From assembly GCF_000156375.1 (NCBI RefSeq), contig NZ_DS996359.1:415812-479811 (forward strand): 64,000 nt of DNA. Direction: 5' to 3'. The notes below the pieces were generated by a model. It had not been told where the DNA came from, searched no databases, and saw nothing but the letters and a program-made list of their open reading frames with translations. Both the position numbers and the translations under genes were made by a program. The DNA is from Desulfovibrio piger ATCC 29098 (GTDB taxonomy: Bacteria > Desulfobacterota > Desulfovibrionia > Desulfovibrionales > Desulfovibrionaceae). Below, piece after piece: positions 1 through 64,000 of this stretch (its first letter is position 1; each line of letters begins with the position of its first letter).

Positions 1-1
1 T

Positions 2-163
2 TCTGATGAAAGCAATATGGGCCTTGCCCTCTGCTTCGACCTGCTCCTGGACAAAATCGCCATCGCCGGCGGGGAGCTCTCCTTCCCCCTTGCCGGGCTG
101 CCGCATGAGCGTGACCTGCCCCCGCTGTGGGATCCCGAACGGGAAGGGGGCGACCATGAGTAA
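2..163 (+). CDS. C-terminal fragment of an unknown gene, truncated by the window edge
   Basis: An open frame enters from the left edge and ends at the TAA at 161-163, giving the last 53 residues of a protein (ending PLWDPEREGGDHE). The frame overlaps the start codon of the next gene (ATG at 156) by 8 bases, the tight packing seen through the rest of this element, which supports it being real. It is acidic and has no motif I recognise. It is probably another gene of the integrated element. The upstream part is outside the window, so no function is proposed. Confidence 0.5.
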   Translation, partial: SDESNMGLALCFDLLLDKIAIAGGELSFPLAGLPHERDLPPLWDPEREGGDHE

Positions 164-1478
164 CATCACGGACGACATCATCCCCTGCGGCGGGCAGCCC
201 CCCTATGCGGACATGATCCTTGCCAACGCCGCGGCCTTCACCTCCCGGGCGGACACGGCAGGAAGGAAGCCTTGCGCCGCCGTTGTCCCGGTGCGGGCCA
301 TCCATCTGGAGACGGCGGCCGGTATCCTGTCCACGCCGCCCGTGGCCTGGCGCGTCAAAGGCGTCCTGCCGGCCCAGGGCGTGGCGGTGGTCTTTGGGGC
401 CAGCGGCTCCGGCAAATCCTTCGTGATGCTCGATCTGGCCGCGCATATCGCCCTTGGCCGCCGCTGGTTCGGCTGCCGGGTCAAGGAAGCCTCGGTGGTC
501 TATGTGAACCTGGAAAGCTCCGGCGGGCTGCGGACGCGCCTTGAGGCCTGGGAAAAAGAATACGAACAGAGCTACCCCCGGGACGTCCAGTTCGTACGCG
601 AACGTCTGCGCCTTATGGACGATGTGGAGGCGCTGGCCAATGTCAGCCCCGACGGCGGGGTGGTCATTATCGACACCCTGCACGCGGCGGCTCCTGATCT
701 GGACGAGAACAGCTCCCAGGACATGGGCCTGATCATCGAGGCAGCCACGCGGTTGCAGACCCGGACCGGCGGGCTGGTGGTGCTGGTGCACCATACCGGC
801 AAGGACCAGGGCCGCGGGGCCCGGGGGCATTACAGCCTGACGGCCGATGCCGACGCCGTGCTGGAGGTGGAGCGGGAAAAGAACGGCGCCCGCGCCGTGG
901 TGCTGCGCAAGAGCAAAGAAGGCGTGGACGGCATGCGCTGGCCGTTCCTGCTCAAGGCCGTGCCGCTGGGGACCGACGAGGACGGGGACCCCTTGTCCTC
1001 CTGCGTGGTGGCTCCCGATGTCACGGCAAGGCGGGCCGAACGCCGGCCGCACCTGACCCCCTCGCAGGAATACGGCCTTGCCTCCCTCAAGGCGGCCCTG
1101 CAGGAAGCGGGAGACGATGCCGTGCATATCGACGTCTGGCGCAGGCATTTTTATGCCCGGTCCCCTGCGGACAATACCAATGCAAAAAAGATTGCTTTCC
1201 AAAGGGTCAGAAAAGATTTGGTCAGCCTGGGGGTCATCACCGTACTGGATGACCTGTACTCCGTTCTTTCCGGGACAGGCGGGACAGAGCGGGACAACTG
1301 CGGGACATGTCCCGGGGGACACCCCCCTTCCCTGGGGGCGGGACAACCGGGACACACACCTTTAGGTGTGTCCCGGTCCGATGTCCCGGTCCCGGGAGGT
1401 GTCCGGGGCCTGTTGCCGGGGGTGCCGGAACAGGGAGCGGGACAAGCCCAATGTCCCGGTACAGGAGGACAAGAATGA
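156..1478 (+). CDS. RepA-like AAA/RecA-fold ATPase of an integrated element
   Basis: A 440-residue protein of the RepA/AAA_25 helicase-like type found in phages and plasmids. A Walker A motif (GASGSGKS) lies near residue 82, a Walker B strand (VVIIDTLH) near 168 and a VLVHHTGKD motif near 209, as in RepA/RecA-like hexameric ATPases. I chose ATG 156 because it follows a purine-rich ribosome site (gggaaggggg) and overlaps the preceding stop; the upstream in-frame extension has no coding character. Its neighbours are a primase and a nuclease, so a role in replicating the element is the natural reading. The last 70 or so codons run through the first iteron array, giving a low-complexity Gly/Pro/Thr tail. 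The stop overlaps the next start (ATGA at 1475), suggesting coupled translation. Family assignment is confident; its exact role is inferred. Confidence 0.8.
   Translation: MSNITDDIIPCGGQPPYADMILANAAAFTSRADTAGRKPCAAVVPVRAIHLETAAGILSTPPVAWRVKGVLPAQGVAVVFGASGSGKSFVMLDLAAHIALGRRWFGCRVKEASVVYVNLESSGGLRTRLEAWEKEYEQSYPRDVQFVRERLRLMDDVEALANVSPDGGVVIIDTLHAAAPDLDENSSQDMGLIIEAATRLQTRTGGLVVLVHHTGKDQGRGARGHYSLTADADAVLEVEREKNGARAVVLRKSKEGVDGMRWPFLLKAVPLGTDEDGDPLSSCVVAPDVTARRAERRPHLTPSQEYGLASLKAALQEAGDDAVHIDVWRRHFYARSPADNTNAKKIAFQRVRKDLVSLGVITVLDDLYSVLSGTGGTERDNCGTCPGGHPPSLGAGQPGHTPLGVSRSDVPVPGGVRGLLPGVPEQGAGQAQCPGTGGQE
1271..1459 (+). repeat. Iteron module A (CGGGACA repeats plus hairpin)
   Basis: CGGGACA occurs as direct repeats starting at 1271, 1280, 1290 and 1301, that is, spaced 9, 10 and 11 bases. 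The last copy forms a palindrome with TGTCCCG (1301-1314). A hairpin ACACACCT-TT-AGGTGTGT follows near 1350-1370, then inverted TGTCCCGG copies up to 1459. The module lies inside the 3' end of the RepA-like gene. The layout resembles a replication origin bound by an initiator; that role is inferred. Confidence 0.75.
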
Positions 1479-1690
1479 TCTGTTCTGCCCTGTCCGGTAC
1501 GACCGGTACAGACCGGTACATAACCGGTACATGTACCGGGGGCATACCCCATCCCGAGACGGTACAAACGGTACACACCCCTTTAGGGGTGTACCGTGTA
1601 CCGGTACCGGGGGATGCCTGCGGTATGCTGCCTGGAAAAGAACTGCTTTGTACCGGTGCTTGTACCGGGCAGGAGGGGAACGATGCCTGA
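1475..1690 (+). CDS. Small protein encoded across iteron module B
   Basis: A 71-codon frame starts at ATG 1475 behind a good ribosome site (aggaggacaaga), overlaps the stop of the RepA-like gene (ATGA) and ends at 1690, overlapping the primase start at 1683. The protein aligns by eye with the tail of the RepA-like protein: both contain LSGT, GTC.GG, HTPLGV, VPVPG and a LPG. The gene therefore looks like a duplicated copy of that tail together with its repeat array. It may be translated only to couple expression between its neighbours. Its low-complexity sequence gives no function. Confidence 0.5.
   Translation: MICSALSGTTGTDRYITGTCTGGIPHPETVQTVHTPLGVYRVPVPGDACGMLPGKELLCTGACTGQEGNDA
1495..1668 (+). 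repeat. Iteron module B (CGGTACA repeats plus hairpin)
   Basis: CGGTAC(A) starts at 1495, 1504, 1514 and 1525, again spaced 9, 10 and 11 bases, and the last copy again forms a palindrome (1525-1538). A hairpin ACACCCCT-TT-AGGGGTGT follows, then inverted TGTACCGG copies up to 1668. The plan matches module A, but the core is GGTAC instead of GGGAC. The module ends just before the primase ribosome site. Confidence 0.75.
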
Positions 1691-2879
1691 TCTGAGCACC
1701 TTCCTTCCCTGCCCGGAGCGATTCAAGCGCAAGGGGCCGCACGAGCTGGCGGGTCCCTGTCCGGCCTGCGGCGGCCGGGACCGTTTCCTGGTCTGGCCGG
1801 ATCGCCCGCGCGGCGGCGCGTACCTGTGCCGCCAGTGCGGTGCCCGGGGCGACGGCATCCAGTTCCTGCGGGACTTCTGCCGCCTGTCCTATGCCGATGC
1901 CTGCCGCACCCTGGGGCTGGCGTCCGGGGAAGGGATGCGAGGGATGCGGGGGACCACGGGCCGGGGCAGACGCCCCGCCCGCCCCACCGGCACACGGGCG
2001 GCACAGACCGGCATGGCCCCTTTTGTGCCGTCCGCACCGGAGATCTTCCCCCCTGCCGTGCTGCCCCCGGATGCCTGGCGGGAGCAGGCCGGGGCCTTTC
2101 TGGCCGGGCTGTGCGCTGTGGAGGGGTCCCCCGAAGCAGCCGCCGGGATCTGCGCGGCCCGCTTCCTGCGCCCCGACACATGCCGCGCCCTGGGCGTCGG
2201 CTGGAATGGGGCGGACACCTTCCCCACCAGACAGGCATGGGGCCTGCCGCCCCTGGAGGACAGGCGCAAGCTGTTGCTGCCGCGCGGCATCGTCATCGCC
2301 ACACGGCGCAAGGCCGGGGTGGTGGCGCTGGCCATCCGTGTGCCGGACGAAGACCGGCAGGACGGGAAGCGGCCCAAATACTGGCAGGTGGCCGGGAGCG
2401 CCAACGTGCCCTTTGTGGCCGGCCGGGCCGGGGTGCCGGTGGTGCTGGTGGAAAGCGCGCTGGATGCCTGTCTTGTCTGGCAGGAAAGCCAAGCGTCCGT
2501 GGCGGCCGTGGCCCTGATGGGCAACTGCAAGGGGCTGGATGCGGACACGGCGGATTTCATCCGGGCCGCGCCGCGGCTGATCGCCTGCCCCGACAATGAC
2601 GCGGGCGGGCAAAGCGCCTGGCTGCGCTGGCGGGACCTTTTCCCTGCCGCCGCATGTGTCCCCTCCGCCGGAGGCAAGGACCTGGGCGACATGCACCGGG
2701 CGGCCCTGGCGCTGGAGCCGGTGCCGACCATCGCGCAATGGCTGGAGGTGGCGTTGTCCAGCCCTGTCAAAAAAGCCCGTATCGCCGCCCTGTCGCACGA
2801 AAGGGGCGCGGACGATTCACAGGGCGCAAACGAGGGGAAAACGCGGGAGGAGGGCAGCGGTGCGCGTTATCGTGGATAG
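1683..2879 (+). CDS. DnaG-type primase (zinc ribbon plus Toprim)
   Basis: A 398-residue phage/plasmid-type DNA primase. The N-terminus has a zinc-binding ribbon with CPAC (Cys26, Cys29) and CRQC (Cys49, Cys52), the CHC2-like module that recognises template. The C-terminal half carries a Toprim domain: a conserved Glu in LVESALDAC and the acidic pair in CPDNDAGG, which bind the catalytic metal. ATG 1683 sits 6-10 bases behind a strong aggagggg ribosome site and directly after iteron module B. The gene overlaps the following nuclease start. It is likely to make primers for replication of the element, with the RepA-like ATPase as helicase. It is shorter than chromosomal DnaG (about 600 residues), as usual for element-borne primases. 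Confidence 0.85.
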   Translation: MPDLSTFLPCPERFKRKGPHELAGPCPACGGRDRFLVWPDRPRGGAYLCRQCGARGDGIQFLRDFCRLSYADACRTLGLASGEGMRGMRGTTGRGRRPARPTGTRAAQTGMAPFVPSAPEIFPPAVLPPDAWREQAGAFLAGLCAVEGSPEAAAGICAARFLRPDTCRALGVGWNGADTFPTRQAWGLPPLEDRRKLLLPRGIVIATRRKAGVVALAIRVPDEDRQDGKRPKYWQVAGSANVPFVAGRAGVPVVLVESALDACLVWQESQASVAAVALMGNCKGLDADTADFIRAAPRLIACPDNDAGGQSAWLRWRDLFPAAACVPSAGGKDLGDMHRAALALEPVPTIAQWLEVALSSPVKKARIAALSHERGADDSQGANEGKTREEGSGARYRG

Positions 2880-3339
2880 CCGGGAGCAGGCTCCCTTTTC
2901 TTTCCGGGGGCCGCGCTATGAAGGCGTGACGGTGGAAGTGGGCACCCTGGGCGTGGGCGATTATTCCCTTGCCGGACTGGCGGACAAGGTGGCTGTGGAA
3001 CGCAAGGAGCTGTCCGATCTGGTGGCCTGTCTGGGACGTGAGCGGGAACGCTTTGAACGTGAGCTGGCCCGCGGCGCCGCCCTGGACGCTTTCTGTGTGG
3101 TGGTGGAGGCGAGTTGGGCCGATCTGGCAGGCGGGCAGTATCGCAGCAGGCTGAACCCGCATGCGGCCTGTCAAAGCGTGCTGGCCTTCGCCGGACGGTA
3201 CCGCCTGCCCTTCTTCTTTGCCGGGAGCCGGGCCGCGGCGGAGTACACGGCCTGGGGCTTCCTGCGGCAATACCTGGAAGGGGCCCGGAAACGCTGGGCC
3301 GCCATCGTGAAGGCCCATGATGCGGTGGAAGGTCGCTAA
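2860..3339 (+). CDS. ERCC4-domain nuclease
   Basis: A 159-residue protein made almost entirely of an ERCC4 (XPF-type) nuclease fold. It starts VIVDSREQAPF and contains GDYSL followed by VERKELSDLV, matching the GDx(n)ERKx(3)D catalytic signature. The start is a GTG at 2860 behind gggaggaggg, inside the end of the primase gene, so the two are translationally coupled. Stand-alone ERCC4 nucleases of this size are common in phages and are thought to cut branched DNA during replication or recombination. That role is inferred from the family. The fold assignment is firm. Confidence 0.85.
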   Translation: MRVIVDSREQAPFSFRGPRYEGVTVEVGTLGVGDYSLAGLADKVAVERKELSDLVACLGRERERFERELARGAALDAFCVVVEASWADLAGGQYRSRLNPHAACQSVLAFAGRYRLPFFFAGSRAAAEYTAWGFLRQYLEGARKRWAAIVKAHDAVEGR

Positions 3340-3361
3340 CCATCAACGCACGGAGGTGCAT

Positions 3362-3499
3362 ATGGAGCTCAATTTCAGGGGGAACGCGGAGGAAGACCTG
3401 CGCGCCCTGCATGAACGTGTCCTGAGCGGTGACATGCCGGGATCCCGCGAACTTCTGGCTATCCTGGACAGCATGGATGGGGCCCATGACAGCCAGTAA
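3362..3499 (+). CDS. Small acidic unknown protein
   Basis: A 45-residue frame begins at ATG 3362, eight bases after a perfect ggaggt ribosome site, and ends at 3499, overlapping the next start (ATG 3486). The sequence is acidic and probably helical (EEDLRALHERVLSGDMPGSRELLAIL). No family is recognised. The strong ribosome site and overlap support a real gene of the element. Confidence 0.6.
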   Translation: MELNFRGNAEEDLRALHERVLSGDMPGSRELLAILDSMDGAHDSQ

Positions 3500-3953
3500 A
3501 AGCACGGCGGAACAGGCAGGGCGTGATGCCCGTGGCCGATTCCGGGCCGGACGGTCCGGCAACCCCGCGGGGCGTCCACCGGGCGCCTCCTGCCGGGCCG
3601 TGCGCATGGCCAGGGAATGGGCGGAAACAAAAGGTCTGCCCCTGCTCATGAAGGCCGCCGAAGAGGGAGACTTGGACGCGACCAGGTTGCTGGTGACACT
3701 GGCTGTCCCCCGGCAAAAGCCTGTGTCCCTGCCGGAGCCCGTGCCGTCCTTTCCGGCGGACAAAAACCTGCTGGAACAGGGCAAGGCCATCATGGCCGCC
3801 GTGACCAAGGGGACCATGACGCTGGATACGGCCCGGGGGTGCATGGAGCTGCTGGGCGTACTGGCCCGGCTGGACGAGAACCTCAACCTTGCGGAGCGTC
3901 TGGAAGCTCTGGAAGCCGCCTGGAAATGCAGGAGGGATGACGGATGGGGATGA
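3486..3953 (+). CDS. DUF5681-like phage protein
   Basis: A 155-residue protein whose N-terminus, GRFRAGRSGNPAGRPPG, matches the pattern shared by DUF5681 and small-terminase-associated phage proteins. The rest is helical, with LARLDENLNLAERLEALE near the C-terminus. It starts inside the end of the preceding small gene and overlaps the next by 10 bases. The motif suggests a phage-derived DNA-associated protein. I cannot say whether it acts in packaging, since no large terminase is visible here. Confidence 0.6.
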   Translation: MTASKSTAEQAGRDARGRFRAGRSGNPAGRPPGASCRAVRMAREWAETKGLPLLMKAAEEGDLDATRLLVTLAVPRQKPVSLPEPVPSFPADKNLLEQGKAIMAAVTKGTMTLDTARGCMELLGVLARLDENLNLAERLEALEAAWKCRRDDGWG

Positions 3954-4132
3954 TCGAGCGACGCATCGAAAAACTGGAACGGCTCCTGGGCAGCGACAAG
4001 CCGCCCGCTGTGAAGGTCATCTTTCTTGAAGAGGGGGAGACCTTCCCGGAACACGAGGACACGGAAGACAGCGTGACGCTGGTTGTGCGGTGGATCTCAC
4101 CGAATGCTCACGGCAACAATGAGGAGAAATAG
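3944..4132 (+). CDS. Small unknown protein of the element
   Basis: A 62-residue frame starts at ATG 3944, overlapping the preceding gene by 10 bases, and ends two bases before the next start. It begins with a short charged helix (MIERRIEKLERLLG) and continues with an acidic stretch (EEGETFPEHEDTED). Similar small helix-first proteins are common in prophages. No function can be assigned. Confidence 0.55.
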   Translation: MGMIERRIEKLERLLGSDKPPAVKVIFLEEGETFPEHEDTEDSVTLVVRWISPNAHGNNEEK

Positions 4133-4133
4133 C

Positions 4134-5114
4134 ATGACGCTTTTTTATGAAGCCGACGACGAAATGCCCAAGGAAAACGAACAGGGCATCATGGATGATA
4201 CAGCCCATGCTGCCCCCTCGCCGGGTGAAGCGAGGAAGGCCGATCCTTTTACCGATGACCTTGATCTTGTCCATAATGCCTATATCGCCAGCAAAGAGCG
4301 CCTTAAAGGAGACTGCGGGGCTGCGGACTATGAATTGCTGAGGACCTTCGGCCGAGACGTGATACTTGCCGAAGCGGAGGCCGCGGCCAAGGCAGCGGAA
4401 GGGATCGCCGCGGCGCCTCTTGAAGACATCGCTGTCCCCAGGTTCGTGGCCGATGTCGGCAGCATGGACATTTCCTGCGTCAAAAAAAGCCACATCCAGC
4501 AGATGGACGCTGCCCTGGAGCGTATCCATACTGCCGGTGCCGGTCTGGCCGCGTTGATCGGCGCCACGGAAGAACGCCTTGCAGATGCGCAGCAACGTAC
4601 GGGAGGAGCCCCTGCGCTGAATGCCAGGCTGGCGGAACTGGAGGCGCAGCGTACGGAAGCTGTCCTTGACGGCAAGGACTGTCATACACTGGACAAGGAA
4701 CTGCTGGCGCTGGCAGAGGCACGCGCGGCGGATGACCTGCAGAAAAGACTGGCTGCCGGAGACGTTGCCGCGCTGGATGCACGCTGCGCTGCCCTGCGCG
4801 CCTCCCGTGAAAGGGTGGAAAAGCTGTACGAGAAGGTGACGGCCCGGCGCCATGTTTTTGAGGCCTGCATCATCGCGGCGGAATACAACGCTTTGGCAGC
4901 AAAACTGGCAAAGCATGTCCGGCGGTTCCTTGAACTGAAAGATCAGTCCGAACGCCTGGAGCCCGGGATCATCCTTCCCCGCACTTGCGGCCTTGGCGTG
5001 CACCGTATCCGTATCCCTGCCTTGGGGCTGCGCTGGAGCAAAGTTTCGCCTGATGGTGCCTTGAGCCCGAGCGATCCTTATGGCGAAGCGTACTTCTGCA
5101 AGGAAAACATCTAA
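4134..5114 (+). CDS. Helical unknown protein of the element
   Basis: A 326-residue protein rich in Ala, Glu and Leu with long predicted helices and probable coiled coils from about residue 90 to 270 (for example RLAELEAQRTEAVLDGKD and ALRASRERVEKLYEKV). It has no signal peptide or membrane span and no recognised domain. ATG 4134 follows gaggagaaatagc, a good ribosome site, two bases after the preceding stop. It is the last clearly packed gene of the element. A structural or DNA-associated phage protein is possible but only a guess. Confidence 0.6.
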   Translation: MTLFYEADDEMPKENEQGIMDDTAHAAPSPGEARKADPFTDDLDLVHNAYIASKERLKGDCGAADYELLRTFGRDVILAEAEAAAKAAEGIAAAPLEDIAVPRFVADVGSMDISCVKKSHIQQMDAALERIHTAGAGLAALIGATEERLADAQQRTGGAPALNARLAELEAQRTEAVLDGKDCHTLDKELLALAEARAADDLQKRLAAGDVAALDARCAALRASRERVEKLYEKVTARRHVFEACIIAAEYNALAAKLAKHVRRFLELKDQSERLEPGIILPRTCGLGVHRIRIPALGLRWSKVSPDGALSPSDPYGEAYFCKENI

Positions 5115-5162
5115 CCGGGATGGGCCCGCACTTGGGTGGCGGGCCCCAGGAGAAGGCTTGGT

Positions 5163-5492
5163 ATGATCAGGGTACAGACCTACGATTCCGTCCCCCGGCG
5201 CATCCAGGCGGGCCCTATCGACCCCGGAGCGCCGCATGGAGCGCCAGGCCCAAAAGGAATACGGACAACGCTATTTCGTTTCTCCCACGCAAGACAGGCT
5301 GCGGCCCTGGTAAACCAACACCTGCCGGGAATGAAGACCTTTCTGGTGGCGGCGATACGGAAGACGGGGACGCCAACGCAAGACCTGGATGCAAGGATAA
5401 AAGGGGGACAGGGGGCATCTGCTCCATGGCATGAAAATAAAGTGTTGGTATTTTTGTTGGTATCCCAATTTTTACAAAAATATAACACTTAG
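5163..5492 (+). CDS. Doubtful small gene at the element edge
   Basis: A 109-residue frame opens at ATG 5163, 48 bases after the preceding gene, behind a partial ribosome site (aggagaaggcttgg). The first 30 residues are Pro-rich and the end is hydrophobic (KVLVFLLVSQFL) where the DNA turns AT-rich. It resembles no family I know, and it runs across the inverted repeat at 5442-5488. It may be a remnant or a chance frame at the border of the element. Confidence 0.3.
   Translation: MIRVQTYDSVPRRIQAGPIDPGAPHGAPGPKGIRTTLFRFSHARQAAALVNQHLPGMKTFLVAAIRKTGTPTQDLDARIKGGQGASAPWHENKVLVFLLVSQFLQKYNT
5442..5488. repeat. AT-rich inverted repeat with tandem GTTGGTAT, possible attachment or integrase-arm site
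   Basis: Left arm GTGTT-GG-TATTTTTGT (5442-5457) pairs with right arm ACAAAAATA-T-AACAC (5474-5488). GTTGGTAT is repeated directly at 5445 and 5456, eleven bases apart. The site lies where the phage-like genes stop and chromosomal genes begin, and is far more AT-rich than its surroundings. A role in site-specific recombination is inferred; a terminator is the alternative. No integrase is present in the window. Confidence 0.35.
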
Positions 5493-5546
5493 AATTTATT
5501 GTATAAAATGTGTGATTTTTGTTGACGCACGACCACCATGGCATGC

Positions 5547-5579
5547 AAGCCCCTGATGCGAGAGCGTCAGGGGCTTTTT
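5547..5579 (+). terminator. Rho-independent terminator at the element border
   Basis: AAGCCCCTGA and TCAGGGGCTT form a stem extended by a further three pairs and closed by a GAGA tetraloop, followed by five T. Read on the plus strand it would end transcription of the element. A second hairpin (5618-5645) and a third (about 5700-5743) lie between it and the minus-strand EamA gene, and could serve that gene. Confidence 0.8.
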
Positions 5580-5789
5580 GCGTCTCTGGGGCCTGGGGGG
5601 GGCCGCAGATGATGAAGACGGGCCGTCCCGAAAGGGGCGGCCCGTTGGTGTTTTCGGCGCAGGATGGTGCGCGGTGGAGCGGAAAGCGGCGGAAAAAGCA
5701 AGGGCCCGGGAGGACACGGAGAACATCCTTCCCGGACCCTTGGGAGCCGTCGTCTGCAGCCGACAGGCTCCATGATCGTGTCTGCATGC

Positions 5790-6764
5790 TCAATGCTGGG
5801 GGGCGCCTTTCCCGGTCAGGGGGCGGGAATGTTCCCGCTCTTCCGTTGGCTCCGTCCCTTCCGTTTTCTTGCCCAGGGCCAGCAGGGCCACACCGCCGAA
5901 AAGCAGGCCCATACCGGCCAGTTCCTGGCCGCCGACGGGCTCATGCAGCAAAAAGATGCCCCAGCAGGCAGCGCCCAGCGGTTCCACCAGGGCCAGCGTG
6001 GCGGCCATGGCCGTGGGGGTGCGGCGCAGTCCGGCCAGCGTGAGGCTGAAGGCCAGGGCCGCGGTCACGACGCCCAGATACAGGGCCATCCCCAGCCCCT
6101 GGGGCTGCAGCAGCCAGAGCGGCGGCGTGCAGAAATGGACGGGCAGCAGCAGGATCCCGCTGCCTGCACAGAGCAGGAGCATGATGTGTTCCGGCGCGTG
6201 GACCCGGCCCAGAGGCTTGCTGAAGACGAAGTAGGCGCCGTAGCAGGCCCCCGCCAGCAAGGGCAGGATCAGGGCGGCCGTGCTGGCGCCCTGGCTGCCG
6301 CCCAGATTGAGCAGCACGAGTCCCGCCAGGGCCAGGGCCGTGGCGGGGTACCAGATGCGGGCAGGCCTTTCGCCCAGGATGATGTGCGCCAGGATGGCCG
6401 CCATGACGGGAGAGAAGCCGATGGCCGTCACCGTGCCCACAGCGACGCCCGCCTGCTGGACGCCCCAGAAGAAGAACACCTGGAAGCCCAGCAGGCCCAG
6501 CGTGGCGGGGATGAGCCAGCGCAGCTGCCAGTGTCGCAGGCCTGCGGGCAGGGAATGGCGGCAGGCGCACCAGGCCCAGAGGGCCAGCGCCCCGATCTGC
6601 ATGCGCAGGGCCCCGATGCCCAGGGGGTGGCTGCCATCCGGAGCCAGGGCCTGCACGGTGCCGGTGGTGCTGAAGCATAGGGCGCCGAGGATGATGCACA
6701 AAGGACCGCCAGCCAGCAGGGAGGAGCCGCAGGAAAGCCGCCCGAGGCTCGCTGTGATGCTCAT
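5790..6764 (-). CDS. EamA/DMT-family transporter
   Basis: A 324-residue membrane protein with about ten hydrophobic segments in two EamA repeats, the drug/metabolite transporter superfamily. The first repeat runs from about residue 20 to 150 (ILGALCFSTTGTVQAL near the start, VFFFWGVQQAGVAVGTVTAI in the middle). The second begins around 165 and ends GMGLLFGGVALLALG. A polar tail (about 25 residues) follows. EamA exporters handle small metabolites or amino acids, but the substrate cannot be read from sequence. The gene is alone on the minus strand. Two CRP/FNR-type boxes lie 53-87 bases upstream of its start codon and may control it. Confidence 0.85.
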   Translation of the reverse strand: MSITASLGRLSCGSSLLAGGPLCIILGALCFSTTGTVQALAPDGSHPLGIGALRMQIGALALWAWCACRHSLPAGLRHWQLRWLIPATLGLLGFQVFFFWGVQQAGVAVGTVTAIGFSPVMAAILAHIILGERPARIWYPATALALAGLVLLNLGGSQGASTAALILPLLAGACYGAYFVFSKPLGRVHAPEHIMLLLCAGSGILLLPVHFCTPPLWLLQPQGLGMALYLGVVTAALAFSLTLAGLRRTPTAMAATLALVEPLGAACWGIFLLHEPVGGQELAGMGLLFGGVALLALGKKTEGTEPTEEREHSRPLTGKGAPQH

Positions 6765-6816
6765 GGTTCGTCAACTCCATAGATAAGGACGTTCGCCAGT
6801 CCGCATGTGCAGGCCG

Positions 6817-6851
6817 GTGATGGGGATCACAAAGCTGTGCCGAGTGTCACA
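6817..6851. promoter_or_regulatory. Twin CRP/FNR-type palindromes upstream of the EamA gene
   Basis: GTGA-TGGGGA-TCAC (6817-6830) and TGTGC-CGAGTG-TCACA (6836-6851) both fit the TGTGA-N6-TCACA pattern of the CRP/FNR superfamily. Their centres are 20 bases apart, about two helical turns, so two dimers could bind one face of the DNA. Sulfate reducers have several such regulators (HcpR, for example); which one binds is unknown. Confidence 0.5.
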
Positions 6852-7263
6852 AGCTTGTCTGTGGTCAGCAATTTCCATGCCGCATCAGGGGTATTTATGG
6901 AATATGCAATCATATTGATCGAATAGCGTTTGTTTGGTCGTCGGCGGCGGGCAGAGTGGCCTGGAACAGGGGAACCATGGTGCGTGATGGATGGCCTTGC
7001 CGGTGGGCCCCCTGACAGGCTGGGCTGCATAAGGCTGATAAATCAAGCTACTGGAGAGAGGGGCGGCTGGAGGCCTTTGAGAAAGGGAAGGTTAGACAAA
7101 TAATCACAAGCATCCCTTTTTTTACATAATGTAATATAAATTTTAATATAAAAATCAAAATTTTTTTATTTTTCTTACTATTTTTTAAACTAAAATAATG
7201 ATTATTATTCCTTTTTTCGTGAAAAAACGGGGTATTGTCCGACATAGCGAAGTTTTTCACATA
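6852..7263. other. Intergenic region, AT-rich in its second half
   Basis: No gene is visible. From about 7080 to 7250 the DNA is strongly AT-rich, with runs of A and T and a near-palindrome TTTTTTC-GT-GAAAAAA near 7211-7227. This is the expected place for activator and bending-protein sites serving the sigma-54 promoter just downstream. Read in full, the DNA between the EamA and permease genes spans 6765-7408. Confidence 0.5.
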
Positions 7264-7279
7264 TGGCACGCTTGTTGCT
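7264..7279 (+). promoter_or_regulatory. Sigma-54 (-24/-12) promoter of the APC permease gene
   Basis: TGGCACGCTTGTTGCT matches the sigma-54 consensus TGGCACG-R-N3-TTGCW at every fixed position except the R. GG and GC are separated by the required 10 bases. It lies about 130 bases upstream of the permease start codon. It implies that an AAA+ activator is needed; the nearest is the divergent regulator at 9920-11431. Confidence 0.8.
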
Positions 7280-7408
7280 GAGCAGGGAGGGACTATAGTT
7301 TTCGCCCGGAAGTTCGCCAAAGGGTGCAACGACCAGGCTTCATGTGCATGTATGGCAGCCATAACAAGCAATCCGCAGCGGTATCAAATTCATAACGGAG
7401 AAAATGGT

Positions 7409-8875
7409 ATGTCGGAACAGGTCAAGTTGGAAAAGTCCCTTTCGCCGTTGCAGGTGTGCGCACTGGCACTGGGCTCCATTGTCGGTTGGGGTTGCTTTGT
7501 GCTGCCCGGTGATATGTTCCTGCCCCAGGCCGGTCCTGTGGGTACCCTGCTTGGTTTCTTTGTCGGCGCCTGCCTGATCAGCTTCGTTGCCGTATGCCTC
7601 AGCTACATGGTCAAATACGCCCCTGTTGCTGGCGGTGCTTTTGCTTATGCGTATATCGGTTTTGGCCCTCATGCCGCTTTTGTGTGCGGCTGGGCGCTGG
7701 TCATCGGCTATCTTGCCATTGTTGCTATCGACATCGCAGCCCTCTCGGTCATTTTCCGCTTCCTCTTCCCCGGCGTGTTTGAGTTCGGAGAGCTCTATTC
7801 CATCGCCGGCTGGACCGTGTATTCCGGCGAAGTCATATTGATGACGGCCGGTACCCTCTTCTTCGGTTACATCAACTACCGCGGTATCGGCTTTGCCGGC
7901 GCCCTGCAGCTGATCCTGGCCTTCATGCTGACCTTCGGCATCCTGGCCCTGTTCGGCGGCGTGCTGACCCTGGATACCGCCAGCGTGGCCAACCTGAGCC
8001 CCGCCTTCTCCGACAAGCGCAGCATGCTGGCCTGCGTGCTGCTGGTCTTCGCCATCTCTCCCTTCCTGTTCGTGGGCTTCGATACCGTGCCCCAGGCTGC
8101 TGAAGAATTCGCCTTCGATCCTTCCCGTGCCCGCAACATCATGGTCGTCGCCATCTTCTGCGGCGTGCTCCTGTACGCCATGGTGATGCTCTCCGTGGGC
8201 ATGGCCGTGCCGTATCCTGAACTGCTGGCCAAGCTCGACGCCCAGCGCGCCACCGGCGGCGCCGCCTGGGGCACCGGTGAAGTGGCCACCATGGCCTTCG
8301 GCAAGTTCGGCTCCATCGTGCTGGCCGTGGCCGTGTTCGGCGCCGTGTGCACCGGTACCAACGGTTTCTTCATCGCCACCAGCCGCCTGCTGCTCAGCAT
8401 GTCCCGCAGCGGCATCCTGCCCGCCTGGTTCGGTGAGATCCATCCCAAGTACCGCACCCCCTACAAGGCCATCCTGTTCACCATCATCGTCGTGCTGCTG
8501 ACTCCCTTCGCCGGCCGCTCCGCCGTGGCCTGGACCGTGGACATGAGCTCCGTGGGTACCGGTATCGGCTACCTGTTCACCTGCCTGGCCGCCCGCCGCG
8601 TGATCATGGGCAGCGAAGGCGTGGACAAGAAGGGCCTCAAGCTGTTCTGCTGCGCCGTGGGCACCATCACCGCCGTCATGTGCATCCTGCTCCTGCTGGT
8701 GCCCGGTTCCCCCGCCCGCATCGGTACTGCCCCCTTCATCTGCCTGGCCGTGTGGGTCGTGCTGGGCTTCATCTTCTACTTCTCCAACAAGAAGCACTGG
8801 ATCTCCCTGCCTGAAGAAAAGGTCCGTGAGAACGTGCTGGGCCGCAAGGACATCGCGGTCTTCTTCAAGAAGTAA
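7409..8875 (+). CDS. APC-superfamily amino acid/amine permease
   Basis: A 488-residue inner-membrane transporter of the amino acid-polyamine-organocation superfamily with about 12 membrane spans. The first span carries ALGSIVGWGCFVLPG, the unwound-helix substrate motif of the family. PVAGGAFAYAYIGFG and PFLFVGFDTVPQAAEEF also fit it. ATG 7409 follows cggagaaaat; an upstream in-frame extension would start before the -24/-12 promoter and is rejected. Substrate is unknown: an amino acid, amine or amino-sulfonate are all possible. The sigma-54 promoter upstream ties it to the regulation of the GRE locus downstream. A hairpin with GCAA loop (8884-8903) and a terminator (8943-8972) follow. Later codons are strongly C-ending, a sign of high expression. 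Confidence 0.85.
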   Translation: MSEQVKLEKSLSPLQVCALALGSIVGWGCFVLPGDMFLPQAGPVGTLLGFFVGACLISFVAVCLSYMVKYAPVAGGAFAYAYIGFGPHAAFVCGWALVIGYLAIVAIDIAALSVIFRFLFPGVFEFGELYSIAGWTVYSGEVILMTAGTLFFGYINYRGIGFAGALQLILAFMLTFGILALFGGVLTLDTASVANLSPAFSDKRSMLACVLLVFAISPFLFVGFDTVPQAAEEFAFDPSRARNIMVVAIFCGVLLYAMVMLSVGMAVPYPELLAKLDAQRATGGAAWGTGEVATMAFGKFGSIVLAVAVFGAVCTGTNGFFIATSRLLLSMSRSGILPAWFGEIHPKYRTPYKAILFTIIVVLLTPFAGRSAVAWTVDMSSVGTGIGYLFTCLAARRVIMGSEGVDKKGLKLFCCAVGTITAVMCILLLLVPGSPARIGTAPFICLAVWVVLGFIFYFSNKKHWISLPEEKVRENVLGRKDIAVFFKK

Positions 8876-8942
8876 CCTCCGGCGGCTCCCCGCAAGGGGA
8901 GCCGGACACTGGCTGTCCGTTCGCCGGACCGCCTTTCATGGA

Positions 8943-8972
8943 AGCCGCCCTGCCCCCCGGGGCGGCTTTTTT
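8943..8972 (+). terminator. Terminator after the APC permease
   Basis: AGCCGCCC and GGGCGGCT form a stem followed by six T. It lies 68 bases past the permease stop and separates it from the TSUP gene, which therefore probably has its own promoter or depends on read-through. Confidence 0.8.
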
Positions 8973-9091
8973 ATCGGCTCCCGGGCCCCTTGCCAAAACG
9001 GCGCGGCGCCCCTATGCAGGAGCAGCACCACAGATCATGCGGCCCCGTTCCCGGAAAGGGCGGCGGGGCCGCGTCCACAGGAGGGAAGGGT

Positions 9092-9829
9092 ATGCCCGAA
9101 GCTACGGACCTTTTTGTTTTCTTTGCCTGGATCCTGGGCGGTTTCGTCTCCGGCGTGAGCGGTATCGGCGGGGCCATGGTGGCCTTTCCCCTGCTGGCGC
9201 TGGTCATCCCCGTCCATCAGCTCATCGCGCTGACGTGCATCATCAACGTGGTCATGGACGGCTGTCTGGCCAGCATGCACTTCCGGCATTGCCGGCTTTC
9301 TTCCCTCTGGCCTATGCTGGCGGGCTCCGTGCCCGGGTCCTTCGCCGGGCTCTACATCCTGCAGATCTGCTCCGGCGCCGTCCTGCAGGGCGCCGTGGGC
9401 CTGCTGCTGCTCTACTATGTGTACTGGCAGATGACCTACCGCGCCGCGCAGGGACCCGTTTCCCATCCGCAGATGCTGGGGGCCGCGGCGGGCTTCGGGG
9501 CCGGTCTGCTGGGCACGGCCATCTCCTTCGACGGTCCGCCCATCGGCGCCTATGGCCTGTGCATGGGCTGGGAGCCGCGCGTCTTCCTGGGCACGCTGGG
9601 CGTCTTTTTCGTGATCCGCGGTTCCCTCACCGTGATCCTGCAGGCCACGGCCGGTTTCTACACCCCGGAAGTTTTGGGCTATGCCCTGTACGGGGCGCCC
9701 GGCGTCATCCTGGGCACCCTGCTGGCCTTCCCCGTGGCCAAGTGCATCCCGCAGGAGACCTTCCGCAAGGTGCTGCTGGTCATCATCGGCGTGGCCGGGG
9801 CGGTCTGCCTGGTGCGCGCCTTCCTGTAA
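9092..9829 (+). CDS. TSUP (TauE/SafE) family exporter, copy 1
   Basis: A 245-residue membrane protein of the TSUP (TauE/SafE) family with about eight membrane spans. Recognisable pieces are GGFVSGVSGIGGAMVAFPLLALVIP at the start (the GGxxSG...GGG-like repeat) and a second repeat AAGFGAGLLGTAISFDGPP. Family members move sulfite, sulfoacetate or related anions, usually outward, but the substrate cannot be read here. ATG 9092 is chosen for its aggagggaaggg ribosome site. It is very similar along its whole length to the gene at 16009-16743, so the GRE locus is bracketed by paralogous exporters. A perfect 14-bp hairpin (9856-9888) lies downstream. Confidence 0.85.
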   Translation: MPEATDLFVFFAWILGGFVSGVSGIGGAMVAFPLLALVIPVHQLIALTCIINVVMDGCLASMHFRHCRLSSLWPMLAGSVPGSFAGLYILQICSGAVLQGAVGLLLLYYVYWQMTYRAAQGPVSHPQMLGAAAGFGAGLLGTAISFDGPPIGAYGLCMGWEPRVFLGTLGVFFVIRGSLTVILQATAGFYTPEVLGYALYGAPGVILGTLLAFPVAKCIPQETFRKVLLVIIGVAGAVCLVRAFL

Positions 9830-9855
9830 TGCCCGTTTCTGGAGCATGAGATGCG

Positions 9856-9888
9856 GAACGGCCGGCGGAATGTGTCCGCCGGCCGTTC
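9856..9888. terminator. Bidirectional hairpin between convergent genes
   Basis: GAACGGCCGGCGGA and TCCGCCGGCCGTTC form a perfect 14-bp stem with a 5-base loop between the ends of the TSUP gene and the minus-strand regulator. T-runs are weak on both sides, so termination is probable rather than certain. Confidence 0.6.
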
Positions 9889-9919
9889 TCGTCTTTGCCG
9901 CATCCTTCGCAGGGCGGGA

Positions 9920-11431
9920 TCAGTCTTCGTTTTCGATGTGCAGGACCTTCATGCGGTAGTGCAGGCCCGCCGGGGTCAGCTCCATGATCCGGGCCGCCTT
10001 GGCCACGTTGCCGCCGGTCACGCGCAGCACGTTGCGGATGCAGCTGGACTCGTACTCGTGCAGGCAGGTCTTGATGGAGACGCTGTCGCCGCGCCGGATG
10101 CCGCGGTAGTCGAAGTAGTCCGGCGTCGTGCCCGCAGGGACCTGGAGCTGGGCCTCCGCATGCCGCATGACCGGCAGGGGCGGGCGCAGGTCGTCGTCCG
10201 CGGGCTGAAGGTTGCAGGCCTCGCGGAAGTGGCGCGGCAGGTTGTGGACGGTGATGACGTCGCTGCCGTCCAGCAGGGCCAGGCTGCCCTCGATGACGTG
10301 GGCCAGTTCCCGGATGTTGCCGGGCCAGGGGTAGCGGCGGAAGATGCCCATGACCTCGTCGTCCAGGGTGACGCCGGCGGTCTTCATGGCCAGTTCCGAG
10401 CGGTTTATGATATGCCGGACCAGCAGGGGGATGTCGTTCTGGCGCTTGCGCAGGGGCGGCACGGCGATGCCCACCACGGCCAGGCGATAGAAGAGGTCGC
10501 GGCGCAGCAGGCCCTGGTCCACGGCCCGCAGGGGATGCTCGTTGAGGATGCTGATGATGCGCACGTTGATGGGGATCTCCGTATGGGAGCCCAGACGGCG
10601 CACGCGCTTTTCCTGGATGACGCGCAACAGCTTGGCCTGCAGGCCAAGGGGCATGGAGTTGAGTTCGTCGAAGAGCAGGGTGCCGCAGTTGGCCTTTTCG
10701 AACAGGCCGGGCTTGTCCGGGGCGTCGGTGTAGGCCCCCTTGACGGTACCGAACAGGATGCCTTCCAGCAGGTTCTCGGGGATGGCGGCGCAGTTGACCG
10801 GGATGAACGGATGCCCGGCGCGGCTGCTGGCCGAGTGGATGGCCTGGGCGAACAGTTCCTTGCCGGTGCCGCTCTCGCCCCAGATCATGACCGGCGAGGA
10901 GCTGGTGGCCGCGGAGCGGGCCTCGTGGATGCATTCCTGCAGGGCCTCGTCCCGGCCCACGATGCTGGAGAAGGTATAGTAGTTGTAGGGCGCGTCCGCG
11001 TTGCAGGGCTTGAGGGGGCGGCGCGACTCCGAGACGTGGGCGGTGTTGCCCGTCCAGATGGTGAAGGCGATGACGCCGTCCTTGCGCCCGTGGTCGAACA
11101 GGGGAAAGAAGTCCGTCACCGTGCTGGCCAGGAAGTTGGTGGAGGTGGCGTACCAGTAGGCTTTTTTGAGCAGGGGCTTGCCGGTCTGGAGGCATTCTAT
11201 GGTGGGGATGACCTCCAGCTCGTGGGGGACGTAGAGGCTGGTGATGTGCTGTCCTTCCACGGGGATGCGGGTGAAACCGTCGGCACGGCGCTGGATGGGG
11301 TTCATGTACTCGCAGATGCCGTCGGCATCGACCACGGCCACACCGATGCACATATTGTCCCAGATGGCCCGGATCTGCGGCGTCAGTACCGAGGCCCGGT
11401 TGACGTTGTAGAACTGGCGGCTGTTGAACAT
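9920..11431 (-). CDS. Sigma-54-dependent activator (PAS-AAA+-Fis), RocR-like
   Basis: A 503-residue bacterial enhancer-binding protein. An N-terminal PAS-like sensor spans about residues 20-130 (IGVAVVDADGICEYMNPIQRR). The AAA+ domain spans about 155-390 with Walker A GESGTGKE and a Walker B strand TLLFDELNSMP. The C-terminus has a Fis-type helix-turn-helix (GGNVAKAARIMELTPAGLHYR). The GAFTGA loop that touches sigma-54 reads GAYTDA here (residues 232-237), so its second Gly is Asp. It is divergent from the GRE gene, whose -24/-12 promoter lies between them. It is therefore the likely activator of the GRE operon and perhaps of the APC and TSUP genes. The PAS ligand is unknown. Confidence 0.85.
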   Translation of the reverse strand: MFNSRQFYNVNRASVLTPQIRAIWDNMCIGVAVVDADGICEYMNPIQRRADGFTRIPVEGQHITSLYVPHELEVIPTIECLQTGKPLLKKAYWYATSTNFLASTVTDFFPLFDHGRKDGVIAFTIWTGNTAHVSESRRPLKPCNADAPYNYYTFSSIVGRDEALQECIHEARSAATSSSPVMIWGESGTGKELFAQAIHSASSRAGHPFIPVNCAAIPENLLEGILFGTVKGAYTDAPDKPGLFEKANCGTLLFDELNSMPLGLQAKLLRVIQEKRVRRLGSHTEIPINVRIISILNEHPLRAVDQGLLRRDLFYRLAVVGIAVPPLRKRQNDIPLLVRHIINRSELAMKTAGVTLDDEVMGIFRRYPWPGNIRELAHVIEGSLALLDGSDVITVHNLPRHFREACNLQPADDDLRPPLPVMRHAEAQLQVPAGTTPDYFDYRGIRRGDSVSIKTCLHEYESSCIRNVLRVTGGNVAKAARIMELTPAGLHYRMKVLHIENED

Positions 11432-11557
11432 GCTTTTCCCCCCGGATAAGGGACTTTTACAAAGAGAAAGTTTTTTTGATTTTCATTAAAATTTCTTTAT
11501 TTTTTCTTGCGGTCAAGCTGTTTATTTATATCAATAAAAACAAATAGTTAAATATCA

Positions 11558-11594
11558 AAAATGGCAATTTGTCCATTTTGGCACAGCCTATGCT
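11558..11594 (+). promoter_or_regulatory. Sigma-54 promoter and inverted repeat upstream of the first GRE
   Basis: TTGGCACAGCCTATGCT (11578-11594) keeps GG and GC 10 bases apart and matches most of the -24/-12 consensus. Directly upstream AAAATGG (11558-11564) and CCATTTT (11573-11579) form a perfect 7-bp inverted repeat touching the -24 element. This repeat is closer than usual for an enhancer site and may be an additional operator. The rest of the 244-base divergent region is AT-rich. Confidence 0.65.
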
Positions 11595-11675
11595 TTACAT
11601 TGCGTATCGGCACGGGACGCGCCCGGCGCGTCCCTGCCCCGACATGCAAACAACATCGCCTTTCAGGAGATCGTC

Positions 11676-14120
11676 ATGACCGTACATCAGTTCGAAGACA
11701 ACGCCGCCAAGGGCGCCCAGGGTTACGCCATCAACTGGGACACCGCCGAAGCCCGCGTGAAAGACCTCAAGGCCTATCTCATGAACGCCCCTCAGGTTAT
11801 GGACTCCGAGCGGCTGCAGTTCCTGAACGAGGTGTATGAGGAGTTCCAGGGCGAACCCGTTTTCTACATCCGCGCCAAGCTGCTTGAGCGCGTGCTGACC
11901 AAGAAAAAGATCTTCCTGGACGGCAACCCCATCGTGGGCACCCTGACCGGTACCCGCGCCGGTGTGTACGCCTATCCTGAATGGAACGTGGCCTGGATCA
12001 AGGAAGAGATGCAGATGGCCAAGATGGCTTCTCTGGGCGAGATGAAGATCCCCCAGGAGACCTCCGAGCTGCTGGAAAAGACCTACAAGAAGTGGAAGGG
12101 CCGCACCTGCATCGACCTGAACAACAAGATGTTCAAGGACAAGTACGGCTTCAACCCCGCTCCGTACTCCAAGGCCGGCGTGTACTATGACAACGTCAGC
12201 GTGGCCAGCGGCTCCGGTATCGCCGACTACCCCCTGGCCCTGAACAAGGGCCTGCGCTGGGTCATCGACGACATCAAGAAGCGCCTGCTGGAATGCCCCA
12301 CCACCCTGGCCAACAAGGAAAAGCATGACCTGTACCGCGCCATGATCGTGGCCACGGAAGCCGTCATCGCCCACTCCCACCGCTACGCCGACCTGGCCGA
12401 AAAGACCGCCGAGACCGAGACCGATCCCAAGGCCAAGGCCGAACTGCTGGAGATCGCCGAGATCTGCCGCCGCGTGCCCGAATTCCCGGCCCGCAACTTC
12501 CGCGAAGCCATCCAGTCCTTCTGGTTCATCCATCTGGCCATCGAAGTGGAACAGATGGCCTGCGCCTGCTCCCCGGGCCGCTACGGCCAGTACATGTACC
12601 CCTTCTACAAGAAGGACATCGAAGAGGGCAATCTGACCCGCGAACAGGTGCTGACCCTGCTGAAGTTCCAGTGGATCAAGCATCTTGAGCTGGCCGAATA
12701 CCAGGGCGGCTCCTACGCCATGACCCTGTCCGGCCACACCGGCCAGAGCATCACCATCGGCGGCGTGGACGCCAACGGCAACGACGCCAGCACCGAGCTG
12801 GAAGAACTGCTGCTGGAGACCCAGATCCAGATGAAGAACATCCAGCCCACGCTGACCCTGCTCTACCATCCCAAGCTGAAGGAATCCTACATGCAGAAGG
12901 TGGTGGAATGCATCCGCGGCGGTTCCGGCCAGCCCCAGATCCTCAACAACAACGTGGTCATCCAGCGCAACCTGGCCCGCTTCTCCCAGTACGAAGGCGG
13001 CATCACCCTGGAAGACGCCCGCAACTGCGGCAACTACGGCTGCGTGTCCACCGGCATCTGCGGCAAGGGCAGCTTCATCACCCAGGAAGACCAGCCCTGC
13101 CTGGCCAAGATCGTGGAACTGATGCTCTACAACGGCAAGGACCCGCTGACCAAGAAGCAGCTGGGCATCGAGACCGGTGATCCGACCCAGTTCCAGAGCT
13201 TCGACGAAGTGTACGACGCCTACAAGAAGCAGCTGCGCCACATCTTCGGCATCTCCCGCAAGCACTCCGACCTGAGCCAGATGGCCCGCCTGCAGGTGGT
13301 GCCCAGCATCTTCCGCTCGGTCATGTACGACGGCTGCATCGAAAAGGGCATGTGCGAAGAAGCCGGCGGCACCCGTTATCCCCAGGTCAACCCCATCATG
13401 ACCGCTGGTATCGACGCCGCCAACTCCCTGCTGGCCATCAAGCACCTGGTGTTCGACACCAAGAAGATCACCATGGCCCAGCTGATGGAAGCCATCAAGG
13501 CCAACTTCGAAGGCTACGAAGACATCCGCAAGATGTGCTTCGAAGCTCCCAAGCACGGCAACGACTACCCCGAAGTGGAAGGCTTCGTGCAGCAGTACTA
13601 CCGTGACGTGGACGAGATCCACCACTCCGTGGGTCCGGACTGCTTCGGCCACCGTACGCCTCTGGACGCCTACTCGCTGTCCTACCACAACTACTTCGGC
13701 TCCCTCATGGGTGCCCTGCCCACGGGCCGCAAGGCCGGTGTGGCCCTGACCGACGGCAGCGTGTCCGCCATGCCCGGCACCGACCATGAAGGCATCACCG
13801 CCCTCATCAAGTCCGGCGCCGAAGCCATCGACACCGTGCGCTACGGCGCCAACCACTTCAACGTCAAGTTCGTGCCCTCCGCCCTGGAAGGTCCCAACGG
13901 TGCCCGCACGCTGATCTCGCTCATCAAGACCTACTGCGACTTCGGCGGCTCTCACATCCAGTTCAACTGCGTGAGCTCCGACACCCTGCGTGACGCCCAG
14001 AAGAACCCGCAGGACTACACCGACCTTGTGGTCCGCGTGGCCGGCTTCAGCGCCTACTTCACCCGTCTGGACAAGGGCGTGCAGAACGAGATCGTCAAGC
14101 GTACCGAGTACGCTTCCTAA
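11676..14120 (+). CDS. Glycyl radical enzyme of unknown substrate (CVS active-site variant)
   Basis: An 814-residue cytoplasmic glycyl radical enzyme. The C-terminal radical loop is RVAGFSAYF with the radical Gly at residue 790, 24 from the end as in the family. The thiyl Cys is Cys456 in GCVSTG. In choline lyase, hydroxyproline dehydratase, arylacetate decarboxylases and isethionate lyase the residue two after this Cys is Glu; here it is Ser458. It is not pyruvate formate-lyase, which has adjacent Cys-Cys. ATG 11676 follows aggagatcgtc. Codons are almost all C-ending, like por and pta, implying high expression. The activase and a selenoprotein follow; TSUP exporters flank the locus. Sulfonate lyase is one inferred possibility; decarboxylation or fumarate addition are others. 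Family certain, reaction unknown. Confidence 0.9.
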   Translation: MTVHQFEDNAAKGAQGYAINWDTAEARVKDLKAYLMNAPQVMDSERLQFLNEVYEEFQGEPVFYIRAKLLERVLTKKKIFLDGNPIVGTLTGTRAGVYAYPEWNVAWIKEEMQMAKMASLGEMKIPQETSELLEKTYKKWKGRTCIDLNNKMFKDKYGFNPAPYSKAGVYYDNVSVASGSGIADYPLALNKGLRWVIDDIKKRLLECPTTLANKEKHDLYRAMIVATEAVIAHSHRYADLAEKTAETETDPKAKAELLEIAEICRRVPEFPARNFREAIQSFWFIHLAIEVEQMACACSPGRYGQYMYPFYKKDIEEGNLTREQVLTLLKFQWIKHLELAEYQGGSYAMTLSGHTGQSITIGGVDANGNDASTELEELLLETQIQMKNIQPTLTLLYHPKLKESYMQKVVECIRGGSGQPQILNNNVVIQRNLARFSQYEGGITLEDARNCGNYGCVSTGICGKGSFITQEDQPCLAKIVELMLYNGKDPLTKKQLGIETGDPTQFQSFDEVYDAYKKQLRHIFGISRKHSDLSQMARLQVVPSIFRSVMYDGCIEKGMCEEAGGTRYPQVNPIMTAGIDAANSLLAIKHLVFDTKKITMAQLMEAIKANFEGYEDIRKMCFEAPKHGNDYPEVEGFVQQYYRDVDEIHHSVGPDCFGHRTPLDAYSLSYHNYFGSLMGALPTGRKAGVALTDGSVSAMPGTDHEGITALIKSGAEAIDTVRYGANHFNVKFVPSALEGPNGARTLISLIKTYCDFGGSHIQFNCVSSDTLRDAQKNPQDYTDLVVRVAGFSAYFTRLDKGVQNEIVKRTEYAS

Positions 14121-14153
14121 CCAACAGCCAATCCTTATATAACCTCCGGCCTG

Positions 14154-14181
14154 GGGACCGCGTCCGCAAGGGCGCGGTCCC
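14154..14181 (+). other. Intercistronic hairpin between GRE and activase
   Basis: GGGACCGCG and CGCGGTCCC form a 9-bp stem without a following T-run, 33 bases past the GRE stop and 28 before the activase start. It probably stabilises the GRE transcript end or reduces read-through, since an activase is needed in much smaller amounts than its enzyme. That role is inferred. Confidence 0.55.
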
Positions 14182-14208
14182 TCCGGTTGTAGTGCGGGGG
14201 AGGACGCC

Positions 14209-15105
14209 ATGAGCCAGGGAATGATCTACAATATCCAGAGGATGTCCGTGCAGGACGGTCCCGGCCTGCGGACCACGGTCTTTCTGAAAGGCTGTCCTCT
14301 GCGCTGCCTGTGGTGCAGCAATCCCGAATCGCAGCAGTTCACGCCGCAGATGCTGCTGTTCGACAATCTGTGCGTGAGCTGCGGCGCCTGCATGCAGGTC
14401 TGTCCCAACGGCGCCGTGGTGCCGCTGGAGAACGGCAAGATGGGCCGCGATACGGAAAAATGCACCCACTGCGGCGCCTGTACCGAGGTCTGTCCCAACA
14501 AGGCACGCGTCATGTCCGGCCGTATCATGACCGTGGAAGAAGTCATGGAAGTGGTCCGCAAGGACTGGCTCTTCTACGAGAACTCCGGCGGCGGCGTGAC
14601 CTTTGGCGGCGGCGAGCCCACGGCGGGCGGGCAGTTCTTCCTCGATCTGGTGCAGACCGCCCATGACGAGGGCCTGCACGTCACGGTGGATACCTGTGGC
14701 TTCTGCCCCGAGGACCGGTTTGACAAAACCATCGGCCTGGCCGATCTTTTTCTGTTCGACTGCAAGCACATGGACCCGGAACAGCACAAAAAGCTCACCG
14801 GGCAGGACAACGCCCTCATCCTGCGCAACCTGGAGGCCGCGCTCTCTTCGTCCACCGAAGTGCGCGTGCGCATGCCCCTGATGCCGGGCCTCAACGATTC
14901 CAACGAGAATCTGGCGGCCATGGCGGCCTTTTTGGGGCGTTTCGGCCGCAAGCAGGTGGAGATCATGCCCTGCCATGCCTTCGGCAAGAGCAAGTACGCC
15001 GCCCTGGGCAAGCCTTACCCCGATGTGCAGCAATATACCCCTGAAGGTCTCAAGGCCGCGGAAGAGCGCTTTGCCCGTCACGGTCTTGTCCTTGTCATCG
15101 TATAA
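14209..15105 (+). CDS. Glycyl radical enzyme activase (radical SAM)
   Basis: A 298-residue radical SAM enzyme that installs the glycyl radical. The SAM cluster motif is Cys29-x3-Cys33-x2-Cys36 (CPLRCLWC). Two ferredoxin-like 4Fe-4S motifs follow (CVSCGACMQVCP and CTHCGACTEVCP, about residues 63-95), which PFL activase lacks but most other GRE activases have. FGGGEPT matches the GGE SAM-binding strand. The reaction is reductive SAM cleavage and hydrogen abstraction from Gly790 of the GRE encoded upstream. ATG 14209 follows a strong gggggagga site. The next gene begins only 18 bases later, so it is in one operon with the HesB-like selenoprotein. Confidence 0.93.
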   Translation: MSQGMIYNIQRMSVQDGPGLRTTVFLKGCPLRCLWCSNPESQQFTPQMLLFDNLCVSCGACMQVCPNGAVVPLENGKMGRDTEKCTHCGACTEVCPNKARVMSGRIMTVEEVMEVVRKDWLFYENSGGGVTFGGGEPTAGGQFFLDLVQTAHDEGLHVTVDTCGFCPEDRFDKTIGLADLFLFDCKHMDPEQHKKLTGQDNALILRNLEAALSSSTEVRVRMPLMPGLNDSNENLAAMAAFLGRFGRKQVEIMPCHAFGKSKYAALGKPYPDVQQYTPEGLKAAEERFARHGLVLVIV

Positions 15106-15123
15106 CCCTTGATGGAGAAAACA

Positions 15124-15417
15124 ATGTTCACCGTTACTGTTGACGAGAGCATGCTGGAAAAGCTTCGCGGCATGCTGGAAGATGAAGACGAAGGTACTTG
15201 TGTGCGTCTGCGCGAATACAAGGTCGGTGGTGGCTGACATGCCAAGATCGTGCTCGGTCTGGGCATGGACGAATTTGATGAGGACGAAGACGTGCAGATC
15301 GACATCGACGGCGTTCCCTTCGCCGCGGAGAAGGATTTTCTGGAAAAGTACGGGACTGCCTTCACGCTGAGCTACGGCGAGAACAAGGAAGTGGTCCTGA
15401 CCGCCGACCAGGCCTAA
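15124..15417 (+). CDS. HesB/IscA-like selenoprotein with in-frame UGA
   Basis: A 97-residue frame from ATG 15124 (ribosome site ggag at 15114-15117) to TAA 15415-15417, interrupted only by TGA at 15235-15237, which I read as selenocysteine at position 38. Both sides are coding: CVRLREYKVGGG before and HAKIVLGLGMDEFDEDEDVQ after, a HesB/IscA-like pattern where position 38 normally carries a metal- or cluster-binding Cys. Cys26 is the other likely ligand. A bacterial SECIS hairpin follows the UGA (separate entry) and selB is in the window. HesB-like selenoproteins are known from bacterial surveys, as I recall. The role may be Fe-S or sulfur handling; the link to the GRE is inferred from the operon. 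Conventional gene callers would split or miss it. Confidence 0.88.
15235..15266 (+). promoter_or_regulatory. SECIS element and UGA selenocysteine codon
   Basis: TGA at 15235-15237 is followed 18 bases later by a GGUCU loop (15256-15260) on a 6-bp stem GUGCUC/GGGCAU (15250-15255 with 15261-15266, two G.U pairs). Both the loop sequence and the 18-base spacing equal those of the E. coli fdhF SECIS as I know it. An alternative lower pairing CATGCC/GGCATG (15238-15243 with 15262-15267) could compete. SelB bound here would decode the UGA. Confidence 0.85.
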
Positions 15418-15555
15418 TCTCCCGGGGATGTCCCCGGCACGGCAAAGGCTCCTGCCCTGGCGATGCCATCGCGAAGAGCTGCCGTAAGCGCCGGCTTCCC
15501 CGTCTGACGACGCCGTCCTGAAGCTGGCGACTGCCGCCATCAGGGCGAATACGTG

Positions 15556-15589
15556 GGGAGCCTGTCCACTGGACAGGCTCCCTTTTTTT
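15556..15589 (+). terminator. Strong terminator of the GRE operon
   Basis: GGGAGCCTGTCC and GGACAGGCTCCC form a perfect 12-bp stem with a 3-base loop followed by seven T. It lies about 140 bases past the selenoprotein stop and marks the end of the GRE-activase-selenoprotein unit. Confidence 0.92.
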
Positions 15590-16008
15590 ATGCCTTTTTT
15601 CCTCCTTCCCTGTTGCCAAAAGGCCGCGACCTCCCTAAGCATGGACTGCGCGGTCCGTACTGCAGGCATGCAGGGCGGGCAGGGGAGAGGCCGCGGCCGG
15701 AAGGCCCCGCAAGCCAGGCCTTGCGGGCGGGAAAAGATGCTGTGCGGTGCGAAAAGGCCGGTCGCTCCGGCGGCAGTCCTCTGCGGAGCGGGCAGGCCTC
15801 AGGCACGGGTAGCCGCTGGCCCCGCCGTTTTCCTGAGGACGTGGACGCCGCACGGCGGATCCCTGATGGGAGCGGCCATCGCCATACGGGGCGTCGCCTC
15901 GTTGTGCGTCTGGATGTCCCGCCACCGGCTGTCCGCCGACGGAGCGGCAAGCGACTGAAGTTTGATTTCATCCACTGATGGGGCGGCCCGTGGCCGCAGG
16001 AGGGGCGT
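15590..16008. other. Intergenic region with no convincing gene
   Basis: About 420 bases between the GRE operon terminator and the second TSUP gene. The plus strand has open frames but they lack ribosome sites and recognisable protein features. The region presumably holds the promoter of the TSUP gene. I see no clear -24/-12 or -35/-10 element. Confidence 0.5.
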
Positions 16009-16743
16009 ATGCCCGGGATGACGGAGATCTGTGTGTTCCTCGCCTGGATAGCGGGCGGTTTCGTGTCCGGCGTCAGCGGCATCGGCGGCGCCATGGTGGC
16101 CTTTCCTTTTCTGGCCATGCTCCTGCCGGTGCATGAGGCCATCGCCCTGACCTGCATCGTCAACATGGTCATGGACATCTGTCTGGCCAGCCTGCATTTC
16201 CGCTTCTGCCGCGTCAGCGCCTTGTGGCCCATGCTGCTGGCCTCGGTGCCCGGGTCCTTTGCCGGGCTCTACATCCTCCAGATCTGTTCCGGCCCCGTGC
16301 TGCAAGGCGCCGTGGGCCTGCTCCTGCTCTATTACGTCTACTGGCAGAAGACCTTCCGCGCCCGCGGCAGCATCGCCCATCCCCGGGCGCTGGGCGCCGT
16401 GGCCGGTTTCGGTTCCGGCCTGCTGGGCACGGCCATCGCCTTCGACGGCCCGCCCGTGGGGGCCTACGGCCTGTGCATGGGCTGGGAACCGCGCGTGCTG
16501 CTGGGCACGCTGGGCGTCTTCTTCGTGCTGCGCGCCACCGTGACCCTGGTGCTACAGGGCATGGCCGGTTTCTACACGCCCACGGTGCTCACCTGCGCCA
16601 TGTACGGCGCGCCCGGCGTCATCCTGGGCACCTGCATCGCCTTCCCCGTGGTCAAGCACATCTCCCAGCAGGCCTTCCGCAAGGTGCTGCTCTGCGTCAT
16701 CGCCGTGGCGGGCCTGGTCTGTCTGGTGCGGGCGCTGGGGTAG
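16009..16743 (+). CDS. TSUP (TauE/SafE) family exporter, copy 2
   Basis: A 244-residue, roughly eight-span membrane protein that matches the TSUP gene at 9092-9829 closely from end to end: the same GGFVSGVSGIGGAMVAFP start, SVPGSFAGLYILQICSG middle and GLCMGWEPRV segment. It has the good ribosome site ggaggggcgt. Family members export sulfite, sulfoacetate or similar anions; the substrate here is unknown. Its position just after the GRE operon, with its twin just before, suggests the two arose by duplication and that one or both serve the GRE pathway. The terminator at 15556-15589 means it is transcribed separately. Confidence 0.85.
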   Translation: MPGMTEICVFLAWIAGGFVSGVSGIGGAMVAFPFLAMLLPVHEAIALTCIVNMVMDICLASLHFRFCRVSALWPMLLASVPGSFAGLYILQICSGPVLQGAVGLLLLYYVYWQKTFRARGSIAHPRALGAVAGFGSGLLGTAIAFDGPPVGAYGLCMGWEPRVLLGTLGVFFVLRATVTLVLQGMAGFYTPTVLTCAMYGAPGVILGTCIAFPVVKHISQQAFRKVLLCVIAVAGLVCLVRALG

Positions 16744-16968
16744 GCGCGCCTGCCTGAGCACGGCAGGCTGCGTGCCTTTGGGGCGGCCCGGATGGCTGCT
16801 GCCCGACACCACGGGCTGGTCAAGCGCGGCGATGCGGCAAGGGCCGGGGCTTGCGCAGCCTCAGGCCCCTACACCCCCTGCCCCGCATTGCGGCCCGCCG
16901 TCAAAGCGGCTATCCTGCGAAAAGATGCGAGAAGCATCCTTTCCGCACTCCAGCAGTGAGGCCGCGTC

Positions 16969-18747
16969 ATGAATCCCGTCACCGACATCCTTGCCCGCGC
17001 CGTGGTCCCCGAGCATTCCGCGCCCTTCATGCAGGCCGTTTCCGGGGGCCGGGTGCTGACGGTGGATCATTTCGTCTTTTACGCCGCCGAAGACTGGCTC
17101 ATGGCCATCGCCTACCCCTTGCGGGACGGCGGCGAGTACAGCCACCAGCGTTTCGAGGCCGCCTTGTCCGGGGCCCTGCGCGAGACCGGGGCCACGGCCT
17201 GCTTTGCCGTTGGGCCCGACCTGCCGCCGCGTCTGGCGGACAGCGTGCTGGAGCGGGACGAGTTCTACACCCTTCCGGCCGATGCGCCCGTGCCGCCGCG
17301 TCTGCGCTCGCCCGTGCGCAAGGCCCGGGAACGCCTGCGCATCGACGAGACGCGCGAGTTCGGGCCGCAGCATCGCCGCCTGTGGGCCGAATTCATGGGC
17401 CGGGCCGTACTGCGGGCCAACGTGCGCGAGCTCTTTGCCCGCACGCCGCAGATGCTGGCCGCCGAAGGCGCCGACGTGCGCCTGCTCAACGCCTGGGACG
17501 GCGACCGCCTGGTGGCCTGTCTGGTGCTGGATTACAGCACGCCCGCCTTCGTCAGCTATATCGTGGGCGCCCGTTCGCGCAACCATCCCGTGCCCCATGC
17601 CGGGGACGCGCTCTTTGCCGTCATGCTGGAGAAGGCCCGCGCGGCGGGCTGCGACTTCGTCCAGCTGGGCCTGGGCGTCAACGAAGGCATCACCCGCTTC
17701 AAGCGCAAGTGGGGCGGAACGCCGCAGCTCTCCTACGTCATGGCCCAGTGGCAGGAGCGGCCGCGCGCCGACGTGCATAAGGTGGTGTTGGACGAGCTCA
17801 TGCAGGCCTTGGTGGAGCGCAGTGACGAGGGCCTTTCCAAGCGCCAGATACTGGACAGGCTGCCCGACCAGCGCCCCTTTGCCATGCTCTGGGAGCTGGA
17901 GAAGCAGGGCCGCCGCTCCTGGATCTGCGGCACGGCGCATTTCTTCTGCTATTCCTTTGCCGACTCGTTCCGCCGCCTGTTCCGCAAGGTGGATACCGTC
18001 ATCTTTGAAGGCCCGCTGGATGCCGAGAGCCTGGCGCAGGTGGAGGCCTGCGGCAAATCTCCCGATCCCGGGACCGTGCCGCTGGACAGCCTGATGACCG
18101 AGGCCGAGATCCGGCGGCTGGAGCGCGTGGTCTGCGGCGTGCGCGGGCCGGTGGCGCGCTTTCTGAACATGGAGTGGGAGGACGCGCCGGACGTGCGGGG
18201 GCGCCTGCATACCACCCGGCACTGGTACGCCTTCTTCTCCCTCTGGACGGCCTTCCTGGAGCGGCAGGGCTGGCGCGATTCCGTGGATCTGGAGGCCTGG
18301 CATCTGGCCCGCGACATGGGCAAGACCGTGCTGGGCATGGAGACCATGGAGGAGCAGCTCCATTCCCTGGAAGTGGTGCCCGTGCCGCGCGTGCTGGATT
18401 TCTTCCGTCACTGCGGCCAGTGGCGCTCCTACATGAAGCGCAATATCTACCATTACCTGCGCGGGGAGCTGGAACCCATGATGGGCACCAGCACGGAATT
18501 TCCCACGCGCACGCAGCAGGTCATCGACTTCCGCGACCAGCGTTTCCGCGAGCGCATGCGCCCTTTCATCGAAAAGGGCGGGGTCGCCGTCTTCGTGGGC
18601 GCGGCCCACATGCTGCGCCTGCGCCGCATGCTCACCGAGGACGGCTTCACGGTGCGGCAGGTGCGGCCCACCTGGATCCACAGGATGCGGGCCCGCCTGC
18701 GTGGCGAGGACGATCTTTACCGCATCCCCGCTGACGGGGATCGCTGA
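16969..18747 (+). CDS. GNAT acyltransferase fused to a TraB/TIKI-type domain
   Basis: A 592-residue two-domain protein. Residues 1-265 resemble a GNAT-type acyltransferase of the Acetyltransf_6/FemAB-like kind, ending in LGLGVNEGITRFKRKWGG. Residues 315-575 are a TraB/PrgY/GumN domain with both GxxH signatures: GTAH (His324) and GAAH (His547). A conserved Glu347 (IFEGPL) and Glu458 (GMETMEEQL) also fit the family. Eukaryotic TIKI proteins with these motifs are metal-dependent proteases; bacterial activity is largely unknown. There is no signal peptide, so the protein is cytoplasmic. It precedes a second GNAT-like gene with the same C-terminal motif and a radical SAM gene. The fusion suggests a peptide or amino-group substrate that is both acylated and cleaved; this is inference. 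Confidence 0.75.
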   Translation: MNPVTDILARAVVPEHSAPFMQAVSGGRVLTVDHFVFYAAEDWLMAIAYPLRDGGEYSHQRFEAALSGALRETGATACFAVGPDLPPRLADSVLERDEFYTLPADAPVPPRLRSPVRKARERLRIDETREFGPQHRRLWAEFMGRAVLRANVRELFARTPQMLAAEGADVRLLNAWDGDRLVACLVLDYSTPAFVSYIVGARSRNHPVPHAGDALFAVMLEKARAAGCDFVQLGLGVNEGITRFKRKWGGTPQLSYVMAQWQERPRADVHKVVLDELMQALVERSDEGLSKRQILDRLPDQRPFAMLWELEKQGRRSWICGTAHFFCYSFADSFRRLFRKVDTVIFEGPLDAESLAQVEACGKSPDPGTVPLDSLMTEAEIRRLERVVCGVRGPVARFLNMEWEDAPDVRGRLHTTRHWYAFFSLWTAFLERQGWRDSVDLEAWHLARDMGKTVLGMETMEEQLHSLEVVPVPRVLDFFRHCGQWRSYMKRNIYHYLRGELEPMMGTSTEFPTRTQQVIDFRDQRFRERMRPFIEKGGVAVFVGAAHMLRLRRMLTEDGFTVRQVRPTWIHRMRARLRGEDDLYRIPADGDR

Positions 18748-18824
18748 CAGCCGGGGGCGTCCCGCCGGTCCGTGCTCCGCTGGAGCAGGCCGTGGCCCGG
18801 GCGCTCCGCCACAAGGAGACCATC

Positions 18825-19829
18825 ATGTTTTCACAGGGATTGCAGCATTTCACGGCCGAGGCCGTGGTCCCGGAACAGCTGCTGCACTATGTGGCGGCCG
18901 TGGCCGGTTCCCGCCCTCTGGCCTGCGCCGGTTTTCCCGCCTATCTGCTGGAAGGGCATCTGGTGCTGGTGGCCTACGACGCGGCCATGCTGGAGACCTT
19001 TTCCGGCGGGCCGGATCTGGAAGCGGCCACCGCCAGAGTGAAGGAGGCCACGGATGCGGCCGCCCGTCTGGAGGCCGTGAGCGTGCGCCAGAGCGCCGAG
19101 GCCGCCACGGCGGAGGGCGTGCAGCTGCGTGTGGACGCCGCTGTGGATGCGGCCCTTGCCCTGCCGGAGGTGCGCCGGATCACCGTCCTGGCCCCGGTGC
19201 GGCCCACACGGGCTCCGCAGGATGCAAGCACGGGAACGCCGGACGCCTACTGGGACCTTGAGCTGCCCCTGCTGCGCGAGGATGGCTCCCTGCCGTGGCA
19301 GAAGCTGCGCAACATGGAGCGCCGCGCCCTGCGCGACGTGGAGGTGGTACGCGAGGCCTGGCAGCCGGACCACGCCGCGCTGGTGCAGGACTTTTTGCGC
19401 CGCAAGCCCTTTGAGCCGGGCACGGTGCACATCTTCAGCCATCTGGAAAGCTATGTGGGCTCCCATCCCGACGTGCAGCTCTGGGCCGCCCGCCACCGGG
19501 AGGACAACAGCCTCCAGGCCTTTGCCGTGGGCGATTACGCCTCCCTGACCACGGCCTTCTACATGTTCGCCTTCCGGCGGCAGGATGCCGTGCCCGGCTG
19601 CGCCGACGCGCTGCTGGCCGGGCTGGTCAGCGAGGCCGAGGCCCGCGGGCATATGCGCTTCTGCCTAGGCCTGGGCATCGATCCCGGCATCCGCTTCTTC
19701 AAGCGCAAGTGGCATGCCCGCCCGGCGTTGCCTTGTCTGGAGACCGGCTGGAGCACCCGCGCCACCACCTCGGGGGGCGGCTGGTTCTCCCGCTTGCGCC
19801 GCCTGCTGGGCGGCGAGGAGGCCGCATGA
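18825..19829 (+). CDS. GNAT-like acyltransferase
   Basis: A 334-residue protein with a divergent first half and a GNAT-like second half whose end (LGLGIDPGIRFFKRKW) mirrors that of the GNAT domain in the preceding gene (LGLGVNEGITRFKRKW). The two are therefore paralogous at the domain level. ATG 18825 follows aaggagaccatc; it starts 77 bases after the fusion gene. The end overlaps the radical SAM start (ATGA at 19826), so these two are translationally coupled. Acyl donor and acceptor are unknown. The first half may be a degenerate copy of the same fold, which would make it a tandem GNAT. Confidence 0.65.
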   Translation: MFSQGLQHFTAEAVVPEQLLHYVAAVAGSRPLACAGFPAYLLEGHLVLVAYDAAMLETFSGGPDLEAATARVKEATDAAARLEAVSVRQSAEAATAEGVQLRVDAAVDAALALPEVRRITVLAPVRPTRAPQDASTGTPDAYWDLELPLLREDGSLPWQKLRNMERRALRDVEVVREAWQPDHAALVQDFLRRKPFEPGTVHIFSHLESYVGSHPDVQLWAARHREDNSLQAFAVGDYASLTTAFYMFAFRRQDAVPGCADALLAGLVSEAEARGHMRFCLGLGIDPGIRFFKRKWHARPALPCLETGWSTRATTSGGGWFSRLRRLLGGEEAA

Positions 19830-20896
19830 GTACGCCCGATCCCCTGAGCCCCAAGGCCCTGCCCGGGCCGGGACTGCGCCAATGGCTGCGCGAGGCCTTC
19901 ACGGGACGGTCCACGCCTCTGCTTTGCATGCAGGTGGAGGTCTCGTCCGTTTGCGCCTGCCGCTGCACCTACTGCCCGCACACCACCAAAAAAGACGTTT
20001 GGCAGTCGCGCCTCATGAGCGCCGAGACCTTCGCCGCCCTGTGGCCGCTCATGCGCCAGTGCGGCCGTGTCCACCTGCAGGGCTGGGGCGAACCCTTCCT
20101 GCATCCCCGCTTCATGGATTTCGTCAGCGTGGCCCGGCGGGCGGGGTGTGCCGTGTCCACCACCACCTGCGGCCAGCACATGGACGAGGCCCTGGCCGCC
20201 GCCATCGTGGACAGCGGCATGGACGTGGTGGCCTTTTCCCTGGCCGGTACCGACGAGGCCAGCAACGCCAGCCGTCAGGGCATCCCCTTCAGCCGGGTCT
20301 GCGAGGCCATCCGCTGCCTGCAGGAGGTGCGCCGCAAGAAGCAGGGCGTCCATCTGGAAGTGCATCTGGCCTATCTGCTCCTGCCCTCGCAGCTGGAAGC
20401 CGTGAAGCGCCTGCCCGAGCTCATGGAAGAGCTGGATGTGCATTGCGCGGTGGTCAGCACCATGGACTACATCGCTTCGCCGGAGCTGGCCGTGGAGGCC
20501 TACAGCCCCGAAGAGGCGGACAAGGTGGCCGCAGCGGCCGCCGTGCTGGCGCCTGTGGCGGCCCAAGTGCGCCAGAGCGGCCGGGAGCTGTGGTACGCCC
20601 TGCCTGATCCCGAGGCCGTGGGGCGCGTGCGCAACGGCTGCCGGGAAAACGTGGACCGCACCATCTATGTGGACACGCAGGGCAACCTTTCGCCCTGTGT
20701 GTACGTCAACCTGCCCACCAGCGAGGAAGACCCCAAGCGGCGCATCTTTGCCCGCGCCGAATACGGCCGCCCCGCCGAGGAACTGGCCGAGCTGTGGCGC
20801 ACCAAGGGCTTCAGGGATTTCCGCGCCGCTCTGGCCGGGCCCTGGCCAGACCTGCCCTGCGCGGGCTGCTCCAAGCGCTTCGAGAAGATCTGGTAG
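19826..20896 (+). CDS. Radical SAM protein with SPASM-type C-terminus
   Basis: A 356-residue radical SAM enzyme. The SAM cluster motif is CACRCTYC (CX3CX2C, near residue 46) followed by WGEPFLHP, the GGE-type strand. The C-terminal region has Cys residues in NGCREN, LSPCVYVN and CAGCSKRF, the pattern of a SPASM or twitch domain that binds extra Fe-S clusters. Such enzymes often modify peptides or build cofactors. It overlaps the GNAT-like gene and ends the three-gene cluster, which is closed by a hairpin repeat (20918-20999). No precursor peptide gene was seen next to it. Product unknown. Confidence 0.8.
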   Translation: MSTPDPLSPKALPGPGLRQWLREAFTGRSTPLLCMQVEVSSVCACRCTYCPHTTKKDVWQSRLMSAETFAALWPLMRQCGRVHLQGWGEPFLHPRFMDFVSVARRAGCAVSTTTCGQHMDEALAAAIVDSGMDVVAFSLAGTDEASNASRQGIPFSRVCEAIRCLQEVRRKKQGVHLEVHLAYLLLPSQLEAVKRLPELMEELDVHCAVVSTMDYIASPELAVEAYSPEEADKVAAAAAVLAPVAAQVRQSGRELWYALPDPEAVGRVRNGCRENVDRTIYVDTQGNLSPCVYVNLPTSEEDPKRRIFARAEYGRPAEELAELWRTKGFRDFRAALAGPWPDLPCAGCSKRFEKIW

Positions 20897-20917
20897 AAAG
20901 GGCGGAAGAGTTTGAAA

Positions 20918-20999
20918 TGAGGGGGGAAGGGAAACCTTTTTGGAAAAAGGTTCTCCTTCCCCCCCTCAAACTCCCCCCATCCTTTCCAAAAACTTTTAT
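20918..20999 (+). repeat. Dispersed GA-rich hairpin repeat, copy 1
   Basis: A long stem (TGAGGGGGGAAGGGAA with its complement) whose loop side contains CCTTTTTGGAAAAAGG, followed by the tail CTCCCCCCATCCTTTCC and AAAAACTTTTAT. It starts 22 bases past the radical SAM stop. Orientation is gene, hairpin, tail, as in the other copies at 21384, 32270, 32685, 32970, 46555 and 61963. Confidence 0.8.
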
Positions 21000-21383
21000 C
21001 AGGGAGGATGACAGGGTAGGGGAGCTTGAAGGACTGCTGCCGGCTGCCGGTCTCCGCCGTTGCTCATGGGGAGAGTTTTGCAGCGCGGGAAATCGTTGAA
21101 CTACCGGGAACGGGATGGCCATCCTGTTCCCGGTAGTTTTTATTATGGATTTTAGACTGTTGGGCGCTACGGTGCGAAACGGGGAACCATCAGCCCCGGG
21201 GATGGTCTAGATTCCCGGTCGGCAGCCGGGGGCGTGTCCGCAAGTCTTGGATGGAAGCCGGATGCTCCTGATGCCGGATGTCCGATGGCTGGCTGGCGCA
21301 TATCCGGTGCCCCATTTGCCTGGGGCAGCAAGATGTCACCGTCTCGCCCGGACAGCGACGGGGACCGGCCATACCGGTCAGAG

Positions 21384-21462
21384 CAAAAGTTTTTTCGGGG
21401 TGGGGGAGAGCACGAGAGGGGGAGGGGCAGTTTTTACCAAAAAACGCCCCTCCCCCTCTCGT
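21384..21462 (-). repeat. Dispersed GA-rich hairpin repeat, copy 2
   Basis: Same element in the other orientation: tail AAAAGTTTTTTCGGGGTGG, then stem CGAGAGGGGGAGGGGC pairing with GCCCCTCCCCCTCTCG. It lies 25 bases past the stop of the minus-strand hydroxyacid dehydrogenase. Confidence 0.8.
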
Positions 21463-21486
21463 CATGATCTCACTGGAGACTGCCGC

Positions 21487-22416
21487 CTATTTCAAGCCCA
21501 GGTCGCGGAGCAGGTTGCTGACGGCCATGTGGCCCATGGTGGCCACGGCGCCGCTGGTGGAGGACGAGCAGTGGGAGCCCATGACCAGATTGTCCAGGGC
21601 GTACCAGCGGGCGTCCTGCGGGGGCTCCTGTTCGAACACGTCCAGACCGGCGCCGTAGATGCGCTTCTGCTCCAGGGCCTCCAGCAGGGCGGGGCCGTCC
21701 ACCAGCTCGCCGCGGGCGGTGTTGATGAGGATGGCGGTGGGCTTCATGAGGGCCAGACGCGGGGCATCCACCAGATGGCGGGTGCTGTCGTCGAGGCTGG
21801 TGTGCAGGCTGATGAAGTCGGCTTCGCGGAAGATGCGCTCCAGACCGGCGCGTTCCACATGGTTCTCGCTGGCCCAGGCGTCATCCCAGACGATGTCGTG
21901 GCCCAGCACCTTCATGCCGAAGCCCGCGCCGCAGCGGCGGGCCACCCGCTTGCCGATGGTGCCCAGGCCGATGATGCCCACGGTCTTGCCGTACAGGTCG
22001 ATGCCGGTGATCTTGCTCCAGTCCCGCTCGCGGCAGCGGCGGTCGATGAGGGCCACCTTGCGGGCCACGCCCAGCATGAGGGCCAGGGCGTAGTCGGCCA
22101 CGGCCTCGCTGTTGGCGCCCACGGTGCGGGAGACCTTGATGCCGCGGGCCTCGCAGGCGGCCAGGTCGATATTGTCCAGGCCCACGCCGTACTTGGCGAT
22201 GGCCCGCAGACGGGGCGCGGCGGCCAGCACCGCGGCATCCACGGGGTCCACGCCCACGATCAGGCCGTCGCAGTCGGCCAGTTTTTCGCACATCTGGGCG
22301 GCGGAAAGGATGCCGCCGGTATCGTTGCGCACGACGTCCAGCCCCGCATCGCGGAGGATGTCGAAGAGTTCGGGATTGTTCTTGCCGAAGGATCGCGGGG
22401 TGGCGAGGACTTTCAT
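21487..22416 (-). CDS. D-2-hydroxyacid dehydrogenase (phosphoglycerate dehydrogenase-like)
   Basis: A 309-residue NAD-dependent D-2-hydroxyacid dehydrogenase. The nucleotide-binding loop is GLGTIGKRVAR at about 150-160, the catalytic Arg lies in NTARGELVD, the Glu in DVFEQEPP and the His in GSHCSSSTSGA. It lacks the ACT domain of long SerA enzymes. The start region KVLATPRSFGKNNPELFDIL is typical of glycerate or phosphoglycerate-type members. The exact 2-oxoacid is unknown. It is followed by cysE on the opposite strand, so a serine/cysteine link is possible but not shown. A copy of the hairpin repeat lies past its stop. Confidence 0.85.
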   Translation of the reverse strand: MKVLATPRSFGKNNPELFDILRDAGLDVVRNDTGGILSAAQMCEKLADCDGLIVGVDPVDAAVLAAAPRLRAIAKYGVGLDNIDLAACEARGIKVSRTVGANSEAVADYALALMLGVARKVALIDRRCRERDWSKITGIDLYGKTVGIIGLGTIGKRVARRCGAGFGMKVLGHDIVWDDAWASENHVERAGLERIFREADFISLHTSLDDSTRHLVDAPRLALMKPTAILINTARGELVDGPALLEALEQKRIYGAGLDVFEQEPPQDARWYALDNLVMGSHCSSSTSGAVATMGHMAVSNLLRDLGLK

Positions 22417-22704
22417 GACGGGGCTCCTTGTGGGGAAAGGTGTGCGGCGGGGCAGGCGTCCGTTGCCCGCATGAGGCCCGGCCGGAAAAAGGGCCGGACA
22501 GGCCGGGGAGCTGTTCGCGTTCTTGCGCTCGCCCTCCGGCGGACGGGCCGTTTGGACGCGGACGGCAGGGGGGCCTGCGTCCTGAACCTAGCCCAGCGGG
22601 CGGATTTGTCAACGCCGGGCGCTCTCGCCGGCAGGTGCCCGTTTTCCTTTGCCTTGCGGGCGTCTGCCGTGTACAATGCGCGAAAAAACGCAACGCAGGT
22701 GACT

Positions 22705-23616
22705 ATGAGCATTCTTCAGGATAATACTTCTTCCGCCGCCATGGAGCGGCTGGATTCCGTGGTCGACCGTCTTTGCCATCCCGAATCCCTGGACAAGGTC
22801 TGGCACTGTTCGGCCCGCGGCATGGCCATGCCTTCCCTGGACAGGCTGAACGAGATCATGGATCGCCTGCGGGCCGCCCTGTTCCCCGGCTATTTCGGGG
22901 CCGCGCGCGTCTGGCGGGAATCCATGCGCCATCATCTGGCCGCCAATCTGGACAGCGTCTACCGTCTGCTGGCCGAGCAGATCCAGCGCGGCATCTCCTT
23001 CTCCTGCAAGGGCGAGGGCGAAGGCTGCCAGAACTGCGAGCGCAACAGCCGCGAGCTGGCGCTGGCCTTCATGGACAAGCTGCCGGACATCCGCCACAAG
23101 CTGGCCGGGGATGCCCAGGCGGGCTACGAGGGGGACCCCGCGGCCACCAGCCCGGGCGAGACCATCTTCTGCTACCCCTCCATGTACACCATGGTGCACC
23201 ACCGCATCGCCCATGAGCTGTACAGCCTCAAGGTGCCGCTGATCCCGCGCATCATCTCCGAGATGGCCCATTCCCGCACGGGCATCGACATCCATCCCGG
23301 GGCCACCATCGGCAACGACTTTTTCATCGACCACGGCACGGGCGTGGTCATCGGCGAGACCTGCATCATCGGCAACAGCTGCCGCCTCTACCAGGGCGTG
23401 ACCCTGGGCGCGCTCTCCTTCCCCAAGAATGCCGACGGCACTCTGACAAAGGGCATCCCGCGCCACCCCATCCTGGAAGACAAGGTGACGGTCTACGCGG
23501 GCGCTACCATCCTGGGCCGCGTCACCGTGGGCCGGGGCGCGGTCATCGGCGGCAACGTCTGGATCACCGACGACGTGCCCGCCGGTGCCAAGGTCACGCA
23601 GGAGCGTCCGTCATGA
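22705..23616 (+). CDS. cysE: Serine O-acetyltransferase
   Basis: A 303-residue serine acetyltransferase, first step of cysteine synthesis (serine plus acetyl-CoA to O-acetylserine). The C-terminal half is the left-handed beta helix with IDIHPGATIGNDFFIDHGTGVVIGE and GVTLGALSF, which includes the catalytic Asp/His pair; the N-terminal helical part is longer than in short EpsC-type enzymes. An unusual Cys-rich insert (CKGEGEGCQNCE) near residue 100 could bind metal or be redox-active. ATG 22705 fits the start; upstream frames are noncoding. A 48-residue lipoprotein gene overlaps its stop (ATGA), so the two are coupled. Confidence 0.9.
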   Translation: MSILQDNTSSAAMERLDSVVDRLCHPESLDKVWHCSARGMAMPSLDRLNEIMDRLRAALFPGYFGAARVWRESMRHHLAANLDSVYRLLAEQIQRGISFSCKGEGEGCQNCERNSRELALAFMDKLPDIRHKLAGDAQAGYEGDPAATSPGETIFCYPSMYTMVHHRIAHELYSLKVPLIPRIISEMAHSRTGIDIHPGATIGNDFFIDHGTGVVIGETCIIGNSCRLYQGVTLGALSFPKNADGTLTKGIPRHPILEDKVTVYAGATILGRVTVGRGAVIGGNVWITDDVPAGAKVTQERPS

Positions 23617-23759
23617 GGCCCGCGCGCAAGGGACGGCTTTTCCTGCCGCTGCTCCTGCTGGCGGCGGTGATGCTGGCGGCCTGCCTGAGCGGCTGCGGCA
23701 CGGAGGTCAAGGCCAAAGGACAGATGATCGGCGGCGTCTCCATGGGACGCGGCCTGTAA
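23613..23759 (+). CDS. Small lipoprotein overlapping cysE
   Basis: A 48-residue frame starts at ATG 23613, overlapping the cysE stop, with ggagcg upstream as ribosome site. It has a Lys/Arg-rich N-terminus, a hydrophobic stretch LPLLLLAAVMLAAC and two candidate lipobox Cys (LAAC at 24 and LSGC at 28), then a short polar tail. It is probably an inner- or outer-membrane lipoprotein. Its function is unknown. It is too short for standard gene-calling cut-offs and may be unannotated. Confidence 0.6.
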   Translation: MRPARKGRLFLPLLLLAAVMLAACLSGCGTEVKAKGQMIGGVSMGRGL

Positions 23760-23775
23760 CAGCGAGGTCGGGATC

Positions 23776-25029
23776 ATGCGTACTCTGGTACAGGGTGGTC
23801 TTGTGGTGCGCCATGACGGCGTACGCAGGGCCGATGTCTTGTTCGAGGACGAGCGTATCGTGGAAGTGGGCGAAAGCCTTTCCGCTTCCGGTGCCTGCGT
23901 GGTGGACGCTACGGACTGCTATGTGCTGCCCGGTGGGGTGGACGCCCAGGTGCGCCCCGCCGGTGCGGGACTGGGCGGACTGGCCCGGGCCGCGCTTTTG
24001 GGCGGTACCACCAGCCTGGGCGTGCTGCCGCCGTGCGACGGTTCCACGCCGGTGACGGACGGCCTGCCCCTGGATGTGGTCGTGCACGCCGATGCCGCCG
24101 GGGAACTGCCGGATGCGGCGGCCTGCGCGGCCTTCCCCGCGTCGCTGCTGACGGCGGCCGATGCCTGCACGCGCCTGCGCGGTCTCAAGAACCAGGGCAT
24201 GCTGCCGTTGGCGGCCTGCGGTCTGGAGCCCGTGGTCAGGGGCATGCGCGCCCGTCTGGAGGCCGAAGGGCAGCGGGACGTGCAGATCTGGCCGCAGGTC
24301 TTTCCCGCCTATGCCGAAGAAACGGCCGTGCGTCTGGCGCTGACCCTGGCCCATGCGGCGGAGAGCCCCCTGTGCCTGGGGCCGGTCTCGTCGGCACGTG
24401 CCCTGACGGCGCTTTCCGGCGGGCATGACTGCGGCCGCATCCACGCCTGCACGGCGCCGCGCTATCTGTTGCTGGACGCCGCCTGCTACGGCGAAGGTGC
24501 GGCCGAGGGCCTGAAATACGTCTGCATGCCGCCCCTGCGGGCCCCGCGTGACGGGCGCCTGCTGTGGGAAGCCCTTGCCCGCGGCCTGCTGGACCATGTG
24601 GTCTCCGCCCATGACGAGGTCAGCTATGCCCGCAAGTGGGCCACCGGCCGGGAATCGGTCTTTGCCTGCCCGCAGGGCATGCCCGGCGTGGAGACGCGCC
24701 TGCCCCTGCTGTTCTCGGAAGGCGTGCGCAAAAGCCGTCTGACCCTGCCGCGCTTCGTGGACGTGGCCTGCACCACGCCTGCGGCCCTGCTGGGCCTGGG
24801 CGAGTGCAAGGGCCGTCTGGAAGCCGGTTTCGACGCCGACGTGGTGGTGCTGGATCCGGTCTACTGCCGGGAGCTGAGCGTCCGCGGTCTGCATCAGGGC
24901 GACTACACGCCCTATGAAGGTCTTGAGGTGCAGGGCTGGCCGCGCCATGTCTGGGCGCGGGGACGCCACATGGTCACCGAGGGCGTCTGGAGCGGCCCGG
25001 AACAGGGCGGCACCGGCCCGGCCGCCTGA
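23776..25029 (+). CDS. Dihydroorotase/hydantoinase-like amidohydrolase with degenerate metal site
   Basis: A 417-residue protein of the cyclic amidohydrolase family (dihydroorotase, dihydropyrimidinase). The N-terminal beta domain and GRLEAGFDADVVVLDP near the C-terminus are typical. The metal-binding HxH that should follow VLPGGVDA is replaced (VDAQVRP: Gln and Arg). The later His and Asp (for instance in VSAHDEVSYARK) are only partly kept. It is therefore probably a non-catalytic relative, like the PyrC-like subunits that support aspartate transcarbamoylase, though no pyrB is in the window. It starts 16 bases after the small lipoprotein and ends at a terminator. Confidence 0.7.
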   Translation: MRTLVQGGLVVRHDGVRRADVLFEDERIVEVGESLSASGACVVDATDCYVLPGGVDAQVRPAGAGLGGLARAALLGGTTSLGVLPPCDGSTPVTDGLPLDVVVHADAAGELPDAAACAAFPASLLTAADACTRLRGLKNQGMLPLAACGLEPVVRGMRARLEAEGQRDVQIWPQVFPAYAEETAVRLALTLAHAAESPLCLGPVSSARALTALSGGHDCGRIHACTAPRYLLLDAACYGEGAAEGLKYVCMPPLRAPRDGRLLWEALARGLLDHVVSAHDEVSYARKWATGRESVFACPQGMPGVETRLPLLFSEGVRKSRLTLPRFVDVACTTPAALLGLGECKGRLEAGFDADVVVLDPVYCRELSVRGLHQGDYTPYEGLEVQGWPRHVWARGRHMVTEGVWSGPEQGGTGPAA

Positions 25030-25043
25030 GGAATGTTTTTGCC

Positions 25044-25080
25044 GGCGCGGCATCCCTGACGGGGGTGCCGCGCCTTTTTT
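25044..25080 (+). terminator. Terminator after the amidohydrolase-like gene
   Basis: GGCGCGGCATCCC and GGGGTGCCGCGCC form a 13-bp stem with one mismatch at most, followed by six T. It ends the cysE-lipoprotein-amidohydrolase unit. Confidence 0.9.
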
Positions 25081-25302
25081 GCTTTGGCGGCGCACTTGGC
25101 AGAGCGGGGCTTGCCGGGTATAAGAACGCTTCGCACCACTGTTGCGGAGCGCAGCCGGACGCCGCGCTGCCGCAGGCCAGGGAAGCATGGCCCCGGCCGG
25201 TCGGGCGGATGCCCGGTGACCGGCCCCTGGGGGCCTGTCTTTTTGCCGGTGCGCCGGGGCCCGACTCCCACGGCGGCCCGCTCCGGTTCGAAAGGAGGAT
25301 GT

Positions 25303-26604
25303 ATGCTGGAAAAGATTTTTGCCCTCAAGGCCAACGGGACCTCGGTCCGGCAGGAATTGCGTGCCGGTCTGACGAGCTTCATGGCCATGTGCTACCTGAT
25401 CTTCGTGGTGCCTTCCATGCTGGCCGATGCGGGCATGCCGCGCGAGAGCGCCGTGGCCGCCGTCATCTGGGTGACCATCGCCATCACCCTGCTCATGGGC
25501 CTGTGGGCGCGCTTCCCCGTGGGCGTGGCGCCCGGCCTGGGGATCACGGCCTTTTTTGCCTATTACGTCTGCGGCCCGGCGGGCTACAGCTGGCAGACGG
25601 GCCTGGGCGCCGTCTTCATCTCCGGCGTGTTCTTCATGCTGCTGACCGTGACCCGCGTGCGGCAGATGATCATCGACGCCGTGCCCATGGATCTGAAATA
25701 CGCCATCGTGGTCGGTATCGGGGCCTTCATCGCCTTCATCGGCCTCAAGAACTGCGGCATCGTGGTGGCGGATCCCTCCACCTTCGTCACCCTGGGGCCC
25801 CTGACCAGGCCCGAAGCCCTGCTGGCCCTGGGCGGCCTGGCCCTGATGGCCATGCTCATGTGCCTGCGGGTGCCCGGCTCCATGATCATCGGCATCCTGA
25901 CCGTCACCGTGGCCGGCGTGCTCTGCGGCGTGACCGCCATGCCGGAGCAGGCCTTTTCCGGTTTCAGTCTGCCCCTGCCCACCGAGACCTTCATGCAGAT
26001 GGACCTCAAGGGGGCCCTGCATCACGGCCTGATCTCCATCATCTTCACCCTGACCATGGTGGACCTGTTCGACAACATGGGCGTGCTCATCGGTCTGGCG
26101 CGCAAGGCCGGCTTCATGGATGAAGAGGGCCACATCCGCCATCTGGACAGGGCCCTGGTGACCGACTCCATCGGTACCATGTGCAGCGCCGTGCTGGGCG
26201 CCACCACGGCCACGTCCTATCTGGAATGCGCCGCCGGCGTGGCCGAAGGCGGCCGTACCGGCCTCACGGCCGTGACCATCGCGGGCCTGTTCCTGCTGGC
26301 CCTGTTCTTCACGCCGCTGGTGGCCATGGTGCCCGCCTATGCCACGGCCCCCGTGCTGGTGCTGGTGGGCGCCCTGATGATGCAGGAAGTGGTGCAGATC
26401 AAGTTCCGCGATCTGAGCGTGGCCATCCCGGCCTTCCTGACCATCATCGCCATGCCCCTGACCTTCAATATCGCTACGGGCTTCGGCTTCGGCTTCATCA
26501 GCTTCGTGGTGCTGCGCGTCCTGACCGGGCGCTGGCGCGAGGTGAGCCCCATCATGTACATTGTTGCCGTCTGCTTTGCCGCCAACTTCGCGTTGCGCGG
26601 CTAG
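25303..26604 (+). CDS. AzgA-type purine permease (NCS2 superfamily)
   Basis: A 433-residue membrane protein of the AzgA-like adenine/guanine/hypoxanthine permease group, with about 12-14 spans. Family marks are the start RQELRAGLTSFMAMCYLIFVVP, the segment FPVGVAPGLGITAFFAYYV and TLTMVDLFDNMGVLIGLARKAG with the conserved Asp and Glu-rich loop after it. GATTATSYLECAAGVAEGGRTGL is the substrate-site motif of the group. ATG 25303 follows aaaggaggatgt, a very strong ribosome site. It probably imports purine bases with protons. It is followed 43 bases later by the first NSS transporter, so the two may be co-transcribed. Confidence 0.88.
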   Translation: MLEKIFALKANGTSVRQELRAGLTSFMAMCYLIFVVPSMLADAGMPRESAVAAVIWVTIAITLLMGLWARFPVGVAPGLGITAFFAYYVCGPAGYSWQTGLGAVFISGVFFMLLTVTRVRQMIIDAVPMDLKYAIVVGIGAFIAFIGLKNCGIVVADPSTFVTLGPLTRPEALLALGGLALMAMLMCLRVPGSMIIGILTVTVAGVLCGVTAMPEQAFSGFSLPLPTETFMQMDLKGALHHGLISIIFTLTMVDLFDNMGVLIGLARKAGFMDEEGHIRHLDRALVTDSIGTMCSAVLGATTATSYLECAAGVAEGGRTGLTAVTIAGLFLLALFFTPLVAMVPAYATAPVLVLVGALMMQEVVQIKFRDLSVAIPAFLTIIAMPLTFNIATGFGFGFISFVVLRVLTGRWREVSPIMYIVAVCFAANFALRG

Positions 26605-26647
26605 CAGGGCTGGACCATATCAACTCTCAAAGGATCAAGGCGGAATT

Positions 26648-28027
26648 ATGTCTGGTAACACACAGCGTGAGATGCTGGGAAGCCGTCTGGGCTTCTTGCT
26701 GCTTTCGGCGGGCTGCGCCATCGGCCTCGGGAACGTCTGGCGTTTCCCCTACATCACCGGCGCGTATGGTGGCGCCATCTTCGTGGGTATCTATCTGCTC
26801 TGCCTGTTCGCTGTGGTGCCTACCATGATCATGGAATTCGCCGTGGGCCGTGCCGCCCGCCGCAACATGGGCCTGGCCTTCCACATCCTTGAGCCCAAGG
26901 GCTCCAAGTGGCACTGGGGCGGCAAGGTGGCCCTCATCGGCAGTTATTTGCTGATGATGTTCTACACCACGGTCACGGGCTGGATGCTCTATTACTGCTG
27001 GTACATGGCCAGCGGCGCCCTGAGCGGTCTGGATGCCGCCGGTGTGGGCAAGTTCTTCGGCGCCACCCTGGGCGACCCCGTGGCCCAGGTGGTGGGCATG
27101 ACCCTGGTGGTGCTCATGGGCTGCGGCGTGTGCGCCATGGGCGTGCAGAAGGGCGTGGAACGCGTGGTCAAGCTGATGATGCTGGGCCTGCTCTTCATCC
27201 TCATGGCCCTGGTCATCCGCTCCCTGACCCTGCCCGGCGCCGAGGCGGGCGTCTCCTTCTACCTGTCGCCCGATCCCTCCAAGCTGGAGAAGACCGGTCT
27301 GTTCCCGGTCATCAACGCGGCCATGAACCAGGCCTTCTTCACCCTTTCCGTGGGCATCGGCGCCATGTGCATCTTCGGCAGCTACCAGGGCAAGGACCGT
27401 TCCCTGACCGGTGAGGCCATGTGGATCATGGGCCTGGATACCTTCGTCGCCCTGATGGCCGGCCTGATCATCTTCCCGGCCTGTTTCGCCTTTGGCGTGG
27501 AGCCCGGTTCCGGCCCCGGCCTGGTCTTCGTGACCCTGCCCAACATCTTCAACGTCATGGCCGGCGGCCAGCTGTGGGGCACGCTGTTCTTCATCTTCAT
27601 GAGCTTTGCGGCCCTTTCCACGGTCATCGCCGTGTTCGAGAACATCATCTCCTACAGCGCCGACGTGTGGGGCATGGAACGCCGCCGCGCCACCTGGGTG
27701 CATGCCGTGGGCATCTGGGTCTGCTCGCTGCCCTGCGCGCTGGGCTTCAACCTGCTGGCCGACTTCCAGCCCCTGGGCCCCGGCACCTGCGTGCTGGATC
27801 TGGAAGACTTCCTCATCAGCAACAACATCCTGCCCCTGGGCGGCCTGTTCTTCCTGCTTTTCTGCTGCCTGCGTCGCGGCTGGGGCTGGGACAACTTCAT
27901 CGCCGAAGTGGACCAGGGCATCGGCATGAAATTCCCCCGCTGGCTGCGCGGTTATGTGACCTACGTCCTGCCCTGTCTGATCATCTTCGTGTTCGTCATG
28001 GGCTACGTGGACAAGTTCTGGAAGTAG
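26648..28027 (+). CDS. NSS-family sodium-coupled amino acid transporter, copy 1
   Basis: A 459-residue member of the neurotransmitter:sodium symporter family (LeuT-like fold), with GCAIGLGNVWRFPYI in the first span, the Na and substrate-binding signature. The family moves amino acids with sodium into the cell. It has 11-12 spans and a Trp-rich C-terminal region. The next gene but one (28365-29738) is a close paralog with the same motif and the same end (YVDKFxK). The likely substrate is an amino acid such as tryptophan, tyrosine or a branched-chain residue, but this cannot be read from sequence. ATG 26648 is preceded by a weak ribosome site (aaggcgg). Confidence 0.88.
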   Translation: MSGNTQREMLGSRLGFLLLSAGCAIGLGNVWRFPYITGAYGGAIFVGIYLLCLFAVVPTMIMEFAVGRAARRNMGLAFHILEPKGSKWHWGGKVALIGSYLLMMFYTTVTGWMLYYCWYMASGALSGLDAAGVGKFFGATLGDPVAQVVGMTLVVLMGCGVCAMGVQKGVERVVKLMMLGLLFILMALVIRSLTLPGAEAGVSFYLSPDPSKLEKTGLFPVINAAMNQAFFTLSVGIGAMCIFGSYQGKDRSLTGEAMWIMGLDTFVALMAGLIIFPACFAFGVEPGSGPGLVFVTLPNIFNVMAGGQLWGTLFFIFMSFAALSTVIAVFENIISYSADVWGMERRRATWVHAVGIWVCSLPCALGFNLLADFQPLGPGTCVLDLEDFLISNNILPLGGLFFLLFCCLRRGWGWDNFIAEVDQGIGMKFPRWLRGYVTYVLPCLIIFVFVMGYVDKFWK

Positions 28028-28364
28028 GCGGGCCCGGCGGCCCGCAAGGGCCGCTCCCGCTGTCGGGACCGTTCCCCGCGCCGTGCCGCGGCCGCCGGGG
28101 GGCGGTCCTGTCATGCCCGGCCCGGGGCAGAGCTGCTCCGGACCGGCCGTATCCCCGTTTTTCAGCCGTCCCCTTGGGGTGACGGTCTTCGCGTCCCGCT
28201 CCTGACAATCCGCCGGAGGCCTCCGGCCATGCGCCGCGAGCGTCCCTGGCCGGTACCGGCCAGGCGGCATGGAAGGGCAGGGCGCCGGGACTGAGGTCGT
28301 GCACGGCTTCTTTCCCTCACAACGACACATGCCGACCCTCATCCGCGGCCGGCAGGGAGGTTTC
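28028..28364. other. Intergenic region between NSS paralogs
   Basis: About 340 bases of GC-rich DNA. A GC hairpin with a GCAA loop follows the first transporter stop near 28033-28055. No T-run, promoter or gene is evident. The ribosome site of the second transporter (cagggaggtttc) ends the region. Confidence 0.5.
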
Positions 28365-29738
28365 ATGTCTCAGTCCAGAGAGATGCTGGGCAGCCGTCTG
28401 GGCTTTCTGCTGCTTTCGGCGGGCTGTGCCATCGGGCTGGGGAACGTCTGGCGCTTCCCCTATATCACCGGTGCGTACGGCGGCGCGGTCTTCGTGGGCG
28501 TCTACCTGCTCTGCCTGCTGGCCGTCCTGCCGGTGATGATCATGGAATTCGCCGTGGGCCGCGCGTCCCGCAGCAACATGGGCCGCGCCCTGAAGGTCCT
28601 GCCGCCCGAGGGCACGCGCTGGCACATGTTCAGCAAGATCCCCCTGTGGGGCAGCTACCTGCTTTCCATGTTCTACACCACGGTCACGGGCTGGATGCTG
28701 GCCTATTGCTGGCACAGCCTTTCCGGCAACCTGGCCGGTCTGGACACCACGGGCGTGGCGTCCTTTTTCGGCAGCACGCTGGCCAGCCCCTTTGAACAGG
28801 TGCTGGGCATGACCATCGTGGTGGGCGTGGGCTGCCTGGTCTGCGCCATGGGCGTGCAGAAGGGCGTGGAGCGCGTGGTCAAGGTCATCATGGTGGGCCT
28901 GCTGGCCATCCTGGTGCTGCTGGTGGTCCGCAGCCTGACCCTGCCCGGTGCGGGCGCGGGCGTGAGCTTTTATCTGGCCCCGGATCTGGAGAAGATGCAG
29001 AGCGTGGGCTGGTATGCCGTGCTCAATGCGGCCATGACCCAGGCCTTCTTCACCCTGTCGGTGGGCATCGGCAACATGACCATCTTCGGCAGCTACCAGA
29101 GCAAGGACCGTTCCCTGACCGGTGAGGCCCTGTGGATCATGAGCCTGGATACCTTCGTGGCCATCATGGCGGGCCTGATCATCTTCCCGGCCTGCTTCGC
29201 CTTCAGCGTGGCGCCCAACAGCGGTCCGGGCCTGATTTTCATCACCCTGCCCAACATCTTCAACGCCATGGACGGCGGCATCCTCTGGGGCACGCTCTTC
29301 TTCGTCTTCATGAGCTGCGCGGCGCTCTCCACGGTCATCGGCGTGTTCGAGAACATCATCTCCTACAGCGTGGACGTCAGCGGCATGTCGCGCCGCCGTG
29401 CCTGCGCCGTGCACTTTGTCTGTCTGTGGCTGGCCTCGCTGCCCTGCGCGCTGGGCTTCAACCTGCTGGCGGACTTCCAGCCCCTGGGCCCCGGCACCTG
29501 CGTGCTGGATCTGGAAGACTTCCTGCTCAGCAACAACCTGCTGCCCTTCGGCTGCCTGCTCTTCCTGCTTTTCTGCAGCTGGCGGCGCGGCTGGGGCTGG
29601 GACAACTTCGTGGCCGAGGTCAACCAGGGCCAGGGGGTGCGCTTTCCGCGCTTCATGAAGTATTATCTGCGTTACGGCCTGCCCTGCATCATCCTGCTGG
29701 TCTTCATCATGGGCTACGTGGACAAGTTCGGCAAATAA
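28365..29738 (+). CDS. NSS-family sodium-coupled amino acid transporter, copy 2
   Basis: A 457-residue NSS transporter, near-identical in plan to the gene at 26648-28027: same MLGSRLGFLLLSAGCAIGLGNVWRF start, same KGVERVVKxxMxGLL and LDLEDFLxSNN segments. Differences cluster in helix 3-4 loops and in the region after residue 210, which could change substrate preference. It has the strong ribosome site ggcagggaggttt, better than its twin. The two probably arose by tandem duplication. Sodium-dependent amino acid uptake is the family role; the substrate is unknown. Confidence 0.88.
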   Translation: MSQSREMLGSRLGFLLLSAGCAIGLGNVWRFPYITGAYGGAVFVGVYLLCLLAVLPVMIMEFAVGRASRSNMGRALKVLPPEGTRWHMFSKIPLWGSYLLSMFYTTVTGWMLAYCWHSLSGNLAGLDTTGVASFFGSTLASPFEQVLGMTIVVGVGCLVCAMGVQKGVERVVKVIMVGLLAILVLLVVRSLTLPGAGAGVSFYLAPDLEKMQSVGWYAVLNAAMTQAFFTLSVGIGNMTIFGSYQSKDRSLTGEALWIMSLDTFVAIMAGLIIFPACFAFSVAPNSGPGLIFITLPNIFNAMDGGILWGTLFFVFMSCAALSTVIGVFENIISYSVDVSGMSRRRACAVHFVCLWLASLPCALGFNLLADFQPLGPGTCVLDLEDFLLSNNLLPFGCLLFLLFCSWRRGWGWDNFVAEVNQGQGVRFPRFMKYYLRYGLPCIILLVFIMGYVDKFGK

Positions 29739-29823
29739 CCTCCGGGTACTTGCCCTCGGCGCTTTGCCGGGGCATAGTGCAAGGGCCGCACGCTTGGGCG
29801 GCAATCACGAAAAAGGAAGATCC

Positions 29824-30444
29824 ATGAGTACATTGCTGCAGAAATCCTCCAAGAAATCGCTGATCCGTGAATACGGCGAAGCCCTGCTGGTGGCGCTGGT
29901 CCTGGCTTTCGTCATCAGGACCTTCGTGGTCCAGGCCTACAAGATCCCCTCGGAATCCATGGTCGAGACCCTGCTGGTGGGCGACCATCTGCTGGCCAGC
30001 AAGTTTGCCTACGGCATCAAGATCCCCTTCACCCACACCTACATCTACCGTGGCGATGATCCCGCCTACGGTGACATCATCATCTTCGAATACCCCAACG
30101 ATCCCTCGGTGGACTACATCAAGCGCGTCATCGGCCTGCCCGGCGACGTCATCACCGTGCGTGACAAGCGTCTTTACCGCAACGGCATGCCCGTGGAAGA
30201 GAGCTACATCCGCTACGAGCAGCCCAACATCATCGAGCCCATCCGCGACAACTTCGGTCCCGTGACCGTGCCGCCGGACAAGTACTTCGTCATGGGCGAC
30301 AACCGCGACAACTCGCTGGACTCCCGCTTCTGGGGCTTTGTGGATCGCGGTGCCATCCAGGCCAAGGCCTGGCGCATCTACTGGTCCTGGGACGACAAGG
30401 ACAACAGCCCGCGCTGGAGCCGCATCGGCAAGGCCGTCCGCTAG
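29824..30444 (+). CDS. lepB: Signal peptidase I
   Basis: A 206-residue type I signal peptidase that removes signal peptides at the outer face of the inner membrane. One N-terminal membrane span (about residues 18-36) is followed by the catalytic Ser45 in PSESM and the general base Lys100 in YIKRVIGLPGD. GDNRDNSLDSRFWGFV is the C-terminal box. It has a single span, not the two of E. coli LepB. It sits between the NSS gene and comM with its own ribosome site. Confidence 0.95.
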   Translation: MSTLLQKSSKKSLIREYGEALLVALVLAFVIRTFVVQAYKIPSESMVETLLVGDHLLASKFAYGIKIPFTHTYIYRGDDPAYGDIIIFEYPNDPSVDYIKRVIGLPGDVITVRDKRLYRNGMPVEESYIRYEQPNIIEPIRDNFGPVTVPPDKYFVMGDNRDNSLDSRFWGFVDRGAIQAKAWRIYWSWDDKDNSPRWSRIGKAVR

Positions 30445-30726
30445 GGCCCGAAAACCGGAGGGATTCGTTGCGGGAAGGGGCATGTCTCCGCTGCCGGAAG
30501 GCGGCTCCTTTCCCGGTCGTGCCTTCTTCCCGCATCGCGTTATGGGAAGGGCATGACGGTGGGGATCCGTTCCGTGTCCTGCGGGCTTTTTCCACAGGAG
30601 CATGATCACAGGCGCTGTCGCAGATGCGGCAGCGCTTTTTTTGCAGCCGTCGTGCGGGCCGGGCAACAGGCCATGCCGCACGGGGAGGCCGTTCAGCGGC
30701 AGGGCCGACGGCGGTGGGGGAGGATT

Positions 30727-32253
30727 ATGGTCATACGATTGTACAGCGCCGGTCTGGAAGGGGTGGATGCCTTTCCGGTGGACGTGGAAGTGGATCTGGT
30801 GCGCCAGGGGTTGCCCGGCTTTACGCTGGTGGGCCTGGCCGAGGCTGCCGTGCGCGAGGCCCGGGAGCGGGTTTTTTCGGCCCTGCGGGCCTGCGGTTTT
30901 CGCCTGCCGCCTTCGCGCATCACCGTGAACCTGGCCCCGGCCGGACGCCGCAAGAGCGGGACGGCCTTCGATCTGCCCCTGGCCTTGGGCCTGCTGGCGG
31001 CCAGCGGCCAGATCCCGGTGGAAGCCTTGCAGGGCCGTGTCTTTGCCGGAGAACTTTCCCTTTCCGGTGCGCTCAGGCCGGTGCCCGGCATGTTGCCCCT
31101 GACCATCATGGCCCGGCAGCAGGGCCTCAGCTCCGTCATCCTGCCGCCGGACAACGGTGCCGAAGCGGCCGTGGTCCGGGACGTGGCCGTCTACACGCCC
31201 ACGCATCTTTCCCAGTGCGTGGCCTTTCTGCTGGGGCGGGAAGAGCTCGAAGCCCGGCAGCCCTTGCCCGTGTCTCCAGAGGATGCCGTCCTGTGCGGCA
31301 TGGACTTTGCCGAGGTCCGCGGCCAGCAGGGCGCGCGGCGTGCGCTGGAAGTGGCGGCCGCCGGCGGGCACAATCTGCTCATGATTGGCCCGCCCGGCAG
31401 CGGCAAGACCATGCTGGCCCAGCGTCTGCCCACCATCCTGCCGCCGCTGGACTTTGAAGAAGCCTTGGAAGTGACCAAAATCTACAGTGTGGCGGGCAAG
31501 CTGGCCCCCGGTCAGGGACTTGTGCGCGTGCGGCCCTTCCGGGCGCCGCACCACACGGTCTCGGAAGTGGCTCTGGTGGGCGGCGGCCTGCATCCTCTGC
31601 CCGGTGAGGTGAGCCTGGCCCACCGTGGCGTGCTCTTCCTCGACGAGCTGCCCGAATTTCGCAAGAACGCGCTGGAAGTGCTGCGCCAGCCCCTGGAGGA
31701 CGGCCGCGTGACCATTGCCCGTGCCGGGCAGAGCCTCACCTATCCGGCCGCCTGCATGCTGGTGGCCGCCATGAATCCCTGCCCCTGCGGCTACTACGGG
31801 GACCCCGACCACGAATGCACATGTCGCCCCGACATCCTGCACCGCTACCGCAACCGGCTGTCCGGTCCGTTGCTGGATCGTATCGACGTCCACGTGGAGG
31901 TGCCTGCCGTGCCCTATGAGGACTTGCGCGGGGGCAGCCCTGCCGAAGACTCATCCACCATCCGAAAACGCGTCCTGGCGGCCCGTGAGCGCCAAAATGC
32001 CCGTTATACCGGGACGGCCTGCCGTTGCAATGCCGATCTGGGCGGCTTTTTGCTGGAACGCCACTGTGCCCTCGATGCCGCCGGGCACGCGCTCATGGAG
32101 CAGGCCGTGCGTGCTCTGGGCCTCTCCGCCCGCGCCTACACCCGTGTGCTGCGTCTTGCCCGCACCATCGCCGATCTGGAGGGCAAGGACGCCATCGCTC
32201 CCGCCCATGTGGCCGAGGCCATCTCCCTGCGCGTGCTGGATCGCCCGCAGTAG
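30727..32253 (+). CDS. comM: ComM/YifB-like AAA+ ATPase
   Basis: A 508-residue Mg-chelatase-like AAA+ protein of the ComM/YifB family, which helps branch migration of recombining DNA during transformation. The N-terminal Lon-like substrate domain (about 1-170) contains GLPGFTLVGLAEAAVREARERV. The AAA+ domain has Walker A GPPGSGKT and a Walker B strand LFLDELPEF. A Cys-rich segment CPCGYYGDPDHECTC follows. ATG 30727 is chosen for the ggggaggatt ribosome site. A hairpin repeat copy lies just past the stop. Confidence 0.92.
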   Translation: MVIRLYSAGLEGVDAFPVDVEVDLVRQGLPGFTLVGLAEAAVREARERVFSALRACGFRLPPSRITVNLAPAGRRKSGTAFDLPLALGLLAASGQIPVEALQGRVFAGELSLSGALRPVPGMLPLTIMARQQGLSSVILPPDNGAEAAVVRDVAVYTPTHLSQCVAFLLGREELEARQPLPVSPEDAVLCGMDFAEVRGQQGARRALEVAAAGGHNLLMIGPPGSGKTMLAQRLPTILPPLDFEEALEVTKIYSVAGKLAPGQGLVRVRPFRAPHHTVSEVALVGGGLHPLPGEVSLAHRGVLFLDELPEFRKNALEVLRQPLEDGRVTIARAGQSLTYPAACMLVAAMNPCPCGYYGDPDHECTCRPDILHRYRNRLSGPLLDRIDVHVEVPAVPYEDLRGGSPAEDSSTIRKRVLAARERQNARYTGTACRCNADLGGFLLERHCALDAAGHALMEQAVRALGLSARAYTRVLRLARTIADLEGKDAIAPAHVAEAISLRVLDRPQ

Positions 32254-32269
32254 GCGAGAAGGATAGTTG

Positions 32270-32350
32270 CGAGGGGGAGGCCCCCCTTTTGTGGACAAAA
32301 GGTGCGGCCTCCCCCTCGCGCTCCCCCTCCACGCCAAAAAACTTTGTCAG
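32270..32350 (+). repeat. Dispersed hairpin repeat, copy 3
   Basis: Stem GCGAGGGGGAGGCC with its complement, loop arms CCTTTT and AAAAGG, then the tail CTCCCCCTCCACGCC and AAAAAACTTTGTCA. It lies 17 bases past the comM stop in the gene-hairpin-tail orientation. Confidence 0.8.
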
Positions 32351-32684
32351 GGGGACACCTCCTGCCGGAAGAGCAGAAGAAATTATAGGCGTTGAAAGAG
32401 ACGGGGATTTTTCCCAGCGCCCCAAGCTTTCACCGCCATGCAAGGCTCCTCTCTTTCCCTTCAGAAAAAATTGTTCCGGTTATCAGGCGAGACGTGCGGC
32501 CGTCGATGGGCTTGGTGCTTGGCGGTTCCCGGGATGCACAGCATGGTCTGGCGCGCTGTCACCGCCGGTAGTCTGTTGGAGTGCGGTATGGCGGCCCCCC
32601 TTCGGGCGACATCTCTGTTGTCGTTTCCCCTCCTTGTTTTTTTGCCTGAACAGAGGAAGGCGCGTGAAGCGCGCCAGACCATGA

Positions 32685-32762
32685 GCGGTTTTTGGGGGGA
32701 GGGGGAGTTTGAGGGGGAGGGCCCGCTTTTTACCGCAGGAAAAAGGGGCCCTCCCCCTCAAG
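32685..32762 (-). repeat. Dispersed hairpin repeat, copy 4
   Basis: Tail GCGGTTTTTGGGGGGAGG, then stem TTGAGGGGGAGGGCCC and its complement with TTTTTACCGCAGGAAAAA between. Read on the minus strand. A small flanking hairpin GGCGCG-TGAAG-CGCGCC lies just outside the tail. Confidence 0.75.
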
Positions 32763-32969
32763 GCGCTCTGCCCGGCAGATCACCGATACAAAGAAAACGG
32801 GGCCGTCTCGTGAAGAGACGGCCCCGTTTCGTATCGTGGGAGCTGTCGTTGAGCCGGGAAGCGAGGCACCGGTGCGGCGGGCACAGCTCCGAATGCGGCC
32901 TTTGTCGCCGCGCCCCGTCCCATGGTGCTCTGCTTTGAACGGAGGAAGTCGCGCGGGACGCGCCTTTCC

Positions 32970-33045
32970 AAGAGCGTTTGGGAGGGGGGAGTCTGAGGGG
33001 AAGGCCCGCTTGTTACCGCAGGCAGAAGGGGCCCTTCCTCCTCAA
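32970..33045 (-). repeat. Dispersed hairpin repeat, copy 5
   Basis: Stem TGAGGGGAAGGCCC and its complement, with TGTTACCGCAGGCA between. The tail GAGCGTTTGGGAGGGG is on the left. It sits 14 bases past the ackA stop on the minus strand and probably terminates it. Confidence 0.75.
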
Positions 33046-33058
33046 CATATGTTTTGCC

Positions 33059-34267
33059 TTAGGCCAGCACTTCCATGGTGGCCTGGGCGATCTGCAGTTC
33101 CTCGTTGGTGGGGATGATGAGGACCTTGATCTTGCTGTCGGGGGTGGAGATGGTGCGGGCACCGGGCTTGCGGGTGCCGTTTTCTTCCAGGTTCAGGCGC
33201 ACGCCCAGTTCTTCCAGGCCTTCGCAGACCTTGGCGCGGACGATGTCGTCGTTTTCACCGATACCGGCGGTGAAGACCAGGGCATCGACCTTGCCGCCCA
33301 GCAGGAAGAAGTAGGCGCCCAGGGTCTTCTTGATGCTGCGGACCAGCATGTTGAGGGCCAGTTCGGCCTTCTTGTTGCCGTTTTCCACTTCCTTGTGCAC
33401 GTCACGCATGTCGGTGAAGCCGCACAGGCCCAGCAGACCGGACTTCTTGTTCATCAGGGTGTCCATTTCCTCGGGGGTCAGGCCCTTCTTTTCCATGATG
33501 AAGGGGACGATGGCCGGGTCGATGGAACCGCAGCGGGTGCCCATGATGAGGCCTTCCAGAGGGGTGAGGCCCATGCTGGTATCAAAGCACTTGCCGTCTT
33601 TCACACAGCTCATGGAAGAGCCGTTGCCCAGGTGCATGGTGATGGAGCGCAGCTCGGACTGGGGCTTGCCCAAGTATTCGGCGGTCTTCTTGGCGATGTA
33701 CTTGTGAGAGGTGCCGTGGAAGCCGTAGCGGCGGATGTGCATCTCTTCGTAGATCTCGTAGGGCAGGCCGTACATGTAGGCTTCCTGCGGCATGGCCATG
33801 CCGAATTCGGTGTCGAACACGGCCACGTTGGGCACGCCGGGGAAGAGCTTTTCGGCCACTTCGATGCCCATGAGGTTGGCGGGGTTGTGCAGGGGGCCCA
33901 GGGGGAAGCAGTCACGGATGATCTGCTTCACGTTTTCGTCCACCTTCACGGTCTCGGTGATGGATTCGCCGCCGTGCAGCACGCGGTGGCCGATGGCGTA
34001 GATCTCGCTCTTGTCCTTGATGACGCCCTTTTCAGCGTCGGTCAGCAGGGCGATGACCATTTCCATGGCTTCCACGTGAGTGGGGAAGGCGCTTTCGCGC
34101 ACGATCTTTTCTTCGTGGTCGGTGTCGGGGGCGATCTTGTGGGTCAGCTTGCCCATGCCCTGGCCGATGCGTTCGGCCAGACCGGAAGCCAGGACGGTCT
34201 CGGTGTCCATTTCCAGCAGCTGATATTTGCAGGAGGAAGAGCCAGCGTTGATAACCAGTACTTTCAT
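33059..34267 (-). CDS. ackA: Acetate kinase
   Basis: A 402-residue acetate kinase (acetyl phosphate plus ADP to acetate plus ATP). It begins MKVLVINAGSSSCKYQLLEM, contains the family signature MGLTPLEGLIMGTRCGSIDP and the phosphate loop HLGNGSS, and ends in the usual NEELQIAQ. Full length for the family. It lies downstream of pta and por on the same strand, separated from pta by 100 bases holding a perfect palindrome. Together they make the substrate-level phosphorylation branch of pyruvate breakdown. Highly C-ending codons suggest strong expression. Confidence 0.96.
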   Translation of the reverse strand: MKVLVINAGSSSCKYQLLEMDTETVLASGLAERIGQGMGKLTHKIAPDTDHEEKIVRESAFPTHVEAMEMVIALLTDAEKGVIKDKSEIYAIGHRVLHGGESITETVKVDENVKQIIRDCFPLGPLHNPANLMGIEVAEKLFPGVPNVAVFDTEFGMAMPQEAYMYGLPYEIYEEMHIRRYGFHGTSHKYIAKKTAEYLGKPQSELRSITMHLGNGSSMSCVKDGKCFDTSMGLTPLEGLIMGTRCGSIDPAIVPFIMEKKGLTPEEMDTLMNKKSGLLGLCGFTDMRDVHKEVENGNKKAELALNMLVRSIKKTLGAYFFLLGGKVDALVFTAGIGENDDIVRAKVCEGLEELGVRLNLEENGTRKPGARTISTPDSKIKVLIIPTNEELQIAQATMEVLA

Positions 34268-34292
34268 GAGGATCCTCGTCAGGGGGGAATGG

Positions 34293-34318
34293 AGGGACGG
34301 AGCCTAGGCTCCGTCCCT
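34293..34318. repeat. Perfect 26-bp palindrome between pta and ackA
   Basis: A 13-base arm AGGGACGGAGCCT is followed directly by its complement with no spacer. It can form a long cruciform or an RNA hairpin in the transcript. There is no T-run, so it may be an mRNA-stability hairpin or an attenuator between pta and ackA. Confidence 0.6.
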
Positions 34319-34367
34319 GATATGGTGGTTGCGGACAGGATGCCGGGCGAGCCGGCGCTGGTCCGTA

Positions 34368-36470
34368 CTACTTCTGCTTTTCGGCAGCGGCCTGGATGGC
34401 GGTGATGGCCACGGTATTCACGATATCGGGCACGGTGCAGCCGCGGGACAGGTCGTTGACGGGCTTGTTGAGGCCCTGCAGGACAGGACCGATAGCCACG
34501 GCCTCAGCGGCACGCTGCACAGCCTTGTAGGTGTTGTTGCCGGTGTTGAGGTCGGGGAAGATGAAGACGGTCGCCTTGCCGGCCACCTTGCTGTTGGGCA
34601 GCTTGGTCTTGGCCACGGTGGGATCGATGGCGGCGTCGTACTGCAGGGGGCCTTCCAGGGAGAGCTCGGGAGCCTTTTCCTTGGCCAGGGCCGTGGCTTC
34701 CACCACCACATCCACGTCGGCACCCTTGCCGGACGTACCGGTGGAGTAGGAGAGCATGGCCACGCGGGGATCGATGCCGAAGACCTTGGCGGTATCGGCG
34801 GAGGCCACGGCGATCTCGGCCAGCTGCTGGGAGGTGGGGTTGGGGTTGACGGCGCAGTCACCGAAGACCAGCACGCGGTCCTTGAGGCACATCAGGAAGA
34901 CCGAGGAGACCACGGAGTAGCCGGGCTTGGTCTTGATGAATTCGAAGGCGGGACGGATGGTGTGGGCGGTGGTGTTCACGGCACCGGAGACCATGCCGTC
35001 GGCGTCGTCCTTCTTGACCATCATGGTGGCGTAGTAGGTGGCGTCGCTCATGACGTCGCGGGCGCGTTCGATGGTCACGCCCTTGGCCTTGCGCAGTTCG
35101 GCGTAGGTGGCGGCGTAGTCTTCGAACTTGGGCGAGGTGGCGGGATCGATGATGGTGGCCTTGCTGATGTCGAGGTGCAGTTCGCGGGCCAGCTTGTTGA
35201 TCTTGTCCTCATTGCCCAGCAGGATGATGTCGGCCACTTCGCGGCGCAGCAGGATGTCGGTGGCCTGCAGGATGCGGGGTTCCTCGCCTTCGGCCAGGAC
35301 GATACGCATCTTGTTGGCCTTGGCGCGCTCGATGAGGTTCAGTTCGAACATCATGGGCGTCATACGGCCGGGTTTGGTCATGTTCAGGCGGGCGCTGATC
35401 TCCTTGCCGTTGACGTAGTGGTCATACAGGCCCAGCACGGTGTTGATCTTGCGGGTATCGGTGGGCTCGATGAGGCCGTAGATCTCCTGCAGGGACATGA
35501 AGGCCTTGGAGGTGTGCTGGTCGGTCAGCAGCACGGGCAGGGGAGCACCGGTCCAGCCTTCGATGAGGCTGCTCACTTCGGCGCTGGGACGGATGCCGCC
35601 GGTCAGCAGCACGCCGGCGATGTCGGGCTTGCTGGAGGACAGGCGGGAGGCGATGGAGGCCAGCAGGATGTCGGTGCGGTCGCCGGGGGTCACGATGAGC
35701 TGGTCCTTGGCCAGGTAGCCCAGGAAGTTGTCCACGTGCATGGCGGCGATGAGGTAGTCGCCCACCAGGGCGTCGAGGTGGGCCTCGCCGGAGAGCACTT
35801 CGGCGTTCAGGCCCTTCTGCAGGTCACGCATGGTGGCGCGGCCCAGGGCGGGCTCGTCCGGGATGGCGTAGACCAGGCCGGGCTTGTCGTCGGCGGCAAA
35901 GATATCGCTCAGGTCGTCGGCTTCGGCGCGGGTCAGGCTGGAGCGGTTGACGATGGTGGCGATGACGTCCAGGGAGTAGGGGGCCATGGAGTCGCGGGTC
36001 ACCAGCAGGGAGTCGCGCACTTCTTCGGCGCTCTTGCCTTCACCGCTGGTGATGAGCATCACGGGGCAGCCCAGGTTGGAGGCGATCTCGGCGTTCAGTT
36101 CGAATTCGAAGACCGGGTCCTTGCCCAGGAAGTCGGTGCCCACGCAGAGCACGAAGTCGTGGCGGCTCTGGAGTTCCTTGAACTTCTGGATGATGTTCTC
36201 GATGACCAGGTTGCGGTCGCCCTGATTGATGATGGTGCGCACTTCCTGGTAGGTGTAGGCGAAGGTGTCGCAGTAGTCCTGCTTGAGCTTGAAGTGTTCC
36301 AGCAGCAGGTTGATGTCCGGGGCGCGGTCATCCAGCTGGGGTTCATTGATGATGGGGCGGAAAATGGCCACATCCTGCATGTTGCGGCTCAGGATGGACA
36401 TGGTGCCCAGGGCGATGGCGCGCTTGCCGGTGCGCGGGCCCGTGGCGGTAAGGTATAGGGCGCGATGCAT
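34368..36470 (-). CDS. pta: Phosphate acetyltransferase, long form
   Basis: A 700-residue phosphotransacetylase (acetyl-CoA plus phosphate to acetyl phosphate plus CoA). The N-terminal part is a P-loop-like domain of the CobQ/BioD kind (LTATGPRTGKRAIALG). A DRTGG domain is in the middle (PGDRTDILLAS and LTGGIRP) and the C-terminal PTA catalytic domain begins around residue 370. This is the long Pta of proteobacteria, usually allosterically regulated. It is between por and ackA on the minus strand, as expected for one acetate-forming route. Confidence 0.95.
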   Translation of the reverse strand: MHRALYLTATGPRTGKRAIALGTMSILSRNMQDVAIFRPIINEPQLDDRAPDINLLLEHFKLKQDYCDTFAYTYQEVRTIINQGDRNLVIENIIQKFKELQSRHDFVLCVGTDFLGKDPVFEFELNAEIASNLGCPVMLITSGEGKSAEEVRDSLLVTRDSMAPYSLDVIATIVNRSSLTRAEADDLSDIFAADDKPGLVYAIPDEPALGRATMRDLQKGLNAEVLSGEAHLDALVGDYLIAAMHVDNFLGYLAKDQLIVTPGDRTDILLASIASRLSSSKPDIAGVLLTGGIRPSAEVSSLIEGWTGAPLPVLLTDQHTSKAFMSLQEIYGLIEPTDTRKINTVLGLYDHYVNGKEISARLNMTKPGRMTPMMFELNLIERAKANKMRIVLAEGEEPRILQATDILLRREVADIILLGNEDKINKLARELHLDISKATIIDPATSPKFEDYAATYAELRKAKGVTIERARDVMSDATYYATMMVKKDDADGMVSGAVNTTAHTIRPAFEFIKTKPGYSVVSSVFLMCLKDRVLVFGDCAVNPNPTSQQLAEIAVASADTAKVFGIDPRVAMLSYSTGTSGKGADVDVVVEATALAKEKAPELSLEGPLQYDAAIDPTVAKTKLPNSKVAGKATVFIFPDLNTGNNTYKAVQRAAEAVAIGPVLQGLNKPVNDLSRGCTVPDIVNTVAITAIQAAAEKQK

Positions 36471-36712
36471 GGTTTCCTCCAGGACGGGGCGCTGGCCCCG
36501 GTGAATCGATGCCGTTATGTTTGAAGTTTCGCGAGCCGGAAACTTCCAAAGCGCGGGTTGGCTGATGGCGCGCTGCGCGCCGCGGCCCGCAGGCCGCTGC
36601 CCTTGCGGGCGGAAATATGGTGTTGCGCCATGCGGGTCTGCCGTCCCGGCATGGGCGCGTCCTTGCCGGCGGGGCCGGAGGACGCAGGGGCTCGACCCGC
36701 GCTCCAGATAAT

Positions 36713-36740
36713 GGGGGCGCGGCCGTTGCGGCCGCGCCCC
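36713..36740. terminator. Hairpin between por and pta
   Basis: GGGGCGCGGCC and its complement form an 11-bp stem just past the por stop (minus strand). There is no clear T-run, so it may reduce rather than block read-through into pta. Confidence 0.55.
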
Positions 36741-36764
36741 TTCATTTATTCAGCGTATGCCGGC

Positions 36765-41041
<4,277 letters not shown>

Positions 41042-42751
41042 CTAGATCTTGCCGCCGGTCTTGAGCACGGCCTGCATGCCACCGGCGGCGTTGACCACGT
41101 CGGTGATGCCGTTGCGGGCCAGGATCAGCACGCTGTCATAGGCGCGCAGACCCGTGTTGCAGATGATGGCCACAGGACGGTCCTTGGGCACTTCGTTGAC
41201 GCGGCTGGGCATCTCTTCCAGAGAGATGGAGTGCCATTCGGGATGGACGGCCTGCACGGCCTGACCGGCCTTGGCGGGACGGGCGTCGATGAAGAAGATG
41301 TTGTTCTCGGCGCGCTTTTCCCACAGGGCCATGAACTCTTCGGAGGTGATGGGCTTCACACGGCCGGCCAGCACGTTGTCGGCCACGTTGGCCACCACGT
41401 TGACCACGTCCATGGCGGAGGCGAAAGGCGGCGCGTAGGAGATCTCCAGGTTGGAGATGTCTTCCACGGTGGGCTTGCCGTACTGCAGCACGGCGGCCAC
41501 GGCGTCGATGCGGGCCTTGAGGGCGTCACCGGCGGTGCAGGCGCCCTGGATGCCCAGCACGCGGCGGTCGCTCTTGTCCACCACCAGTTCCAGGCTCATC
41601 ATGTTCTTTTCGGGATAGAAGTGGGCGCGGTCCAGCTGTTCCACGGCCACGGAGATGGCGTCATAGCCTTCCTTGCGGGCGCGTTCCACGGTGAGACCGG
41701 CGCCGCAGAAGGACATGTCGAACAGTTTCACGGCCCAGGTGCCCACGAAGCCGGGGAAGCTGGCGTCGCCGCCGGCCAGGTTGGTGCCGATGACGCGGCC
41801 CTGGCGGTTGGCCATGCTGCCCAGGGGCAGGTAGCCCAGCTTGCCGGTGATGAGGTTCTTGATGGCCACGCAGTCACCGCCGGCGTAGATGTCGGGGTCG
41901 CTGGTCTGCATCTTTTCATTGACCACGATGGCGCCGAAGGGGGCCACTTCCAGACCGGCGTCCTTGGCCAGCTGGCCGTTGGGCAGGAAACCGGCGGCAA
42001 AGATCACCAGCTGGGCGGGCAGTTCGCGCTTGTCGGTGATGACCTTGCACACGGCGCCGTCCTTGCCTTCCAGCTTGACGACCTTTTCGGAGGTGTAGAC
42101 GGACAGGCCGTGGGCCTCGCAGTCGTGGGCGGCCATCTTGCCCATGTTGTGGGAGAGCACGCCGGGCAGCATCTGGTCCATCATTTCCACCACGCTGACC
42201 TTGACGCCCCACATGTCGGACAGGGCCACGGCGGCTTCCAGACCGATGAAACCGCCGCCCACGATGACGGCTTCGTTGACCTGGCCGTATTCGCAGGCTT
42301 TGCGGATGACGTCGGCGGCTTCCAGACGGGTGAGGGTCAGGACGTTCTTGAGGTCATGGCCTTCCACCGGAGGCATGCGCGGGGTGGCGCCGGTGGCCAG
42401 CACCAGCTTGTCGTAGGGCAGCTTTTCTTCCTCGCCGGTGACCACGTTGCGCACCAGCAGGGTCTTGGCGGCGCGGTCGATGGCCATGGCGCGGGTCTGG
42501 TTGCGCACGGTGATGCCTTTCATGGTACGGAAGAATTCGGGGTCACGCACGGTGTGGTAGGGCGTGGCGCGCAGGTCGTCGAGGTTGTTGACCTCGCCGG
42601 ACACATAATAGGGGATGCCGCAGCCGCCGTAGGAGATGAAGAGGTTTTCATCCACCAGGGTGATCTCGGCGTCGGGCATCAGGCGCTTGCAGCGGCAGGC
42701 AGCCTTGGGACCCAGGGCAACGCCGCCGATAACCAGGATTTTCTGTGCCAT
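41042..42751 (-). CDS. CoA-disulfide reductase-like flavoprotein with C-terminal rhodanese domain
   Basis: A 569-residue pyridine nucleotide-disulfide oxidoreductase. The FAD-binding start is VIGGVALGPKAACRCKR. The single redox Cys is in SYGGCGIPYY (about residue 43), the position of the CoA-disulfide reductase Cys. The NAD(P)H site is VIVGGGFIGLEAAVAL. The C-terminal 110 residues are a rhodanese domain with active-site loop CNTGLR. This CoADR-rhodanese (Npsr-like) plan is linked to polysulfide or persulfide reduction. ATG 42751 is chosen because it follows a ggag site; the upstream extension is noncoding. Next to selB but separated by a hairpin. Confidence 0.88.
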   Translation of the reverse strand: MAQKILVIGGVALGPKAACRCKRLMPDAEITLVDENLFISYGGCGIPYYVSGEVNNLDDLRATPYHTVRDPEFFRTMKGITVRNQTRAMAIDRAAKTLLVRNVVTGEEEKLPYDKLVLATGATPRMPPVEGHDLKNVLTLTRLEAADVIRKACEYGQVNEAVIVGGGFIGLEAAVALSDMWGVKVSVVEMMDQMLPGVLSHNMGKMAAHDCEAHGLSVYTSEKVVKLEGKDGAVCKVITDKRELPAQLVIFAAGFLPNGQLAKDAGLEVAPFGAIVVNEKMQTSDPDIYAGGDCVAIKNLITGKLGYLPLGSMANRQGRVIGTNLAGGDASFPGFVGTWAVKLFDMSFCGAGLTVERARKEGYDAISVAVEQLDRAHFYPEKNMMSLELVVDKSDRRVLGIQGACTAGDALKARIDAVAAVLQYGKPTVEDISNLEISYAPPFASAMDVVNVVANVADNVLAGRVKPITSEEFMALWEKRAENNIFFIDARPAKAGQAVQAVHPEWHSISLEEMPSRVNEVPKDRPVAIICNTGLRAYDSVLILARNGITDVVNAAGGMQAVLKTGGKI

Positions 42752-42940
42752 GATAGACTCTCCTTGTAGAGCATTTGGCGTTTGAAACGCCGGGCGTCTC
42801 AAACTTTGTGCCGTCCGGGGACGAGGGCTCTCGCCCGGACACGGGCGGCCGCGGGCGCGGTCGCCGGAGCATGACGCTGTTGTTGGTCGGGCCTCGGGCG
42901 GCGACCTTGCGGCCACCGGACAGGGACAGGCAGCCTGTCC

Positions 42941-44884
42941 CTAACGGCCCCGGTACTGCCGGGCGTCTCCCACCCGGACGGTGATCTTTTCCCTGTCCAT
43001 GAACTCCAGCAGCGCGATGAGGTACTTGCGCGAGAGGCCCAGGATCTCCTTGAGGCCGCCCACGTCCAGATCCTCGTGGTCGCCGAACCACTGGCGCACC
43101 TTGTCCAGGATCTCTTCCACGGCCTCGTTGCTGTAGTACAGGCCGTCCTTGACGCGCACCAGCTTCTTCTGCTCGCAGAGCAGGCGCAGGACGGGCGCCG
43201 CCTCCTTGCTGGTCACGCCCAGTTCCTCAAGCACGTCCTTGAGATTGGGCGGGGTCAGGCCCGCACTGACATGGGCCTCCAGCAGCTTGCGGCTCAGTCC
43301 CTCCTGGTCGGAAGCCAGCGTGACCTTGTGGCTGGCCAGGCGCAGGCCGTCGCCTTCGGCCACCAGCAGGCCCTTTTTCTGGGCCGCTTCCAGCACGCGG
43401 GCCACCAGACGCTGGGGCAGCTTGTCGCCCCAGCCGGCGCACAGGGCACCGCTGGGCAGCGAGGGCTTGAGCGGGTTCTTGGCGTGCAGGGCGGCGGCCC
43501 TGTCCAGACAGGCGCGGATCAGGGCTTCGAAATGCAGGCTGGCGATCCACATGCGGCCTTCCTTGTGCCAGCAGATGGCCTCGCCCTGGGAAGAAAGCTG
43601 GACCAGCTGCTTTTGCAGGGCCGCGGCGTTCTGGCCGGTGAGGACCTGCAGCTGGCTGTGGCTGGCGCCCGCGCTGCCACTAAGGCTCAGGGCCGCCCTG
43701 GTGAGGTCGAGGCCGGAATGGGCCGTGATGTATTCGGGGGCGGCCAGTTCGGGCAGACGGGCCAGCAGATCGAGCTTGTTCTGGAAATCCGGGTCCTTGC
43801 GGCGCAGCAGGGGCGGCAGGGGGCTGACGATGGTGCCGCCGGCCACAGTGCGCAGGGGCGAATAGGCGCGCAGCACGCAATGGTCGCCGAAGACCCCCAC
43901 CATATCATGGGAGAAGCGCAGCTCGGCCAGGCAGGAATCGCCGGGGGCCAGGCGGTCACGGTCGAAGAAGACCACCCGGGCCGCGCATTCCTGCGTGGCG
44001 TGGTGGAAGTGGACCTCGGTGCGCTGGCGCAGGGGGCGCGGCGCGGACTTGAGGCACTGCAGGCGCACCAGCCAGCGGCGGGAGGAGAAAAGCGTGTCGG
44101 GACGGCACAGGGTGTTGCCGCGATGGATGTCCGTCACTTCCAGGCCCTGGACGTTGACGGCGCAGCGTTCGCCGGCGCGGACCATCTCCACGCTGCTGCC
44201 GTGGCGCTGCAGGCTGCGGGCGCGGGTGGGCAGGGCGCCGGGCATGAAGCAGAGTTCGTCCCCTTCGCTGACCGCGCCGGAGATGACCGTGCCCGTGATG
44301 ACCGTGCCATGCCCCTTGAGGGTGAACACGCGGTCCACCGGCAGGCGGAAGACATCGGAGCCGTGCCGGGGCGGCAGGCTGCTGGCGCAGGCCAGGATGT
44401 GTTCGCGCAGGGCCGGGATGCCCTGGCCCGTGCTGGACGAGACGGGGAAGATGGGGGCGCCTTCCAGGAAGGTGCCCTGCAGGAAGGCGCGCACGTCTTC
44501 CTGGACCAGCTCCAGCCAGTCCGCGTCCACCATGTCCACCTTGGTCAGGGCCACGAAACCGTGCCGGATGCCCAGCAGGGAGCAGATCTCCAGATGTTCG
44601 CGGGTCTGGGGCATGACGCCTTCGTCGGCGGCGATGACCAGCATGACGAAGTCCACACCGGCGGCACCGGCCACCATGTTTTTGACGAAACGTTCATGGC
44701 CGGGCACGTCCACGATGCCCAGGCGCTCGCCGCCCGGCATGGGGACCCAGGCGAAGCCCAGTTCGATGGTGATGCCGCGCCGCTTCTCTTCTTCCAGACG
44801 GTCACAGTCGATGCCCGTCAGCGCGCGGACCAAAGATGTCTTGCCGTGGTCGATGTGACCGGCGGTACCCAGGATCAGAGCCAT
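42941..44884 (-). CDS. selB: Selenocysteine-specific elongation factor
   Basis: A 647-residue SelB, the GTPase that carries Sec-tRNA to the ribosome at UGA codons with a SECIS hairpin. The GTPase motifs are [10 protein letters not shown] (G1), DVPGHERF (G3) and TKVD (G4). Then come beta-barrel domains and C-terminal winged helices that bind the SECIS (residues from about 380 on). It starts [14 protein letters not shown] at 44884. A stem (GGGACAGG with its complement) overlaps and follows its stop. No selA, selD or selC is in the window. The HesB-like selenoprotein at 15124 shows that the system has a client nearby. Confidence 0.94.
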
Positions 44885-45357
44885 TCTACCCCCAGAAAAA
44901 ACACAGGCGCCCCGCCGGAAACGCCTTGCGGCGGCCCGGTGAACGGGGGCTGTCCCGTGTGCGGAACTGGTTTTCAGTGTACGCCAGAGAGCGGGGCTTT
45001 GCAAACGGCTGCGGCGGACGACCGGAGAAGTTTCATGGCTCCAGCGCTCTGGTGAAAAATATCACAATGGTGGCCGGGTCGTGATGCCGCTCAAAAATAA
45101 TCTTTAAATCCAGACTATTATAACCGGCGTTGAGCCCAGGCCCTGTTTGCCGAAAGGTGCATCCTGCCGGCAAACAAATACAAGAAAAAAATAAGGGGAA
45201 TGTCCGAAGGGCCCTGGCCGGGGCAGGAAGGGCAGCACCGCGAGGGCCGGGAACGGGAGAAAAGTTTTTTTGCCGCGCGTCACGTACGGTAAAGCCTTTT
45301 GTTCACAAGACAGCATGGCTCGCGGGGGCACGTCGTGGCGCCCCCGCGGGCATCCTT
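44885..45357. other. Intergenic region between ispH and selB
   Basis: About 470 bases. A stem with CGCGGGGGC and its complement (45317-45344) lies just past the ispH stop and probably ends its transcript. The remainder presumably carries the selB promoter. A short AT-rich part (45100-45195) is visible but no gene. Confidence 0.5.
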
Positions 45358-46209
45358 TTAATCGGGCAACTGTTCCAGCCAGTGCTGGGTGGCGTCGATG
45401 AGCTTGCGGGGGGTGGAGGCCCCGGCGGTGAGCCCCACGCGCTTCTTGCCGGCAAAGTCTTCGGCCCGCAGTTCTTCGGCCTGTTCTATATGATAGGTGC
45501 TGATGCCGCTTTGGGCGGCCAGGTCGGCCAGACGGCGGGTGTTGCCGCTCTGGCGTCCGCCCACCACCACCATGGCATCCACCTGGGCGGCGATGCTGCG
45601 GGCTTCTTCCTGACGCTCGCGGGTGGCGTCACAGATGGTGGCCAGGACCTTGAGCCGGGGCAGCCGTTCACGCAGTTCCTTTTCCAGCTGCTCGAAGACG
45701 GAGCGGTCCTGGGTGGTCTGGGAGGCCAGCACATAGGAGCGTTCCGGGTCCACATGCAGGGCGGCCAGTTCGTCTCGGCTTCCGAACACATGGGCCGGGC
45801 CGTGAGCATAGGAGACGAGGCCGCGCACTTCGGGATGATCGGCCTCACCGAAGAGCAGCAGCTCCGCACCGTCGCGGGTGGCGCGTTCGATGGCCAGCTG
45901 GGCGCGCTTGACCTTGGGGCAGGTGGCGTCCACCACGTCGGCGCCGGTGGCCCGGACAGCTTCTTCCACCTGACGGGTGATGCCGTGGGCACGGATGAGG
46001 ACCCTGTCCGCGGCATCGAGCTGGGAAGGATCCTGGGCGCAGAAAACCCCCAGAGCCTCATAATCGGCCAGCACCTGCGGGTTGTGGATGATGGGGCCCA
46101 GGGTGCAGGTGCGGCCCTCGCAGGGCTGTTCCAGAGCGGTATCCAGTTTTTGCAGGGCCAGACCGACCCCCATGCAGAAACCGGCGGTCTTGGCGCGGAT
46201 GACGTCCAT
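45358..46209 (-). CDS. ispH: 4-hydroxy-3-methylbut-2-enyl diphosphate reductase
   Basis: A 283-residue IspH, the last step of the MEP isoprenoid pathway, making IPP and DMAPP from HMBPP. The three cluster Cys are in GFCMGV (12), ATCPKV (about 96) and TICDATRERQ (about 194). Conserved His residues are in GPIIHNP and RAHG. The length is that of the family. It stands alone with ispH-size gaps on both sides. Confidence 0.95.
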   Translation of the reverse strand: MDVIRAKTAGFCMGVGLALQKLDTALEQPCEGRTCTLGPIIHNPQVLADYEALGVFCAQDPSQLDAADRVLIRAHGITRQVEEAVRATGADVVDATCPKVKRAQLAIERATRDGAELLLFGEADHPEVRGLVSYAHGPAHVFGSRDELAALHVDPERSYVLASQTTQDRSVFEQLEKELRERLPRLKVLATICDATRERQEEARSIAAQVDAMVVVGGRQSGNTRRLADLAAQSGISTYHIEQAEELRAEDFAGKKRVGLTAGASTPRKLIDATQHWLEQLPD

Positions 46210-46644
46210 AGTTCTCTCCCGGAAAAAAGTCTTTGCGGCAGTGTTCCGTGAGAGGGAGGCCCTGTCAAGGGGAAGGGGCGTTGTCGTTCGCGCTGCGTGG
46301 GGATCGCCGCCGGATGGCGGCTGCTGTCCGGTAGGCGCGGTGGCAAGGGGCAGGGCTCATGCGCAGGTGCCTCTTTGGCTGGACAGGGGAGAAGGGGCTG
46401 TCTGTGGGACGCCGGGGAAAGGTCGTGCAGGCAGGAGGCGGACGGACTCCTGCCGCTGGGAAGGGGAGGCTGTCCGTGAAGGCAAAGGAAAGCACGGGGG
46501 AGAGAAAACCGGAATTCCCTGCCAAGCGTCCTGTGCGGAGCGCGGGACGCTGTGAGCGGTTTTTGAAGGATGGGGGAGCTTGAGGGGGAAGGGGACTTTT
46601 TTCCGCTGGAAAAAGTCCCCTTCCCCCTCAACAGATCTTGCCGT
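46210..46644. other. Intergenic region with one hairpin repeat
   Basis: About 435 bases between ispH and the dus gene. It holds repeat copy 6 (46555-46632) and a small flanking hairpin AGCGTCC/GGACGCT near 46525-46551. No convincing gene. Confidence 0.5.
46555..46632 (-). repeat. Dispersed hairpin repeat, copy 6
   Basis: Tail GCGGTTTTTGAAGGATGG, then stem TTGAGGGGGAAGGGGACT with its complement and TTTTCCGCTGGAAAA between. It lies 13 bases past the dus stop on the minus strand. Confidence 0.8.
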
Positions 46645-47643
46645 CTATTCCGGCAGGAAGCGGTCCATCAGTTCGTGCAGGCCTTCCCAAGAGGTGCAGC
46701 GGCAGAGCTCGAGGCGCAGGGCCTTGACGCCGGGCAGGCTGCGCACATAGCGGGGCACCACGCTGCGCATCTTCCAGAGGGCGGCGCGACCGGGGCAGAG
46801 CTCCTGAGCCAGTTCCATATGGCGCAGGACCATGGCCCGCAGGGCGGCCGGTGTGGGAGACTGGGGCTCCTCGCCCCGGCAAAGGCGGAGGTGATCATCG
46901 AAGATGGCCGGGCCGTGCATGGCGCCCCGGGCGTACATGACCGTATCCACGCCGGTCTGGTCCAGCACGCGCAGGCCGTCCCGGGCGCTGAACAGGTCGC
47001 CGCTGGCGATGAGGGGGATGTCCAGGGCCTGCTTGAGCTCGGCCAGCACTTCGTGGGCGGCCTCGCCGCCGAAGCCCTGGCGTGCCGTACGCGGGTGCAG
47101 GGTGATCCAGCCCGCGCCCAGATCCTGGAGGCGCAGGGAAAGGTCGCGCCAGACATGCCGCCGGCTGTCCAGGCCCAGACGGATCTTGAAGCCCACCCGT
47201 CCGGGACCGGCGGCCCGGAGCATGGCGCGGGCCACTTCCAGGGCGTTGGGCACATCGCCCAGCATGGCGGCCCCGGCCCCCTGCTTGAGGACCTTGGCCA
47301 CCGAGCAGCCCATATTGAGGTCGAACCAGCCGTAGCCCACGTCGCGGAGCATCTCCACGGACCGTTGCAGGAAGGAGGCCTCGGCGCCGAAAAGCTGGAC
47401 CACCAGGGGCTGGTCTTCGGGCAGGCTCTGCAAGAGCTCACCGGTGCCGGGGCTGCGGTAGACAAGGCCCTTGGCACTGACCATCTCGGTCACGCAGACC
47501 GCCGCGCCGTACCGGCGGCAGAGCAGGCGGAAGGGCAAGTCGCTGTAGCCGGCCAGCGGCGCCAGCCAGGGATGCTCCCGGTCGAAGGGGAGGCTGTCGG
47601 GATTGGCCGGGGATTCCGGCAGGAAAAACGCTTTGTGCATCAT
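46645..47643 (-). CDS. dus: tRNA-dihydrouridine synthase
   Basis: A 332-residue Dus flavoenzyme that reduces uridines in the D-loop of tRNA. The start of the FMN barrel is APLAGYSDLPFRLLCRRYGA, and the catalytic Cys lies in DLNMGCSVAKVLKQGAGAA. HPRTARQGF and SGDLFSARDG are the later barrel motifs. It overlaps the SulP gene by 4 bases (ATGA at 47640), so the two are coupled. Which D position it modifies is not clear from sequence. Confidence 0.92.
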   Translation of the reverse strand: MMHKAFFLPESPANPDSLPFDREHPWLAPLAGYSDLPFRLLCRRYGAAVCVTEMVSAKGLVYRSPGTGELLQSLPEDQPLVVQLFGAEASFLQRSVEMLRDVGYGWFDLNMGCSVAKVLKQGAGAAMLGDVPNALEVARAMLRAAGPGRVGFKIRLGLDSRRHVWRDLSLRLQDLGAGWITLHPRTARQGFGGEAAHEVLAELKQALDIPLIASGDLFSARDGLRVLDQTGVDTVMYARGAMHGPAIFDDHLRLCRGEEPQSPTPAALRAMVLRHMELAQELCPGRAALWKMRSVVPRYVRSLPGVKALRLELCRCTSWEGLHELMDRFLPE

Positions 47644-49472
47644 CGATGTTCCGTAGGGGAAGACGCGGGGTCTTCGGGGCGTATCTGTTGCAGGCGCTGT
47701 TGCGCCAGCTGGTCCACGCTGCGGGGAGCAGCGGCCGGGGCACGGGCCGGATCGGGGCAGGATTCCTCGGGACAGCCGGTGTGGCAGCGGATGTGCCTGT
47801 CCAGCATGTCCACGCCGATGCGCAGGCCGTCGCCCAGGGTATCGGCCACGAAGCCGTCGCTCAGGCAGTCGATGACGCCCGTGCGGCCAAGGATGTCGCG
47901 CACGTTGCGGCTGCCCACCACCAGCACCACCGGCACGCTGCGGGCATAGCAGCGTTCGAGGAACTGCTCAAGGGCGTGGGCGCCGGAGGCATCCAGCCAG
48001 AACACGCGGGTCAGGTGCAGGACCACCAGCCGGGGCGGCGTGTCGTCCTCTTCGTAGAGCTGGCGCTCCAGCTCATGGATGGCACCGAAGAAGAGCGTGC
48101 CTTCGATGACGTAGACCACCAGGCCCTCGGGCATGTGGTCCGGGGCGTAGCGCATGAGCGGGTCCGTGGCCCGCAGGCGGCGCACCCGGGGATGGGCGGC
48201 CTTGTAGATGAAAAGGGTCAGGGAAAGCAGCACGCCGATGAACACGGCCCGCTCCAGATCGAGGAGCAGGGTGGACGCAAAGGTGATGAGCAGCACCCAG
48301 CGGTCGATGCGTGTGGCCCGCAGGCAAAGACGGATGGCCGGGATGTCGATCATGTTCACCGAGATGAGCAGCAGCACGCCCGCCAGGGCGGGCATGGGCA
48401 ACCAGCTGACCAGCGGTGCCATGACGAAGAGCATGGGCAGGGCCAGCAGGCCCGAAAAGACCGTGCCCATGCGGCTGCGCCCTCCGCTGGTGACCACCAG
48501 GGCGCTGCGGGTGAAGGAGCCGCAGCCGGGGATGCCGGAGGTGAGGCCCGCGGCGATGTTGCCGAGGCCCTGGCCGATGAGTTCCTGGCTGCCGTCGAAG
48601 CGGTCGCCGCGGATGCCCGCCAGCTGCTTGCCGATGGCCAGGGATTCCACGGCGCCCAGCAGGGCGATGGCCAGTGCGGGCATGAACAGGTCGCGGATGG
48701 AGGCCATGTCGAAGGCCGGGGGCAGGGAGAGGGGCGGGACCACGCTGGGGATGGCGCCCACCAGGCGCACGCCCTGCTCATGGAGCCCCAGCAGGGCCGA
48801 GACGGCGGAGATGATGACCAGGGCCGCCAGGGTGGCCGGGAAGCGGCGCGAGATGCGCTTGAAAAGCAGGATCAGCAGGATGGTGCCCCCGGAGACCAGC
48901 AGGCACCAAATGTTGAGCCGGCTGAAATTGTGGATGACGTGATCGATCTGGGGGAAGAAGCCCTGCGCCTGGGAGGAGGGCAGGCCCAGCGCGGTCTTGA
49001 GCTGGCCCGACGCGATGAGCAGGGCCGCACCGGCGGAGAAGGCCACCATGACCGAATGGGAGATGAAATTGGCCAGCTCGCCCAGACGGGCAAGGCCCAT
49101 GCCCACCTGGATGAGGCCGCAGAGCAGGGCGATGCCGAAGATGTAGGGCATGCGGGCCTCTTCGGGCAGGCTGGCCACGGTGATGCCGCCGATGCTGACC
49201 GTGCTCATGGTGGTGAACAGCACCATGGAGATGGCGTTGGTGGGCCCGGCGGCCAGATAGCGGGCCGAGCCCCAGAGGGCGGCCACGATGACCGGCAGCA
49301 TGCAGGCATAGATGCCGTATTGCGGATGCACACCGGCGATGAGGGCATAGGCCATGGCCTGGGGGACGGCCATGGGGGTGACTGTGAGCGCGGCGACGAA
49401 GTCGGCGCGGAAATCGCGCAGGCTGTAGTGGCGCAGTTCGTTCAGGAAGGGGAAGAGGCGGGCGGCATTCAT
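47640..49472 (-). CDS. SulP-family anion transporter with STAS domain
   Basis: A 610-residue SulP transporter, about 12-14 membrane spans then a cytoplasmic STAS domain (from about residue 440, with the Ser in LDASGAHALEQFL). Conserved SulP segments are PQAMAYALIAGVHPQYGIYACMLPV and LLGAVESLAIGK. Substrates in the family are sulfate, bicarbonate or other anions. In a sulfate reducer either is plausible, but there is no direct evidence. I placed the start at ATG 49472 behind ggagcgccgcc instead of the one 18 bases upstream. A His/Cys-rich tail (HIRCHTGCPEESC) is odd. Confidence 0.88.
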   Translation of the reverse strand: MNAARLFPFLNELRHYSLRDFRADFVAALTVTPMAVPQAMAYALIAGVHPQYGIYACMLPVIVAALWGSARYLAAGPTNAISMVLFTTMSTVSIGGITVASLPEEARMPYIFGIALLCGLIQVGMGLARLGELANFISHSVMVAFSAGAALLIASGQLKTALGLPSSQAQGFFPQIDHVIHNFSRLNIWCLLVSGGTILLILLFKRISRRFPATLAALVIISAVSALLGLHEQGVRLVGAIPSVVPPLSLPPAFDMASIRDLFMPALAIALLGAVESLAIGKQLAGIRGDRFDGSQELIGQGLGNIAAGLTSGIPGCGSFTRSALVVTSGGRSRMGTVFSGLLALPMLFVMAPLVSWLPMPALAGVLLLISVNMIDIPAIRLCLRATRIDRWVLLITFASTLLLDLERAVFIGVLLSLTLFIYKAAHPRVRRLRATDPLMRYAPDHMPEGLVVYVIEGTLFFGAIHELERQLYEEDDTPPRLVVLHLTRVFWLDASGAHALEQFLERCYARSVPVVLVVGSRNVRDILGRTGVIDCLSDGFVADTLGDGLRIGVDMLDRHIRCHTGCPEESCPDPARAPAAAPRSVDQLAQQRLQQIRPEDPASSPTEHR

Positions 49473-49683
49473 GGCGGCGCTCCGTGGCATTGGAGGTGAC
49501 GGGCCGGAAGGGCGACGCCCGGCAGGACACGGAGCCTGGAAGATCGGCGCATGTCCCCGGCAGGGCGGGCGGCATCGTGACAGGAAAGGGGCAGGGGGAT
49601 CCCGGCGGCATGCGCCGTGCGGCGTATGGTTCCGCCGTCCTGGCAGGGGACGGCGGCATTGCGGGGGATCGGCCTGCCCCGGC

Positions 49684-50799
49684 CTAGTCGTGGGAGTCGT
49701 CTTCCAGCTTGAGGACGTCCTGCCCCAATGCGTAGCGCATGAGCGAGGGACGCTCCGCGGATTTTTTCAGGGAGCCGATGATGCGGGTCATGCGGCGGGT
49801 GCCTTCCAGCACGCCGCCCAGGTGCCCGGCCAGTTCCGTCAGGTCGGCGCGGGCCAGGATCTTTTCCAGTTCCAGGGCCAGACGCTGGCCGCGCGAATCC
49901 TCGTGGAACTCCGCGCGCAGTTCGCGGGAAAGACGCAGGGCACGGGAAAGGTTGTTGTCGATGTCTTCCACCAGCTCGCCGCAGTATTCGGCCTGGTTGC
50001 GCATGATGTTCAGGGCGTTGTTGCCGTAGTGGGCCATGGCACCGGCGGCTTTTTCCAGCGTGTCGCGGGCCACGGCCAGGCGGCGGCCCGTGGTCAGGGA
50101 CACGATGCGGGCGCATTTGGACAGGAAGTGGGCGTCGTACATCTCGAAGCCGTATTCCCGCTGGGTGTAGAGCAGCACCAGGCCGAAGGGCGGCCTGTCG
50201 TTGCGCTCGCGCAGCACGAAGGCCAGACGGGAACGGTAGCCCGCCTTGTAGACCACGCAGTCGAAGGACTCGCCGCCGCGTTCGATGCCCCGCAGGTTGT
50301 TGGACACCACATGCCGTGCCGAGCCTTCCTTGACCGTGCGCATGACGGGATGGTTGCGGATGCCCTCTTCCAGGGCGGGGACCACCATGGGGATGCCGCC
50401 GCCGTCACGACGCGCGGCGGCCTGTACCACCCACTCGCCCTGGGGGTTGCGCAGACGGCAGACGTAAAGGTCGGCATGCAGGGCATGGACCAGGATCTCG
50501 GCGCTCTGGCGCAGCACTTCCCCGGGGGGCGCCATATGGTCGGCCATGGAGAGCAGGTCGTTGGAGACACGCAACAGGGTCTCCGTCTCGCTCTGCATGG
50601 CGGCGACGGAGGAGAGCAGCTGGAGCAGCGAGCGCCAGCTGCGCAGGGGCACGGCCCGCACATCGGGCTGATAGCCGCGCTTCAGGGAGCGATAGGCGGC
50701 CCGGATAAGGGCGATGATGGCAGGACGCACTTCGGGCGGCGCGTGTCTGACGATCTCGGTGATGGCTTCGCGCGGGGTGCGCAGGGAGTGGTATGACAC
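49684..50799 (-). CDS. GAF-domain protein with kinase-like dimerisation helix but no ATPase domain
   Basis: A 371-residue cytoplasmic protein. Residues about 100-265 resemble a GAF sensor domain (LLRVSNDLLSMADHMAPPGEVLRQSAEIL, FVLRERNDRPPFGLVLLY). The C-terminal part has AMAHYGNNALNIMRNQAEYCGEL, like the phospho-acceptor helix of histidine kinases, and then helices without a Bergerat ATPase domain. It could be a signalling protein working with a separate partner. The start is uncertain; I use GTG 50799 because upstream DNA is AT-rich and looks like promoter. No partner gene is adjacent. Confidence 0.65.
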   Translation of the reverse strand: MSYHSLRTPREAITEIVRHAPPEVRPAIIALIRAAYRSLKRGYQPDVRAVPLRSWRSLLQLLSSVAAMQSETETLLRVSNDLLSMADHMAPPGEVLRQSAEILVHALHADLYVCRLRNPQGEWVVQAAARRDGGGIPMVVPALEEGIRNHPVMRTVKEGSARHVVSNNLRGIERGGESFDCVVYKAGYRSRLAFVLRERNDRPPFGLVLLYTQREYGFEMYDAHFLSKCARIVSLTTGRRLAVARDTLEKAAGAMAHYGNNALNIMRNQAEYCGELVEDIDNNLSRALRLSRELRAEFHEDSRGQRLALELEKILARADLTELAGHLGGVLEGTRRMTRIIGSLKKSAERPSLMRYALGQDVLKLEDDSHD

Positions 50800-51037
50800 G
50801 AAAATTCTCGCTTGGCGGCAGGTCCGCCCTGAAGATCTTATAAAATTAAGGACAACGTCCAGAATAACAATATCGCATCCTTTGTCAATGCGCGTGCCGT
50901 CTTGCACGAGGTCCCGTCCCGGACGGCATGCCGGAGCGGGACGGCGGAAAAGTATTGAGTCCCGGAACAAAACATCGTACAAGCAGGCCATTCAGACTGA
51001 AACCGCACATCTGCGGATGATCCAAGGAGAACTCCCC

Positions 51038-51682
51038 ATGCGTATTCGTTTCCTCGTCCTTTCCCTGCTCGTCCTCTGTCTCGCCGTCAGCGGCTGCCAG
51101 CAGACCCAGGAACCCGCCGTCAAGGTCGGCGTGGTCGATATGAACCGCCTGCTGCGTGACAGCGAACCCGGCAAGGAAGCCAGCCGCTTCCTGGAAGGCA
51201 TGCAGAAAGAGATCCAGCAGCAGATCGACGACGTGCAGGCCCGCCTGGGCAAAGACCCCGAGAACGAAAACCTGCAGCGTGAACTGCAGGCCATCTACAT
51301 GGGTGGCCAGCAGCGCATCAACGCCGAACAGCAGAACGTGGTCAGCCAGCTGCTGGACCTGACCCAGCGTCTGGTGAACAACTACCGCAAGGCCAACGGC
51401 CTGAGCGTGGTGCTGGGCACGGACGTGGCCGTGGCCTATGACCCCGCCCTGGACGTGACCAATGCCCTGCTGGACGAAATGAACAAGCAGAAGGTCAACT
51501 TCGTGTCCGTGAGCAACCCCCAGCCCGAAGCTCCCGCCGCGGCTGAAGCCCCTGCCGCCGAAGCTCCCGCCAAGGCCGCCCAGGACGCCAAGGCTGCCGA
51601 GAAGCCCGCTGAAAAGCCCGCTCCCGCTGCTGAAAAGCCCGCCGCCGAAAAGGCCGCTCCGGCCGAAGCCAAGGCCCAGTAG
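51038..51682 (+). CDS. OmpH/Skp-like lipoprotein
   Basis: A 214-residue envelope protein. The N-terminal signal peptide ends in the lipobox VSGC (Cys20). Residues 28-160 are a coiled-coil OmpH/Skp-like domain (VGVVDMNRLLRDSEPGKEASRFLE). The last 55 residues are an Ala/Pro/Lys/Glu-rich low-complexity tail (many EKPA repeats), which often spans peptidoglycan. Skp is usually soluble, so lipidation is unusual and suggests a membrane-tethered chaperone of outer-membrane proteins. ATG 51038 follows aaggag. A terminator (51705-51732) separates it from the carbonic anhydrase gene. Confidence 0.8.
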   Translation: MRIRFLVLSLLVLCLAVSGCQQTQEPAVKVGVVDMNRLLRDSEPGKEASRFLEGMQKEIQQQIDDVQARLGKDPENENLQRELQAIYMGGQQRINAEQQNVVSQLLDLTQRLVNNYRKANGLSVVLGTDVAVAYDPALDVTNALLDEMNKQKVNFVSVSNPQPEAPAAAEAPAAEAPAKAAQDAKAAEKPAEKPAPAAEKPAAEKAAPAEAKAQ

Positions 51683-51704
51683 CCCCTGTCTTTGACGCTA
51701 TCCG

Positions 51705-51732
51705 AGAGCCCCGGTCCATCCGGGGCTCTTTT
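51705..51732 (+). terminator. Terminator after the OmpH-like gene
   Basis: AGAGCCCCGG and CCGGGGCTCT form a 10-bp stem with a 5-base loop and then TTTT. It lies 22 bases past the stop. Confidence 0.88.
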
Positions 51733-51792
51733 CGTCTCTTCCGTCCGGCGGCCCCGTACGCCGCACGGGCGGGCGCCATCCCTGAGGGAACA

Positions 51793-52488
51793 ATGAAAGA
51801 CTTTGAGAAATTCATCGACGGTTTCAGGAACTTCCGCCGCTTCTACTTCGATGCGGAGAACGACTACTACACCTCTCTGAACAAGGGACAGCACCCCAAG
51901 GCCATCGTCATCGCCTGCAGCGATTCCCGCGCCGATCCGGCCCTGCTCATGGGCTGCGACCCGGGCGACATCTTCGTGGTGCGCAACGTGGCCAACCTCG
52001 TGCCCCATGCCGACGACGCCCTGCGCCGGGATGCCGTGCTGGCCGTGCTGGAATACGGGGTGCATCACCTCAAGGTGGAACACATCATCGTGCTGGGCCA
52101 TTCCGGCTGCGGCGGCATCCAGGCCCTGCTGAACCCCGAATCGCTACATGACGAGAGCTTCGTGGCCAACTGGGTCTCCATGGCCGCGCCCGCCCTGGAG
52201 CGGATGCGCGATGATGTGCGCGACGAGACCCCGGCCGACCGGCAGCGCCACTGCGAAGAGGCCGCCATCCTCGTCTCCATCGACAACCTGCTCTCCTATC
52301 CCTGGATACAGGAGCGTGTGGCCGCCCACAAACTGTCGCTGCATGCCTGGTATTTCGACATGTCGCAGGGCTCCCTGCTGGCCTATTTCCCGGACAGCGA
52401 GACCTTCGAGCCCCTGGTGGCCCACTGCCGCCAGTGCGGGGCCCTGGACGCCGCCTGCGACTGCCATGCGCATGGCGGCCAGGCCTAG
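51793..52488 (+). CDS. Beta-class carbonic anhydrase
   Basis: A 231-residue beta-carbonic anhydrase, interconverting CO2 and bicarbonate with zinc. The metal ligands are Cys42 and Asp44 (CSDSR), His103 and Cys106 (GHSGCGG). It is full length for the bacterial family and cytoplasmic. The C-terminus has an extra Cys-rich tail (CRQCGALDAACDCHAHGG) beyond the usual fold, which may bind metal. It stands alone. Confidence 0.94.
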   Translation: MKDFEKFIDGFRNFRRFYFDAENDYYTSLNKGQHPKAIVIACSDSRADPALLMGCDPGDIFVVRNVANLVPHADDALRRDAVLAVLEYGVHHLKVEHIIVLGHSGCGGIQALLNPESLHDESFVANWVSMAAPALERMRDDVRDETPADRQRHCEEAAILVSIDNLLSYPWIQERVAAHKLSLHAWYFDMSQGSLLAYFPDSETFEPLVAHCRQCGALDAACDCHAHGGQA

Positions 52489-52675
52489 GACAGGTCCGGC
52501 GCCTGTGCCCCAGGTGTACTGAAAAGATGGCCCGGCAGCACGGAGGCAAGGCCTGTCCGGAGGGCGGCATGGCCGCTTTCCCGACGGGTTCCCGTGCTGT
52601 TCCGGGCCTTTTTTGCGGGGTCCGGTCGCAGCCCGCGCTTCTGGACATCCGTCCGGGAGAAGCATAAGCAAGGGC

Positions 52676-53656
52676 ATGATCGAAGCATTTTCCGCCGTTG
52701 TTCCCGTGTTCCTGCTCATCGGTCTGGGCGTTTGCCTGGACATCTTCCGGGCCCTGCCCGAGAACGCCCATCAGACCATGAGCCTCTATGTCCTCAACGT
52801 GGCCCTGCCGCTGCTGCTGTTCCAGATCATGGCCACCGCGCCTTTGGAGAGCTTTGCGCATCCGCAGTTCTGGCTGGGCGTCATCGCCGCGCAGTTCCTC
52901 ATCTACGGGGCCTGCTATGCGGCCGACCGCATCCTGGCCCGCCATAACAGCGCGACGGCCACCGTGACGGCCCTGGGCGGCTGTTTCTGCAATGCCGCCT
53001 TCGTGGGCATCCCCGTCATCACCAGCGCCCTGCCGGGCAATGCCGAGGCCCTGTTCGTGGCCGGCCTGTTCACCATCACGCCCAACCTGCTGTTCGTGGT
53101 GGGGCAGGTGCAGCTGGCTGCGCATGATCCTTCCCGCTCCATGCCGCAGGGGCGCAAGGCCGTGCTGCTGCATGTGCTGCGCTATTCGCTGCTGTACAAT
53201 GCCGTGTTCTGGGGCATGGCGGGCGGTGTGCTGGTCTCGGCCCTGGGGCTGGGCCTGTGGGATCCGCTGAACAGGGCCGCCGAGCTGGTGGGCCATACGG
53301 CCGCGCCCTGCATGCTCGTGACCCTGGGCCTGACCCTGCGGGAGCGGCTGGCCGTGGTCCTGCGGCATGCGGGCCGCCATGCCCTGCTGCGCCAGACGGC
53401 CCTGCAGGTCTGCAAGCTGGTGGTGCAGCCCCTGGTGTGCTGGGCCATCCTGGCCGCGCTGGGTGTGGAAGGCCTGTGGCTGGCGGTTTCGGTCATCATG
53501 GCCGCTTCCGGCTCGGCCCTGGTGGTCCCCGTGCTGGCCGACGTGCATCATGCCGGGCCGGAAGAAGCGACCCTGACGGCCCTGGTCTCCAACGGCCTGA
53601 GCCTGTTCTCGCTGAGCTTCTTCATCTGGATGATGCGTCTGCTGGGCCATATCTGA
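52676..53656 (+). CDS. AEC-family transporter, copy 1
   Basis: A 326-residue membrane protein of the auxin efflux carrier (AEC) family with about ten spans in two repeats. It begins AFSAVVPVFLLIGLGVCLDI and has GGCFCNAAFVGIPVIT (first repeat, with the crossed-helix motif) and ASGSALVVPVLAD (second). AEC proteins in bacteria move malonate, malate or similar anions. A second AEC gene follows (53935-54909). The ribosome site is weak (gggagaagcataagcaaggg). Confidence 0.82.
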   Translation: MIEAFSAVVPVFLLIGLGVCLDIFRALPENAHQTMSLYVLNVALPLLLFQIMATAPLESFAHPQFWLGVIAAQFLIYGACYAADRILARHNSATATVTALGGCFCNAAFVGIPVITSALPGNAEALFVAGLFTITPNLLFVVGQVQLAAHDPSRSMPQGRKAVLLHVLRYSLLYNAVFWGMAGGVLVSALGLGLWDPLNRAAELVGHTAAPCMLVTLGLTLRERLAVVLRHAGRHALLRQTALQVCKLVVQPLVCWAILAALGVEGLWLAVSVIMAASGSALVVPVLADVHHAGPEEATLTALVSNGLSLFSLSFFIWMMRLLGHI

Positions 53657-53778
53657 TGCGTCCGGTATGGCTCCCTGCCGTGCCCTGGCGGCAGGGGCAG
53701 AGGGGCCTTTCGCCTCCCGCCGGTCCAGCCTGCGGGCAAGGCGCCGAAAGGCCTTCGGCATATCCTGTCCGACAACAC

Positions 53779-53805
53779 AAAGCCCGGTCGATACCGGGCT
53801 TTTTC
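53779..53805 (+). terminator. Terminator between the two AEC genes
   Basis: AAAGCCCGGT and ACCGGGCTTT form a perfect 10-bp stem with a 4-base loop, then further T. It separates the two AEC genes into independent units. Confidence 0.9.
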
Positions 53806-53934
53806 AATGAGTTAAATCCTGTTTGATTGAACAAACAATTTTCTGGACAAGCGGATGAAAGAGGCGCATCTTTCCCCTCACCGCAAGCGACATCCTCCGG
53901 GAGAGCCACACTACGGTCCCTATGGAGGTGTCGT

Positions 53935-54909
53935 ATGGAAGCGTTCTATGCCGTTCTTCCCGTCTTTTTGCTCATAGCCGTGGGCGCCGCGGTCCACATG
54001 ACCGACGTGCTGCCCGAGAACACCGGTGCGGCCATGGGCCTGTATGTGCTCAAGCTGGCCCTGCCCGTGCTCATGCTGCATATCCTGTCCGGCGCGAGCC
54101 GTCTGGATCTGGCCCACGGCGGCTTCTGGCTGGGCGTCATCGGGGCGCAGATGCTGTGCTATCTGCTGGGCTATGTCGTGGACAGGCTCTTTTCCCGGCG
54201 GGGCACGGGCCCGGCCATCATCTCCGGTCTGGCGTGCAGCGCCAGCAATACGGCCTTCGTGGGGCTGCCCATCGTGGCCGGCCTGCTGCCGGGCGATCAC
54301 GAAGCCATGGTCGTGGCCGGTCTGGCTGCCCTGACGCCCAATGTGGTGGTCATCATGGCCCAGATCCGTATGGACTGTCTGGCGGGTTCCGCGGCCTGGG
54401 GCGATGGCCGGGGGCGTATCTGGAAGCTGCTGCGCCTGTTCCTGCTGGGCAATCCCCTGCTGCTGGCCACACTGGTGGGCCTTGGGCTGGCCTGCTCGGG
54501 GCTGGGGCTGTGGCAGCCGCTGGATCACGCCGCGGCGCTTATCGGCAGCACGGCCGCGCCCTGCATGCTGCTGGCCCTGGGCTTCGACCTGCGCCAGAAG
54601 CTGGTGCTGGCCCTGCGCCGCAACGGCGGGCATACGGTGATCCGGCAGGTCTGGCTCCTGCTGTGCAAGCTGGGCATCCATCCCCTGATCTGTTGGGGCA
54701 TCATGCGTCTGGCGGGCCTGCCGCCGCTCTGGCTGGGCGTGGGCGTGCTCATGTCCGCCACCGGCACGGCCCTGGTGGCCTCGGTGCTGGCCGAGGTCTA
54801 CAGCGCCGTGCCCGAAGAGGCGGCCCTGACCGCCGTGCTGAGCAATGCCGCCAGCATGGTCAGCCTGATGCTGTTCATCTTCCTGCTGCAGGGAGCGGGC
54901 TGTCTGTAG
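53935..54909 (+). CDS. AEC-family transporter, copy 2
   Basis: A 324-residue AEC transporter with the same plan as copy 1: EAFYAVLPVFLLIAVGAAVHM at the start, SASNTAFVGLPIVAGLLPG in repeat one and SATGTALVASVLAEV in repeat two. It has a good ribosome site (tggaggtgtcgt). The two are clearly paralogous but less alike than the NSS or TSUP pairs. Anion or amino acid efflux is the family role; the substrate is unknown. Confidence 0.82.
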   Translation: MEAFYAVLPVFLLIAVGAAVHMTDVLPENTGAAMGLYVLKLALPVLMLHILSGASRLDLAHGGFWLGVIGAQMLCYLLGYVVDRLFSRRGTGPAIISGLACSASNTAFVGLPIVAGLLPGDHEAMVVAGLAALTPNVVVIMAQIRMDCLAGSAAWGDGRGRIWKLLRLFLLGNPLLLATLVGLGLACSGLGLWQPLDHAAALIGSTAAPCMLLALGFDLRQKLVLALRRNGGHTVIRQVWLLLCKLGIHPLICWGIMRLAGLPPLWLGVGVLMSATGTALVASVLAEVYSAVPEEAALTAVLSNAASMVSLMLFIFLLQGAGCL

Positions 54910-55049
54910 TGCTTGTCAGGAAAGGTGCCGAACTATAGGATAGAGATCATTCCTCTTTTCGGGCTGGTGGTCCTTCCATGCTGTCTGTCCGCAGGCTGCC
55001 GTTTCCCGGGCCCGTCTCCCGACCTTTTTCCCGAACAAGGAATCTCTTG

Positions 55050-56525
55050 ATGGATCGATTCTCCCGTCTGTGCCTGTGGGGATCCATGGCGTGTGCCTTT
55101 TTGAGCCTGGCCCTGCTGTCGTTCGACGTCTTCCCCTGGTATGAAGTACCCTTCATGCCGCCCCGTCCCATGTATCCTCTGGCATGTGCGGGCATGCTCC
55201 TGTTCCTGATTTCCGGCCGATGGTATGGCCATATGCGGGAACACCGGTGGCTACTGCTCCTGTGGGCGGCCTTGATCGGTTGCAGCGTCCTTTCGACCTG
55301 GCTGGGCCTCCGTGAGGTGCCGCACGGCATCGCTCCCGCTGTCTGGCTGGGTCTGGCCCGCTGGTTCATCGTGCCCTTCTGTTTCCTTCTCTGGTGGGCC
55401 GTGATGTTCTCCTGTCTGCCGGTCCGATGCGGGAAGCACCTTTTCCAGGCGGCCCTGCTGGTGCTCGGTCTGTCCAATTTTGCCCATATCATTCTGGAGA
55501 TTTTGGCTAATCACGGTGCTACGGGGATCAAGGACTTTCTGGTCAGCATCAATCCCTGGTTCCGCATGGAGTGCATCGGTCATGGCTGGTGGCCGCCACC
55601 ATATTTTACCGACAGGGTCAGGGGGCTGTTCGCGGAACCATCGCACATGGCGTTTGGCCTTTTGCCGGTGCTTGGCCTGCTGCTGGCGAAGTGTGCGGGC
55701 AATCGTCTGTGGCTGTTGGGGGTCGCGGGGTGGGGACTCATCATGTGGCAAAGTAAGGTCCTTACCGGCGCAGTCGCTTTTGCACTGGTTTGTGTCATGG
55801 CTGGCATCCCCTGGTATCTGACCATCTGGCGTCGCTACAGCCGCAAGGTCTTCGTCCTGTCCTGCGTGCTGCTTCTTTTGGCCGGCGCCGGATGCTGGAC
55901 AATCCTGCAGCCCAAATTCGAACGCTTCGGGGCAGTGGCTCAGGAAACGGATTCCATTCTGCATTTTTTGGAAGACAGTCATGCCGGTCTTTCGCCCCAG
56001 TGTCCCAAGCTGGAAGGGGCACTGGAGAGGAACGGCTCTTTGGGCATACGCTATGTCTGTACCCGGCTGGATATGGCCGCCGGCCTGTCCCGCGTGCTGG
56101 GAACGGGATTTTATTTGCGGGGATTCTACTGGCAGCCGCTGGATGCATGCAGCCTGGAGCGGGGCAGCGAGCTGCGTGGTTTCGCCCGGCAGGCCGGGGA
56201 AGACGAACTGCGTCGCGTACCACCGCTGAATGAATATTCCGTCCTGCTCGCGGAGTTCGGCGTCCCTGGTCTGCTCCTGTTCCTGGGGCTGTGCGGTATG
56301 CTGCTCTGGCGGAGTGTCCGTTTTGCTGCTCGGAATCGGGACTGGTATGTGTACGCCATGGCCTGTGTTTTCCTGGGGATGCTGGGGGCATTCATTTCCA
56401 CAGGCCTCATGAATGCCCTGGTGTTCACCTTTTTCGCCGGCTATCTGTATGCCGTCAGCGGGGAAAGAGCCGGAGCGGTCGATGCGCCCGGCGGAGCGCA
56501 GGCCCCCCAGCAGGAGCGCGGATAG
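55050..56525 (+). CDS. O-antigen polymerase/ligase-like membrane protein
   Basis: A 491-residue inner-membrane protein with about 10-11 spans and one large loop. RVRGLFAEPSHMAFGLLPVL resembles the Wzy/WaaL family's Arg-Gly...Glu-Pro-Ser segment near the large periplasmic loop. The loop (about residues 290-400) has the Cys residues SPQCPKLE, YVCTRLD and DACSLE. Its role may be polymerising or ligating a surface polysaccharide, but no other such genes are in the window. I chose ATG 55050 because an AAGGAA site precedes it. Third positions are less C-rich than neighbours, hinting at foreign origin. Confidence 0.65.
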   Translation: MDRFSRLCLWGSMACAFLSLALLSFDVFPWYEVPFMPPRPMYPLACAGMLLFLISGRWYGHMREHRWLLLLWAALIGCSVLSTWLGLREVPHGIAPAVWLGLARWFIVPFCFLLWWAVMFSCLPVRCGKHLFQAALLVLGLSNFAHIILEILANHGATGIKDFLVSINPWFRMECIGHGWWPPPYFTDRVRGLFAEPSHMAFGLLPVLGLLLAKCAGNRLWLLGVAGWGLIMWQSKVLTGAVAFALVCVMAGIPWYLTIWRRYSRKVFVLSCVLLLLAGAGCWTILQPKFERFGAVAQETDSILHFLEDSHAGLSPQCPKLEGALERNGSLGIRYVCTRLDMAAGLSRVLGTGFYLRGFYWQPLDACSLERGSELRGFARQAGEDELRRVPPLNEYSVLLAEFGVPGLLLFLGLCGMLLWRSVRFAARNRDWYVYAMACVFLGMLGAFISTGLMNALVFTFFAGYLYAVSGERAGAVDAPGGAQAPQQERG

Positions 56526-56820
56526 TATCGCAAGATGGCGGGGCGGAGACTGCCGTTCCGGCTGGGCGTCCCCCAGTGACGGCGATGGCCCCGGCGGCAA
56601 GGGATGCCGCAATGGCGCGGATCGCGAACGGCGGGCCCTTCATGCAGGCGGGTCTTGTCCGGCGTGTACGTCGTGCGGACATGTGCTCTCTTTTTAAGGC
56701 GTTCCTGTGGAACATTCGACAGCTGACCGTACCTAGTAGGGCGTCCGTAAAGACGGGATGCGGCCAGGAGAGGCGGGGCGTTCGGGAGCGGGCCTTGTTT
56801 TTCAGGCGGGCCTCGCGGGA

Positions 56821-58320
56821 TCAGTCGTCCAGCGCGGCGCAGGCATCTTCCTGCTGGCCGCGGTAGAGCAGCTCGTCGGTCATCTCCAGCAGTTCGCCCA
56901 CGATGCCGCCCCCGGTCATGGGATGGCCGAACAGGGCCTCGCGCTGGTTGGTGAGGCCGCGACGGTCCACGGCGTCGGGCATGGTGGGGGAGAGCGTCTC
57001 GCGCAGGCGGCAGGCCAGCAGATAGCCTTCGGCGCCGGGCAGGAAGATGTCCGTGAGGGCGGCGAAGCGGGCGCGCATGCTGTCCCAGGCGGTCAGGGTG
57101 TCCGGGCCGGGCCGCAGGCCGCAGAGCACGCGCAGGGACGAATACAGGTTGTTGCAGACCGCGCCGGGCAGGCCGGGGCGCCAGCCCCAGAGCCAGGGGG
57201 TGCGCTCGAAGAAGAGGTTGTGTTCCACGCCCAGATCCAGCAGGGCGCGCATGCCGTGCAGCAGGGTACGCAGGGGCGCTGTCTGCGGCGTTTCGGGCCA
57301 GCGGAAGGCGGCCTTGCGGTGCAGGTCCCAGGCGGGCACCAGCTCGCGCTGCGGCGCAAGACCGGCCAGCGCGCGCAGCAGATGGGCCAGCCAGGCGTTG
57401 GCATCGGGGCTGTCCGGGGTCTCCAGATGGGAGTAGCTGAGGACGTAGCGGCCCCGGCCGTAATTGCCCGCCACCATCAGGGGCTGGCCGTCGAGGAAGT
57501 CCGCCGAGACGTTGACCCCGTACAGATCTTTCCAGGCTTCGAAGACGGGGGCCGGGATGCGGCTCAGGGGCAGGTCGGCCAGCCAGAAGTCCGTGTCCGG
57601 CTGGCGGTAGGAGGCCAGGATGCTGACCCGTTCGTCGGCTTCCGGGGCGAAGCGGCCGGGCCACCAGACAGGCAGGGACGGCACATGGCCGTCTTCCCGG
57701 GGCGGGCGGCAGTTGCTGCAATGGCGGCAGTCGTCATCATGGCCGTGGGCGCAGCCGCGCCAGTGCGGTGGCACCAGGGCGCAGGCCTCGTCGCCCAGCG
57801 GCGGGCGCAGCGGATCGGGGGCGGCCCCGTCCAGACAAGCTTTGGGAAAGTCCGGCCGCACGGCGGGCAGATCGCGCGCCATGCAGGAGCGCACGCGCAT
57901 GTGGGCATGACCGGAGATGAGATGGTGCAGACGCTCGGGATAGGGCGCACGGCCCCAGGGGCAGAGCCCCAGCCCGTCCTGGCTGCGGTGCTGGCTCAGG
58001 GCCAGCCCGGCGCCGCCGCAAAAGCCCAGGTAACGGCCGCCTTCGGCCAGATAGTCGCGCACGGCCTGGCGTCCCTTCTCGCCCAGGGCCCGGGCCTTGA
58101 GCCGGGCGTTGCCGCCGGGGACCAGCAGGAGCGGGGCGGCTCCCTGTGCCTTGTCGGGCGTGCCCTGCGGGCATGGCTTGCGAAAAAGCGCGCCATTGGC
58201 TATGTCTTGTCCCTTGACCAGACGACAGGGCAGTCCCAGCGCGCACAGGGCGCGCCAGACCATAAGGCCCCAGATATGGGACGCGTCCCAGAGAATACAT
58301 ACAGGGTTGGCGGCACACAT
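56821..58320 (-). CDS. BPL_N-type glutamine amidotransferase-like protein
   Basis: A 499-residue protein. The N-terminal 110 residues fit the biotin-protein-ligase N-terminal domain, a class I amidotransferase-like fold: LLVPGGNARLKARALGEKG, then GFCGGAGLAL with the putative nucleophile Cys101. A Cys-rich loop (CRHCSNCRPP) follows near residue 210. The rest has no known fold. It is transcribed away from valS, whose start is 38 bases away. Function is unknown; Cys101 suggests hydrolase or transferase activity. Confidence 0.6.
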   Translation of the reverse strand: MCAANPVCILWDASHIWGLMVWRALCALGLPCRLVKGQDIANGALFRKPCPQGTPDKAQGAAPLLLVPGGNARLKARALGEKGRQAVRDYLAEGGRYLGFCGGAGLALSQHRSQDGLGLCPWGRAPYPERLHHLISGHAHMRVRSCMARDLPAVRPDFPKACLDGAAPDPLRPPLGDEACALVPPHWRGCAHGHDDDCRHCSNCRPPREDGHVPSLPVWWPGRFAPEADERVSILASYRQPDTDFWLADLPLSRIPAPVFEAWKDLYGVNVSADFLDGQPLMVAGNYGRGRYVLSYSHLETPDSPDANAWLAHLLRALAGLAPQRELVPAWDLHRKAAFRWPETPQTAPLRTLLHGMRALLDLGVEHNLFFERTPWLWGWRPGLPGAVCNNLYSSLRVLCGLRPGPDTLTAWDSMRARFAALTDIFLPGAEGYLLACRLRETLSPTMPDAVDRRGLTNQREALFGHPMTGGGIVGELLEMTDELLYRGQQEDACAALDD

Positions 58321-58358
58321 AACAGCTTACTATGGCCGCCTTTCATGGAGAAAGCAAG

Positions 58359-61019
58359 ATGGCGGATACCCTCCCCAAGGGCTACGAGCCCCATGACGTG
58401 GAAGCGCGCTGGCGCGACCACTGGCAGGACAACAGGACCTTCACGCCCGACCCGGATGCCCAGGGCGAACCCTTTTCCATCGTGATCCCGCCGCCGAACG
58501 TTACCGGCGCCCTGCACATCGGGCATGCCCTGAACCAGACCCTCATCGACGTGCTGTGCCGTCATGCCCGCCAGAAGGGCAAGAACGTGCTGTGGGTGCC
58601 CGGCACCGACCACGCCGGTATCGCCACCCAGAACGTGGTGGAACGCGCTCTGGCCAAGGAAGGCAAGACCCGTCAGGACCTGGGCCGCGAAGCCTTCATC
58701 GAGCGCGTGTGGCAGTGGCGCGAGGACTACGGTCACCGCATCCTCAACCAGATCCGCGCCCTGGGCGCCTCCGTGGACTGGACGCGCCTGCGCTTCACCA
58801 TGGACGAAGGCCTGTCCGCCGCCGTGCGCAAGGTCTTCGTGCAGCTCTACAACGAAGGCCTGATCTACAAGGGCGACTACATCATCAACTGGTGCTCGCG
58901 CTGCCATACGGCCCTGGCCGATGACGAAGTGGAACACGAGGCCCACAAGGGCAAGCTGTGGAAGATCCGTTACCATCTGGCCGACGGCTCCGGCAGCATC
59001 ACCATCGCCACCACCCGTCCCGAGACCATCCCCGGCGACACCGCCATCTGCGTGCATCCCGAGGACGAGCGCTACCAGCACCTGGTGGGCAAGACGGCCA
59101 TCGTGCCCGTGCTGGGCCGCGAGATCCCCATCATCGCCGACAGCTACGTGGACCGCGAGTTCGGTACCGGCGCCCTCAAGGTGACGCCCTGCCACGACCA
59201 CAACGACTGGGCCCTGGGCAAGAAGCACGATCTGGAGTTCCTGCAGGTCATCGACGAAGACGGCATCATGAAGGCCGAATCCGGCCCCTACGCCGGTCTG
59301 AAGAAGGAAGACTGCCGCACGAAGATCGTGGCCGACATCGAAGCCGCCGGCGACCTGCTGGCCGTGGAAGACCTGGACAACTCCGTGGGCCACTGCTACC
59401 GCTGCCACACCGTGGTGGAACCGCACGTGTCCACGCAGTGGTTCGTGGCCACCACCAAGATGGCCCCCGCCGCCCGCAAGGCCGTGCCCGAACTGACCCG
59501 CATCCTGCCGGAATCCTGGGCCAAGACCTATTATCACTGGCTGGACAACATCCGCGACTGGTGCATCAGCCGCCAGATCTGGTGGGGCCATCGCATCCCC
59601 GCCTGGACCTGCGCGCAGTGCGGCGAGCTCATCGTGGCCGAGCACGACCCCAGCTCCTGCCCCAAGTGCGGCTGCACCGACCTGAAGCAGGACGAGGACG
59701 TGCTGGATACCTGGTTCTCCTCGGCCCTGTGGCCCTTCTCCACCATGGGCTGGCCCGAGCAGACCAAGGATCTGGCCACCTGGTACCCCACCAGCGTGCT
59801 GGTGACCGGTTTCGACATCATCTTCTTCTGGGTGGCCCGCATGATGATGATGGGCCAGCACTTCATGGGCCAGGTGCCCTTCCACGACGTGTACCTGCAC
59901 GCCCTGGTGCGTGACGAGACCGGCCGCAAGATGTCCAAGTCCACGGGCAACGTCATCGACCCGCTGGAGATGATCGACAAGTACGGCTGCGACTCCCTGC
60001 GCTTCACCCTGACGGCCTTTGCCGCCATGGGCCGCGACATCCGCCTGTCCGAAGCCCGCATCGAAGGCTACCGCCACTTCGTCAACAAGCTGTGGAACGC
60101 CGCCCGCTTCGCCCTCATGAACCTGCCCGAGACCGCGCCCGCCCCGGTGGCCCTGGAAAGCGTGGAAGGCCTGCACCACCAGTGGATCCTGCATCGTCTG
60201 GAGCAGGTCAAGCAGGACATGGACAAGGCGCTGGAAGAATACCGCTTCAACGACGCCGCCCAGCTGGGCTACAAGTTCCTGTGGAACGAGTTCTGCGACT
60301 GGTATCTGGAGCTCATCAAGCCCGACATGCAGGACGAGGCCCGCAAGCCCGTGGCCCAGTATGTGCTGTGGGTGGTGCTGCGCGAGCTGCTGCTCCTGCT
60401 GCATCCCATCATCCCCTTCGTCACGGCCGAGATCTGGCACGCCCTGCCCGTGCCCGCCGGCGAGCAGCCCACGGACATCGCCCTGGAGCTCTATCCCGCG
60501 GCCCGTCCCGGCTGCCTGCATGAAGCCGAGGCCGCCCGCATGGAACTGGTGCAGGGCATCATCGTGGCCGTGCGCACCATCAAGGCCGAGCTGAACATCA
60601 GCCCCAGCCACAAGGTGAGCCTGATGCTGCATCCTGTGGACGAGGCCCAGGCCTCCCTGCTGGAAAGCTGCCGCCAGATGATGACCACCCTGGCCCGTCT
60701 GGAAGACCTGCAGATCGGTGCCGACCTGCACGCTCCCAAGGCGTCCGCCTCTTCCGTGGTGGGCGGCTGCCAGGTCATCGTGCCCCTCAAGGGCGCCGTG
60801 GACCTGGCCGGCGAGCTGGCCCGTCTGGACAAGGAAATGGCCAAACTGGAAAAGGATCTGGTGGGCGTGCAGAGCAAGCTGCACAACGAAAGTTTCGTGA
60901 GCCGCGCTCCCGCCCAGGTGGTGGAACGCGAACGCGCCCGTGCCGAACAGCTGCTGGACGCCAAGGCCAAGATGCAGGCCCTGCGTCAGCGCTTCAGCGA
61001 AGCCCTCAACGAGGAATAA
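58359..61019 (+). CDS. valS: Valyl-tRNA synthetase
   Basis: An 886-residue class I aminoacyl-tRNA synthetase specific for valine. The HIGH motif is in NVTGALHIGHALNQT and the KMSKS motif in GRKMSKSTGNVIDP. The editing domain, anticodon-binding domain and a C-terminal coiled coil (LARLDKEMAKLEKDLVGVQSKL) are all present. ATG 58359 follows atggagaaagcaag. It is followed 11 bases later by an unknown exported-protein gene, so the two may be co-transcribed. Confidence 0.97.
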   Translation: MADTLPKGYEPHDVEARWRDHWQDNRTFTPDPDAQGEPFSIVIPPPNVTGALHIGHALNQTLIDVLCRHARQKGKNVLWVPGTDHAGIATQNVVERALAKEGKTRQDLGREAFIERVWQWREDYGHRILNQIRALGASVDWTRLRFTMDEGLSAAVRKVFVQLYNEGLIYKGDYIINWCSRCHTALADDEVEHEAHKGKLWKIRYHLADGSGSITIATTRPETIPGDTAICVHPEDERYQHLVGKTAIVPVLGREIPIIADSYVDREFGTGALKVTPCHDHNDWALGKKHDLEFLQVIDEDGIMKAESGPYAGLKKEDCRTKIVADIEAAGDLLAVEDLDNSVGHCYRCHTVVEPHVSTQWFVATTKMAPAARKAVPELTRILPESWAKTYYHWLDNIRDWCISRQIWWGHRIPAWTCAQCGELIVAEHDPSSCPKCGCTDLKQDEDVLDTWFSSALWPFSTMGWPEQTKDLATWYPTSVLVTGFDIIFFWVARMMMMGQHFMGQVPFHDVYLHALVRDETGRKMSKSTGNVIDPLEMIDKYGCDSLRFTLTAFAAMGRDIRLSEARIEGYRHFVNKLWNAARFALMNLPETAPAPVALESVEGLHHQWILHRLEQVKQDMDKALEEYRFNDAAQLGYKFLWNEFCDWYLELIKPDMQDEARKPVAQYVLWVVLRELLLLLHPIIPFVTAEIWHALPVPAGEQPTDIALELYPAARPGCLHEAEAARMELVQGIIVAVRTIKAELNISPSHKVSLMLHPVDEAQASLLESCRQMMTTLARLEDLQIGADLHAPKASASSVVGGCQVIVPLKGAVDLAGELARLDKEMAKLEKDLVGVQSKLHNESFVSRAPAQVVERERARAEQLLDAKAKMQALRQRFSEALNEE

Positions 61020-61030
61020 GGAACAACGTC

Positions 61031-61954
61031 ATGAAGATGTCCGCCGTTGCCACGCCCCCCATGCTCTGCGCTTCCGGGCGCGGAGCGGTGGGCGTCGTGC
61101 CCGGCGCGGTCGTCGCCTCCGGTCTTTCGGGCCGGAGGCCGGCGGCCGCGCTGCTGTATCGTCTGCTGCTCCTGCTGGTGTTCTGCCTGTCCGCCCTGCC
61201 GGCCCGTGCCCATGTGGTGGATGAGCTGGCCCCCCTGCTGGACAGCGATGCCATCGTGAACAGCATCCAGGATATCGGTCTGCTCAAAAAGGCCGGTTTC
61301 ATCTACCAGCCCGATCTGACCATCACGGGCGAGATGTGCCCCGTGGACGGCAGTCAGGACCAGCTGGCCGTGCTCAGCGGCATGCTGGCCGCCGACAGGA
61401 TGTATGCCTTCTATTTCGGTGACGTGTCCGACGCTGCCAAGAAGAACGAGCTGCTCCAGCAGCTGGTGGGCAAGCCCCTGCCCACGCTGAGCGGCAAGGA
61501 TATGGCCCGCATCCGCAAGGCCCCACACAGTCAGGAATCCGCGAACATCCTGGCGCGCTTCCGCCAGCAGGAGCTTTCCCGCCTGCTGGAGGCCGCCCGC
61601 CAGGACGACCAGCTGCTGCGCCTGCTGGGCGCGCATCTGTACGGCCTTTATCTGGAGCGCCTGTACATGGCCTCGGTCATGGTGCTGGCCGCCGCGGAAA
61701 GCGACACGCTGGAGCCGCTCTATCAGGTGCACACCGGCCTGGCCACCCGGCACGGCAAGGCCCTGGAGATCCTCGGCAAGAAGGGGATGCTGGGGCTGGA
61801 AGACTGCGAGGCCCGCGCGGCCCTGGTCAGGAAGCTGCAAGGCCTGCTGACCGCCAACAAGGGCCAGCCCACACTGGCGGGCCTGCGAGAGATCGTCTCG
61901 CTGGTACAGGAGGAGCGCGCGTTCTTCCTGACGCCTTGTCCGCTGCCGCAATAA
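61031..61954 (+). CDS. Exported helical protein of unknown function
   Basis: A 307-residue protein with a long N-terminal region and a hydrophobic signal segment (LLYRLLLLLVFCLSALPARA, about residues 42-60). The cleavage site after ARA is likely. The mature part is helical and contains two Cys in EMCPVDG and LEDCEAR. It starts 11 bases after valS and may be translated with it. No family is recognised. Hairpin repeat copy 7 follows the stop. Confidence 0.6.
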   Translation: MKMSAVATPPMLCASGRGAVGVVPGAVVASGLSGRRPAAALLYRLLLLLVFCLSALPARAHVVDELAPLLDSDAIVNSIQDIGLLKKAGFIYQPDLTITGEMCPVDGSQDQLAVLSGMLAADRMYAFYFGDVSDAAKKNELLQQLVGKPLPTLSGKDMARIRKAPHSQESANILARFRQQELSRLLEAARQDDQLLRLLGAHLYGLYLERLYMASVMVLAAAESDTLEPLYQVHTGLATRHGKALEILGKKGMLGLEDCEARAALVRKLQGLLTANKGQPTLAGLREIVSLVQEERAFFLTPCPLPQ

Positions 61955-61962
61955 GGATGTTT

Positions 61963-62047
61963 TGTGAGGGGGAGAAGGAAACCTTTTTGGAAAAAGGTTT
62001 CCTTCTCCCCCCTCACGCTCCCCCATATCCTTCCAAAAACTTTTATT
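61963..62047 (+). repeat. Dispersed hairpin repeat, copy 7
   Basis: Stem GTGAGGGGGAGAAGGAAACC with its complement, loop TTTTTGGAAAAA, then tail CTCCCCCATATCCTTCC and AAAAACTTTTATTA. It lies 8 bases past the stop of the exported protein. A further symmetric hairpin with T-runs (62075-62108) follows and probably ends the minus-strand regulator gene. Confidence 0.85.
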
Positions 62048-62074
62048 ATGGGCCGGAGTGGCCCAATGAGCAGC

Positions 62075-62108
62075 AAGAGCGCCTTTCCCTGAGGGGAGAG
62101 GCGCTCTT
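62075..62108 (-). terminator. Terminator shared by convergent genes
   Basis: AAGAGCGCCT and AGGCGCTCTT form a 10-bp stem with an inner CCC/GGG pairing. It lies between the exported protein and the minus-strand sigma-54 activator. T-runs are short on both sides. Confidence 0.7.
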
Positions 62109-62178
62109 TGGTCTTGGAAATGTGAAAATGCCGTCCGCATCAGGAGACGGAGGGAAGGCGACGTTCTCCTCAAGGACG

Positions 62179-63645
62179 TCATGAACCATGCTTCTGGCAG
62201 GCGATATGGAGCGCGGCGAGCTTCTTGTAAAGATAGCTGCGCGAGATGCCCAGCAATTGGGCGGCCTTGGCCTTGTTGCCGCCGCACCTCTCCAGGGCTT
62301 CGGTGATGGTGCGGTATTCCGTGGCCCGTCTGTTGTCCGCCAGCCGCTCGGAGGCTTGCGCCGGTGCGCCGGGAGCTGCTTCTTCTGCCGTCCCGGTCTG
62401 CCGCAGGGCACCGTGCAGCAGGTCGCGGGTCTCCTTGTGGAAAAAACGCTCCGGCAGATGGTGCAGGCCCAGGACGGTCTCGGAAGCCTGCATGGAGTAG
62501 AGCGCATAGGTCAGGATGTTGCGCAATTCCCGGACGTTGCCTCGCCACGGATGCGCGCTGCAGACGGAAAGGACGTCCTTGTGGATGCGGATGGCATGGC
62601 CGCGTTCCGGCCCCAGGAGACTGGTGATGATGGCGTAGGCCAGCAGGGGGATATCGGCCAGGCGCTCGCGCAGCGGCGGCACGACCAGGTCGAAGAGGTT
62701 GAGCCGGTAATAAAGGTCTTCCCGGAACTGTCCCTGCCGGACCATCTGTTCGAGATTGCGGTTGGTGGCGGATACCAGGCGGAAATCCACATGGCGTGGC
62801 GTGCCGCTGCCCAGCTTTTGGATCTCGTGGTTTTCCAGCACGCGCAGCAATTTTGCCTGGAGCGGGAAGGGCATCTCGCCTATCTCGTCCAGAAAGAGGG
62901 TCCCGCCTTCCGCCAGTTCGAACAGCCCTTTCTTGCCCGAGGCCCTAGCCCCCGTGAACGCCCCCGCCTCATAGCCGAAGAGCTCGGATTCCATGAGTTC
63001 ATGCGGGATGGCCGCGCAATTGACCGTGACGAAATTCCCAGAGCTGCGCGAACTGGCGGCATGGATGGCCTGCGCGACCATGTCCTTGCCCGTGCCGTTC
63101 TCGCCAAGGATCAGGATGGGTTCGTCATGCTGGGCAAAGCGCCTGCCCTTTTCCTTGAGCATGCGCATGGCGGAGCTTTCTCCCACGATGGTGTCGAACG
63201 TCACGGGCTCCGTGCTTTGCTGCGGGCAGATGAGCGTGGAATAGCCGTCATAGGCTTCCAGCTCGCCGAGGATGTGCTGCATCTCGTGGATCTTGTTCTT
63301 GCGGGGCGAGACGGAGATATTTTCCGTCATGCAGCCGGCGATGCGCCCTTGCCGGTCGAAAAGGGGCCAGCGGTAGGTGACGCCGTACAGGCCGTTGACG
63401 GTCACCGAAGCGCAGGAATTGGCCTTGCCCGTTTTCAGCACTTCCAGGATGCCCTGCCGCGCCGTGATGAAAAAGGCGGTGGCATCGAGGCCCAGACAGC
63501 TGTCGTCCAGGTGGTACATCTTTTTATAGGCCGTATTGGCGAACACCAGTCTGGCCTGGTCGTTGAAGATGGCGATGCCCGAATGCAGGGGCTCCAGCGT
63601 GGCGATGTTCACGTCGATGGATCGCAGGAAGTCTTCATGGGACAT
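62179..63645 (-). CDS. Sigma-54-dependent activator (PAS-AAA+-Fis), second copy
   Basis: A 488-residue enhancer-binding protein. An N-terminal PAS-like domain (about residues 12-115, SGIAIFNDQARLVFANTAYKK) senses an unknown signal. The AAA+ domain has Walker A GENGTGKD, an intact GAFTGA loop and TLFLDEIGEMP. A Fis-type helix-turn-helix ends the protein (CGGNKAKAAQLLGISRSYLYKK). ATG 63645 follows aaggagccggatatc. It is divergent from the second GRE and, with the promoter and twin inverted repeats between them, is its likely activator. It differs from the first activator in having the normal GAFTGA. Confidence 0.9.
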   Translation of the reverse strand: MSHEDFLRSIDVNIATLEPLHSGIAIFNDQARLVFANTAYKKMYHLDDSCLGLDATAFFITARQGILEVLKTGKANSCASVTVNGLYGVTYRWPLFDRQGRIAGCMTENISVSPRKNKIHEMQHILGELEAYDGYSTLICPQQSTEPVTFDTIVGESSAMRMLKEKGRRFAQHDEPILILGENGTGKDMVAQAIHAASSRSSGNFVTVNCAAIPHELMESELFGYEAGAFTGARASGKKGLFELAEGGTLFLDEIGEMPFPLQAKLLRVLENHEIQKLGSGTPRHVDFRLVSATNRNLEQMVRQGQFREDLYYRLNLFDLVVPPLRERLADIPLLAYAIITSLLGPERGHAIRIHKDVLSVCSAHPWRGNVRELRNILTYALYSMQASETVLGLHHLPERFFHKETRDLLHGALRQTGTAEEAAPGAPAQASERLADNRRATEYRTITEALERCGGNKAKAAQLLGISRSYLYKKLAALHIACQKHGS

Positions 63646-63720
63646 GATATCCGGCTCCTTCTGCTGTGGAGGATGCGCACCGGCGGGGAACGTCCGGCAC
63701 GGTACGCAGGCAAAGACGGT

Positions 63721-63780
63721 TGTCTCTTTTAGGAGAAATATGTCTTTTTTTGTTGACAGTAAAGTCTCCAAAAAGAGACA
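63721..63780. promoter_or_regulatory. Paired enhancer sites for the second activator
   Basis: TGTCTCTTTTAGGAGA (63721-63736) is repeated in inverted form as TCTCCAAAAAGAGACA (63765-63780) with one mismatch. Centres are 44 bases apart. Each site is itself an imperfect dyad (TCTC...GAGA). They lie 70-130 bases upstream of the -24/-12 promoter, the usual place for an enhancer-binding protein. Confidence 0.65.
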
Positions 63781-63848
63781 TATGGCGGGAAATCGAGGAG
63801 GGACTGTTTGTTAATATGCTGAGATAAAAATATTTTTTATTTTTGATT

Positions 63849-63865
63849 CTGGCACGGTTCCTGCT
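63849..63865 (+). promoter_or_regulatory. Sigma-54 (-24/-12) promoter of the second GRE
   Basis: CTGGCACGGTTCCTGCT matches YTGGCACGRN3TTGCW at every fixed position but one, with correct GG-to-GC spacing. It lies about 50 bases upstream of the start codon of the GRE beginning at 63916. Confidence 0.88.
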
Positions 63866-63915
63866 GGTGGGAGTGGACACATTCCCTTTGCTCATATTTC
63901 CACAAGGAGCCAGAC

Positions 63916-64000
63916 ATGTTCATCCCCCAACGGACAGAAGCCAGTATCGCCGCAGAAAAAGCCGGTCACGGTACCTATGCCGTGGACTGGGCCACGGCCG
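63916..64000 (+). CDS. N-terminal fragment of a second glycyl radical enzyme, truncated by the window edge
   Basis: ATG 63916 follows aaggagccagac and opens a frame that runs off the window after 28 residues. Those residues resemble the start of the first GRE: AEKAGHGTYAVDWATA here against AAKGAQGYAINWDTAE there. The divergent sigma-54 activator and -24/-12 promoter are as at the first locus. It is therefore very likely a second GRE gene, but only the first 28 residues are seen and the active site is not. Substrate unknown. Confidence 0.65.
   Translation, partial: MFIPQRTEASIAAEKAGHGTYAVDWATA

Follow-up and report, generated by a model that had tools for sequence, protein, structure and literature searches.

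An ErpA-related selenoprotein gene accompanies a clade of glycyl radical enzymes without the eliminase motif in Desulfovibrio and relatives

The analyzed DNA—a stretch of 64,000 nucleotides from Desulfovibrio piger ATCC 29098, termed the window throughout—carries on its plus strand a glycyl radical enzyme (GRE), a type of radical enzyme sensitive to oxygen, at positions 11676–14120. This protein of 814 residues bears Cys456-Val-Ser and Gly790, while the CXE motif of GRE eliminases is absent. It is followed by a GRE-activating radical SAM enzyme of 298 residues (14209–15105, plus strand), which scores 365 bits against TIGR02494 (cut-off 174) and has ferredoxin-type Fe–S motifs. Merely 18 bases separate the end of this activase from a small gene on the same strand (15124–15417), whose predicted product is an ErpA-related protein of 97 residues with a selenocysteine (Sec) at codon 38. 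Its ribosome binding site, GGAG, lies at 15114–15117, 6 nt 5′ of the ATG, and a terminator-like hairpin of 13 pairs with a T tail is found 3′ of the gene at 15555–15583 (plus strand).

Several neighboring genes recur at related GRE loci in other genomes, which are referred to here as types A to D. Downstream of the selenoprotein gene, a TauE/SafE-family transporter is encoded at 16009–16743 (plus strand); relatives of it are found at 26 of 36 type-A loci and at 0 of 26 other loci of the same GRE clade. An amino-acid-permease-like gene of the APC type (7235–8875, plus strand) remains below NCBIfam cut-offs, with a Pfam match in a relative at locus L059, and shows a similar distribution (19/36 type-A loci vs. 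0/26 others). A divergent sigma-54-type regulator (9920–11431, minus strand) belongs to an ORF cluster present in 35/36 type-A loci. Upstream of the GRE, a search with the −24/−12 consensus used for sigma-54 yields a promoter-like site, TGGCACAGCCTATGCT, at 11579–11594 (plus strand). The evidence for it is weak—the window holds two such sites where 0.54 are expected, and 12 of 100 shuffles reach two. Between the GRE and the activase lies a GC-rich inverted repeat without a T run (GGGACCGCG/CGCGGTCCC, 14154–14181), which may set the relative amounts of the two proteins. Further downstream, at 16969–18747, a GNAT-like acetyltransferase domain is fused to a TraB/PrgY/gumN domain in a protein of 592 residues. 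Two other genes are found at related loci: DUF4125, of unknown function (e.g., L053:15117–15716), beside the GRE at 19/36 type-A and 7/26 other loci, and a gene with a C-GCAxxG-C-C motif (L053:8386–8979), which lies near 12/36 type-A loci—at several of them between the activase and the selenoprotein gene—and whose family bears the NCBI name “(seleno)protein”. The window itself ends on the start of a second GRE–activase–ErpA-like locus of another type (L087; G000:C38:479775–482171 onward), and just the first 37 bases of its GRE match fall inside (63964 to beyond the end).

The frame at 15124–15417 runs from ATG to TAA and is interrupted by a lone TGA at 15235–15237, which is codon 38; gene finders that stop at UGA miss this gene. 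An earlier note on this DNA had claimed this frame with its single TGA, its 18-base distance to the activase, a SECIS hairpin behind the UGA, and a selB gene in the window, and all four hold. Coding constraint beyond the UGA is probed by setting Sec copies of 96 aligned codons each against the window copy. In these 24 comparisons, the differences after the UGA are mostly third-position ones (247, 227, and 658 at codon positions 1, 2, and 3), and 401 synonymous codon changes stand beside 403 non-synonymous ones.

A profile search with NF033940, reading through every stop in whole genomes, gave matches over the cut-off in 52 of 288 family genomes and, at the level of the genus, in 17 of 79. The 57 neighborhoods taken at first cover these 52 genomes and another two whose matches are weaker; 12 further ones were added. 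For the count at codon 38, a score floor of 35 bits was applied and the residue was placed by a motif rule, whereby three copies without a recognizable motif (one each in G052, G270, and G083) were dropped. The window and its relatives thereby provide 43 distinct copies with UGA, 34 with Cys, and 5 with another residue, and UGA and non-UGA copies adjoin in 22 loci. Cys or UGA at this codon in other species is what the earlier note had named as support for its call, and the homologues pass that test. Nor does the sequence comparison show what it had named as refutation: some over-cut-off matches contain a single TGA and the others no stop at all, with TAA and TAG absent throughout, and the sole candidate seen for a separate start after the UGA, Met48, is Ile or Thr in several homologues. 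At the second GRE locus of the window genome, the ErpA-like gene carries Arg (CGT) at the Sec place; hence, Sec or Cys is not indispensable everywhere.

The SECIS hairpin is located at 15249–15267 (plus strand), 11 nt after the UGA, and consists of a seven-pair stem (15249–15255/15261–15267) around the loop GGUCU (15256–15260). In the window copy, the 46 nt from the UGA fold with −18.2 kcal/mol (z −3.55), and longer stretches are weaker (z −2.36 for 56 nt and −1.44 for 72 nt). An outer hairpin, CAUGCC/GGCAUG, is the best fold when the window is considered alone, yet it is not the conserved stem; what homologues conserve is the inner one. All six inner pairs are formed by 40 of 43 distinct UGA copies, with compensatory changes, whereas merely 5 of 34 Cys copies form them; within type A, the figures are 31/31 and 2/17. 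The hairpin is therefore kept where UGA must give Sec and mostly lost elsewhere. Across 42 UGA copies, 94.2% of the stem cells are paired, against at most 42.5% for stems slid by 1 to 3 columns, and 17 cells show two-sided changes where shuffles average 3.9. A weaker covariation measure—pairs with two-sided changes—gives four, which 26 of 500 shuffles reach, and the outermost pair is broken in 13/42 copies.

The machinery for Sec insertion is complete. Within the window, selB, the selenocysteine-specific elongation factor, lies at 42941–45004 on the minus strand (TIGR00475, 345 bits vs. a cut-off of 242), the match spanning profile positions 2–345 of 581. Elsewhere in the genome are tRNA-Sec (85 bits, with a second match of 49 bits at a cut-off of 47), selA (584 bits), and selD (309 bits), the last of which has one UGA itself. 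Over the sampled genomes, selB exceeds its cut-off in 46 of 47 with UGA copies compared with 2 of 8 without (Fisher p 6.5e-6); the one exception, G269, is an assembly of 220 contigs. The exchange of UGA and Cys, the covarying SECIS, and the complete machinery show, at the level of comparative genomics, that 15124–15417 encodes a true selenoprotein. That the UGA is a real stop, or that the gene has decayed and what remains is chance, can practically be ruled out on these grounds and on the third-position bias behind the UGA, even though the Sec/Cys is lost at the second locus of this genome and an Rfam search of the window gave no match to a known RNA at gathering scores.

The protein is matched over its full length by NF033940 (ErpA-related iron–sulfur cluster insertion protein, ErpA_rel) with 134.4 bits at a cut-off of 65. 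It remains below the cut-off of NF038090 (21.7 vs. 85) and is not listed by TIGR01911 at E values up to 0.01. The classic HesB-like selenoprotein family that these two models describe is ruled out by score and by motif, as the window protein reads UHAK at its Sec and lacks UxGP. An AlphaFold2 model (pLDDT 89.5, from 10 sequences) matches SufA and IscA (PDB 1s98; TM 0.72, E 5e-5), and Sec38 aligns with the Cys in the GGGC loop of HI1723 (PDB 2apn). Of the earlier reading as a HesB/IscA-like protein with position 38 at the metal-ligand place, the IscA-like character and the place of Sec38 stand, and the assignment is to be corrected from the classic HesB-like models to NF033940. A-type carriers use a C-terminal CxC together with their first Cys as ligands. 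In the window protein, Cys26 and Sec38 are the only Cys or Sec residues, and no C-terminal CxC is present in any of 85 copies of at least 60 bits, as judged from the aligned stretch after the Sec/Cys place only; in that stretch, 4/85 copies bear a Cys or Sec more than four residues past this place. The NCBI name—iron–sulfur cluster insertion—hence exceeds what the residues allow.

A search of the 288 family genomes for the GRE delineates a clade: among the matches listed, its members are at least 49% identical and are followed by a gap down to about 36%, inside which a few fragments or intermediates fall. At a threshold of at least 760 bits, the clade comprises 63 loci (62 in the family plus G301). 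The residue at C+2 of the active site is Ser in 36 of these, Gly in 21, Ala in 5, and Thr in 1—and Glu in none—so that 27/63 loci replace the Ser of C-x-S by Gly, Ala, or Thr. In five alignments, TutD (benzylsuccinate synthase) and MasD show Cys-Met-Ser at the active site, and HypD and HplG show Glu at C+2. The missing CXE is not special to fumarate-adding enzymes, since a hydroxyphenylacetate decarboxylase entry (7e7l) has Cys-Val-Leu. Over its length, the window GRE scores 420 bits with glycerol dehydratase, 419 with HypD, 350 with IslA, and 311 with TutD; against 8iof, deposited as a benzylsuccinate synthase alpha subunit, it scores 396 bits, the motif of this entry being unseen. As it is nearer to glycerol dehydratase and HypD in full length, the window GRE is not filed as fumarate-adding. 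Isethionate sulfite-lyase (IslA), a function raised by the TauE gene, is likewise not favored, given the lower score and the missing CXE. Four invariant Cys residues of the GRE were considered as a metal site and set aside, three of them having an aligned Cys in at least one other GRE. A structure prediction of the GRE gave an unusable model (pLDDT 41), and hence no complex between GRE and small protein could be judged. Lacking the eliminase motif, this clade probably catalyzes an unknown radical reaction in Desulfovibrio and relatives.

The ErpA-like gene and this clade are found together with few exceptions. For 57 of the 63 clade GREs, an ErpA-like gene lies less than 2.2 kb downstream on the same strand. 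Of the six loci without a partner gene, four are truncated at a contig end. The other two, G122 and the second GRE in G123, are clade members with no ErpA-like gene nearby, although the stretch seen for G123 ended 2.2 kb downstream, and the only NF033940 match of that genome adjoins its other GRE. In the opposite direction, 90 of 96 ErpA-like copies above 15 bits have a clade GRE, or its contig-end fragment, no farther than 2.3 kb away. Among the six unpaired copies, those in G047 and G048 sit on contigs that measure 6.6 and 3.7 kb, and the G190 copy is close to a contig start; the G106 copy is 8.4 kb from a clade GRE and beside a GRE of another clade. The remaining two are additional copies, a second one in G088 and a further one in G270, the latter directly after an activase. 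The nine loci with a taxonomic record are from Desulfovibrio, Pseudodesulfovibrio, and unclassified Desulfovibrionaceae. The counts are not independent, because most loci come from one bacterial family.

Gene order varies with type. Most type-A loci are arranged as GRE–activase–ErpA-like gene, and in type D, GRE and activase flank the ErpA-like gene where it is present. Type B and the majority of type C have it at most about 130 bases behind the GRE, with the activase distant, on the opposite strand, or unseen—which makes the GRE rather than the activase look like the partner. The distances among GREs and among ErpA-like proteins are correlated (Mantel r 0.95, n 57; reached by 0 of 999 permutations). 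Four genomes (G053, G083, G269, and G270) bear two GRE types each, together with two matching ErpA-like types; these are stronger evidence than the Mantel figure, as shared ancestry inflates such figures. By this comparison, the ErpA-like gene appears as a near-constant, type-matched genomic partner of the GRE clade without CXE. The earlier note had placed a selenoprotein in a GRE operon. Its gene does belong to a GRE–activase run, and the claim is refined to a recurrent pairing with one GRE clade, beyond one operon. The same note knew of no such link in the literature; our search, confined to open-licence papers in PubMed Central, likewise yielded none that appears to tie GREs to HesB-, IscA-, or ErpA-like selenoproteins. 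What seems new is this tie of an ErpA-related selenoprotein to one GRE clade, the NCBIfam family and IscA-like selenoproteins as such being known.

Outside the family, the picture is less uniform. NF033940 exceeds its cut-off in 5 of 395 genomes of a phylum sample, with G301 as the only one outside the genus. G368 and G288 likewise have GREs with Cys-Val-Ser, and near each of them lies a HesB/ErpA-like gene interrupted by an in-frame UGA. In G368, whose assembly shows 8% contamination, this gene follows the GRE by about 30 bases; in G288, it adjoins the activase on the strand opposite to the GRE, at a distance of 3.9 kb from the latter. Behind these two UGAs, no significant SECIS fold was obtained (z 0.03 and −0.31), the stretch taken for G288 having begun a few bases before its UGA; a Sec reading of these genes is hence unsupported by SECIS. 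The two genes (L160:8798–9088 and L161:12838–13050), from two other families of the phylum, are nearest to NF038090 and below every cut-off. For GREs that are 38–45% identical (G493, G514, G660, G420, and G291), no such gene turned up in the DNA seen around them, several of the stretches being short; their motif is Cys-x-Gln or Cys-x-Glu where the pattern found it. A second GRE of G288 (41% identical) lacks CXE, being read by the pattern as Cys-Ala-Leu, and has no ErpA-like gene in the stretch seen, which disfavors a strict rule linking the absence of CXE to an ErpA-like gene. As a control, 15 weak HesB-like matches outside the family were drawn from the phylum sample (L111 to L125; 11 with UGA). 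Neither a GRE nor an activase was found near 14 of these, which were taken with about 6 kb on each side where the contig allowed; the fifteenth is the G288 gene near the Cys-Val-Ser GRE. Only L112, L113, and L121 were scanned against the models, two of which belong to the 14 GRE-free loci and exceed the NF038090 cut-off.

The near-universal adjacency within the clade points to a so far undescribed partner that these GREs may need. We propose that the selenoprotein serves a non-eliminase GRE as its dedicated accessory partner and assign this reading a probability of roughly 0.5; the physical partnership and its need for activity are inferred, and there are no interaction data. The small selenoprotein would hereby serve the GRE itself rather than act as a general Fe–S carrier. 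As each chain has one conserved Sec/Cys, a homodimer or a Sec/Cys heterodimer is probable, in which the paired residues might hold iron or an Fe–S cluster or, alternatively, join in radical or redox control. As an outcome, the GRE could be activated or would keep its radical. From the TauE-type exporter and the permease found at many type-A loci, one may suspect that the GRE acts on a small compound that contains sulfur or resembles an amino acid.

Among the alternatives, a dedicated A-type carrier that delivers Fe–S clusters to the GRE activase is the first to be weighed, and we regard it as unlikely. It would agree with the predicted match to IscA 1s98 and SufA, with the name of NF033940, and with the ferredoxin-type motifs of the window activase; moreover, at most one gene separates the ErpA-like gene from the activase in type-A and type-D loci, and the further G270 copy sits directly 3′ of an activase. 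Yet the C-terminal CxC of such carriers is missing from the aligned stretch of all 85 copies, and the constant neighbor in types B and C is the GRE, not the activase. The distant Cys-x-Gln or Cys-x-Glu GREs also lack such a gene in the stretches seen, several of them with an activase in view.

A second possibility takes the selenol as a protector or repair agent: once oxygen or sulfur oxidants have oxidized the GRE or the activase, it would reduce or quench them. In most selenoproteins, Sec has a redox function, and the putative redox-active C-GCAxxG-C-C gene is present near 12/36 type-A loci. Against this, the window protein has no CxxU or UxxC redox motif, its predicted fold is IscA-like rather than thioredoxin-like, and no such gene stands beside the distant GREs examined, which should need equal protection. 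We therefore consider this role quite unlikely. Finally, the Sec could handle a sulfur product of the GRE by accepting or relaying sulfite, or some other sulfur species, for export by TauE. The Desulfovibrio group consists of sulfur-respiring bacteria, which all nine recorded loci belong to, and 26/36 type-A loci encode a TauE relative. The other 26 clade loci do without TauE, although most of them have the ErpA-like gene, and the sulfite-releasing IslA uses a CXE according to the portion of PMC8473560 available to us, a motif absent here; this makes a role in sulfur handling very unlikely.

Returning to the accessory partner of the GRE, a wider and more tentative idea is that Desulfovibrionaceae possess a new sort of GRE complex. 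Such non-eliminases would depend for their function on small subunits with the IscA fold—in many cases one chain with Sec and one with Cys—and the Sec would reside at a metal site or take part in radical transfer. We know of no earlier role of selenium in glycyl radical chemistry, and these complexes, if true, would be the first. Irrespective of this, the near-constant genomic partner gives the selenoprotein subfamily a testable function, and a GRE clade without the eliminase motif is marked out. The pairing also suggests that a GRE pathway can be held back by a shortage of selenium.

Compared with known systems, the window protein is a member of NF033940 by score, yet without a C-terminal CxC, and the name of that family speaks of Fe–S insertion and mentions neither GREs nor selenocysteine. 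With IscA, SufA, and ErpA, the A-type carriers, it shares the predicted fold, whereas their second and third Cys ligands are missing. The HesB-like selenoproteins of TIGR01911 and NF038090 are likewise small and IscA-like and carry Sec in the corresponding glycine-rich loop, but most examples seen have UxGP, and several end on a GGGGC-like tail. IscA-like selenoproteins have been described before (PMC1794560, PMC13188914), and PMC1914089 lists a UGA gene of the HesB family from D. vulgaris, insofar as the accessible parts of these papers convey.

On the side of the enzyme, the GRE eliminases HypD, CutC, IslA, and HpsG have the GRE family, the glycyl radical motif, and the activase type in common with the window GRE, while their CXE is absent from all 63 clade loci; this motif is described as conserved in GRE eliminases in the part of PMC8473560 that could be consulted. 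Benzylsuccinate synthase (BSS) and its relatives provide an analogy in organization. Their active site is C-x-S as in the window GRE (CVS), and small proteins—often two—are encoded in the GRE operon, as in the clade loci, even though HypD gives the window GRE a higher score than TutD does. The BSS small subunits are not known to be related in fold to the window protein, and the small protein encoded in this operon is IscA-like. In BSS, the small Fe4S4 subunits appear necessary for activity, as stated in the available extract of PMC13298812. The ErpA-related selenoprotein may play a role like that of these small Fe–S subunits, without known kinship to them, beside a catalytic subunit that is of the C-x-S kind in BSS as well.
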